Made by a program: the position numbers and the translations under genes | From: Syntrophales bacterium | GTDB taxonomy: Bacteria > Desulfobacterota > Syntrophia > Syntrophales > Fen-1087 | DNA length: 32,030 bases | Assembly (NCBI GenBank): GCA_030656035.1 | Contig: JAUSOK010000198.1 | Location: forward strand, 1 to 32,030 | Reading direction: 5' to 3' | Part shown: piece by piece, positions 1-32,030 of the stretch | How positions within the stretch are numbered: the first letter of the stretch is position 1 | How the letters are laid out: every line of letters starts with the position of its first letter | Notes under the pieces: generated by a model | The model's database searches: none | Told to the model about the DNA's origin: nothing | Seen by the model: the letters and a program-made list of their open reading frames with translations, nothing else

Positions 1-1
1 G

Positions 2-136
2 CCCATAAAAAAGTTCGATGTTCCGGATCTCATTGACCTTGTCTCATGGATACAGATGAAGAATCATCGCGCTTATCTCTCTCATCGGAAACGAAAGCTG
101 GCTGCGTTGGAGGTTTCATCCTATGTATCGTTGTAG
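2..136 (+). CDS. Possible 3' end of an unidentified gene
   Basis: One forward frame is open from the first bases of the window to a TAG at 134-136, giving 44 codons. The inferred C-terminus is basic and hydrophilic, with a run of the type HRAYLSHRKRKLAALE. There is no start codon context because the window begins inside it. I do not recognise the family, and an open frame of this length can occur by chance. It is the only candidate for coding in the first 200 bases. Confidence 0.25.
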   Translation, partial: PIKKFDVPDLIDLVSWIQMKNHRAYLSHRKRKLAALEVSSYVSL

Positions 137-200
137 GGTTATCTATCGGTGATATGCATGGACCATTCACATTCCCGTACGCCGTGATTTGAAACAACAC

Positions 201-872
201 ATGAGCCAGAAGACATTGCTTTTACTCGGCGCAACCGGCCTAGTCGGCGGTGAATGCCTGAACCGCCTGATCAGCGATGATCATTATCGTCGCATTGTTG
301 TTCTGACCCGATCCGCAATATCCGAAAATTTCAGAAAAGCAAGGATCGAGCATCATGCGATCAACTTTGACCGGATCGACGAACACAGAAACCTGCTGAA
401 AGCGGATCATGTCCTATGCGCGCTGGGATCAACCATCAAAAAAGCGGGAACGAAAGATCAATTCTACAAGGTTGACTTCACCTATGCCTATGAAATTGCC
501 AAGGCTGCCGCTGAACATGGGACGGAACATTTTCTGCTTGTCTCGTCCATGGGGGCAAATCCTGAATCCAGGATTTTCTATAACCGCGTCAAGGGCGAGC
601 TGGAGAAAGCTGTACAACAATTGCCGTTCAGAAGCATCAGCATCTTTCGCCCTTCCCTGATTCTTGGGGATCGAAAAGAATCCCGCTTCAATGAGGAAAT
701 CTCCAAATGGGCGGCAGGGATCTTCTCCTTTGCGATACCGAAAAAATATCAACCGATCGAGGCCGTTGACATTGCCGGAGCCATGTTGAATATGGCCCGC
801 GCGAACCGGCCCGGCGTACATATCCATGAATCCGATGAGATAAAAAACATTGCGAAGGCGTACGCTGCATGA
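201..872 (+). CDS. Atypical SDR / NAD(P)-binding oxidoreductase
   Basis: A 223-residue protein of the NAD-dependent epimerase / NmrA-like atypical short-chain dehydrogenase group, resembling the HTATIP2-like proteins. The N-terminus has the Rossmann nucleotide-binding loop GATGLVGG at about residues 10-17, followed by a first beta-alpha unit. Mid-protein there is FLLVSSMGA and then YNRVKGELE, which corresponds to the YxxxK catalytic region. FRPSLILG follows, as is typical of this family. The substrate cannot be told from sequence. An in-frame TTG at 189 would add four residues; I chose the ATG at 201 because neither start has a convincing Shine-Dalgarno. It is not obviously in an operon: the next gene begins 281 bases downstream behind its own promoter-like sequence. 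Confidence 0.8.
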   Translation: MSQKTLLLLGATGLVGGECLNRLISDDHYRRIVVLTRSAISENFRKARIEHHAINFDRIDEHRNLLKADHVLCALGSTIKKAGTKDQFYKVDFTYAYEIAKAAAEHGTEHFLLVSSMGANPESRIFYNRVKGELEKAVQQLPFRSISIFRPSLILGDRKESRFNEEISKWAAGIFSFAIPKKYQPIEAVDIAGAMLNMARANRPGVHIHESDEIKNIAKAYAA

Positions 873-957
873 ACATTGATGACGTCCGGCCCATCTGATG
901 AATAATCGAGTCGGTCAGCGTCACAGCCAATGATGGACCGTTTGCAGACGATGAAAA

Positions 958-978
958 ACTCCCCAACAGGTGGGGAGT
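958..978. other. Perfect 8-bp stem-loop without U-tract
   Basis: ACTCCCCA and TGGGGAGT form a perfect 8-bp stem around a 5-base loop, 86 bases after the SDR-like gene stops. The position suits a transcription terminator for that gene, but no T-run follows, so an intrinsic terminator is doubtful. Confidence 0.4.
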
Positions 979-1026
979 ATTGCCCCATCCGCTCCAGTTT
1001 TCTCCAGGGCGCGGAGGGTGGCGGCC

Positions 1027-1056
1027 TTGCGGTGGATGATTTTATTCTATTATAAT
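1027..1056 (+). promoter_or_regulatory. Sigma70-like promoter for the Lys/Ala-rich protein gene
   Basis: A perfect TATAAT at 1051-1056 lies 18 bases after a weak -35 candidate, TTGCGG at 1027-1032. It implies a leader of roughly 90 bases before the ATG at 1154. The -35 is poor, so the call rests on the -10 and its position. Confidence 0.4.
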
Positions 1057-1153
1057 CAGTAAGTTAGTTTATATGCCTTATTTCGTCATCCTTGTGGTAT
1101 GCAGATTGCTTTAAGAAGTGTCAAAATTAAATCCCATCAGGAGGTAGTTTAAA

Positions 1154-1411
1154 ATGAAACGTTTAATGTTATTGGTCGTCGCTCTGGTATTTCTTTTCAC
1201 GACAGCAGCTTTTGCACAGGCCCCGAAGGCCGCGCCTGCGATACCCGCAGAAGCGCCAAAGGTAGCCCCGGCAGACGTTGATAAGAAAGAAGTAAAGAAA
1301 GTCAAGAAAGTCAAGAAAGCCAAGAAGGCCAAGAAGGCCAAGAAGGCCGAAAAGAAGGAAATGAAAGAAGCAGCGCCGGCGCCCGCACCGGAAAAACCCG
1401 CTGCGAAATAA
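1154..1411 (+). CDS. Small exported Lys/Ala/Pro-rich protein
   Basis: An 85-residue protein that begins with a classical Sec signal peptide: a positive start MKR, a hydrophobic core, and an AFA cleavage motif at residues 19-21. The mature part is low complexity: an Ala/Pro-rich segment, a run of lysine tripeptides (KVK/KAK units, residues about 47-67), and a second Ala/Pro segment. The lysine run comes from seven near-identical 9-base units at 1292-1354, so its length may vary between strains by slippage. A strong ribosome site, AGGAGG, lies just before the ATG, and an intrinsic terminator follows, so this is a monocistronic, probably well-expressed gene. I infer a periplasmic or cell-surface polycation. 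No specific function is assigned. Confidence 0.75.
   Translation: MKRLMLLVVALVFLFTTAAFAQAPKAAPAIPAEAPKVAPADVDKKEVKKVKKVKKAKKAKKAKKAEKKEMKEAAPAPAPEKPAAK
1292..1354 (+). repeat. Seven tandem 9-base units in the coding region
   Basis: Units of the form GYCAAGAAR repeat in frame seven times, with minor changes in the first and last. Each encodes a lysine-rich tripeptide. The repeat explains the polylysine stretch of the exported small protein. Confidence 0.8.
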
Positions 1412-1432
1412 TCGGGATTAAAAGTTTAACCC

Positions 1433-1469
1433 AAAAAGGGCACGGAGTTTTACTTCGTGCCCTTTTTTT
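1433..1469 (+). terminator. Intrinsic terminator after the Lys/Ala-rich gene
   Basis: AAAAAGGGCACG at 1433-1444 pairs with CGTGCCCTTTTT at 1456-1467 around an 11-base loop, and the 3' arm merges into a run of seven T. It begins 21 bases after the stop codon. Confidence 0.9.
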
Positions 1470-1544
1470 ATGTCTGTTGATTAAACTTCATTATCCCGGC
1501 CTTTTGTGGTAAAGATTGCCCACCCCTTTAAAATCCGAGGCTTG

Positions 1545-2255
1545 ATGAATAGAAAAGACATTCTCAAACTGCTTGTCCTGATCCTGCTGATCGCAGCGGG
1601 TATTTTCTTTTTTGTTTATTTCGATCTGCACAGCTTTTTTTCCGATCGTACAAAAATCATCACCTTCCTCCAGAGTTTTGGTCCGGTCTCTGTTTTTGTC
1701 TTTATCGGGATACAGATTCTGCAGGTTCTCGTTGCGCCGATCCCCGGAGAAGTCTCGGGTTTTATCGGCGGCTACATTTACGGGATATATCCGGGAACCC
1801 TCTATTCCACGATCGGCCTGACCATCGGTTCCTGGCTTGCCTTTACACTTTCGCGGACGCTCGGACTGCCCTTTGTCGAAAGAATTGTAAGCCCGAAGAT
1901 CATCAATCAATACGATCACATCATGACGCACCAGGGACCCTGGGTGGCCTTTCTATTGTTTCTGATTCCGGGCTTCCCCAAGGATGCCCTGTGTTATGTC
2001 CTGGGCTTGAGCCATATCAGAATCATGACCTTCCTGGTCATTTCCACGGTCGGCCGCCTGCTGGGAACGCTGATGCTGTCCGTTCAGGGAAGTTTTCTGC
2101 GGAACAACCAGGACACAACCTTCCTCATTGTGATGGCCGTCAGCATCATTATTGCTGCGCTGGGATACTTTTTCGGGAAAAGATGGTATAAGAAACATCA
2201 CAAACCCCGTCCCGAGATCCCAACGGATCGGGACAACGAACCAAAGCAGGGCTGA
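1545..2255 (+). CDS. TVP38/TMEM64-family inner-membrane protein
   Basis: A 236-residue polytopic membrane protein of the TVP38/TMEM64 (DedA-like, SNARE-associated PF09335) family. An N-terminal membrane helix follows a basic MNRKD start. The central part has the family landmarks: VAPIPGEVSGFIGGYIYG, then the glycine-rich helix TIGSWLAFTLSRTLG, then FLLFLIPGFPKDALCYVLGLS, where the PGFPKD motif is characteristic. The C-terminal tail is short, basic and cytoplasmic. Family members are linked to lipid or small-solute handling in the membrane; the substrate here is unknown. The start at 1545 is preferred over a GTG at 1506 because CCGAGG sits 8 bases upstream of it. The next gene begins 13 bases after this stop, suggesting cotranscription with the CcdA-like gene. 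Confidence 0.85.
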   Translation: MNRKDILKLLVLILLIAAGIFFFVYFDLHSFFSDRTKIITFLQSFGPVSVFVFIGIQILQVLVAPIPGEVSGFIGGYIYGIYPGTLYSTIGLTIGSWLAFTLSRTLGLPFVERIVSPKIINQYDHIMTHQGPWVAFLLFLIPGFPKDALCYVLGLSHIRIMTFLVISTVGRLLGTLMLSVQGSFLRNNQDTTFLIVMAVSIIIAALGYFFGKRWYKKHHKPRPEIPTDRDNEPKQG

Positions 2256-2268
2256 AGGCTAAACGCAG

Positions 2269-2985
2269 ATGATTGAACAATTTATTCAGGGCCTCTCCGT
2301 TACCCTTCCGGAATCGTTCCTCCTGGCGTATTTGACGGTTTACCTGGGCGGCGTCCTCGTGAGTTTTACACCCTGTGTTTACCCCGTCGTCCCGATTACG
2401 ATTGCCTTTATCGGCGCCCGCGGCGGCGCATCCAGGGGACGGGGGTTTCTGTTGTCGCTAATCTATGTCCTCGGCATGGCCGTCACCTATACGGCGCTGG
2501 GGGGGATTGCGGCCCTGTCGGGAAAGCTGTTCGGCCAGATGCAGACAAACCCCTGGATTTATTTTGTCATGGCCAATCTTTGTCTGCTCATGGGGTTATC
2601 CATGCTGGACGTCTTTATGCTTCCGGTCCGGATACCGCAATTTATCGCCCGCATCCAGCCCCGGGAGCAATCGCAAGGACTGGCGAGCAGCTTTCTGGTC
2701 GGCGCTGCATCCGGTCTGGTTATGGGACCCTGCACGGCGCCGGTTCTGGCGGTTCTTCTGGGCTATGTGGCCACCCGTCAGAATCCTTTTTACGCCATGA
2801 GCCTGCTGTTCGTTTTCTCCATCGGGATGGGAACGCTTCTGATCATCATGGGAACATTTGCCGGACTGCTGGCCAATTTGCCGAAATCAGGCCCCTGGAT
2901 GGCAAAAATCGGCCATCTCTTCGGCTGGCTGATGATCGCCGCCGGAGAATATTTTCTGATCCAGGCGGGAATCCTGTGGGGATGA
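2269..2985 (+). CDS. ccdA: CcdA/DsbD-type thiol-disulfide transporter
   Basis: A 238-residue membrane protein of the cytochrome c biogenesis transmembrane (DsbD beta-domain/CcdA) family. Two pseudosymmetric halves each carry a cysteine in a conserved Pro-Cys helix motif: FTPCVYP with Cys36 and GPCTAPVL with Cys154. In this family these cysteines form the redox pair that passes electrons from cytoplasmic thioredoxin to the outside of the membrane. Six or more hydrophobic segments are visible, and the length matches stand-alone CcdA. It follows the TVP38-like gene by 13 bases. A lipoprotein thioredoxin encoded about 130 bases downstream is the obvious periplasmic electron acceptor. The gene symbol is by family analogy. 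Confidence 0.88.
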   Translation: MIEQFIQGLSVTLPESFLLAYLTVYLGGVLVSFTPCVYPVVPITIAFIGARGGASRGRGFLLSLIYVLGMAVTYTALGGIAALSGKLFGQMQTNPWIYFVMANLCLLMGLSMLDVFMLPVRIPQFIARIQPREQSQGLASSFLVGAASGLVMGPCTAPVLAVLLGYVATRQNPFYAMSLLFVFSIGMGTLLIIMGTFAGLLANLPKSGPWMAKIGHLFGWLMIAAGEYFLIQAGILWG

Positions 2986-3003
2986 GAAAGTCACCTTTCT
3001 AAT

Positions 3004-3053
3004 AAAGACGGCCACGCCCCTCTTGGCCCCACCATGAGGTTTTCAGTCTTTTT
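3004..3053 (+). terminator. Weak terminator-like structure
   Basis: AAAGAC (3004-3009) can pair with GTCTTT (3046-3051), which is followed by further T residues. The large intervening segment contains a GGCC/GGCC pair. The long loop makes it a weak candidate. Confidence 0.25.
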
Positions 3054-3112
3054 ATGTAGCAGTCATACTCAAATTTTGGTAATTTTTAAAATCTCAGGCA
3101 AGGCGACCCGGA

Positions 3113-3628
3113 ATGCATAAAAATAAAACCCTTCCCCTGTTCATCCGGGGGGTCATGATCATGATGATTTTCGGGGCGTTGTCCTGCTCCGATACCCGGC
3201 AACCGCCGGTTACCCCGAAGGCCGCTGAAGGCAAGGCACGCGATTTTATCCTGAAAGATCTGGTCGGCTCTAAATTCATACTGAGTGAGCAGAGGGGAAA
3301 GCCCGTCTTGATCGTCTTCAGCACGACATGGTGCCCCACCTGCCGGTCCGAAATCCCCCGCTATAAATTTTTTCATAACACCTATGCGGGCCGGGGACTG
3401 ATCGTGGTCAATATTGACATCCAGGAACCACCTGACAAGGTTTCCCGGTTTGCCGACAAATATCAATTGCCCTATCGCGTGCTGCTGGACGAAACGGGCC
3501 TTGTGGCGGAGGCCTACCAGATCGTCGGTGTTCCAACCTTGATCCTGATCGATCAAGACGGCGCCCTGATTTCAAGACAGTATCAGGCGATCGACGGCCT
3601 GCTCAAAACGCTTTTCAAGGATTCATAA
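3113..3628 (+). CDS. TlpA-like thioredoxin lipoprotein
   Basis: A 171-residue exported thioredoxin-fold protein. The N-terminus is a lipoprotein signal with the lipobox GALSC, lipidated Cys25, then a Pro-rich linker. The thioredoxin domain follows from about residue 42, with the active site TTWCPTCRSE (Cys74 and Cys77) and the cis-proline loop GVPT. The WCPTC form and the AhpC/TSA-like opening FILKDLVGSKFILSE place it with TlpA/ResA thiol reductases, which reduce apocytochrome c or other periplasmic disulfides. Together with the CcdA-like protein just upstream it forms a plausible complete reductant relay across the membrane. The Shine-Dalgarno is modest (AAGG about 10 bases before ATG). Confidence 0.88.
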   Translation: MHKNKTLPLFIRGVMIMMIFGALSCSDTRQPPVTPKAAEGKARDFILKDLVGSKFILSEQRGKPVLIVFSTTWCPTCRSEIPRYKFFHNTYAGRGLIVVNIDIQEPPDKVSRFADKYQLPYRVLLDETGLVAEAYQIVGVPTLILIDQDGALISRQYQAIDGLLKTLFKDS

Positions 3629-3894
3629 AAAGACAGGCATAATACAAGTGTTCTGATTATGGCTCTCATCCTTCCGGCGCAGGGCGTCGGCTTTATGCAT
3701 TCTAAGCCATTTTCAAGGTTTGGGCAATCTATTTCAACATCGAATTTGTCATTGCAACGCGAGCAGAGCCTTGCACTCGGCTCAATTTTTTGTGGCAATG
3801 CTTCGGCAATTCTGTTATGTTTATCGGCAACGTAAAAATGGGAAATTATTTTATCATTGAGCTCATGTTTGAATTTTGAATGAGGAGGCAAAAA
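3629..3894. other. Intergenic stretch, no gene recognised
   Basis: This 266-base spacer is richer in A+T than its surroundings and separates the TlpA-like gene from the cyclic-nucleotide-binding gene. A reverse-strand frame stays open across it and encodes a Cys-containing stretch (SRCNDKFDVEIDC), but it lacks a start and ribosome site of its own and runs antisense into the next gene. I see no clear promoter. Confidence 0.4.
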
Positions 3895-4380
3895 ATGATT
3901 AAAGCGAACGATCTGAAGCAGTTTAAATTCTTTAAAAGCTTCACGGACAATCAACTGGAGAAACTGGCCGCAATGGCTGTGGAAGAATCCTATGAGGCCG
4001 GGACCCAGATGTACAAGAAGGGTGATCCGGCCAGAAGCCTCTTCATGTGCCTGGAGGGCAAGGTGGTGATGGTCATGGACAATTACATGGGGCCGCATCG
4101 GGCGCCCATGCAGATTACCGTGGATATCGTCACGAAGGAGGAATCCATGGGCTGGTCCGCCGTCGTGGAACCCTACCTGTACACCCTGGGGGCCCTGTGT
4201 ATCGATAACTGTCGGCTCATCGCCCTGGATGCGGCCAGATTGCGGGCGCTCATGGAAGATGATTGCGAGCTGGGCCTCAAGATCATGCAGGCCACGGCCA
4301 AAGTGATCGCCAGCAGGCTGACCCATACCAGAATCCTGCTGGTGGGCGAACGGGGACTTTCTCATCTGACCGATTATTGA
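3895..4380 (+). CDS. Single-domain cyclic-nucleotide-binding protein
   Basis: A 161-residue protein made of one cNMP-binding (CAP effector) beta-barrel with its C-terminal helix. The order is: a short helix with FKFFKSFTDNQLEKLA, then YEAGTQMYKKGDPARSLFMCLEGKV, which is the typical barrel entry, then ESMGWSAVVEP in the position of the phosphate-binding cassette. There is no helix-turn-helix after the barrel, so it probably does not bind DNA itself and would act by protein contact or as a ligand sensor. The canonical Gly-Glu/Arg-Ala cassette residues are replaced, so the ligand is uncertain. GGAGG before the ATG at 3895 decides the start; an upstream in-frame ATG at 3880 lies within that ribosome site. 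It leads a tight cluster with the selenoprotein gene 35 bases downstream. Confidence 0.85.
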   Translation: MIKANDLKQFKFFKSFTDNQLEKLAAMAVEESYEAGTQMYKKGDPARSLFMCLEGKVVMVMDNYMGPHRAPMQITVDIVTKEESMGWSAVVEPYLYTLGALCIDNCRLIALDAARLRALMEDDCELGLKIMQATAKVIASRLTHTRILLVGERGLSHLTDY

Positions 4381-4415
4381 TGAGCGACCCTTGAAAGAAT
4401 GAAGGAGGCAACACC

Positions 4416-4631
4416 ATGTCTGACCCGATCATCATTTACGGCAAGGCAGGCTGACCCTATACCGACGAGGCTAGGGCGGCCTACAAAGACAAGGCGATTT
4501 ATATAGACGTCAAGTCAGATCCGGCCGGGCTGCAGGAGATGCTGAAACTCTCCGGCGGCGCGCGACGCGTCCCGCTGATTGTAGATGGTAAGAATATCAC
4601 CATCGGTTACGGCGGAACCTGAGGGGTATAA
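4416..4631 (+). CDS. Glutaredoxin-like selenoprotein with two in-frame UGA (Uxx-star type)
   Basis: This gene reads correctly only if two TGA codons, at 4452-4454 and 4620-4622, are decoded as selenocysteine (Sec, U). The 71-residue product begins MSDPIIIYGKAG-U-PYTDE, with Sec13 at the thioredoxin-fold active site where glutaredoxins have Cys. Its core has RRVPLIVDG, the cis-proline strand of glutaredoxins, then ITIGYGGT-U-GV with Sec69 three residues from the end and a TAA stop at 4629-4631. From memory, this matches the Uxx-star glutaredoxin-like (seleno)protein family of anaerobic bacteria, including the C-terminal GGT-(C/U)-GV motif. A strong GGAGG precedes ATG. A near-ideal bacterial SECIS hairpin follows the second UGA. 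The role is inferred to be thiol/selenol redox chemistry; the partner is unknown. Ordinary gene calling misses it. The sel genes needed for decoding are not in the window. Confidence 0.82.
4455..4482 (+). promoter_or_regulatory. Possible SECIS region after the first UGA
   Basis: Two mutually exclusive small hairpins can form after the UGA at 4452-4454. One has a 5-bp stem CCCTA/TAGGG (4455-4459 with 4472-4476). The other has AGGC/GCCT (4468-4471 with 4479-4482) around a 7-base loop starting 17 bases after the UGA. The second has the better spacing for SelB. Both are short, so this is weak evidence by itself. Confidence 0.35.
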
Positions 4632-4633
4632 CC

Positions 4634-4650
4634 GCCCATCGGTGATGGGC
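4634..4650 (+). promoter_or_regulatory. SECIS hairpin for the second UGA
   Basis: GCCCATC (4634-4640) pairs perfectly with GATGGGC (4644-4650) around a GGT loop. The loop begins 18 bases after the UGA at 4620-4622. This fits the published bacterial SECIS rules as I remember them: a stem of 4-16 bp, a small loop with G in its first two positions, and an apical loop 16-37 bases from the UGA. GGU also resembles the SelB-contacted loop of E. coli fdhF. The hairpin lies beyond the TAA stop, so it is free of coding constraint. No T-run follows, which argues against a terminator. Confidence 0.7.
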
Positions 4651-4676
4651 CGATCGAATCAAATGGAGGGGCAGGC

Positions 4677-4817
4677 ATGAAAAATCAAACCCTTGAATCG
4701 CTCATTGAGCTCGCAATCGTAAACGAACAGGAGGCCTATGACTCCTACATGGAGCTCTGCAAGCTCGTGGATGACAAGACCGCCAAGGACACCCTGAAGT
4801 TTTTGTCAGACAAATGA
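4677..4817 (+). pseudogene. Truncated ferritin/rubrerythrin-like protein
   Basis: A 46-codon reading frame with a strong GGAGGGG ribosome site. It encodes the first helix and a half of a ferritin-like (rubrerythrin-type) four-helix domain: ESLIELAIVNEQEAYDSYM, with the helix-1 metal-ligand Glu pattern, then KTAKDTLKFLSDK and a stop. Full-length relatives continue with further glutamate/histidine-bearing helices, so the product lacks most of the metal site. Its stop overlaps the ATG of the downstream hydrolase gene (ATGA at 4814-4817). I infer that a deletion joined the ferritin 5' end to the hydrolase gene. The remnant may still work as a coupled leader for hydrolase translation. It lies 45 bases after the selenoprotein gene. 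Confidence 0.6.
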
Positions 4818-5752
4818 CATCCATGAAAGGTTCCCCTTCCCGGCAACCACAGGTCAGGACGCAGGATATCGGCGATTCGGACCTGACATATCTGATCTAT
4901 GACGGGCAGGGACCCACTCTCATGATGCTGCACGCCACAGGGTTTCTGCCCTGGCTGTGGCATCCGATTGCCAGAGCCCTTTCGCCGGCCTGCCGCGTGA
5001 TCGCCCCCTATTTCTGCGATCATCGGGAGTCCGACCCCGAAAAAGACGGTCTGGACTGGCTGGTTCTCGCCCGGGATTTTGCCGTTTTCTGCAACAGCCT
5101 GGATATTCAGTCCCCCTGCCTGGTGGGACATTCCATGGGCGCAACGGTCCTGACCATTGCCGTTGCCCGGTACGGGCTGTCGCCCGCCGGAATGGTCCTG
5201 ATCGAACCGATTTTTCTGCCGCAGGACTTCTACCGAGCCCAAATCCGGCTCAAGGATCATCCGCTGGCTGCAAAATCCATCAAACGACGGAATCATTGGC
5301 AGGATGAGCCGGAGGCGCTGGCCTATCTCCGCGCCAGGACGCTTTTCAAGAAATGGGATGAGGAGATACTCTCCCTTTACGTCCGATACGGCATGAAGCA
5401 TACGGATGAAAGCGGACTGGAACTGGCCTGTTCGCCGCAAAAGGAGGCGGCTCTCTTCATGGGCGGCGTCCGGTATGACCCCTGGCCCCTGCTGCCGCAA
5501 GTCCTCTGTCCCGTCCTCATACTCGAAGGCGAGCACAGCGAAAACCGGCCTTTCATTGATCTGCAAAAAGCCGTTTCTCTGTTCCCCAACGCGGCCTACC
5601 GGCTTGTCCGGGACGTGGGGCATCTGATCCCCATGGAAAAGCCCGGGGAGATCACGGGCGTCATCCGAGAATTTTTTCAGCTTGTTCCCACCGTCAGAGG
5701 AGGTCTTCCTGAGGCTGAAAAGGAAAAATTTTCTTCCGCGCTGAAAAGATAA
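4814..5752 (+). CDS. Alpha/beta-fold hydrolase
   Basis: A 312-residue alpha/beta hydrolase. The nucleophile elbow GHSMGA places the catalytic serine at residue 107; LILEGEHSENR (Glu238/Glu240 region) fills the acid position, and DVGHLIPMEKP supplies His270. The oxyanion-hole motif appears as LHATGF near residue 39, in place of the usual HGxP. A cap region with PIFLPQDFYRAQ lies between strand 6 and the acid. The substrate cannot be predicted; esters and carbon-carbon bond substrates are both common in the family. ATG at 4814 overlaps the TGA of the truncated ferritin-like frame, implying translational coupling; ATG at 4823 is an alternative. A promoter for the next gene begins five bases past its stop. 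Confidence 0.85.
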   Translation: MTSMKGSPSRQPQVRTQDIGDSDLTYLIYDGQGPTLMMLHATGFLPWLWHPIARALSPACRVIAPYFCDHRESDPEKDGLDWLVLARDFAVFCNSLDIQSPCLVGHSMGATVLTIAVARYGLSPAGMVLIEPIFLPQDFYRAQIRLKDHPLAAKSIKRRNHWQDEPEALAYLRARTLFKKWDEEILSLYVRYGMKHTDESGLELACSPQKEAALFMGGVRYDPWPLLPQVLCPVLILEGEHSENRPFIDLQKAVSLFPNAAYRLVRDVGHLIPMEKPGEITGVIREFFQLVPTVRGGLPEAEKEKFSSALKR

Positions 5753-5756
5753 AGGC

Positions 5757-5785
5757 TTGAAAATCCTTTTTTTCTCCTGTACAAT
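5757..5785 (+). promoter_or_regulatory. Sigma70-like promoter for the desulforedoxin-tail gene
   Basis: TTGAAA at 5757-5762 is separated by exactly 17 bases from TACAAT at 5780-5785. Both boxes match the consensus in five of six positions. The resulting leader is about 110 bases. Confidence 0.6.
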
Positions 5786-5901
5786 GCTTTGCAGTACGGG
5801 ATCGGCAATCCAGAATGCTCTGTAAAATGCTTATTTTACTGGAATATATAGTGAGTTAGCCGTTTAAAGAATGACAACTTTAACAAAAGGAGGAGCGCGC
5901 A

Positions 5902-6330
5902 ATGGTAAAAGCAAAAAAAGGGGATCTTTTCAGTTGTGAAGTTTGTGGTCTGATTGTAACGGTTGATGAGATTGGTCTGGGCATGGCGGAAATCAATTGC
6001 TGCAAAATGGGCATGGCGAAAGGCAAGGCGGCCGCCGACAAAGCGAAGAAGAGAGGCCTGTTGGCGGCGGCAAAAGCCCCCGCGAAAGCCGTCAAACCCG
6101 TCGCGGCAAAGGCGAAAACGCCGGCCAAACCGGCTTCCAAGGCGGCGGTAAAACCCAAGGCAGCCGTGAAAAAAGCAGCCCCGGCCAAGAAACCGGCAGC
6201 CCCAAAACCCAAGGCAGCCGTGAAAAAAGCGGCCCCGGCAAAAGTAGCCCCGGCAAAAGCGGCCCCGGCCAAGAAACCGGCAGCCCCAAAACCCAAGGCA
6301 GCCAAAGCGCCTGTCAAAGCCAAAAAGTAG
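5902..6330 (+). CDS. Desulforedoxin domain fused to histone-H1-like tail
   Basis: A 142-residue protein in two clearly different parts. Residues 7-38 form a desulforedoxin/rubredoxin-like knuckle: GDLFSCEVCG (Cys12, Cys15) and INCCKMGM (adjacent Cys33-Cys34). This matches the CxxC...CC spacing of desulforedoxin, which binds one tetrahedral iron or zinc. From about residue 39 to the end the chain is almost only Lys, Ala and Pro (KAAPAKKPAAPKPK units), resembling bacterial histone-H1-like tails. There is no signal peptide, so the basic tail is in the cytoplasm and probably contacts nucleic acid; this is inference. A strong AGGAGGAG ribosome site, its own promoter and a strong terminator make it monocistronic. 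The codon-level repeats in the tail suggest expansion by slippage. Lengths may differ among relatives. Confidence 0.8.
   Translation: MVKAKKGDLFSCEVCGLIVTVDEIGLGMAEINCCKMGMAKGKAAADKAKKRGLLAAAKAPAKAVKPVAAKAKTPAKPASKAAVKPKAAVKKAAPAKKPAAPKPKAAVKKAAPAKVAPAKAAPAKKPAAPKPKAAKAPVKAKK
6151..6303 (+). repeat. Internal DNA repeats encoding the H1-like tail
   Basis: A 30-base unit at 6151-6180 recurs with one change at 6205-6234 (54-base period). A 35-base unit at 6185-6219 recurs at 6269-6303. They stay in frame and encode the KPKAAVKKAAPAK-type segments of the tail. Confidence 0.8.
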
Positions 6331-6370
6331 GCATGACAACGTCCCGGACGTTCATACCCATCTATACATA

Positions 6371-6409
6371 AACCTCGTCCTTGGGGCTTTTCCAGGGACG
6401 GGGTTTTTA
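6371..6409 (+). terminator. Strong intrinsic terminator
   Basis: A 14-bp stem with G-T pairs tolerated (6371-6384 with 6392-6405), a 7-base loop, then a T-rich tail. It lies 40 bases after the desulforedoxin-tail gene. Confidence 0.92.
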
Positions 6410-6448
6410 TTTTCTTGATTCGCCACTTGCGAACCATTTTCCGCGGTG

Positions 6449-6682
6449 ATGCAAATCTCTCTTACCATGAATAAACTCGACGGACGCATCGGCCCCGGCC
6501 GCGATCAGGACGATCCGGAGAAAAGGGATTTTGTGGCCTCTCCCCGGGAAAACCGATGGTGCGAGCGGTACGGCTATTTTATTGATCTGGCCGCCTGTGA
6601 GGCCAGGGCCAGAACGCGGTCCTCCTGCGGAAGGTGCATCGCCCGCTGGCGGCAGCTGAGTTTTCCGTTCATGGAGTCGTAA
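6449..6682 (+). CDS. Small four-cysteine protein of unknown function
   Basis: A 77-residue protein. The N-terminal third is polar and probably disordered. The C-terminal half carries CERYGYFIDLAACEAR and SSCGRC (Cys38, Cys50, Cys60, Cys63), then a basic-aromatic IARWRQLSFPF end. The four cysteines could bind one zinc. I do not recognise a named family. A GTG directly before the ATG (6446) and an ATG at 6467 are alternative starts, and none has a clear ribosome site. It ends 8 bases before the convergent transglutaminase gene. The regular cysteine spacing and the conserved-looking end argue that it is real, but the length leaves doubt. Confidence 0.5.
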   Translation: MQISLTMNKLDGRIGPGRDQDDPEKRDFVASPRENRWCERYGYFIDLAACEARARTRSSCGRCIARWRQLSFPFMES

Positions 6683-6689
6683 AAAATCC

Positions 6690-8387
6690 TCACCTCGTCG
6701 TCAAACCCGTCATGCGGTAATTGAACTCATAGCTCAGCGCGCCGCTCCAGTCCTGCTCAAAAACCCCTTTATAGCGCGTCCCGTCTATCGGTCCCACCGG
6801 CTTGCCGTAGGTGTAAAACCAGTTCACGATCGGGCTGCCCGTGAACCCCAGCGCGATCCAGTAACGACCCGGCATGAGCGTGAGACTTTCCCGGCCGAAA
6901 TTAAAGTCCTCCCACCGGTATCCTGGCCGCAGGGACAGCCGCTCCAGATCGACCAGGTCGCTGACGCCGACGGGATTGCCGGGCTTGCCGTTCTGGTCGT
7001 TCAGAAGTTCCACCCAGAGCTGGCCGTCCCCGCCAAAATTATGCAGGGCCAGACCGATTTTCTGCAGCTTCACCGGTTTGTTCAGGACGACCACCTGGGC
7101 ATACTGGATCATCTTGGTCGTGACATATTCCGCAGTTTCCACGAGGAAACTCTTGCTCATCTCAAACTGATCCTTCCCGGCCGCCGTGGTCGTCCGCGGG
7201 AAGGCAAAGTCGATGTCTTCCGGATATTCGAGATTCCCGAAAACAAAGGGCGCGTCATAGAACAGCTCCTTTTTCTCCTTTTCCGTGATCACGGGCGGCG
7301 GAGGCGGAGGCGGTTTTATCGCGATCTGCTTGAACTCCGCCAGCACTTCCGGCGACAGCAGCAGCTTCTTCGGACCATAGGCCTGGCGGACTCCGCTGAT
7401 TTCCACCTGATCTTTCTGGAAATTCGCGTTGATGACCTCCTGAAGCGTCGGTCTGCTCTCGGCGGTTGGCGCCTGTAACCACCGGAGCAACCCGTCATTC
7501 TTGGTTTCATTGTTATCCATGCCGACCTCTACCCGGACGAACCGGTTGGAAACAAAAAGGACCGTGTTCTGCGGGTCAAAGGGGACCCAGTCCAGATCGG
7601 GGAACCAGACCTCGATCCAGGAATGGCGGCCCTGGCCCATCTTGAACGTCAGCACCCCGTCCTTCAGGGCAATATCAAAGGGCCGATTGAGGGTCACGCC
7701 GTTGACGATCCGGACCGGGATCCCGACGGCGCGCAACAGGGCGGCGCCCAAGTGGGAATAGTTCTGGCAGTTCCCCTTGCCCGACTCGAAGGCATAGAGG
7801 GCGTCATATTGTTTGGGCGGCGTCACGTAATGGACGTGATCGACGACCCACGAAATGATGCGCTGCACGGCGTCGAATTCGGTTTTGACCCCCTGCGTGA
7901 GCCTGGCCGCCAGCTCTCGAATCCGGGGATCGTTCACCTGCACCTGTTCGGTCGCCTTCAGATAATCCGCCATGGCCGGATCCACCTTTTCCAGGGGGAA
8001 AGGCGCGTTGGTTTCGAGTTTTTTCAGCCTGGTTTCATTCAGGGCGCTGCAGGCGAGGCGGACATCGATAACGGCTGGCGGGGCCGTCCAGGTGGCCACG
8101 ATGATCTGATTGCCCCGGCCGTCGGTATGGGCTTTCTTCTCCTGTGGTTCAGGCGTGAATTTCAAATCAAAATCCCTGATCTCCTGTTTATAGGTCGGCG
8201 ATTCATAGGTCTGGGGAACCACAAAACTCAGAACCAGTTTTTTGATGCCGTCCCCGGCTGTTATTTGTTCATGCAGCTCATAGCGGATGACCGATCCCAT
8301 TTGGCCTTTTAGCGTGTAATTTTCGGTATGACCTGAAACAGGCCATAACAGGGCCAGGCCAATGACGGCAGCAACGATTTTTTTCAT
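6690..8387 (-). CDS. Exported transglutaminase-like protein
   Basis: A 565-residue protein with a Sec signal peptide (MKKIVAAVIGLALLWPVSGH, cleavage near residue 20). A transglutaminase-like (PF01841) domain spans about residues 160-275 with the full Cys-His-Asp triad: GKGNCQNYSH (Cys207), GRHSWIEVW (His255) and FDPQN (Asp271). The region before it is a beta-rich N-terminal domain. After it comes a proline run (KPPPPPPP, residues about 357-364) and a C-terminal beta-sandwich-like region ending in a domain with ALGFTGSPIVNWFYTYG. Bacterial members are usually periplasmic peptidases or cross-linking enzymes; the substrate is unknown. The start is supported by GGAGGAAACC just upstream. It is divergent from the NrpR-like gene across a 213-base region with two palindromes. 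Confidence 0.87.
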   Translation of the reverse strand: MKKIVAAVIGLALLWPVSGHTENYTLKGQMGSVIRYELHEQITAGDGIKKLVLSFVVPQTYESPTYKQEIRDFDLKFTPEPQEKKAHTDGRGNQIIVATWTAPPAVIDVRLACSALNETRLKKLETNAPFPLEKVDPAMADYLKATEQVQVNDPRIRELAARLTQGVKTEFDAVQRIISWVVDHVHYVTPPKQYDALYAFESGKGNCQNYSHLGAALLRAVGIPVRIVNGVTLNRPFDIALKDGVLTFKMGQGRHSWIEVWFPDLDWVPFDPQNTVLFVSNRFVRVEVGMDNNETKNDGLLRWLQAPTAESRPTLQEVINANFQKDQVEISGVRQAYGPKKLLLSPEVLAEFKQIAIKPPPPPPPVITEKEKKELFYDAPFVFGNLEYPEDIDFAFPRTTTAAGKDQFEMSKSFLVETAEYVTTKMIQYAQVVVLNKPVKLQKIGLALHNFGGDGQLWVELLNDQNGKPGNPVGVSDLVDLERLSLRPGYRWEDFNFGRESLTLMPGRYWIALGFTGSPIVNWFYTYGKPVGPIDGTRYKGVFEQDWSGALSYEFNYRMTGLTTR

Positions 8388-8451
8388 GGTTTCCTCCTGC
8401 TTACAGTTGGATCATCGAGACCTTAGAAAAATGGTTACACACGGTTCTCCA

Positions 8452-8466
8452 ATCATGATTCATGAT
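8452..8466. promoter_or_regulatory. 15-base perfect palindrome (operator candidate)
   Basis: ATCATGA-T-TCATGAT is a perfect inverted repeat with 7-base arms. It lies between the divergent transglutaminase and NrpR-like genes, 65 bases upstream of the former. It could be an operator. Its regulator is not shown by the sequence. Confidence 0.45.
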
Positions 8467-8482
8467 GATATTTCTAACACTG

Positions 8483-8492
8483 TTTCCGGAAA
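8483..8492. promoter_or_regulatory. TTTCCGGAAA palindrome upstream of the NrpR-like gene
   Basis: A perfect 10-base palindrome made of TTCC and GGAA half-sites. Methanogen NrpR binds GGAA and TTCC half-sites, but in the opposite order and with a 6-base spacer. The likeness is suggestive only. Confidence 0.3.
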
Positions 8493-8545
8493 TCTGCAAT
8501 GCGGGAAAAGCGCCATTTTTTTCTTCGAAAAGGTGCATCTTTGTA

Positions 8546-8574
8546 TTGACAGCAGGATTCTTTACGTGTAGGAG
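8546..8574 (+). promoter_or_regulatory. Possible promoter of the NrpR-like gene
   Basis: A perfect TTGACA at 8546-8551 is followed 17 bases later by TAGGAG, a poor -10. The position, 26 bases before the ATG at 8601, is reasonable for a short leader. Confidence 0.3.
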
Positions 8575-8600
8575 CATCGGCAAAGGATGGCCGATTGCCG

Positions 8601-9617
8601 ATGGTTCCCATTTTTTCCAGCCAGGACGAGATTGAAAGAAAAACCTTGCTGATCCTGCGCATCCTGCATGAAGCCGGAGGGCCCATAGGCTCCCGCATTC
8701 TTGCGCGCAAGATGCAGGACAGGGGTTATATGCCCAGCGAGCGGACGGTCCGTTATCATCTGAAGCTCATGGATGAGCGGGGACTCACACGGCTCGTGGA
8801 TAAAAGGGATGGACGCATGATCACAGCCCGGGGCATTGACGAACTGGGCGAAGCCCGGGTCCGCGACAAGGTCGGGCTCGCAATCTCGCGCATCGAGATC
8901 CTGGCCTTTCGGACCACGTTTGATCCAGAGACGCAGGACGGCTTGCTGCCGATCAACATTTCCTTTTTTTCGACAGCCTCCTTTCCCCATGCCATGAAGA
9001 TCATGCGGCCCGTTTTTGAATCGGGTTTCGCCGTCAGCAACCGCGTCGCCATGGCACGTGCGGGGCAATATCTGGGAGACGTCCTCGTCCCGGAGGGAAA
9101 AATCGGCTTTGCCACGGTCTGCAGCATCGTCGTCAACGGCGTCCTGCTGAAGCACGGCATTCCTATGGATTCCAAATTCGGCGGCATTCTGCAGGTGAAG
9201 AACCGTCATCCCCTGAGATTTGCGGAGTTGATCTATTATTCCGGATCATCCCTTGATCCCTCCGAGGTCTTTATCCGCGGAAAGATGACCTCCGTCTGCA
9301 GCGCGATCGAAAAAGGAGAGGGGATGATCCTGGCGAACTTCCGGGAAATTCCGGCGCCCTGCCACGCGCTGACTTGCGATCTGCTGGCAAAGATGGGGAA
9401 GGCCGGCATCAACGGCGTTCTGGTCACGGGCAAAATCAGTGAATCGGTCTGCCAGGTCCCTGTGGAGGTCAACAAGGTGGGGATCATCCTGATCGGCGGT
9501 CTCAATCCGGTCGCCTGCGTCCAGGAAGCGGACCTGAATGTGGAAAACCAGGCCATGTCAACGGTGATGGATTATGGGGCGTTGGAACCTTTCGATGCAC
9601 TGAAAAAACGGCTTTAA
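8601..9617 (+). CDS. NrpR-like transcriptional regulator (wHTH + DUF128)
   Basis: A 338-residue protein with an N-terminal winged-helix domain of the ribonuclease R/NrpR type (residues about 10-75; SERTVRYHLKLMDERGL is the recognition part). It is followed by one long DUF128/NrpR effector domain, from residue 95 to the end. Methanogen NrpR represses nitrogen-assimilation genes and releases DNA when 2-oxoglutarate rises. Bacterial homologues usually carry a single effector domain, as here. The gene sits 67 bases upstream of glutamate dehydrogenase, which consumes 2-oxoglutarate and ammonium, so local nitrogen control is the natural inference. An in-frame TTG at 8595 is an alternative start; no good Shine-Dalgarno is visible for either. 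Confidence 0.85.
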   Translation: MVPIFSSQDEIERKTLLILRILHEAGGPIGSRILARKMQDRGYMPSERTVRYHLKLMDERGLTRLVDKRDGRMITARGIDELGEARVRDKVGLAISRIEILAFRTTFDPETQDGLLPINISFFSTASFPHAMKIMRPVFESGFAVSNRVAMARAGQYLGDVLVPEGKIGFATVCSIVVNGVLLKHGIPMDSKFGGILQVKNRHPLRFAELIYYSGSSLDPSEVFIRGKMTSVCSAIEKGEGMILANFREIPAPCHALTCDLLAKMGKAGINGVLVTGKISESVCQVPVEVNKVGIILIGGLNPVACVQEADLNVENQAMSTVMDYGALEPFDALKKRL

Positions 9618-9672
9618 TGTTTTTTCCCCCATGAATATCAAATGCAGAAATATAAAAATTCAAATTTATTAA

Positions 9673-11040
<1,368 letters not shown>

Positions 11041-11065
11041 TCGGCCTACACCTGCAATCGTTCTT

Positions 11066-11216
11066 GATGGCTTCGTAAAAAGCTCCGCAGGCAAGGTGCA
11101 TGGGGAGGGGGCTTGACAGAGTCGTGTCCCCATCCGAGTGAGGCGTACTTGGGCGTACGCCGCAACGACGAAGGATGCCGCGCAACGCAGCATCCGGACT
11201 TTTTACGAAGTCGTCA
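11066..11216. repeat. MITE-like palindromic intergenic repeat
   Basis: The ends are imperfect inverted repeats of about 20 bases: CTTCGTAAAAAG at 11071-11082 and CTTTTTACGAAG at 11199-11210, each flanked by further matching bases. The 151-base interior is GC-rich with GCGTACGC-type short palindromes. It encodes nothing I recognise. It starts 25 bases after gdhA. The whole 470-base gap to the next gene holds this element, then about 165 bases without visible structure, then the toxin-antitoxin promoter. Confidence 0.65.
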
Positions 11217-11381
11217 TCCGTGACTCGCAGGGCCGAACGGGCCGTTCATACACAACGGTACGCAGGATCGGCGTGCAAACGTGTCGGTCCTGCACACCAT
11301 CCGCATAAATCCCCGTTATTGTCCGGCGTCACAGGGTTCATCGTCTGAGCAGGGGCAAGACGCCAACTTCCTTTTTTAACC

Positions 11382-11411
11382 TTGACAGCTCCATCTCTTT
11401 TAGAATATATT
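11382..11411 (+). promoter_or_regulatory. Sigma70-like promoter of the toxin-antitoxin pair
   Basis: A perfect TTGACA at 11382-11387 is 18 bases from TATATT at 11406-11411, inside a notably A+T-rich patch. It is the best promoter upstream of the Phd-like gene and gives a leader of roughly 90 bases. Confidence 0.65.
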
Positions 11412-11421
11412 TTAAAAAGAC

Positions 11422-11448
11422 TTATAGAAGCGCCCACTATTCTTATAA
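11422..11448. promoter_or_regulatory. Inverted repeat downstream of the TA promoter
   Basis: TTATAGAA (11422-11429) and TTCTTATAA (11440-11448) are inverted repeats with one indel, just past the -10 box. Phd-type antitoxins bind such dyads to repress their own operon, so this is a candidate operator. Confidence 0.45.
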
Positions 11449-11510
11449 AGTAAATCCTCATGAAGAAACTCGGTCTTGTGGTCGCGGTACGGGAGGGAAA
11501 AGCATTCATC

Positions 11511-11780
11511 ATGACTAAAACTCCGAATATCATCCCGATTACCGACCTTCGCCAGGCTGCATCGGCCGTTTTGAAACGCGTGAATGCCTCCAGCCAGCCC
11601 CTCATCATCACGAAAAGGGGCCGGGCTGCTGCCGTCATTGTCAGTATGGAGGCCTATAAAAATGTTCAGACGGAAATGGACATTCTGCGCCTCCTCGCGC
11701 GCGGGGAGAAGGGGATTGAAGCCGGAAACGGCTGTGATCTTCATGATGTGCTTGCAGAAGCCGATGTCCTGCTGAAATAG
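11511..11780 (+). CDS. Phd/YefM-type antitoxin
   Basis: An 89-residue antitoxin of the Phd/YefM (type II toxin-antitoxin) family. The typical N-terminal DNA-binding fold is visible: IIPITDLRQAASAVLKRV, then QPLIITKRGRAAAVIVSMEAYKN. The C-terminal toxin-neutralising segment is acidic and helical (DLHDVLAEADVLLK). An in-frame ATG at 11460 would add 17 residues; I prefer 11511 because family members start right before the IPITDLR strand. Its stop lies 8 bases before the toxin start, as expected of a TA operon. Confidence 0.88.
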   Translation: MTKTPNIIPITDLRQAASAVLKRVNASSQPLIITKRGRAAAVIVSMEAYKNVQTEMDILRLLARGEKGIEAGNGCDLHDVLAEADVLLK

Positions 11781-11788
11781 GTGGGCGC

Positions 11789-12091
11789 TTGAGAGTTCTC
11801 TTTACGCCTTCCGGCCGCAGCCAGTTTCTCGCGGCAATTGCGAGCATGCGCCGTGACAACCTCGAAGCGGCGGTTGCGTTCCGAAACAGGGCCGAAAAAA
11901 CATTGCAACGGCTCAAACAATCCCCTGAATCCGGGAGCGTCCTGCCTGAATGCCCCGACCTTCCCTTTCGAGAAGTCATCGAGCCACCCTGTCGATTCTT
12001 GTATCGAATCAAAGAAAAAGCTCTTTGGATCGTCGCCGTCCGGCATGAGGCTCCGTTGCCCGAGACGCCGCCGGAAGATGAAATCGCTTAA
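11789..12091 (+). CDS. ParE/RelE-superfamily toxin
   Basis: A 100-residue protein of the ParE/RelE toxin superfamily. It begins with a beta-strand MRVLFTPSGRSQFLAAIA, then two helices, then FREVIEPPCRFLYRIKEKALWIVAVRHEAPLP, the characteristic strand-rich end (R..YRI....I.IV.V.H.). ParE toxins block DNA gyrase and RelE toxins cut mRNA; sequence alone does not tell which applies, although the central GSVLPECPDLPFREV favours ParE. The start is a TTG with GGTGGG upstream. The antitoxin gene precedes it by 8 bases. The acidic tail ETPPEDEIA is unusual but not disruptive. Confidence 0.85.
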   Translation: MRVLFTPSGRSQFLAAIASMRRDNLEAAVAFRNRAEKTLQRLKQSPESGSVLPECPDLPFREVIEPPCRFLYRIKEKALWIVAVRHEAPLPETPPEDEIA

Positions 12092-12137
12092 GCGTCCCCG
12101 CTCTTGATGAGGCGGCAGGCGTCACAGGCAACGCTGT

Positions 12138-13490
12138 TCAAGACCGTATAAGAACCTCACTTAGTGTCGGGTGAGGAATGATCCATTTGCTTAGCTCCTT
12201 TTTCCCCAGATTGTTTGCGATCGCAATACTCAAAGACGATATCAGATCCGCCGCCGCATCGCCCATGATGGTCGCACCGATCAGCCTGTCACCGTCAAAG
12301 AGCATTTTTACGAATCCCTGTCCCATCAATTCCGTGCGGGCGATGATGTTGGCGGCGTAGTCAGATTTCATGACCTCTACCGTCAAGCCCTGCCGGCTGG
12401 CCTGTCTTTCCGTCAAGCCGATGCGGGCGACCTGGGGATGGGAATACACGACCGCCGGAACGGATGTTTCATGGCAGACTATCGAGCCATCGCCAAAGAG
12501 GGCGTCGGCCAGGGCCTTTCCCTGCTGCATCGCGCGGTGCGCCAGCATAACGCCGCCCGTCACATCGCCGATGGCATAAATGCCGGGGATATTAGTCCTG
12601 TACTGCGCATCGACGCAGATCCCGTTCCGGTCGTACCGGATGCCGAGCCGGTTTAATGCTTCCATGTCCAGACAGGCTTTCCGGCCGATGCAGATCAGGG
12701 CGCAGGCCGCTGTCAGCTCGAAATCCCGCCCCTGTTGCACAACATCCGCCTGAACGCCGTCCGCCGTTTCCCGAATCGCCAGCAACCTCGTAGAGACATG
12801 GATCGCGACGCCGAGCCGTGTCAGCTCACGGTTCAACAGGCCGGATACGTCTTCGTCTTCGAAGGGCAGGATATGCTCCAGCAGTTCTATCAACGTCACC
12901 TTCACGCCCAGCTCAGCCAGTAAAGTCGCAAATTCCACTCCGATGACGCTTCCTCCGACAATGATCATATTCTCCGGAAGGACTTGCAACTGGAGAAAAC
13001 CATCGGAGTTCAGGATACGCCTCGAAACCGCCATGCCCGGCAGGAGGGCGGGCTCCGATCCCCAGGCTATGACGATGTGTTCGCTCCGAAGCGTTTGGGC
13101 ATTTCCGGCGGGATCGGTCCATTGAACCTCCCGGGGAGACAGGATCTTTCCCTCGCCCGCTTTCATCGCCACGCCGGCCTCCTGGAGGGACTTTTCCACG
13201 CCCAGGGCCGAGATGCGGACCATTTGCTGCTGATGCCGTTTCATGGCGGTAAAATCGAATGACGGCTGGCCGACGGCGATGCCGAGGCGCTTCATTTTCT
13301 TCAGATCCGCATAGTGCTTGCTGCAGACCAGAAGCGCCTTGGTGGGAATGCAGCCCCTGTGAGTGCAGGTCCCGCCCCAGAGGTTTTTCTCGATGATCGC
13401 CGTCCGGGCGCCGTTACGGGCGGCATGTTCCGCCAGGGCATGGCCGCCTGGTCCTGCGCCGATGACGATCAGGTCAAATGTATTCGACAA
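12138..13490 (-). CDS. lpdA: Dihydrolipoyl dehydrogenase (L protein)
   Basis: A 450-residue flavoprotein disulfide reductase. FAD-binding GAGPGG lies at residues 11-16; the redox-active disulfide is GGTCTHRGCIP (Cys42, Cys47); the NAD-binding half has VGGSVIGVEFATLLAELG; the second FAD motif is GIYAIGDVTGG; and the catalytic base motif HPTLSE is near the C-terminus. The combination identifies dihydrolipoyl dehydrogenase, which reoxidises the lipoyl arm of GcvH with NAD. It is the last gene of the glycine-cleavage operon, 28 bases after the methyltransferase gene. The CTHRGC active site (CLNxGC in most relatives) is a variant. Confidence 0.94.
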   Translation of the reverse strand: MSNTFDLIVIGAGPGGHALAEHAARNGARTAIIEKNLWGGTCTHRGCIPTKALLVCSKHYADLKKMKRLGIAVGQPSFDFTAMKRHQQQMVRISALGVEKSLQEAGVAMKAGEGKILSPREVQWTDPAGNAQTLRSEHIVIAWGSEPALLPGMAVSRRILNSDGFLQLQVLPENMIIVGGSVIGVEFATLLAELGVKVTLIELLEHILPFEDEDVSGLLNRELTRLGVAIHVSTRLLAIRETADGVQADVVQQGRDFELTAACALICIGRKACLDMEALNRLGIRYDRNGICVDAQYRTNIPGIYAIGDVTGGVMLAHRAMQQGKALADALFGDGSIVCHETSVPAVVYSHPQVARIGLTERQASRQGLTVEVMKSDYAANIIARTELMGQGFVKMLFDGDRLIGATIMGDAAADLISSLSIAIANNLGKKELSKWIIPHPTLSEVLIRS

Positions 13491-13518
13491 AACAGTTTCC
13501 TCCTCTCTTCATTTTTGT

Positions 13519-14196
13519 TTATTTCTGTGCCTTCACGATCACGTAAGGGCAGGTCGGCAGCTTCTGCGTTCTGATTTCTCCGAACCCGGCAGCCCGGGCG
13601 AACGTTACAATTTCCTGCTGTGAGAAGCTGTGGCCGAAGATGATGTGACGCAATCCCCAGAAAAGCAAAGGATCCCAGAAATACCATGCTGTGAAGCGCT
13701 GCATGAAACGCCTCAGGGCCTTCCCCGATGTCTCGCTGTCTGTTTCCGAGATGACGGCCCACCGGCCCGGGGCAAGGACGCGGCGCATCTCCGCCACGCC
13801 CTGCTTCGGGTCCGGCCAATGCTTGATAGACCCGACGGACACGACCGCATTGAACCGGTTGTCCGCGAAGGGAAGATGCATGGCATTTCCCAGCTCGAAG
13901 CGGCAATTTTCGATTCCTCTGCGCTTGCGCAGCCGTTCCGCCGCACGGACCTGCGTGGCGGAAAAATCGATACCCGTCAGGGATGCCGTCGGGCGCCGGG
14001 CGGCTAAAAGCAGCGTGATGTATCCCCGGCCGGCCCCGACATCCAAGATCTTTGACGGTCCGTCCAGGTTGATCTCTTCGGCGATATGCTCGTAGAGTTC
14101 GAACAGGGCGTTGTAAATCTGCTGGTTGTAGATCGGGCCGAAGAGGTCCCACATCCAGCGCGCGTCGCGGGCCTTAACCAGGAGGTTCTTGAGCAT
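13519..14196 (-). CDS. Class I SAM-dependent methyltransferase
   Basis: A 225-residue Rossmann-type methyltransferase (Methyltransf_11-like). SAM motif I is ILDVGAGRGYITLLLA, motif II is LTGIDFSATQVRAAERL, and NAMHLPFADNRFNAVVSVGSIKHW covers motifs III and IV. A C-terminal hydrophobic patch (AWYFWDPLLFWGLRHIIF) suggests a lipophilic substrate or membrane contact. The substrate is unknown. The start codon overlaps the lipA end by 23 bases, implying coupled translation; a TTG at 14220 is an alternative. Its place between lipA and lpdA is not explained by any known step of glycine cleavage. Confidence 0.82.
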   Translation of the reverse strand: MLKNLLVKARDARWMWDLFGPIYNQQIYNALFELYEHIAEEINLDGPSKILDVGAGRGYITLLLAARRPTASLTGIDFSATQVRAAERLRKRRGIENCRFELGNAMHLPFADNRFNAVVSVGSIKHWPDPKQGVAEMRRVLAPGRWAVISETDSETSGKALRRFMQRFTAWYFWDPLLFWGLRHIIFGHSFSQQEIVTFARAAGFGEIRTQKLPTCPYVIVKAQK

Positions 14197-15082
14197 GGCT
14201 AATAAATCTTTCCGTTTCAACAGCTGTGCAGGCGGCGCGGTAGGAGCTGCGCACCAGGGGGCCCGCTACGACATGCCTGAATCCCATCGCCGCGGCCGCT
14301 TCTTTGAACGCCTCAAATTCATCGGGATGATAGTATTTTTGCACCGGCCAGTGATTCCGCGTCGGCTGCTGATATTGTCCGATGGTGAGCCTCCTGCACC
14401 GGACCCGGGCCAGATCTTCCATCAATGCCAGAATGTCCGCATGCGCTTCGCCGAAGCCCACCATGAAGCCGGATTTGGAGACGATTTTTTTTGACGAATC
14501 CTCGCCGATCCGCTTCAATAATTCAAGCGATACGCGGTAATCCCCCTGGGGACGAAGGTTTTTGAAAAGGACCGGCGCGACCTCCAGGTTGTGATTGATG
14601 ACCGTGGGACCGGCAGCCATCACCTGTTCAAGCGCCCGCCTGCTCCCCTGAAAATCCGGGATCAGGACTTCCACGCGGCATCCCGGGATCTGCTCGCGGA
14701 TCGCGGCAACACAGGCGGCGAAACATGCCGCCCCGCCGTCCGCCAGATCGTCGCGCGTGACCGACGTGATCACGACATATTGCAATCCGAGCGCCTGGAC
14801 GGCCTCAACGAGACGGGAGGGTTCATCGGGGTCGGGCGGAGAGGGAACGCCGTGGGCGACATGGCAATAGCGGCAGTTGCGCGTGCAGATATCGCCAAGG
14901 ATCAGGAAGGTCGCCGTGCCATCCCGAAAACATTCGGCGATGTTGGGGCAGCGCGCTTCCTGACAGACGGAATGGAGCCGGCGCCCACTGAGCACGCCCT
15001 GTACCTTTTTGTAAGGCTCGCCGCCGGGGAGTCGGACCTTTAACCAGTCCGGTTTGCGCAACGGGGGCGCGGCATTCTGCAT
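14174..15082 (-). CDS. lipA: Lipoyl synthase
   Basis: A 302-residue radical SAM enzyme that inserts two sulfurs into protein-bound octanoyl groups. Both iron-sulfur clusters are present: the auxiliary cluster motif CxxxxCxxxxxC (Cys40, Cys45, Cys51) and the radical SAM motif CTRNCRYC (Cys66, Cys70, Cys73). The C-terminal VRSSY motif supplies the conserved serine ligand. Its natural substrate here is GcvH, encoded in the same operon. The ATG at 15082 overlaps the stop of the KamA-like gene (TGATG), so I chose it over an ATG at 15097. No octanoyltransferase or lipoate ligase gene is in the window. Confidence 0.96.
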   Translation of the reverse strand: MQNAAPPLRKPDWLKVRLPGGEPYKKVQGVLSGRRLHSVCQEARCPNIAECFRDGTATFLILGDICTRNCRYCHVAHGVPSPPDPDEPSRLVEAVQALGLQYVVITSVTRDDLADGGAACFAACVAAIREQIPGCRVEVLIPDFQGSRRALEQVMAAGPTVINHNLEVAPVLFKNLRPQGDYRVSLELLKRIGEDSSKKIVSKSGFMVGFGEAHADILALMEDLARVRCRRLTIGQYQQPTRNHWPVQKYYHPDEFEAFKEAAAAMGFRHVVAGPLVRSSYRAACTAVETERFISHAQEPPG

Positions 15083-16986
15083 CAGAAGTAGTACCATATC
15101 GTGCTGTAATCAGCGATATTCTCGCCATCCTCGGACAGCCGCTTGAGATAGTCGTAAATGGCGACGTCCGTGTACAGATAATCCAGGGCGGTGACCAGCC
15201 GGACCTCCCAGGAGTAAAACCGGTAAATACGGCGGCCGTCAGGCAGAATCATGATCACTTCGTGGTCCTGCCAGGCCTGCAAGTGCGATTTGCCGAGCCG
15301 CGGGACGTTGAAGACCGGTTCGTCCTTCCGGACCAGTCCGGGCTGCAGCCGGGCCTCCTCGCGCCGCTCCTGTTCAATTCTGGCGATAGGCACGCGGAAG
15401 TCGATGGTTTCTTCCTTGCCCTTGGTGCTGAAGGCGTAGTAGGGATCGATCCCCGATACTTTAAGCATCTTGCGCAGCAGACAGGTCTCGAAGCGACGGC
15501 TGTTGTAATAGGTAAAGACCTGCTGGTTGTAAACGTTCATTCCCAGATTCTTGATCTTTTTCACTGCGTCGAGAGAATCGGGCGTCATTTCCGCGGCATG
15601 TTCGAAATGCGTAACAATGGCGATCTCGCGTTTTCCCCATTCATGATATTTTTTAAAAACGTCCAGAAGCCCCTCGTTGATTCTAAACGGGACGGTGACA
15701 AGAATCCGCGTGCCGATCCTGATCCGCTCGACGTGTTTGATGGCGGCGATCTCTCCGAGCAGCCAGTCCAGGTAATCGTTTTTCAGCGTCAGGGGATCGC
15801 CCCCGGTGACGAGCACTTCCGTGATGCCTTCGTGATCGCGGATCCATGCCAGCGCCTCCTGAACCTTCTTGCGGCTCATCTGGACATCGTCGTCAATGCT
15901 TTTGATTTCCCAGTTCCGCTGGCAGTACACGCAGATCTGCGGGCAGGAATTGTATGGTTTCAGGATCAGGATTTCCGGATAGCGTCGCGTAATGCCGTCG
16001 ATGGGACTGGTCGATTTTTCGCCCATGAAATCCATATCGATCCCCTTTTCCCGGCTTTCCTTTACGCCCTGGCAGTAACGTGGGCCGGGGATGACCTGGG
16101 CGCGGATTTGGCGGTCGGCGTCCGTGCGGCCCGATTTGTTGAACAGGGACAGATAATAGGGCGTGATTTCGAAGGGAATGTGCATTTCCTTGGCGCAGGC
16201 AAGCCCGTCCACCTCGTCGGGTTCCAGCCGGACAAGGTCGCCCAGGATCTTGGCGTCCTTGATAATATGCCGGTAATGCCACATGTAATCCTGCCACTGG
16301 CTCTCCTCGGCGCCGAAGTAGCTCAGGATTTCCTTTTTCAATTCCTGCCGCTGGCGGATGAGCGTGCGGTCGAATCCTGTCCGGTAGCGCCGGAAATTGC
16401 GCCGAATGAGCGACGCATAGTTATCTAACTGTTCGGAGCGGATCATCGCGGCATCCCGGCCATCCTTCATGCTGAAGACTTGCTGACCCGTGACGTGTTT
16501 GCCCGATTTGCCGGTAATTCCCCGGAAGAGCGCGATGAATTCGCATAAGAAGGCCTCGTTGATCTTTTCCAGGGACCCGGGAGCCTCTTTCGCTATCTCA
16601 ATAAGTCTCTCCAATGGCGAGGCGCCGGTCAGGTGTTCATTCTCCGTCCGCATGACATTGGACAGGACGCGGTTGCATTCCTTGGCGTTGCGCTTCTCGA
16701 TAATGTTGAGATCGACGAAGTAGGTGTCGGATCGCATATTGAACAGATCGCGCTCTAGCCGATTGAGATAATCAAACAGGATGAAGCGGGCCTCTTCTAT
16801 ATGATTGGAATTCTTGAGGATGCTCTTGATTTTCGGCTCTGCCGCCCAGAGCTTTTCAACGAGTTTTTCCTTGGAATGCTGAATCCAGTTTTTCATATAG
16901 GCGTCTCGCAAAGAAAATTCGAAACTTTTTATACCTTTAATATATTCACGCTCATGAAAGATCCAATCCGTTATCCCTTCCAGCAC
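15082..16986 (-). CDS. KamA-family radical SAM protein with large N-terminal extension
   Basis: A 634-residue protein of the lysine 2,3-aminomutase (KamA) family. The radical SAM motif is [12 protein letters not shown] (Cys348, Cys352, Cys355), followed by [12 protein letters not shown], a hallmark of the family. A lysine in VPRLGKS (Lys566) occupies the expected PLP-lysine position. The preceding roughly 330 residues, with no cysteine motif, are about twice as long as in classical lysine or glutamate 2,3-aminomutase, so this is a distinct subgroup and the amino-acid substrate cannot be assigned. The C-terminus FYSWE...STIWYYF is also unlike the classical enzyme. The gene starts inside the 3' end of gcvPB (16-base overlap) and its stop overlaps lipA, so it is a translationally coupled member of the glycine-cleavage operon. 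No beta-lysine acetyltransferase gene is nearby. Confidence 0.85.
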
Positions 16987-18413
16987 ACGTCCGGCTCGCG
17001 GGCGGCCCTGACCTCGTCCAGGCGCCTCACGGGCGTCGTCAACGGCGCGGATTTCACCTTTTCCGGTTCCTCGCGGGCTTCCCGGGCAATGGCGATCATG
17101 ACGTCGCAGAAGGCATCCAGCGTCTCGAGGCTTTCCGTTTCATTGGGCTCGATCATGATGGCCTCCGGGACAATCATCGGGAAGTAGATGGTGGGCGGAT
17201 GATACCCGTAGTCCAGAAGACGCTTGGCAATGTCGGAGGTATGGACGCCGCTCTCCCGGACCTGCCTGTGGCCGGTAAAGACGCATTCATGCATGCAGGT
17301 TCGGTCATAGGCCAGATCAAAGTAGGGTTTGAGCTTTTCCTTGAGATAATTGGCATTCAACACAGCGACTTCACTCACCTTTCTGAGACCATCCGGCCCC
17401 AGCGACCGGATATAGGCGTATGCCTTGACCATGACGTTGAAGTTGCCGTAAAAGGCCCGCACACGCCCGATCGTGTCCGGAAAGTCCTCGCTCCAGGCGT
17501 AGCGATCGCCGTCTTTTACGATGCGCGGGACGGGAAGATAATCGACGAGCTTGTCGCTCACCCCGACGGGGCCGCTTCCGGGTCCGCCGCAGCCGTGGGG
17601 TGTGGAGAAGGTCTTGTGCAGGTTGAGCTGGATCACATCGAAGCCCAGATCTCCGGCTCTCGTTTTTCCCATAAATGCGTTGGCGTTGGCGCCGTCGCAG
17701 TACAGGAGGCCGCCCCGGCTGTGAACAATGTCGGAAACCCCCTCGATATTGCGTTCAAAGAGGCCAAGGGTATTCGGATTGGTCAGCATCAGGCCGACCG
17801 CATCCCCGGTCATGAGTTCTCGGAGATGGTCCATGTCCACGCCTCCCTCTGCGTTGGAGCGGACCGTGACGGTCTGAAAGCCGCAGAGAGCGCCGGTCGC
17901 CGGATTTGTGCCATGCGCCGCATCGGGGATCAGTATCCGGCGGCGGTCATCCCCTCGTGTTTCAAAGTATTTTTTCATCATCATGACGCCCGTGAGTTCG
18001 CCATGCGCCCCGGCCGCCGGCTGCAGCGTAAAATCGGCCATGCCGAAGATTTCACTCAGGAACCCCTGCAGTTCATACATCATCCGCATATCGCCCTGCG
18101 CAAATTCGGCCGGCGCCAGCGGATGCAGTGCCGTAAAACCGGGCAGCCGGGCGACGTCCTCGTTGATTTTGGGATTGTACTTCATGGTGCAGGACCCCAG
18201 GGGGTAGAAACCCACATCCACGCCGAAATTTCGCCGCGAAAGCGTCGTGTAGTGGCGGATCAGATCCACCTCGGCCACTTCCGGCAGATCCACGTCTTCC
18301 CGAAGCAGCCTTTGCTCGATGACCTGATCCAGTGCAATTTCCGGCACATCACAGACCGGAATTCCGCCTGCTGTCCTGCCGGGCCGGCTCTTTTCAAAGA
18401 TTAAATCCATCAT
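16971..18413 (-). CDS. gcvPB: Glycine dehydrogenase (decarboxylating) subunit 2
   Basis: A 480-residue PLP-binding half of the split P protein. The PLP lysine lies in [22 protein letters not shown] (Lys267 from the chosen start), the signature of Gcv[16 protein letters not shown] and [12 protein letters not shown] are also typical. With subunit 1 it decarboxylates glycine and passes aminomethyl to the lipoyl arm of GcvH. The start ATG at 18413 has GAGG just upstream; a GTG at 18422 is alternative. The 110-base gap to gcvPA is the longest inside the core operon and is A+T-rich, so an internal promoter is possible, but no clear boxes are seen. Confidence 0.96.
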
Positions 18414-18532
18414 GCGCCTCACTTTTGGGATGGTTACTTCTCCGGTGTCTGTTTCCGAGCCATTTTTAGCCCCATTGACATCCTAATGCATTTATATAAA
18501 CGATTTTACACAGCCGGATTCTTTGTTCAGTG

Positions 18533-19858
18533 TTACCGTGCAATTGAAACAATCCGGTCCATATCTTCCCGGGACAGCATTTCCGTGGCGCACAGCAGCA
18601 GACTGTTCTTCAGTTCGGGATATTCGTTTTCAAGCGCGTAGCCGCCGATGATTCCTTCGTTTTGCAATCTCCGGTTGACGACCTTGGCATCGGGGCAGCG
18701 CATGGCGAATTCATTGTAAACGGGGCCGGAGAAGACCGGCTCCCAGCCCTCAAGCCGGGATAGATGTGTTTTGAGATATTGGGCTTTCTGGAAATTGAGT
18801 TCGGCCAGTTTTTTGAGGTTTTTTCCGAGGCAGACCAGATAGACTGCGGCGGCCAGGGCGCAGAGGGCTTCATTGGAGCAGATGTTGGACGTCGCCCTTT
18901 CGCGCCGTATGTGCTGTTCCCGGGTCTGCAGCGTCAGGACAAAGCCGCGCTGGCCGTCCTTGTCGAGAGTAGCCCCGGCGAGCCGACCAGGTATTTTGCG
19001 CAGGAATTTGTCCGTGCTCGCAAAAATGCCGAGATAGGGACCGCCGTAATTCATCGGATTGCCGAAGGCCTGTCCCTCCCCGACAACGAAATCCGCGCCC
19101 ATAGCACCTGCGGGCTTGAGGATGCCCAGGGAGGTGGCTTCCGTAAAACCGGAAACGAGCAGCGCCCCCTTTGCATGCACAGCGGCTTCAATAGAAGTAA
19201 TATCTTCAATAATTCCGAAAAAATTCGGCGTCTGGACCAGGACGGCGGCGGTATTGTGATCCACGGCCTCCGCCAGGACAGACCGATTCAGTTGGCCATT
19301 GTCAGCGTAGGGAACTTCGACCACCTCGTAGCCATTGGACCAGGCGTAGGTCTTCACGACCTGGCGGTATTGGGGATGCACGGAGCGGTTGATTACGATC
19401 TTCGTCCGGTTGAGCGTCTTGGCGGCCAGCACGGCGGCCTCGGCCATGGCGGAGGCCCCGTCGTACATGGAGGCGTTGGCCACCTGCATCCCCGTCAATC
19501 CGGCGATCATGGTCTGATATTCATAAATGGCCTGGAGGATACCCTGGCTGATTTCGGCCTGATAGGGCGTGTAGGCCGTGTAGAATTCCGAACGCGAAAT
19601 GACATGCCCCACCACGGCGGGGATGAAATGGTGATAGGCCCCGGCACCCGTCAGTGTGACGGCGGGGATCACATTCTGCGCGCCGATCTGCTGCATCAGC
19701 CCCCAGACCTCCTGTTCGGACATTGCGGGCGGCAAATTGAGGAGTTGCTTGAGTCTGTACTTTTCAGGAATGTCGGCAAAAAGGTCGTCCAGTCCGGCGA
19801 TCCCAATGGTCTGCATCATTTTTTTCTGATCTTCCGGGGTGTGGGGGACATAGTCCAT
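18533..19858 (-). CDS. gcvPA: Glycine dehydrogenase (decarboxylating) subunit 1
   Basis: A 441-residue N-terminal-type half of the split P protein. Its opening MDYVPHTPEDQKKMMQTIG and the segments FTAYTPYQAEISQGILQ and NASMYDGASAMAEA are diagnostic of GcvPA. MNYGGPYLGIF and RLAGATLDKDGQRGFVLTLQTREQHIRRE lie in the second half. It forms the alpha subunit of an alpha2beta2 enzyme with GcvPB. It begins 15 bases after gcvH ends, with AAGGAGC as ribosome site. The length is normal and nothing is missing. Confidence 0.96.
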   Translation of the reverse strand: MDYVPHTPEDQKKMMQTIGIAGLDDLFADIPEKYRLKQLLNLPPAMSEQEVWGLMQQIGAQNVIPAVTLTGAGAYHHFIPAVVGHVISRSEFYTAYTPYQAEISQGILQAIYEYQTMIAGLTGMQVANASMYDGASAMAEAAVLAAKTLNRTKIVINRSVHPQYRQVVKTYAWSNGYEVVEVPYADNGQLNRSVLAEAVDHNTAAVLVQTPNFFGIIEDITSIEAAVHAKGALLVSGFTEATSLGILKPAGAMGADFVVGEGQAFGNPMNYGGPYLGIFASTDKFLRKIPGRLAGATLDKDGQRGFVLTLQTREQHIRRERATSNICSNEALCALAAAVYLVCLGKNLKKLAELNFQKAQYLKTHLSRLEGWEPVFSGPVYNEFAMRCPDAKVVNRRLQNEGIIGGYALENEYPELKNSLLLCATEMLSREDMDRIVSIAR

Positions 19859-19873
19859 CGGATGCTCCTTGAA

Positions 19874-20272
19874 TCAGTGTTTTTCTTCCCGTATCAGGGC
19901 GTCATAGGCGGCGGCGGCCATGAGGCCGTCGAGTTCCGCCGGGTTGTCCATTTTCAGTTTTACGATCCAGCCCTCGCCGAAAGCGTCCTGATTGATCAGT
20001 TCCGGCCGGCTCTCCAGCGGCAGATTCACCGCGATGACTTCGCCGCCGACCGGGGCGAAAACGTCGGAGACCGATTTGACGGACTCGACGACGGCCAGAG
20101 GGGCCGTCTGTTCGACCTTTTTCCCCACAGGCGGCAGTTCCACAAAGACGATGTCCGTGAGCATTTCCTGGGCGTAATCGGTAATGCCGACGGTCGCCGT
20201 CCCGTCGCCGTGATCGAGCGCCCATTCGTGTTCTTTTGAATATTTACGGTCCGTTGGATTGGGTTTTGCCAT
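19874..20272 (-). CDS. gcvH: Glycine cleavage H protein
   Basis: A 132-residue lipoyl carrier. The lipoylated lysine is Lys66 in VVESVKSVSDV, with the usual KEHEWA opening, VGITDYAQEMLTDIVFVELP and the GEGWIVKLK end. It shuttles the aminomethyl and reduced lipoyl arm among the P, T and L proteins, all of which are encoded in this operon. The start at 20272 is set by GGGAG eight bases upstream, which lies in the 13-base gap after gcvT; the longer frame starting at 20299 would overlap gcvT and lacks a ribosome site. Confidence 0.97.
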   Translation of the reverse strand: MAKPNPTDRKYSKEHEWALDHGDGTATVGITDYAQEMLTDIVFVELPPVGKKVEQTAPLAVVESVKSVSDVFAPVGGEVIAVNLPLESRPELINQDAFGEGWIVKLKMDNPAELDGLMAAAAYDALIREEKH

Positions 20273-20285
20273 ATTTTTTCTCCCT

Positions 20286-21407
20286 TCAGATGAATACATT
20301 ATAAAAGACAGCCTTGTCTTTGCGGTTGTAAAAAGGAAGCCTTACGATTTTTGCCCGGACGGGACGCTCCCGGATCAGGATGTCGATTTCGGTTTCCGGT
20401 TCGGTGTAGATGACGGGCACAAAGGCCAGCCCCACGGCCTTGTTGAGGGTCGGGGCCAGCGTGCCGGACGTGACTTCGCCGATTTCGCGGCCGTATTTAA
20501 GGACTTTATATCCCTGCCGGGCGATGCCGCGATCGACCATTTCAAATCCGACCAGTTTGCGGGAAACGCCTGTTTTCTTCTGCCCGCTCAGCGCGTCGCG
20601 GCCGATGAAGTCCTTTTCGAGATCGACGACCCAGCCGTAGGTAACTTCAAGGGGCGATACGGACTCGTCCATCTCGTGGCCGTAAAGCATCATGCCCGCT
20701 TCCAGCCGCAGCGTATCGCGGGCGCCGAGCCCGACGGGTTTCAGTCCCGCCCCGGCGCCGGCGGCCAGCAGGCGGTCCCAGGCGACGCCGATCCGCTCGC
20801 CGGCGGCGTAAATCTCGAAACCATCCTCCCCGGTATAGCCGCTTCTGGAGACGAGAGCGGGAATCCCCGCCACGATCGTGTTCAGGCAATTATAATATTT
20901 CAGGGCGTTCAGATCCGCTTCAGTTAGAGACTGCAGAATCGCCTGTGCCTGAGGACCCTGAATGTCCAGTTTACCGAGTTCATCCGTCCGGTCGGAAATC
21001 TCGACCCCGGAAAACCCCTCCGCTTTCTTCCGCGTTTCCAGCCACTGGAGATCCTTATCCTTGCTGGCGGCGTTTGTCACGAGCATGTAATGGTCGTTTT
21101 CAAGCCTGTACACCGTCAGATCATCCAGGATGCCGCCCTGTTCATTCGTCAGAACGCAGAGCTTCATCTGGCCGACGGCCTGCTTCTCTAGATTCCGGCT
21201 GACAACACGCTGCAGCAGCGCGAGGGCCTGCGGTCCCTTGACTTCGATTTCTCCCATGTGGCAGATGTCGAAAAGGCCTGCTCTGGTCCGGGTCGCGTGG
21301 TGCTCTTCGATGACATTGGTGTACTGGACCGGCATGAGCCACCCGCCGAAATCGATCATTTTAGCGCCGAGGGAAAGATGGCGCTCATAAAGGGGCGTTT
21401 TTTTCAT
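20286..21407 (-). CDS. gcvT: Aminomethyltransferase (T protein)
   Basis: A 373-residue tetrahydrofolate-dependent aminomethyltransferase that releases ammonia and makes methylene-THF from the GcvH intermediate. Family landmarks are TPLYERHLSLGAKMIDFGGW at the start, ARTRAGLFDICHMGEIEV, SRSGYTGEDGFEIY in the middle and LGARDTLRLEAGMMLYGHEMD after it, all matching GcvT rather than sarcosine oxidase relatives. AGGAGACC precedes ATG. It is the first catalytic gene of the glycine-cleavage operon, 48 bases after a zinc-ribbon gene. Confidence 0.96.
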   Translation of the reverse strand: MKKTPLYERHLSLGAKMIDFGGWLMPVQYTNVIEEHHATRTRAGLFDICHMGEIEVKGPQALALLQRVVSRNLEKQAVGQMKLCVLTNEQGGILDDLTVYRLENDHYMLVTNAASKDKDLQWLETRKKAEGFSGVEISDRTDELGKLDIQGPQAQAILQSLTEADLNALKYYNCLNTIVAGIPALVSRSGYTGEDGFEIYAAGERIGVAWDRLLAAGAGAGLKPVGLGARDTLRLEAGMMLYGHEMDESVSPLEVTYGWVVDLEKDFIGRDALSGQKKTGVSRKLVGFEMVDRGIARQGYKVLKYGREIGEVTSGTLAPTLNKAVGLAFVPVIYTEPETEIDILIRERPVRAKIVRLPFYNRKDKAVFYNVFI

Positions 21408-21455
21408 AATGGTCTCCTGAGAAAATTCAATCAGGCCGTTATCGGCGAACCGTCG

Positions 21456-21779
21456 CTATCGGAATTTATATATCAGGGACAGAAGAACAAGTATGACAGC
21501 TACGACAATGAAGAGATATTTTTTCTTGAAAGACCGGGATCCGATGATGACTTCGCCGCAATGCTTGCAGAGGGTCACCTTTGCGTCGATGGGCTCGTGA
21601 CACTGGGGACATCGGATAATTTGCCGCGCTTCGTCTTCTTTCTGGGTGACGCTCTTTTTCAGTTCCCGGTGAATATCATAGGTCCATTCACAGTCAACGG
21701 TGGGGCATTTTCCCTTGAAGGACATCGCGTCGGTCCAGATGAATGTCTTCCGGCAATCGGGGCAGGAAATTTTTTGCAT
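21456..21779 (-). CDS. Zinc-ribbon protein with C-terminal membrane anchor
   Basis: A 107-residue protein with two cysteine clusters: Cys6-x2-Cys9 with Cys25-x4-Cys30, and Cys57-x2-Cys60 with Cys71-x2-Cys74. Each can bind one zinc ion. A single membrane helix (about residues 84-104, VVAVILVLLSL) follows a basic KKK stop. It would be tail-anchored with both zinc ribbons in the cytoplasm. GGAGACC lies before the ATG. It stands at the head of the glycine-cleavage operon, 48 bases before gcvT, and shares its leader. No function is known to me. A role in operon control or in recruiting client proteins would be speculation. Confidence 0.75.
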   Translation of the reverse strand: MQKISCPDCRKTFIWTDAMSFKGKCPTVDCEWTYDIHRELKKSVTQKEDEARQIIRCPQCHEPIDAKVTLCKHCGEVIIGSRSFKKKYLFIVVAVILVLLSLIYKFR

Positions 21780-21807
21780 CGCTGGTCTCCAACAGATTTT
21801 ATCGGCC

Positions 21808-21844
21808 GCAGGGCTATCCCCTGTGTGTCAGGGCCTCACCCTGC
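21808..21844 (-). promoter_or_regulatory. Stem-loop in the leader of the glycine-cleavage operon
   Basis: GCAGGG/CCCTGC (21808-21813 with 21839-21844) encloses a symmetric internal loop and a second helix CCCTG/CAGGG (21819-21823 with 21829-21833) with a TGTGT loop on the plus strand. On the transcribed strand it ends 28 bases upstream of the zinc-ribbon start. It does not match the glycine riboswitch core as I know it. It may affect translation or be a remnant repeat. Confidence 0.45.
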
Positions 21845-21897
21845 AATGTTCGCGGGCGCCATAGGACTACTACAAGTGACGGCAGATTTCAAGATGT

Positions 21898-21922
21898 AAA
21901 AAAGACGGAGGCGCCGCCTTTT
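21898..21922 (-). terminator. Intrinsic terminator after peptide deformylase
   Basis: Read on the minus strand, AAAAGGCGG and CCGTCTTTT form a 9-bp stem (one G-T pair) around a 5-base loop, and the T-run continues to six. It lies 38 bases downstream of the deformylase stop and separates that gene from the glycine-cleavage operon. Confidence 0.75.
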
Positions 21923-21959
21923 GGTTTCATAGATCCGAACACCCGCGAGGCCATCTGAC

Positions 21960-22535
21960 TTACTCTTTCTTGAAAAGACGGTCGAAGAAGTTTTTGTTCT
22001 TTTCGGGCACGTAGGCGGCGCCTTCGTAATCGACAATCAGCTTCCCATCGAGGTGATCCATTTCGTGCTGGACGATCCGGGCTAAAAAATCGTTGTAGCG
22101 CCTGTTTATTTTCCGGCCATCCCGGTCAAGGGCCCGGACCTTGATATCGGGAAAACGGTCAATTTCCATCTGGAGGTCCGGACAGGACAGGCAGCCTTCC
22201 AAGCCCTTGACCGGCTCTCCGCGGGCCTGGGTGATGCGCGGATTAATCAGGACGTCGCAATCTTCGGCGTTGTTAACCCTTCCCTTTTTGTCGAAATTCC
22301 TGTTGCGGAACGCAATCACGCGCCTGCTGACGCCGATCTGCGGGGCGGCCAAACCCAGGGCGTCTTCCCGCTCCAGGAAAGCTTCCAGCAACAGCTCGAT
22401 ATCCCGCCGGCTATCCGGGCCAAAGGGCGCGGGGATTTCCGCGCAGGGCGTCCTCAGGATCCGGGCCTCATCATCATTCATTTTTTCATCGCGCCAGAGC
22501 GCCAGAACTTTTGTCTTGCTCATGAACGTCATCAC
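21960..22535 (-). CDS. def: Peptide deformylase
   Basis: A protein of up to 191 residues that removes the formyl group from nascent proteins. All three motifs are present: GLAAPQIG, EGCLSCPD (metal-binding Cys) and QHEMDHLDG (two metal His and catalytic Glu). The N-terminus is uncertain: in-frame ATG codons occur at 22532, 22523 and 22481, and relatives usually begin near the last of these. AAGG about 10 bases before 22523 supports that intermediate start. The C-terminal tail KNKNFFDRLFKKE is basic. It is monocistronic, with its own promoter and terminator. Confidence 0.94.
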   Translation of the reverse strand: MMTFMSKTKVLALWRDEKMNDDEARILRTPCAEIPAPFGPDSRRDIELLLEAFLEREDALGLAAPQIGVSRRVIAFRNRNFDKKGRVNNAEDCDVLINPRITQARGEPVKGLEGCLSCPDLQMEIDRFPDIKVRALDRDGRKINRRYNDFLARIVQHEMDHLDGKLIVDYEGAAYVPEKNKNFFDRLFKKE

Positions 22536-22550
22536 CTTCGTGAATGGATT

Positions 22551-22587
22551 TATAGAATTCTATAACACCATTGCATGACGAATTCAA
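22551..22587 (-). promoter_or_regulatory. Promoter of def overlapping a 14-base palindrome
   Basis: On the minus strand TTGAAT (22587-22582) is 17 bases from TATAGA (22564-22559). The -10 lies inside TATAGAATTCTATA (22551-22564), a perfect 14-base palindrome. A repressor or the symmetric -10 itself could explain it. Confidence 0.5.
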
Positions 22588-22920
22588 GCAACTGGCGCTT
22601 CCCCGTGCCGTTCATTCCATTATACGGCGAACAATATTATGACGCATTCCGGAAAAGCGCGGGCAGCGCCTTGCCGGCCGCTTCCTGCACCCGCTGAGCT
22701 CCCGTTAATTCATCCTCCTGGAATCCTTTTTGTTTTATCCGCCCGAGATGGCCTGCGCCTGTTCTTTCTGTCACGAAAAGGTGGATTTGCGGAGAATTAC
22801 ATGGTAGGTAATTATTAAAGATTCTGTTCACCGGCAGGGGTGGTAATAATGCTGCTCTTAGACCCGGCAGGGTCGCCACAGGATGGGATGCTTTTTTGTC
22901 CGAACATGAAGACATTCTTG
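22588..22920. other. Intergenic stretch without a convincing gene
   Basis: This 333-base gap lies between the divergent def and LEA14-like genes. A reverse frame (22637-22915) stays open for 92 codons but lacks a ribosome site and similarity that I recognise. The 3' part may hold the promoter of the LEA14-like gene, but no clear boxes are visible. The N-terminus of that gene could begin further upstream, at 22840 or 22906. Confidence 0.4.
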
Positions 22921-23403
22921 ATGAAAAAACTGAATGAACATAAATGGATGGCGAATCGTGGCATATTGTTCCTGTTCGCCCTTTCCATATGTCTTGTATC
23001 TTGTCTGAACTGGATCATAGAGAAACCCTCCTTCGTCCTCCGTGAAATCATCCTCAGCCCCAGCTCCCTCACGGAGGTGAACCTTTTCCTCGGTCTCGAC
23101 GTTCAAAATCCGAACCGTTTTGACCTTACGCTCAAGTCTTTCGAATACGTTGTTTTCCTTAACAACGAAGAAATCGGAACCGGTCGCCTGGAAAAGGAGA
23201 TTCTCGTTCCTTCGTCATCAACAACGCAGGTGCAGGTATCTGTCATTGCAAAGTTTAAAGACCTGGGCGGTAGCCTGAAGACAATTATCACCGGTCATGA
23301 CCTGCCTTACAAGATAGAAGGAAAGGCCTCTATTAAAACTGCCTTTGGAAGCCGCTACTTCCCTTTCTCTAAAGACGGGCGTATTAATCTGAAAAATTTA
23401 TAA
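22921..23403 (+). CDS. LEA14-like (LEA type 2) lipoprotein
   Basis: A 160-residue predicted lipoprotein with a late-embryogenesis-abundant type 2 (water-stress and hypersensitive response) domain. The signal segment ILFLFALSICLVSC ends in a lipobox with Cys28. The domain then shows the family pattern: LREIILSPSSLTEVNLFLGLDVQNPNRFDLTLKS broken by short loops, VFLNNEEIGTG and DLPYKIEGKASIKTAFGSRYFPFSKDG. These proteins bind surfaces or lipids and are linked to stress; the specific role is unknown. Start choice is uncertain: ATG at 22921 gives a sensible basic n-region, with 22906 and 22948 possible. Confidence 0.8.
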   Translation: MKKLNEHKWMANRGILFLFALSICLVSCLNWIIEKPSFVLREIILSPSSLTEVNLFLGLDVQNPNRFDLTLKSFEYVVFLNNEEIGTGRLEKEILVPSSSTTQVQVSVIAKFKDLGGSLKTIITGHDLPYKIEGKASIKTAFGSRYFPFSKDGRINLKNL

Positions 23404-23472
23404 TGACCTTCACGATAAAAATAATCGTAATTTTCATCATGCTTGCCGCCTTCCCTTCTCAGGAGTGATTTA

Positions 23473-23520
23473 ATGCCGGATGTTCCGCAGGGCGGGGCGG
23501 ATGCGGGCGCCGGGCATTAA
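23473..23520 (+). CDS. Possible 15-residue leader ORF
   Basis: ATG to TAA encodes MPDVPQGGADAGAGH, with AGGAG eight bases before the ATG. It lies 69 bases after the LEA14-like gene and upstream of the HemN-like gene. The ribosome site is good but the peptide is too short to judge. Confidence 0.25.
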   Translation: MPDVPQGGADAGAGH

Positions 23521-23543
23521 CAGGTGTCACAGGAGGATGGCTC

Positions 23544-23639
23544 TTGATAATTTGCGGGCGGACGCTGCTGGCGCAATGGACGCACCCTTTCAAGAAGGGG
23601 GATCGGATCGGCGTCAAGCTCCACTGGGATGTTTGTTAG
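23544..23639 (+). CDS. Possible 31-residue small protein
   Basis: A TTG start with AGGAGG seven bases upstream opens a 31-codon frame ending at TAG 23637-23639. The product ends in KKGDRIGVKLHWDVC, which looks folded rather than random. It may be a real small gene or the remnant of a larger one. No family is recognised. Confidence 0.25.
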   Translation: MIICGRTLLAQWTHPFKKGDRIGVKLHWDVC

Positions 23640-23671
23640 CTATTCGAAAATTCTTTGTCTGGGGGGTTCCC

Positions 23672-24919
23672 TTGATTAACCAGATCATCACGCGAAAGGT
23701 GCGGCAGAAATTTGCCAGGTCGATGCGCTTCGAAGAGGGCGTCGCACCGCGGATTCCGGAGGCGACAGAACCGAAGCCGCGCCTGCTGTATCTGCATATC
23801 CCCTTCTGCGAGAAACTCTGCCCCTATTGTTCCTTCAACCGCATCGTCTTCGATGAATCCCTCTGCCGGGCTTATTTCCGGGCCCTGCGCCTGGAGCTGC
23901 TGCTCTACAAAAAAAGGGGGTTCGCCTTTCAGGGCGTCTATGTCGGCGGCGGCACCCCGACCGTTCTGATCGACGAACTGGAAGACACGCTTGCACTGGC
24001 CCGCGAGTCGTTCCGGATCCGCGAAATATCCGTCGAAACCAACCCGAATCATCTGACCGATGCGAACATCGCCGTCTTGAAACGCGTGGGCGTGAACCGG
24101 CTTTCCGTGGGGATTCAAAGCTTTGACAACGGCCTGCTCAAGGCGATGGACCGCTTCGACAAGTACGGCAGCGGCGAGGCCGTTCGCGACCGGCTCAAGC
24201 AGGTCCTCGGGCAGTTTGATACCTTGAACGCCGATATGATCTTCAATTTTCCATCCCAGCGCATGGATAGCCTCAACCGCGACCTGGACACCCTCATGGA
24301 GATCGGAATAGACCAGATCACGTATTATCCGCTCATGGTTTCGGATTCCACGCGCGAGGTGGTGAGCAAGACCCTGGGGCGGGTGGATTACCGCCAGGAA
24401 GAGCGTTTTTATCACCGGATCGTCGAACGGCTTGTGCCCGCCTACCGGTTCTCCTCGGCCTGGTGTTTCTCTAAAAAGACGGCCATGATCGACGAATATA
24501 TCGTGGATTACGATGAATATGCCGGGCTCGGCAGCGGCTCTATCGGCTATCTGAACGGAACCTGCTACGCCAATACCTTCAACATCAGGCAATACATCGC
24601 CCAGGTCGAGCGCGGCGAGATGCCGCTCATGGCCTCCCGCGATTTCGGCCTCAAGGATCAGATCCGCTATGATTTTCTCATGAAACTCTTCGGGATGAAG
24701 CTGGACATTCCGGCCCTGCAAAAAAAATACGGAGGCCAATTCTTGAAGCATATCTGGGTCGATCTGGTCGCCTTCCGGCTGGCGGGCGCCTTGCGTTACG
24801 ATCCTCCCGATTATTATCTGACCCCCCGGGGTCGATATTACTGGGTCATCATGATGCGGGAATTTTTTATTTCCGTGAACAACTTCCGTGATTTCTGCCG
24901 CGAACAGGGACCTTTATAA
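23672..24919 (+). CDS. HemN-like radical SAM protein
   Basis: A 415-residue protein of the oxygen-independent coproporphyrinogen III oxidase-like radical SAM family. LLYLHIPFCEKLCPYCSFN has the three cluster cysteines Cys46, Cys50 and Cys53. GVYVGGGTPTVL, SVETNPNHLT and VNRLSVGIQSFDNGLLKAM follow in the order usual for HemN/HutW relatives. The C-terminal part, LGSGSIGYLNGTCYANTFNI, corresponds to the HemN C-domain. True coproporphyrinogen oxidase activity is not assured; many such proteins are heme chaperones or methyltransferases. The frame is open back to 23480, but the preceding 64 codons look non-coding; GGGGGG six bases before the TTG at 23672 argues for that start. The phosphoesterase gene begins four bases after the stop. 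Confidence 0.85.
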   Translation: MINQIITRKVRQKFARSMRFEEGVAPRIPEATEPKPRLLYLHIPFCEKLCPYCSFNRIVFDESLCRAYFRALRLELLLYKKRGFAFQGVYVGGGTPTVLIDELEDTLALARESFRIREISVETNPNHLTDANIAVLKRVGVNRLSVGIQSFDNGLLKAMDRFDKYGSGEAVRDRLKQVLGQFDTLNADMIFNFPSQRMDSLNRDLDTLMEIGIDQITYYPLMVSDSTREVVSKTLGRVDYRQEERFYHRIVERLVPAYRFSSAWCFSKKTAMIDEYIVDYDEYAGLGSGSIGYLNGTCYANTFNIRQYIAQVERGEMPLMASRDFGLKDQIRYDFLMKLFGMKLDIPALQKKYGGQFLKHIWVDLVAFRLAGALRYDPPDYYLTPRGRYYWVIMMREFFISVNNFRDFCREQGPL

Positions 24920-24923
24920 AGTT

Positions 24924-25565
24924 ATGGACCGGATCTACGCCATCGGGGACATTCACGGCTGTGCAACCAGGCTGGAAGCGCTGATCGCCCGTCTGGACAT
25001 CGACGCGCGGCACGACCGGCTGATCTTCATCGGAGATTATATCGACCGGGGTCCCGATCCCAGGGGGGTGGTCGATGCGATCCTTGACCTCAGGGAGAGG
25101 CTGGATCACGTCATTTGCCTGCTCGGAAATCATGAGCAGATGTTTCTCAATTACTATCTGCATGATCGTGACCTGGAGCTGATCCTGGACAATGGCGGGT
25201 CCGGCACGCTTGCGTCCTACGGGCTTCAACGGTCGAGACATGATCCATCCTTCCGGATACCGGAGCAACATCTGCGATTCTATCAGTCGCTGTTGCCCTA
25301 TTTTGAGACGGCCGATTATATTTTCGTTCATGCCGGGCTCAGATCGGGCATCCCGCTGCCGGAGCAGGATCTGGAGGATCTGCTCTGGATCCGCTTTGAG
25401 TTTATCCGCTCGACCCATGATTTCGGTAAAAGGGTGGTTTTCGGGCATACGCCGTTTTCGGTTCCGCTGGTGGAATTCAACAAGATCGGCATTGACACGG
25501 GCGCTGTCTATGGCGGGCCGTTGACCTGCCTGGAGCTGCCGGCCATGATTTTTCATCAGGTTTAA
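24924..25565 (+). CDS. PPP-family metallophosphoesterase
   Basis: A 213-residue phosphoesterase of the serine/threonine protein phosphatase / ApaH group. The metal-binding signatures appear in order: GDIHG (Asp9, His11), GDYIDRGP (Asp38, Arg42), GNHEQ (Asn69, His70, Glu71), FVHAGLRSG and FGHTPF. Such enzymes remove phosphate from proteins or cleave diadenosine polyphosphates; length and motifs resemble bacterial PrpA/PrpB-type phosphatases. It overlaps nothing but starts four bases after the HemN-like gene, so the two are probably cotranscribed. ATG at 24924 fits the MDRIYAIGDIHG family start. Confidence 0.9.
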   Translation: MDRIYAIGDIHGCATRLEALIARLDIDARHDRLIFIGDYIDRGPDPRGVVDAILDLRERLDHVICLLGNHEQMFLNYYLHDRDLELILDNGGSGTLASYGLQRSRHDPSFRIPEQHLRFYQSLLPYFETADYIFVHAGLRSGIPLPEQDLEDLLWIRFEFIRSTHDFGKRVVFGHTPFSVPLVEFNKIGIDTGAVYGGPLTCLELPAMIFHQV

Positions 25566-25586
25566 AAAAGGGCGGGAAACCCCTGA

Positions 25587-26327
25587 CTATCCGGAATCGG
25601 CGGCGATGTGCTTGCCGGCAGTGGAGCGGATGACCTCCTCGATCTGCCGATACTGCAGGAGGGCCTGCATTGTCATGAGGGTCGGATAGACCATCTCAAA
25701 GCGGTTTTCCCGGTAGCGGCGCAGGGCTTCCTGCGGCGTGATCCAGAGGTTGTCGGTCAATTCGATGCCGTCGTGACGCGCCTCCTGCCCGGCCGGCGCC
25801 TCGACGACAAAGAACCGGACATCATAGCGGATGGGAAAAAACCCGGGCGTGATCCAGTGGGAAAAATAATGCAGCCGCTCCGCCGCGAGCGTCAGCGCCT
25901 CTTTTTGCAGGATTTCCCCGAAGGTCAGCTTTTCCTGCAGTAGGAGTGACCGGTAGCGCTCATAACGCCCGGCGTCGTCATGGTCGAAGGACAGTAACCG
26001 GCCGTCCGCCCCGTAGGCCAGCAGCAGGCCGACTTCTTCGAAGGTTTCCCGGATGCCCGCCACCCATGTGCCCAGGGCCATCGCAGGCGTGGGGATGCCC
26101 TTCAGGGCGGCAAAGGCCCCGGACGGTTCGATACCCCGGCAGCGCGCCACCATCTCCGGCGAGCAGTCATCCTCATCCAGGGCGCCGCCGGGAAAGACAT
26201 AGGAGCCCGGAACGAACTTGCTTTCCTTGCTTCTGAGGACCATGAGGACTTCGAAACCATCGGCTGGCTGTTCGCTCCTGCGGTGCAGGAGAATGACTGT
26301 GGCCGCCTCTTTCGGTCTGTCAAACAT
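25587..26327 (-). CDS. Nudix hydrolase
   Basis: A 246-residue Nudix hydrolase. GSYVFPGGALDEDD starts the fold, and the Nudix helix is present as GIRETFEEVGLLLAYG (RETFEEVG at residues 93-100). The long insertion between the Gly-rich strand and the Nudix helix is typical of the NUDT19/NUDT7-like group, some of which hydrolyse CoA or acyl-CoA. The substrate is not determined. It is convergent with the phosphoesterase gene (21 bases apart) and stands alone; no clear promoter is seen. Confidence 0.88.
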   Translation of the reverse strand: MFDRPKEAATVILLHRRSEQPADGFEVLMVLRSKESKFVPGSYVFPGGALDEDDCSPEMVARCRGIEPSGAFAALKGIPTPAMALGTWVAGIRETFEEVGLLLAYGADGRLLSFDHDDAGRYERYRSLLLQEKLTFGEILQKEALTLAAERLHYFSHWITPGFFPIRYDVRFFVVEAPAGQEARHDGIELTDNLWITPQEALRRYRENRFEMVYPTLMTMQALLQYRQIEEVIRSTAGKHIAADSG

Positions 26328-26606
26328 TTTTTATTGCTCCTGAGAGCAATGTACTTTATCACTGATGATAATGCAAGCGGCGCCGATACCTTTGAAAAAT
26401 GGATAACGCCACACGAATCACAATCATTGATATTATTTCCAAAATATGTAATTTGATCATATGGTTCTATAAGGGGCCGGGGCCAACGGATGTATGTTTA
26501 AAATTATGTGGCACCGCCACGAAACCAGGCGGATAACGGAGAAACAAACATCAACCTGTAGATCAGGAAAAACCGGTCTACTCAACTCAATTCAGGAGGA
26601 AAAATT
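26328..26606. other. Leader region of the decarboxylase-like gene
   Basis: A 279-base, A+T-rich spacer between divergent genes. It contains GTGGC-ACC-GCCAC, a 5-bp hairpin at 26508-26520, and a tandem GGGGCC pair near 26474. TTGATA near 26426 has no convincing -10. No coding is seen. Confidence 0.4.
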
Positions 26607-27881
26607 ATGAATCGTCGAGAGTTTATCAACCTTGCGGGCGCTCTGGCAGTTGGAGTGGCAGGAGCCGATACGCTGAAAGACCTGATGATCAAGGGGCCAT
26701 CGGGGATAATGGTCGGCGACGCCTTTGCAGGCCCTCTTCCCATGAATCGCTTAAACGCCTTTGCCAAAGAAGTGATCAAACGAAAGCACTATGCTGTGGG
26801 TTATCCCATCAATCAGAACCTCAACATGAAAGACTTTTATAAGTGGTTCGTTGACTCCGGGCTGTGCAATGTTTCGATGAACAACGTTGGCAACCCTCGA
26901 AAAGAAAGCGCCCTGATGAACAGCCACGCCTTCGAGAATGAAGTCATCGAATATTTCGCACCATTATTCGGCTTCAAGACCGGAGAGGCTTGGGGCATAG
27001 TGACCCACAGCGGAACTGACGGCAATATGCACGGCATGTATTTCGGGGTCAAATACCTCCAGGCGAAGACGAAGCAGTTGCCCATTGTCTATGTATCCGA
27101 CCAGGCTCATTACTCCATCAAGAAATTGGCTGATTTGCAAAACCTCGAACTGAGGATCATCCCGGCCGTTCCTATGGGGCAAATGGATGTATCCGCCTTT
27201 GAAAAGGCGATCGACCCGACAAAGCCTGCGCTGGTGGTCATTGCCATCGGAACTACGTTCAAAGGGGCTATTGACGATCATCCCGCCATTGCCGCCGCTC
27301 TTCGCAGGGCGAATCCGCCCGCCGTTTACACGATGCTTGATGCGGCGCTCTTTGGCGGCTACATACCATTTTCTCCATTCAAGGACGTCGTCAACAGGCA
27401 GAAACTTGCTTTTGACGCCATTGCCGTCAGCGGACATAAATTCTTTGGGTTTGATGAGCCGCTGGGCCTTTTCATCACAACAAACGAGGTGTTCAACAGC
27501 CAAAACCCGTTTCGGGTAGCCTATCTGAACGATGCCGTTCCGACCATTACCTGCTCCCGTTCGGCGTTGGGGGCCTTGAAGTTCTGGTGGCAAATGACCC
27601 GAAACGGCGAGAAAGAATATGCGAAACAAGCCGCATACATTCTTGAAACCGCGCAGTATCAAAAGGACAAGCTTGACGAAATGAAATATCCTGCGTGGCT
27701 GAACCCCATGTCGAACACGGTCTTTTTCAAGCGGCCCGGCGATTGGATTATGAAAAAGTGGGACCTTGCGCCGGACCATGATGACAGGCTATGCGGCGAT
27801 CTGGCCCATGAAATCCTGATGCAGCACGAAAGCAGAAAGACCGTTGACGAATTCATCGCCGATCTCAAGAAAGACGTTTAA
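26607..27881 (+). CDS. Tat-signal PLP-dependent decarboxylase, histidine-decarboxylase-like
   Basis: A 424-residue group II PLP decarboxylase close to the bacterial histidine decarboxylase type. Landmarks are GYPINQNLN, AFENEVIEYFAPLFGF, GTDGNMHGMYFG, DQAHYSIKKLA (His168), IGTTFKGAIDDHPAI, LDAALFGGYIPF (Asp245, which pairs with the PLP ring) and VSGHKFFG (Lys278, Schiff base). It is unusual in starting with a twin-arginine signal: NRREFINLAGALAVG, then an AFA cleavage site before Gly42. PLP enzymes are normally cytoplasmic, but Tat exports folded, cofactor-loaded proteins, so periplasmic action is a credible inference. A strong AGGAGG ribosome site precedes ATG. The FAD enzyme gene follows 21 bases downstream. 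The amino-acid substrate is not proven. Confidence 0.85.
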   Translation: MNRREFINLAGALAVGVAGADTLKDLMIKGPSGIMVGDAFAGPLPMNRLNAFAKEVIKRKHYAVGYPINQNLNMKDFYKWFVDSGLCNVSMNNVGNPRKESALMNSHAFENEVIEYFAPLFGFKTGEAWGIVTHSGTDGNMHGMYFGVKYLQAKTKQLPIVYVSDQAHYSIKKLADLQNLELRIIPAVPMGQMDVSAFEKAIDPTKPALVVIAIGTTFKGAIDDHPAIAAALRRANPPAVYTMLDAALFGGYIPFSPFKDVVNRQKLAFDAIAVSGHKFFGFDEPLGLFITTNEVFNSQNPFRVAYLNDAVPTITCSRSALGALKFWWQMTRNGEKEYAKQAAYILETAQYQKDKLDEMKYPAWLNPMSNTVFFKRPGDWIMKKWDLAPDHDDRLCGDLAHEILMQHESRKTVDEFIADLKKDV

Positions 27882-27902
27882 AAGCGGACTCGGACATTCT
27901 TT

Positions 27903-29192
27903 ATGGCGGATGCAATCATCATCGGAGCGGGTTATGCCGGAATGAGCGCCGCAGCCCTGCTGGCGAGCGCGGGCCGGAAAGTCATCGTCCTTGAAGCGTC
28001 AGACGCCATCGGCGGCAGGGCTCGCTCATACACGGACGAGGCAGGCTATGTCCGGGAATACGGCGCCCATTCCCACAGGCTCTCAAACAAGGGCATCGCA
28101 AACGATGTCTTCAGAAGGCTGGGCGATGCAATCGATTTCCTGCCCGAGGCCAAGGACGCAAAGCTCATATTCAGGGGCAGGCTCTGGGAGAGACCCGCAG
28201 GCCCGGCAGGGTTTTTGAAAACGTCCATGCTCTCCGTCGGAGCAAGGCTGGCGCTTCTCGTTCTGCTGATAAGGATTAAAAAGGCCGATCCCGGCAAGTG
28301 GTATGATAAAACCCTGCATGATTTTTATAACGCATCGTTTCAGAATCCCGAGGTCGAGGCATTCCTGCCGTTTCTCGGCATGACCATCATGTGCCCGTCG
28401 CCTGATAAAGCCAGTGCAGGCGAGGTCATTGAATTCCTGCAGCGGGTCTTTAAGGCCGGAGTCGGCGTCGGTGAGCCCAGAGGCGGTTCCGCCCAGTTAT
28501 TCTCAAAGCTCAAAAAGCACATCGACCCAAACGGCGAAATCCATCTCCAGGAAAAGGCCGAAGAGATCATGACTGAAAACGCCTCTGTGACGGGCGTTAA
28601 AACAGACAAGGCAATGTACAGAGCCAAAACCGTCATCTTTGCCGCGAGGCTGCCCCTCTTGCCGGACCTGATTGACAACCGGCAACTGCCAAAGGCCACG
28701 CTCGATTATGCAAAGAATATCGAGAACAGCTCCGCCCTGACCATCGACTTCATTACAGACAGGCCCGTTACAAACATACGCGCCGGCATACTCGGCGTTG
28801 ATATCCCAATATGGGCGCGCTTCCAGTCGAATGCCGATGATTCCTTCACGCCTCCCGGCAAATATCTTTCGACATGGGGTATCATGCTCCCCTGGCACTT
28901 TGACGGCGATCAGATGACCGTCGCGGAGACGGAAAAGAGGCTGAAAGCAACCATCTCGGCTATTTTCCCGGATTTTATGCCCAGGGTCGTCAAGGAAAGA
29001 AAGGTCGTTGTGCCCGTCATGAACGGCAATGTCCTGACGCCGGCCCAGTCAAAGCCCCACAGACCTGACATCGAATGCCCCACCATCAAAGGACTTTATT
29101 TGATCGGCGACACCGTCCGGGGCGACGGCTGCTCCGGCGACATCAGCTTTTCCTCAGCCATGAAAGCGGCAGACAAGATACTGGGGGCATAG
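27903..29192 (+). CDS. FAD-dependent amine-oxidase/phytoene-desaturase-like protein
   Basis: A 429-residue flavoprotein. FAD binding is shown by IIIGAGYAGMSAAALLASAG and VIVLEASDAIGGRARS at the N-terminus and GLYLIGDTVRGDGCSGDIS near the end. The middle (REYGAHSHRLSNKG, GGSAQLFSKL) follows the amine oxidase / phytoene desaturase fold. It has no signal peptide, whereas its upstream partner has a Tat signal. I infer that it oxidises the amine made by the decarboxylase, or a related substrate; a different hydrophobic substrate is possible. It starts 21 bases after the decarboxylase gene, so they form an operon. A palindromic element follows 18 bases after the stop. Confidence 0.82.
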   Translation: MADAIIIGAGYAGMSAAALLASAGRKVIVLEASDAIGGRARSYTDEAGYVREYGAHSHRLSNKGIANDVFRRLGDAIDFLPEAKDAKLIFRGRLWERPAGPAGFLKTSMLSVGARLALLVLLIRIKKADPGKWYDKTLHDFYNASFQNPEVEAFLPFLGMTIMCPSPDKASAGEVIEFLQRVFKAGVGVGEPRGGSAQLFSKLKKHIDPNGEIHLQEKAEEIMTENASVTGVKTDKAMYRAKTVIFAARLPLLPDLIDNRQLPKATLDYAKNIENSSALTIDFITDRPVTNIRAGILGVDIPIWARFQSNADDSFTPPGKYLSTWGIMLPWHFDGDQMTVAETEKRLKATISAIFPDFMPRVVKERKVVVPVMNGNVLTPAQSKPHRPDIECPTIKGLYLIGDTVRGDGCSGDISFSSAMKAADKILGA

Positions 29193-29210
29193 AGAGGCGG
29201 AGCCATGTTT

Positions 29211-29359
29211 TACGAACTTCGCTTTTACCCCTTATAACCATAACATCCGAAATGATGTAGATATATATATCATTTCGTAATCATGCAATATTTTCCTTTG
29301 AATAGAAAATAACCCGTGTTATGGTGATATCTAAATAATCGGAAAAAGCGAAGTTCGTA
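29211..29359. repeat. 149-bp element with perfect 16-bp inverted ends
   Basis: TACGAACTTCGCTTTT at 29211-29226 and its exact reverse complement at 29344-29359 bound the element. Nested inside are ACCATAAC/GTTATGGT (29237-29244 with 29318-29325) and CGAAATGAT/ATCATTTCG (29248-29256 with 29269-29277). There is no coding. It looks like a MITE or a palindromic mobile repeat, and it may also terminate the preceding operon. The 366-base gap up to the restriction gene holds this element and the attC-like structure next to it. Confidence 0.75.
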
Positions 29360-29390
29360 TATTATTTGTACGGCCGCGCTGCGCGCGAAG

Positions 29391-29489
29391 GCAACAAATC
29401 GCTGAAGGCTGAAGACGGTCGGCATTTCGCATGCACAAGAAGCTGCGCTTCCCGCATGCTCGTGCCGCCGCTTAGCTCCGCCGTTAGAT
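29391..29489 (+). other. attC-like imperfect palindrome A
   Basis: A 99-base imperfect stem. AAC (29393-29395) and GTTAGAT (29483-29489, matching the GTTRRRY core) are the outer boxes. CTGAAGGC (29402-29409) and GCCGCTTAG (29467-29475) resemble attC L boxes. Inner pairing of CGGCA/TGCCG and GCATGC/GCATGC closes the stem, with a small GAAGC/GCTTC hairpin on top. The left core is degenerate. This is a structural resemblance only; no integrase gene is in the window. Confidence 0.4.
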
Positions 29490-29558
29490 TCAGAATTTGC
29501 GGTTAACTCATTTCGTTAAGCAGTTTGCATTTTCTTGAATAAACTGGTATCAAAACAC

Positions 29559-30149
29559 ATGACTATAAATTTTTTACCTCAATTCATCCGCGATAATTAT
29601 GAAATCCACGAATGGAGACACGCCTGTGCTATCCTTAAGGAGGATTTCCATTCTGAATTTGAAGATATATGCGATGTCCTCAACAGATTTCGACTTTTAA
29701 AGAGCCATATCGCCATCGGAGGTGGTCGAAAATCAAAAGTTGCAGAATGGATTGATGGAGAATTATATCGAAAAGGTTGGAGGGAAACAAGCTTTGATAC
29801 GAAAATCACCGTTGACGGACGGGATATGGAATCTCCGACGCATGCTGTTGATTGTTATAAAAATCGCGTTGCCCTTGAAATAGAATGGAACAATAAAGAC
29901 CCTTTTTTTGATAGAGATCTCAACAATTTCAGACTTCTTTTCGATCTAAGGGTCATTTCTGTCGGCGTGATCATAACAAGATGTGACGACCTTCAGGAAA
30001 TATTTGATTCATTGGGTAGAGGCAAATCTTACGGTTCTTCAACTACTCACTTGTCAAAACTATTGCCTCGTGTTCAAGGTGGCGGCGGAGCCGGCTGTCC
30101 GCTTCTTGTTTTTGGCATCAGGAGGTCTTTATATGTCGAGGATATTTAA
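29559..30149 (+). CDS. BglII-family restriction endonuclease
   Basis: A 196-residue protein resembling the BglII/BstYI restriction endonuclease family. The active-site strand HAVDCYKNRVALEIEWNN gives Asp98, Glu107 and Glu109, the D-x8-E-x-(Q/E) pattern of BglII. EWNNKDPFFDRDLNNFR and FDLRVISVGVIITR are also typical. The cleavage site is inferred to be AGATCT or RGATCY; this is not proven. It overlaps the methyltransferase gene by 17 bases, forming a type II restriction-modification unit. An upstream in-frame TTG at 29535 is an alternative start. The codon use is A+T-rich, unlike the host genes, which indicates horizontal transfer. Confidence 0.85.
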   Translation: MTINFLPQFIRDNYEIHEWRHACAILKEDFHSEFEDICDVLNRFRLLKSHIAIGGGRKSKVAEWIDGELYRKGWRETSFDTKITVDGRDMESPTHAVDCYKNRVALEIEWNNKDPFFDRDLNNFRLLFDLRVISVGVIITRCDDLQEIFDSLGRGKSYGSSTTHLSKLLPRVQGGGGAGCPLLVFGIRRSLYVEDI

Positions 30150-30819
30150 TATTCCGCAACGTTCAGCGGCCGAAGATCTTTCAAATAAAGTGCAATCCCC
30201 TTTTTCAACAATCCTCGCTGATCCTCCTTGGAGATTTTTGAACAGAACAGGGAAGATGGCACCTGAACATCAACGGCTACTGAGATACCCGACAATGACG
30301 CTGGAAGAAATTCTCGAGCTTCCCGTCGGTCGTCTTTCTGCCGCCAATTCACATTTGTATCTGTGGATCCCGAATGCGCTTATTGCTGAAGGATTGGAGG
30401 TTATGAAAAGATGGGGGTTTACGTATAAATCAAATCTAGTCTGGTACAAAATCAGAAAAGACAACGGACCAGACGGACGCGGCGTTGGTTTTTATTTTAG
30501 AAATGTAACGGAACTTGTCTTGTTCGGCGTGAGAGGAAATATGAGAACTCTGTCACCGGGAAGGAGGCAGGTTAATTTATTTACGAGTCGGAAAAGAGAA
30601 CATTCTCGAAAACCAGAAGAATTATATGATATTATAGAGGAATGTTCCCCTGGACCCTATCTTGAGCTATTTGCGCGGCATCCCCGTCGTGGCTGGTATC
30701 AATGGGGAAACGAGGATGTTGAAGACAGATCATCATACTCCGTACCTGAAAAATTAGAGCAAAAGCAATTATCTTTACTCGAAAAATCTCATAAAAAATA
30801 CTCAATTTCTCCAAGATAG
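30133..30819 (+). CDS. MT-A70-type DNA adenine methyltransferase
   Basis: A 228-residue methyltransferase of the MT-A70 family, which includes N6-adenine DNA methyltransferases. The catalytic motif DPPW is at residues 30-33 (ILADPPWRF). LYLWIPNALIAEGLEVMKRWGF, FYFRNVTELVLFGVRG and SRKPEELYDIIEECSPGPYLELFAR are the other family landmarks. As partner of the BglII-like endonuclease it should methylate the adenine of that recognition site. AGGAGG precedes ATG, inside the end of the endonuclease gene. An AGATCT lies within its own 5' region (30174-30179). M.BglII itself is a cytosine-N4 enzyme as I recall, so the pairing with MT-A70 is notable. Confidence 0.87.
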   Translation: MSRIFNIPQRSAAEDLSNKVQSPFSTILADPPWRFLNRTGKMAPEHQRLLRYPTMTLEEILELPVGRLSAANSHLYLWIPNALIAEGLEVMKRWGFTYKSNLVWYKIRKDNGPDGRGVGFYFRNVTELVLFGVRGNMRTLSPGRRQVNLFTSRKREHSRKPEELYDIIEECSPGPYLELFARHPRRGWYQWGNEDVEDRSSYSVPEKLEQKQLSLLEKSHKKYSISPR

Positions 30820-30839
30820 AAATACCCTGTGTGACCGAA

Positions 30840-30890
30840 CAACCAGTCAATCCAGCGGATCGGCTGCGCATTCCGCTGATTTTTCCGTTG
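30840..30890 (+). other. attC-like imperfect palindrome B
   Basis: CAAC (30840-30843) pairs with GTTG (30887-30890). Then come five unpaired bases on each side, AATC/GATT pairs, one extra base at C30853, then AGCGGA/TCCGCT and a 12-base loop. Outer R-like boxes, a symmetric unpaired spacer, an inner L-like stem and one extrahelical base are the features used to recognise integron attC sites. The outer core does not match the full consensus. Confidence 0.4.
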
Positions 30891-30917
30891 CCGCCGCGCC
30901 ACGCGCGACGGCAACGG
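30885..30917. repeat. GC-rich 9-bp palindrome, related copy near 29.37 kb
   Basis: CCGTTGCCG (30885-30893) and CGGCAACGG (30909-30917) pair perfectly, with an inner CGCG/CGCG. A degenerate relative (GGCCGCGC...GCGCGA.GGCAAC) lies at 29372-29395, just ahead of palindrome A. The shared sequence suggests a repeated element in the spacers of this accessory region. Confidence 0.5.
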
Positions 30918-30950
30918 AGGATCATTTGAAGCGAAGGGCTTTCTTCGGGA

Positions 30951-31829
30951 ATGAGTTATATGGTGAAAAAAGCAGCGAAAGTGCGTGTTAGAAAACACCG
31001 CCACGGTACGCCTAACCTGATAATTCAGGCTGAGGAAGTGTCGATTCTCGCAGCGGTCGATAAAGCCTTGGCGTCATCAACCAACGCCCAAATCGTTGGA
31101 GCTAACGGAGAGATCCCTCTCAAACTCTTTTTTAATCGCTATCTGCCCGTTACTTTGCGTGCTGCAAGCGGTCACTTCCTGACACCATCTGGCAAGATCT
31201 CCCCTCAACTGGACATCATGATTTTGGATTCGCGTTATCCACTTCTCTCAGAGAACAGCGATGGGTCGGTACTTGCAATGCTTCACTCGGTCGTGGGGGC
31301 CATAGAGTGTAAAACGCGAATAACTACAACTGATGTCAAGAACCTCTGGGCACATGCGTCGACTATTAGTGCTTTAGCTTCCGAGGTTGAAGGCTACGCC
31401 GGAACAGCATGGGGTTCCTTGTTTCAATTTGTGTTTGCTTACCGGAGCCGACAAAGATTGAATACGTTAGCTGACCATTACTTTGGGTTGGGAACGCCAG
31501 ATAAGGGATTTGTAGAGCTTTTTCTTCTTCGGCTCCCCGATCAAGATCAAAATCGCTTAGAAAAGGTAGGAGCACTCTTCCATTTTGAATCGGGTTCAAT
31601 ACAGAAGAAAAAAGGAAAGATCGATAAGTATATCCCCATTCTAAAGCGAATGCACACTCCATTATCGGACCTGTACTATATGGTGATCCAAGACTCCTAC
31701 TACACTCTTGGTAATCGCGACTTTTCCTTTACCGATATCGGGGAGCATGTTATGGATTATATGTCGTGGTCATCATTCAGATCGGCTTCGCAGAATGTGT
31801 TATTCGAGAAGGCCGAACCAATCAATTAA
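30951..31829 (+). CDS. DUF6602-like PD-(D/E)XK-type protein
   Basis: A 292-residue protein resembling the DUF6602 family. GKISPQLDIMILD (Asp88) followed by VVGAIECKTRIT (Glu119, Lys121) gives the D...ExK pattern of PD-(D/E)XK nucleases. The N-terminal part holds FFNRYLPVTLRAASGHF, also typical of the family. Its role is unknown; location beside a restriction-modification unit suggests defence, which is inference. The ATG at 30951 lacks a good ribosome site; ATG at 30960 is possible. It appears to be a single-gene unit between two palindrome-bearing spacers. Confidence 0.7.
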   Translation: MSYMVKKAAKVRVRKHRHGTPNLIIQAEEVSILAAVDKALASSTNAQIVGANGEIPLKLFFNRYLPVTLRAASGHFLTPSGKISPQLDIMILDSRYPLLSENSDGSVLAMLHSVVGAIECKTRITTTDVKNLWAHASTISALASEVEGYAGTAWGSLFQFVFAYRSRQRLNTLADHYFGLGTPDKGFVELFLLRLPDQDQNRLEKVGALFHFESGSIQKKKGKIDKYIPILKRMHTPLSDLYYMVIQDSYYTLGNRDFSFTDIGEHVMDYMSWSSFRSASQNVLFEKAEPIN

Positions 31830-31884
31830 CCCGACTGGGAATTCCAGCAGTGCAAATAGCCACACTCTGTGGCCCGGAGGGTTA
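31827..31884. other. Stem-loop C at the end of the DUF6602-like gene
   Basis: TAACCC (31827-31832, starting at the stop codon) pairs with GGGTTA (31879-31884). An inner hairpin GCCACA-CTC-TGTGGC occupies 31859-31873. No T-run follows. It could be a terminator-like structure or a third attC-like site; the geometry is less attC-like than in palindrome B. Confidence 0.35.
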
Positions 31885-31920
31885 TCTTTCCGTTCGCGTT
31901 AGAGAACAAAGATGATGATA

Positions 31921-31957
31921 TTGACGTAATGACGTCATGGTGCTATGGTGACATAGC
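31921..31957 (+). promoter_or_regulatory. Promoter and operator of the RHH antitoxin gene
   Basis: TTGACG (31921-31926) is 17 bases from TATGGT (31944-31949). The spacer contains the palindrome ATGACGTCAT (31929-31938), and GCTAT/ATAGC (31942-31946 with 31953-31957) straddles the -10. Ribbon-helix-helix antitoxins autoregulate through such repeats. Confidence 0.55.
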
Positions 31958-31976
31958 TACATAAGGAGGTGACGTG

Positions 31977-32030
31977 ATGGCCGTACAAGCTAAACGAGCC
32001 ACGGTATATTTGGATCCCGAGTTGCACAAG
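31977..32030 (+). CDS. Ribbon-helix-helix (CopG-type) antitoxin, N-terminal fragment
   Basis: The gene runs off the window end after 18 codons: MAVQAKRATVYLDPELHK. The RATVYLDPELHK strand-turn-helix is typical of RHH DNA-binding antitoxins. AGGAGG lies before ATG, with the promoter and operator described above. A toxin gene is expected just outside the window. Confidence 0.8.
   Translation, partial: MAVQAKRATVYLDPELHK

Follow-up and report, generated by a model that had tools for sequence, protein, structure and literature searches.

The window analysed here, a 32,030-nucleotide stretch of a Syntrophales genome, carries on its forward strand a single 71-codon frame that contains two UGA codons (Table 1). 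With UGA read as selenocysteine (Sec, U) the product is MSDPIIIYGKAGUPYTDEARAAYKDKAIYIDVKSDPAGLQEMLKLSGGARRVPLIVDGKNITIGYGGTUGV. This frame, with Sec at both UGAs, had been proposed in a first-pass annotation of the sequence, and its coordinates proved exact. No ordinary open reading frame of at least 60 amino acids on the forward strand lies over it, so the gene is missed by ordinary ORF calling. We scanned the stop codons of 31 ORFs for other Sec read-through genes in the window and found no further convincing candidate. On the reverse strand a small gene (19874-20299) and its successor (18533-19858; together 18533-20299) share a frame, with a TGA and five codons between them, and are probably an ordinary operon.

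Table 1. Features of the two-Sec locus, in window coordinates.
Feature	Position	Strand	Description	Basis
Upstream gene, cyclic-nucleotide-binding-domain protein	3880..4380	+	start probably ATG 3895	PF00027
Ribosome-binding site AAGGAGG	4402..4408	+	7 nt before ATG 4416	read in sequence
CDS, UXX-star selenoprotein family 1	4416..4631	+	71 aa, two Sec; ATG 4416-4418, stop TAA 4629-4631	translation with TGA=U; NCBIfam NF041114
UGA codon, Sec13 (residue 13)	4452..4454	+	in UPYT, at the position of the Grx catalytic Cys	TGA in 66/72 family genes, TGC/TGT in 6
Candidate SECIS hairpin for Sec13, AGGCT-AGGGC-GGCCT	4468..4482	+	13 nt past UGA, inside CDS	
UGA codon, Sec69 (residue 69)	4620..4622	+	the U of U-x-x-stop	TGA in 72/72 family genes
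SECIS hairpin for Sec69, GCCCATC-GGT-GATGGGC	4634..4650	+	7-bp stem; 11 nt past UGA, beyond the stop codon	
Downstream gene, truncated ferritin/rubrerythrin-like ORF	4677..4817	+	46 aa	phmmer to L092 and others

Both neighbours recur in part of the family. Among 105 loci, which have short flanks, a relative of the cyclic-nucleotide-binding gene was present at 9, a ferritin/rubrerythrin-like gene at 16, and both at 7; the former also accompanies the relatives L016, L064, L092, L096, L097 and L099. The ferritin/rubrerythrin-like gene, so short in the window, is intact and about 155 aa long in the same-genus locus L092. In the window it passes directly into the gene of an alpha/beta hydrolase, by a deletion or an assembly join. 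In L064 (1655-1987, reverse strand), from a relative of the same taxonomic order, the ferritin-like gene behind the selenoprotein also seems broken, with only its C-terminal part readable in that frame. Another gene of the window, at 5902-6330, encodes a small protein with a borderline desulfoferrodoxin N-terminal domain (23.1 bits against 23) and a long, repetitive tail rich in Ala, Lys and Pro.

The read-through product matches the model NF041114, "UXX-star selenoprotein family 1", over its full length with the second Sec covered (positions 1-70 of 70; 108.1 bits, cutoff 72, E=1.9e-31), in agreement with the Uxx-star assignment of the first-pass annotation. Three further models belong to the same superfamily, but only that of the wider Uxx-star subfamily, NF041212, was passed (81.6 bits against a cutoff of 66), while the window product scored far under the cutoffs of Uxx-star families 2 and 3 (NF041211 and NF047338). 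The Pfam glutaredoxin model PF00462 was matched at 28.7 bits (cutoff 22.9). The protein has the UxxT active site, here UPYT, and two Sec, the second of them U69, and it ends in UGV followed by TAA, an instance of the C-terminal U-x-x-stop that is conserved in the family; by our reading, the name U-x-x-star describes this second Sec (U, two residues, stop). In none of these respects (full-length match, UxxT, C-terminal U-x-x-stop, number of Sec) is there a substantial difference between the window product and family 1.

Proteins of this type were entered with the motif UxxT in a 2022 review (PMC9312934), and NF041114 appears in a 2026 review under the name "Distant Grx-like protein 1", with the motif UxxT and two Sec per protein (PMC13188914). 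Two Sec in so short a protein, from which the first-pass annotation had surmised an internal selenenylsulfide- or diselenide-based redox cycle, are therefore a documented property of the family. Since family 1 has already been described with two Sec, the finding stands without being novel: the window encodes a genuine and typical protein of UXX-star family 1, of a kind known before. In the literature on this family we found no biochemical function on record.

The AlphaFold model (window protein and relatives; pLDDT 90, pTM 0.75) places strands and helices in glutaredoxin order and ends shortly past the last strand, so that the usual third helix is missing. The best Foldseek matches are glutaredoxins, and a sequence-profile search of the PDB likewise matched glutaredoxins. 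The predicted fold is thus that of a glutaredoxin without its last helix, which, with the PF00462 match, bears out the earlier glutaredoxin-like reading. In the model Sec13 lies at the start of helix 1, in the place of the catalytic Cys, as had been supposed for the Sec of UPYT, and Sec69 lies in the C-terminal tail past the last long strand. The site is of the monothiol type, because the partner position of CxxC holds Thr. Classical glutaredoxins (PF00462, E. coli Grx3) share the fold and the catalytic position with the window product, but they have CPYC; the window product lacks the pair of the dithiol enzymes, having Thr in UPYT at the second position, has no C-terminal helix, and carries a second Sec near its end. 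The Sec-glutaredoxin of Clostridium oremlandii likewise has Sec at the glutaredoxin active site, but with one Sec per protein and the motif UxxC (PMC13188914), as against two Sec and UxxT here.

Of 395 genomes from the phylum, 100 have a match to NF041114 above cutoff, in most cases with two TGAs in frame. We read 72 family 1 genes in full. Residue 13 is U in 66 of them and C in 6, and residue 69 is U, encoded by TGA, in all 72, giving 66 U/U and 6 C/U proteins. Site 69 is followed by a variable residue (mostly G) and then by V or I, with the stop codon three codons past the UGA in 71 genes and four in the remaining one; in those 71 the true stop is TGA in 37, TAA in 18 and TAG in 16. Because TGA alone is kept at site 69, with a second stop fixed behind it, the UGA at site 69 is very unlikely to be the true stop. 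In one genome (L027) two genes of the family, each with two Sec, lie in tandem at 1064-1276 and 1489-1701.

A second set comprises 36 loci, all recruited through Cys at residue 13. The single-sequence search for related loci had given no matches, presumably because its query had C in place of Sec and its patterns were built on TGY and not TGA; with the same kind of pattern, the alignment-based locus search returned only Cys13 forms. In this set residue 69 is U in 33 of 36; the exceptions are L121 and L123, which have Cys there, and L122, which has Ser. The two sets merged, with duplicates removed (n=106), hold 67 U/U, 36 C/U, 2 C/C and 1 C/S proteins, proportions that do not reflect natural frequencies because the second set was selected for Cys13. 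As the first-pass annotation had anticipated of homologues, relatives thus exist in which residue 13 is U or C and residue 69 is U, rarely C, and the Cys codons of L121 and L123 show that a thiol can replace the selenol at site 69. On a weakly supported tree, and in a sample partly selected for Cys13, we counted at least 21 changes between Sec and Cys at site 13 and 3 changes of state at site 69. That Sec13 is freely swapped for Cys and Sec69 only rarely suggests that Sec69 is the more demanding residue.

An Rfam scan of the window gave no matches, and SECIS elements were therefore judged by hairpin counts. A hairpin of 5-9 bp lies 3' of the second UGA in 90% of the family genes, starting about 8-15 nt past the UGA and mostly beyond the stop codon. 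Stems of at least 6 bp occur there in 81% of genes, compared with 7% of shuffles and 7% of a control stretch at +150 nt. Its five innermost pairs covary, with 4-6 pair types at each, and the loops are mostly GGT, GTG, GGC or GTT; the hairpin of the window is identical in a same-genus relative. After the UGA of site 13 a different, smaller hairpin was found in 63 of 67 Sec13 genes and in 14 of 39 Cys13 genes, counts that come from related genes and from a hairpin lying within coding sequence; a tree-aware test of hairpin against Sec/Cys state had only two supported independent pairs. The evidence for a SECIS-like hairpin after each UGA is strong at the second site, where it covaries, and moderate at the first.

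These observations support reading both UGAs as sense codons for Sec. It is very improbable that only the first UGA is recoded and UGA 4620 is a real stop, yielding a 68-residue protein with a single Sec: TGA normally ends translation, and only two residues lie beyond it here, but all 72 genes have TGA at a site where any of the stops would serve, a conserved x-V/I follows, with a real stop that in every gene falls within one codon of the same place, the covarying hairpin stands at about 11 nt past the UGA, and where L121 and L123 have Cys codons or L122 a Ser codon at site 69 the frame continues to the same end. The invariant TGA, the fixed later stop and the covarying hairpin count strongly against this reading, which we rejected. 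Still less credible is a decayed pseudogene with two nonsense mutations, a reading that could appeal to the truncated ferritin-like gene downstream on the contig and is refuted by conservation: of the 72 family genes, which come from many genera, 66 have the same two UGAs, with the protein constraint intact. The window gene is, with high confidence, a translated two-Sec member of UXX-star selenoprotein family 1.

The machinery that such a gene needs was sought in the window's own genome, where selA, selB and selD are all above their cutoffs. The draft assembly, which has 209 contigs and is 91% complete, yielded no passing selC (tRNA-Sec), the weak matches being ordinary tRNAs. A tRNA-Sec (anticodon TCA, 77 bits) is present in a same-genus genome, G405, which also carries a two-UGA copy of the window gene with 73% identity. 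Most likely, the selC of the window genome lies in an assembly gap. The sel genes named by the first-pass annotation are therefore present as far as selA, selB and selD go, while selC is absent from the draft and present in the same genus. The selD of this genome (L047, G000:C113:21497-22426) itself has one in-frame TGA, and SelD is probably a selenoprotein too.

In the best-supported reading SelB and tRNA-Sec decode both in-frame UGAs as Sec, with a separate hairpin a short way 3' of each UGA as the signal; the hairpin of the second UGA lies beyond the stop codon. How the two Sec residues work together can be proposed only tentatively. Sec13 would be the attacking selenol of the monothiol-type UPYT site and Sec69 its resolving partner, the protein cycling between a reduced form and one with an internal Sec13-Sec69 bond (Cys13-Sec69 in relatives). 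We prefer this mechanism of attack, resolution and internal bond, a plausible form of the diselenide or selenenylsulfide cycle surmised at first, which we infer at somewhat less than an even chance. It is a possibility, though a rather doubtful one, that Sec69 and not Sec13, which occupies the glutaredoxin position, is the indispensable residue, and that the pair acts as an internal switch, either a diselenide or a Cys-Sec one. To our knowledge, no glutaredoxin has such an internal diselenide or Cys-Sec redox cycle.

A serious rival, if on balance an improbable one, is that the two Sec form a metal- or organometal-binding pair and not a redox couple. The 2026 review suggests that Sec residues of UXX-star proteins may act as metal-binding ligands (PMC13188914). 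The glutaredoxin fold, with UPYT at the catalytic position, argues against this function, and a scan of ten neighbours found no metal-resistance gene beside the window copy. The uneven replacement of the two residues is in its favour: Sec69 is replaced far less often than Sec13, and in the usual case it is the N-terminal nucleophile that matters most. Slightly less probable again is that the residues make two separate contacts, Sec13 undergoing monothiol glutaredoxin-like exchange with a low-molecular-weight thiol, and Sec69 contacting a partner protein through a mixed selenenylsulfide. A single chalcogen in the active site (UxxT) would suit such a division, as would the position of Sec69 two residues from the C-terminus, which recalls the C-terminal Sec of thioredoxin reductases; on the other side, we identified no partner, and the partners of glutaredoxins dock near the same face.

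Returning to the internal Sec13-Sec69 cycle, a protein of this kind may be a source of reducing power under peroxide or metal stress; part of the family has the ferritin/rubrerythrin-like neighbour. By itself the window gene adds nothing beyond the curated family NF041114. It is nevertheless a short double-Sec gene, overlooked by ordinary ORF calling, that is real and selected at both of its UGAs, and the contrast of its two sites, Sec13 being replaceable and Sec69 almost fixed, offers a direct lead for functional testing.

Follow-up and report, generated by a model that had tools for sequence, protein, structure and literature searches.

A small gene in the window, the 32,030-nucleotide stretch of Syntrophales DNA analysed here, encodes a desulforedoxin-like head joined to a long tail rich in lysine, alanine and proline. 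The initial annotation saw in this pairing a nucleoid-associated or RNA-binding redox or metal sensor. The locus raises the question of whether the combination is an isolated fusion or a recurrent architecture, and of what such a protein might do.

The gene and its immediate setting

The open reading frame (Table 1) runs from an ATG, immediately preceded by an AGGAGG-type ribosome-binding sequence, to a TAG stop codon. Its product contains cysteines only at positions 12, 15, 33 and 34 and is probably cytoplasmic, no signal peptide being seen by eye. A same-strand alpha/beta hydrolase gene ends 150 bp before the start of this gene, which faces a transglutaminase-like gene. Sites resembling a promoter and a terminator hairpin, both consensus matches only, flank it; one promoter-like match was observed against 0.3 expected from shuffled sequence. 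The gene looks monocistronic in the window, and the minus-strand open reading frames that overlap it look like shadows of the tail. A second match to the head was not found in the window's genome (2.0 Mb, 91% complete).

Table 1. Sequence features of the tailed desulforedoxin-like gene and its flanks (window positions).
Feature	Position	Strand	Properties and basis
Sigma-70-like promoter match, 10/12	5757..5785	+	Consensus scan, weak evidence
Tailed desulforedoxin-like gene, head and Lys/Ala/Pro tail	5902..6330	+	142 aa, computed pI 10.4, 14.1 kDa
Head, residues 1-41, C12-x2-C15-x17-C33-C34	5902..6024	+	Computed pI 6.0, desulforedoxin fold (predicted)
Basic tail, residues 43-142	6028..6327	+	40 Ala, 30 Lys, 16 Pro; computed pI 11.4
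15-bp tandem repeat, 3 copies, within tail	6225..6269	+	Tandem-repeat detection; partial growth by DNA duplication
Terminator-like hairpin, 17 pairs then T run	6370..6406	+	Consensus match

The putative metal-binding head

A desulforedoxin-type CxxC...CC head had been proposed from the cysteine pattern, and both profile comparison and predicted fold bear this out. Against Pfam Desulfoferrod_N (PF06397, cut-off 23 bits), the whole protein passes with 23.1 bits and its 52-residue N-terminal fragment with 26.3 bits. The NCBIfam model desulf_FeS4 (TIGR00319, cut-off 36.05 bits) is missed by the whole protein (17.1 bits) and by the head fragment (20.1 bits). Apart from Desulfoferrod_N, Pfam returns one weak low-complexity match in the window protein and nothing else. 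Four relatives compared with PF06397 all fall under the cut-off, three of them at 13.6-20.5 bits and the fourth (L069) with no match. When a profile built from 25 heads was compared with the PDB, desulforedoxin ranked first (E 3e-6) with its four cysteines aligned. Endothelin receptor matches seen in a single-sequence PDB search disappeared once the profile was used, and these were rejected as chance.

Structural modeling gives a similar picture. The AlphaFold model of the window protein has a mean pLDDT of 64 overall, with head blocks at 63-83, and its head superposes on desulforedoxin from Desulfovibrio gigas (1dxg) with a TM(target) of 0.86 and an rmsd of 1.5 Å. A second fold comparison with 1dxg gives a Z of 4.3 and an rmsd of 1.0 Å over 36/36 residues. 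The fold matches that follow 1dxg are superoxide reductase heads, and the other PDB matches shown have probabilities of at most 0.13. The model of a distant seven-cysteine relative (L065) likewise matches desulforedoxin, with a TM of 0.87. Computation supports a predicted desulforedoxin fold for the head, a putative four-cysteine metal site that most likely holds a mononuclear, one-electron Fe(SCys)4 centre.

We infer iron rather than zinc in this site; sequence cannot discriminate the two metals here, and four cysteines can hold zinc as well as iron. The protein could instead be a zinc-knuckle nucleic-acid-binding protein with no redox role, whose head holds structural zinc and whose tail compacts or covers DNA, RNA or ribosomes. 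The apparently monocistronic gene would suit such a protein, while the nearest folds, those of desulforedoxin and desulfoferrodoxin heads, argue against it.

The window protein shares with desulforedoxin its fold, its CxxC...CC ligands and its existence as a separate small protein rather than as part of an enzyme. It differs in the spacing from CxxC to CC, which is 17 residues here and 15 in desulforedoxin, for which an excerpt of PMC3116461 gives CX2CX15CC. It also differs in its long basic extension, and most of its relatives carry an extra CxC in the loop. The same excerpt places the desulforedoxin head in three settings: stand-alone desulforedoxin, Dx-SOR and HTH-Dx-SOR (PMC3116461).

The basic tail

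The tail of about 100 Lys/Ala/Pro residues described in the initial annotation is confirmed: 86 of the 100 residues are Lys, Ala or Pro, with 1 Arg, 1 Asp and 0 Glu, and the richest 60-residue stretch reaches 92%. Of 31 other open reading frames counted as genes of the window, none exceeds 38% except ORF 1154-1411, at 75%. AlphaFold models a helix at residues 42-57 and the remainder without regular structure. Long, basic, predicted to be disordered and carrying KPAA/PAKK/KAAK-type motifs, the segment has the makings of an H1-like tail. At E<=0.001, a search of the window's genome for other tail matches returned only an overlapping one at the same place.

The exceptional ORF 1154-1411 (+) is a small open reading frame with a signal-peptide-like start (by eye), a Lys/Ala-rich repeat tail and 9-bp tandem repeats at 1286-1348. 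It matches the acid-shock protein Asr weakly (23.4 bits, cut-off 50).

The tandem repeat in the tail (Table 1) invites the view that slippage at repeats gave rise to the tail as neutral sequence of low complexity, as does the wide variation in tail length among relatives. However, Lys, Ala and Pro are each written with several synonymous codons, and the single detected tandem repeat covers just 45 bp of the tail DNA, which makes the tail more than a DNA microsatellite.

Known proteins with comparable tails include AlgP, PhaF and HupB, in which a Lys/Ala/Pro-rich segment with KPAA/PAKK/KAAK motifs is likewise C-terminal. Their folded domains set AlgP and HupB apart, being helical in AlgP and HU-like in HupB, whereas Pfam shows no AlgP or HU domain in the window protein. 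To our knowledge, no metal site has been described in the folded domains of AlgP, PhaF or HupB. A further difference from these three proteins is that some members of the tailed desulforedoxin-like family carry the basic extension N-terminally. Tails of the KPAA/PAKK/KAAK type in AlgP and HupB bind DNA, according to excerpts of two papers (PMC9239181, PMC5676037). The first of these also describes AlgP, with its KPAA tail, as required for polyphosphate granule spacing and PhaF as having a similar tail (PMC9239181).

A widespread family of tailed desulforedoxin-like proteins

The fusion of a desulforedoxin head to a basic tail is real, as first proposed, but it does not stand alone. Basic-tailed desulforedoxin-like proteins are a widespread family rather than a one-off fusion, with 68 distinct members spanning Syntrophales, other Thermodesulfobacteriota, Chloroflexota, Endomicrobia and archaea. 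These 68 proteins, the window's included, were kept from 99 loci after 11 canonical desulfoferrodoxins or desulforedoxins, 18 identical proteins and 2 sequences interrupted by masked bases were dropped. Start codons of the relatives were set by rule, which may misplace the ends of N-terminal extensions by a few residues; one protein (L004), translated from a non-start codon, has an uncertain N-terminus.

Of the 60 genomes closest to that of the window, 46 have a match at E<=1. Translation covered L001-L030, with weaker matches and some second copies left out (one of these, in G049, is probably L058). The best matches of 27 genomes (L002-L028) all combine the head with a basic extension, and L029 and L030 proved to be plain desulfoferrodoxins. 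Neither G001, the sole genome of the same genus, nor G002, the sole genome of the same family, gave a match; therefore, the gene is either dispensable or was missed in both. A scan of named genomes yielded 41 loci, mostly of Syntrophales type; the remainder carry the labels Dehalococcoidia, other Chloroflexi, Endomicrobia, Bathyarchaeota and ANME-1. Proteins identical to those of named Syntrophales records point to Syntrophales as the order of the window. In a phylum-wide scan of 148 genomes, 31 have a match at E<=1e-5, and their scores are bimodal, with 20 genomes, including the window's own, at 45 bits or above. Ten loci scoring below 32 bits were translated (L090-L099), of which nine are canonical desulfoferrodoxins or desulforedoxins and one (L096) is a family member. 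A locus filed as Phycisphaerales (L043) shares its exact head sequence with L017, which belongs to the same order as the window; L043 may be a binning error.

Absence of the CC pair or of the tail from homologues, named at the outset as grounds for refutation, was not observed: CxxC, CC and a net-positive extension are present in all 68 members. The relatives translated together with L090-L099 were selected with a pattern requiring CxxC and CC and carry no independent weight as to the cysteines. The spacing between the two motifs is x17 in the window protein and x17-19 in relatives. The initial picture of a four-cysteine knuckle is accurate for the two motifs and too narrow for the family, since most relatives carry extra cysteines. 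Head cysteines number four in 12 proteins, five in 4, six in 31, seven in 20 and eight in 1, which places the window protein in the four-cysteine minority. A CxC between CxxC and CC occurs in 52 of the 68 and is absent from the window protein. In relatives with five to eight head cysteines, a second metal site or a disulphide is possible.

Computation also shows a consistent division of charge. The net charge of the head is negative in 67 members and zero in one, and the net charge of the extension is at least +1 in every member. Pooled, the extensions comprise 3796 residues, including 1394 Lys, 1131 Ala, 294 Pro, 75 Arg, 55 Glu and 13 Asp; Lys makes up about 37% overall, and 1469 Lys and Arg stand against 68 Asp and Glu. 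The extension is not always C-terminal as it is in the window protein and as had been supposed: by simple length rules, the long extension is C-terminal in 42 members and N-terminal in 21, with only short extensions in 5. Proteins range from 46 to 142 aa. In two Dehalococcoidia members (L062, L068), Lys/Ala/Pro-rich extensions flank the knuckle on both sides.

The charge pattern persists while the extension changes in place, length and exact sequence, and we take this as the best argument that the extension matters. Judged from these sequences, extension charge appears to be conserved although its position is not. The excess of basic residues, the net positive charge throughout the family and the occurrence of the extension at either end, together with the mixed codons, make neutral slippage a very improbable account of the tail.

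A tree of the heads separates the family from desulfoferrodoxin heads with an SH-aLRT of 99 and contains one inferred switch between N- and C-terminal placement of the extension. The tree comprises 34 columns and is weakly resolved, with 43 of 68 inner branches open, and is used here only for the desulfoferrodoxin split and for the way in which N-tailed and C-tailed forms cluster. The head domain is homologous to that of desulfoferrodoxin, Dx-SOR and HTH-Dx-SOR proteins (PF06397 with PF01880). However, the superoxide reductase domain (PF01880) is absent from the window protein, as it is from its genome (91% complete), and this absence and the separate tree group of the heads led us to reject a canonical desulfoferrodoxin.

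In desulforubrerythrin, a desulforedoxin-like centre is fused to an enzyme. The head described here instead has a tail as its fusion partner, and genes of the rubrerythrin type occur as neighbours at most. An excerpt of PMC7482061 describes the desulforedoxin-like centre of Campylobacter jejuni desulforubrerythrin as serving rubrerythrin. Full-text searches of open-licence PMC papers turned up no description of a basic-tailed desulforedoxin fusion. The fold and the type of tail are both known; we rate as new their widespread combination, which comes with an added CxC in most members.

Gene neighbourhoods

Neighbour counts come from our own calling of open reading frames (greedy, 80 aa minimum) rather than from annotation. 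The window gene has no redox genes among its own neighbours, and elsewhere the neighbours differ by lineage. Thioredoxin-reductase-like genes occur at 6 of 41 loci, four of them divergent (Syntrophus-type) and two 34 bp upstream (Endomicrobia); at these Endomicrobia loci (L069, L070), a ferritin-like gene also lies 18 bp away. Ferritin-like genes are present at 4 of 41 loci in all, and a rubrerythrin-like gene adjoins at L065 and a putative one at L054. A fumarate-reductase-like flavoprotein gene is found at 4 of 41 loci and at five in a further set of 18, where L107 and L071 are one and the same place. The remaining loci among the 18 have unrelated neighbours, such as M16-peptidase-like and methyltransferase-like genes (by eye). 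A transglutaminase-like gene is present at 8 of 41 loci. No neighbour is common to all loci, and a universal operon partner was rejected. These patterns are suggestive of a redox gene context that is lineage-bound rather than general.

The prevalence of non-redox neighbours is what a zinc-knuckle protein without a redox role would lead one to expect, and redox neighbours in several separate lineages count against it. Together with the fold evidence, this makes the zinc-based reading rather unlikely.

Of the 41 loci (window included), 11 have an alpha/beta hydrolase gene upstream in the same orientation. Any link between such a gene and storage polymers is only a guess, though one that would accord with a granule protein of the AlgP/PhaF kind, in which the tail would bind polyphosphate or anchor storage granules on the nucleoid, with the metal head in an accessory role. 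The part played by AlgP in granule spacing and the similar tail of PhaF lend this some appeal. However, the head bears no relation to the helical domain of AlgP and no polyphosphate or PHA gene was identified adjoining, making a granule function improbable.

Several loci show further arrangements. A cluster in which the knuckle gene sits between genes for a secreted-looking protein of about 260-300 aa and for a fumarate-reductase-like flavoprotein recurs at L106, L110, L111, L112, L065 and L071, and at L106 and L110 a small conserved protein of ~95 aa is encoded between the knuckle gene and the flavoprotein. At two ANME-1 loci, the gene after the knuckle (L064:2467-3357, with a counterpart in L067) resembles by eye a MutY-like adenine glycosylase, a repair enzyme for oxidised DNA.

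Viral contigs, phages, plasmids and PHROGs gave no match, where the viral-contig query (A2) was without the window protein and the phage and plasmid query was L065 alone. A viral or mobile-element origin was rejected on this basis.

A proposed role at a polyanion

We propose, with about an even chance of being right, that the protein is a detached desulforedoxin-type centre held on a polyanion by a tail of the H1/AlgP kind, for redox or iron handling. The acidic head would act as an FeS4 one-electron carrier. By analogy with the tails of histone H1, AlgP and HupB, the disordered tail would keep the head bound by electrostatic attraction to a polyanion, the nucleoid or RNA being the most likely and polyphosphate also a candidate, and so place a detached desulforedoxin module beside nucleic acid. 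There the head may exchange electrons with rubrerythrin- or ferritin-type partners, or buffer iron, during oxygen exposure. The function is probably redox or iron handling, and we infer the redox role, as we do polyanion binding and the redox partners. The window's genome contains six rubrerythrin-family matches and no superoxide reductase domain, which suggests that rubrerythrins may be available as partners. None of the results points to the sensor role first suggested, or to a DNA-specific target over RNA or polyphosphate.

The opposite charges of head and extension, which hold family-wide, could also serve protein contacts. The tail might be a docking arm for an acidic partner, such as a rubrerythrin, ferritin or flavoprotein, or might fold back on the acidic head, with nucleic acid uninvolved; possible partners do adjoin in some genomes. 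However, long extensions with this lysine content probably exceed the usual needs of docking, and their make-up matches that of known DNA-binding tails. A docking or fold-back role that leaves nucleic acid uninvolved is judged unlikely.

Rubredoxin-type carriers are regarded as freely diffusing. A bolder form of the polyanion proposal, tentative and less likely than not, is a nucleoid-seated redox family in which a rubredoxin-like carrier is bound to the chromosome by an H1-like tail that switched ends during evolution, allowing electron transfer or iron control directly at the DNA of oxygen-exposed anaerobes. If true, fixing a carrier to a polyanion would offer an uncomplicated means of localising electron transfer or iron control at DNA or RNA, and would give strict anaerobes a counterpart of DNA-bound Dps. 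The proteins of the family are small and present in many anaerobe lineages.

Other features of the window

An NrpR-type regulator (PF01995, 274 bits) is encoded at 8595-9617 (+), and a glutamate-dehydrogenase-like open reading frame (by eye) lies directly 3' of it at 9685-11040 (+). NrpR is best known from archaeal nitrogen control. At 14174-21407 (-), lipoyl synthase, lysine 2,3-aminomutase-like and glycine cleavage genes, recognised by eye, form a single run.
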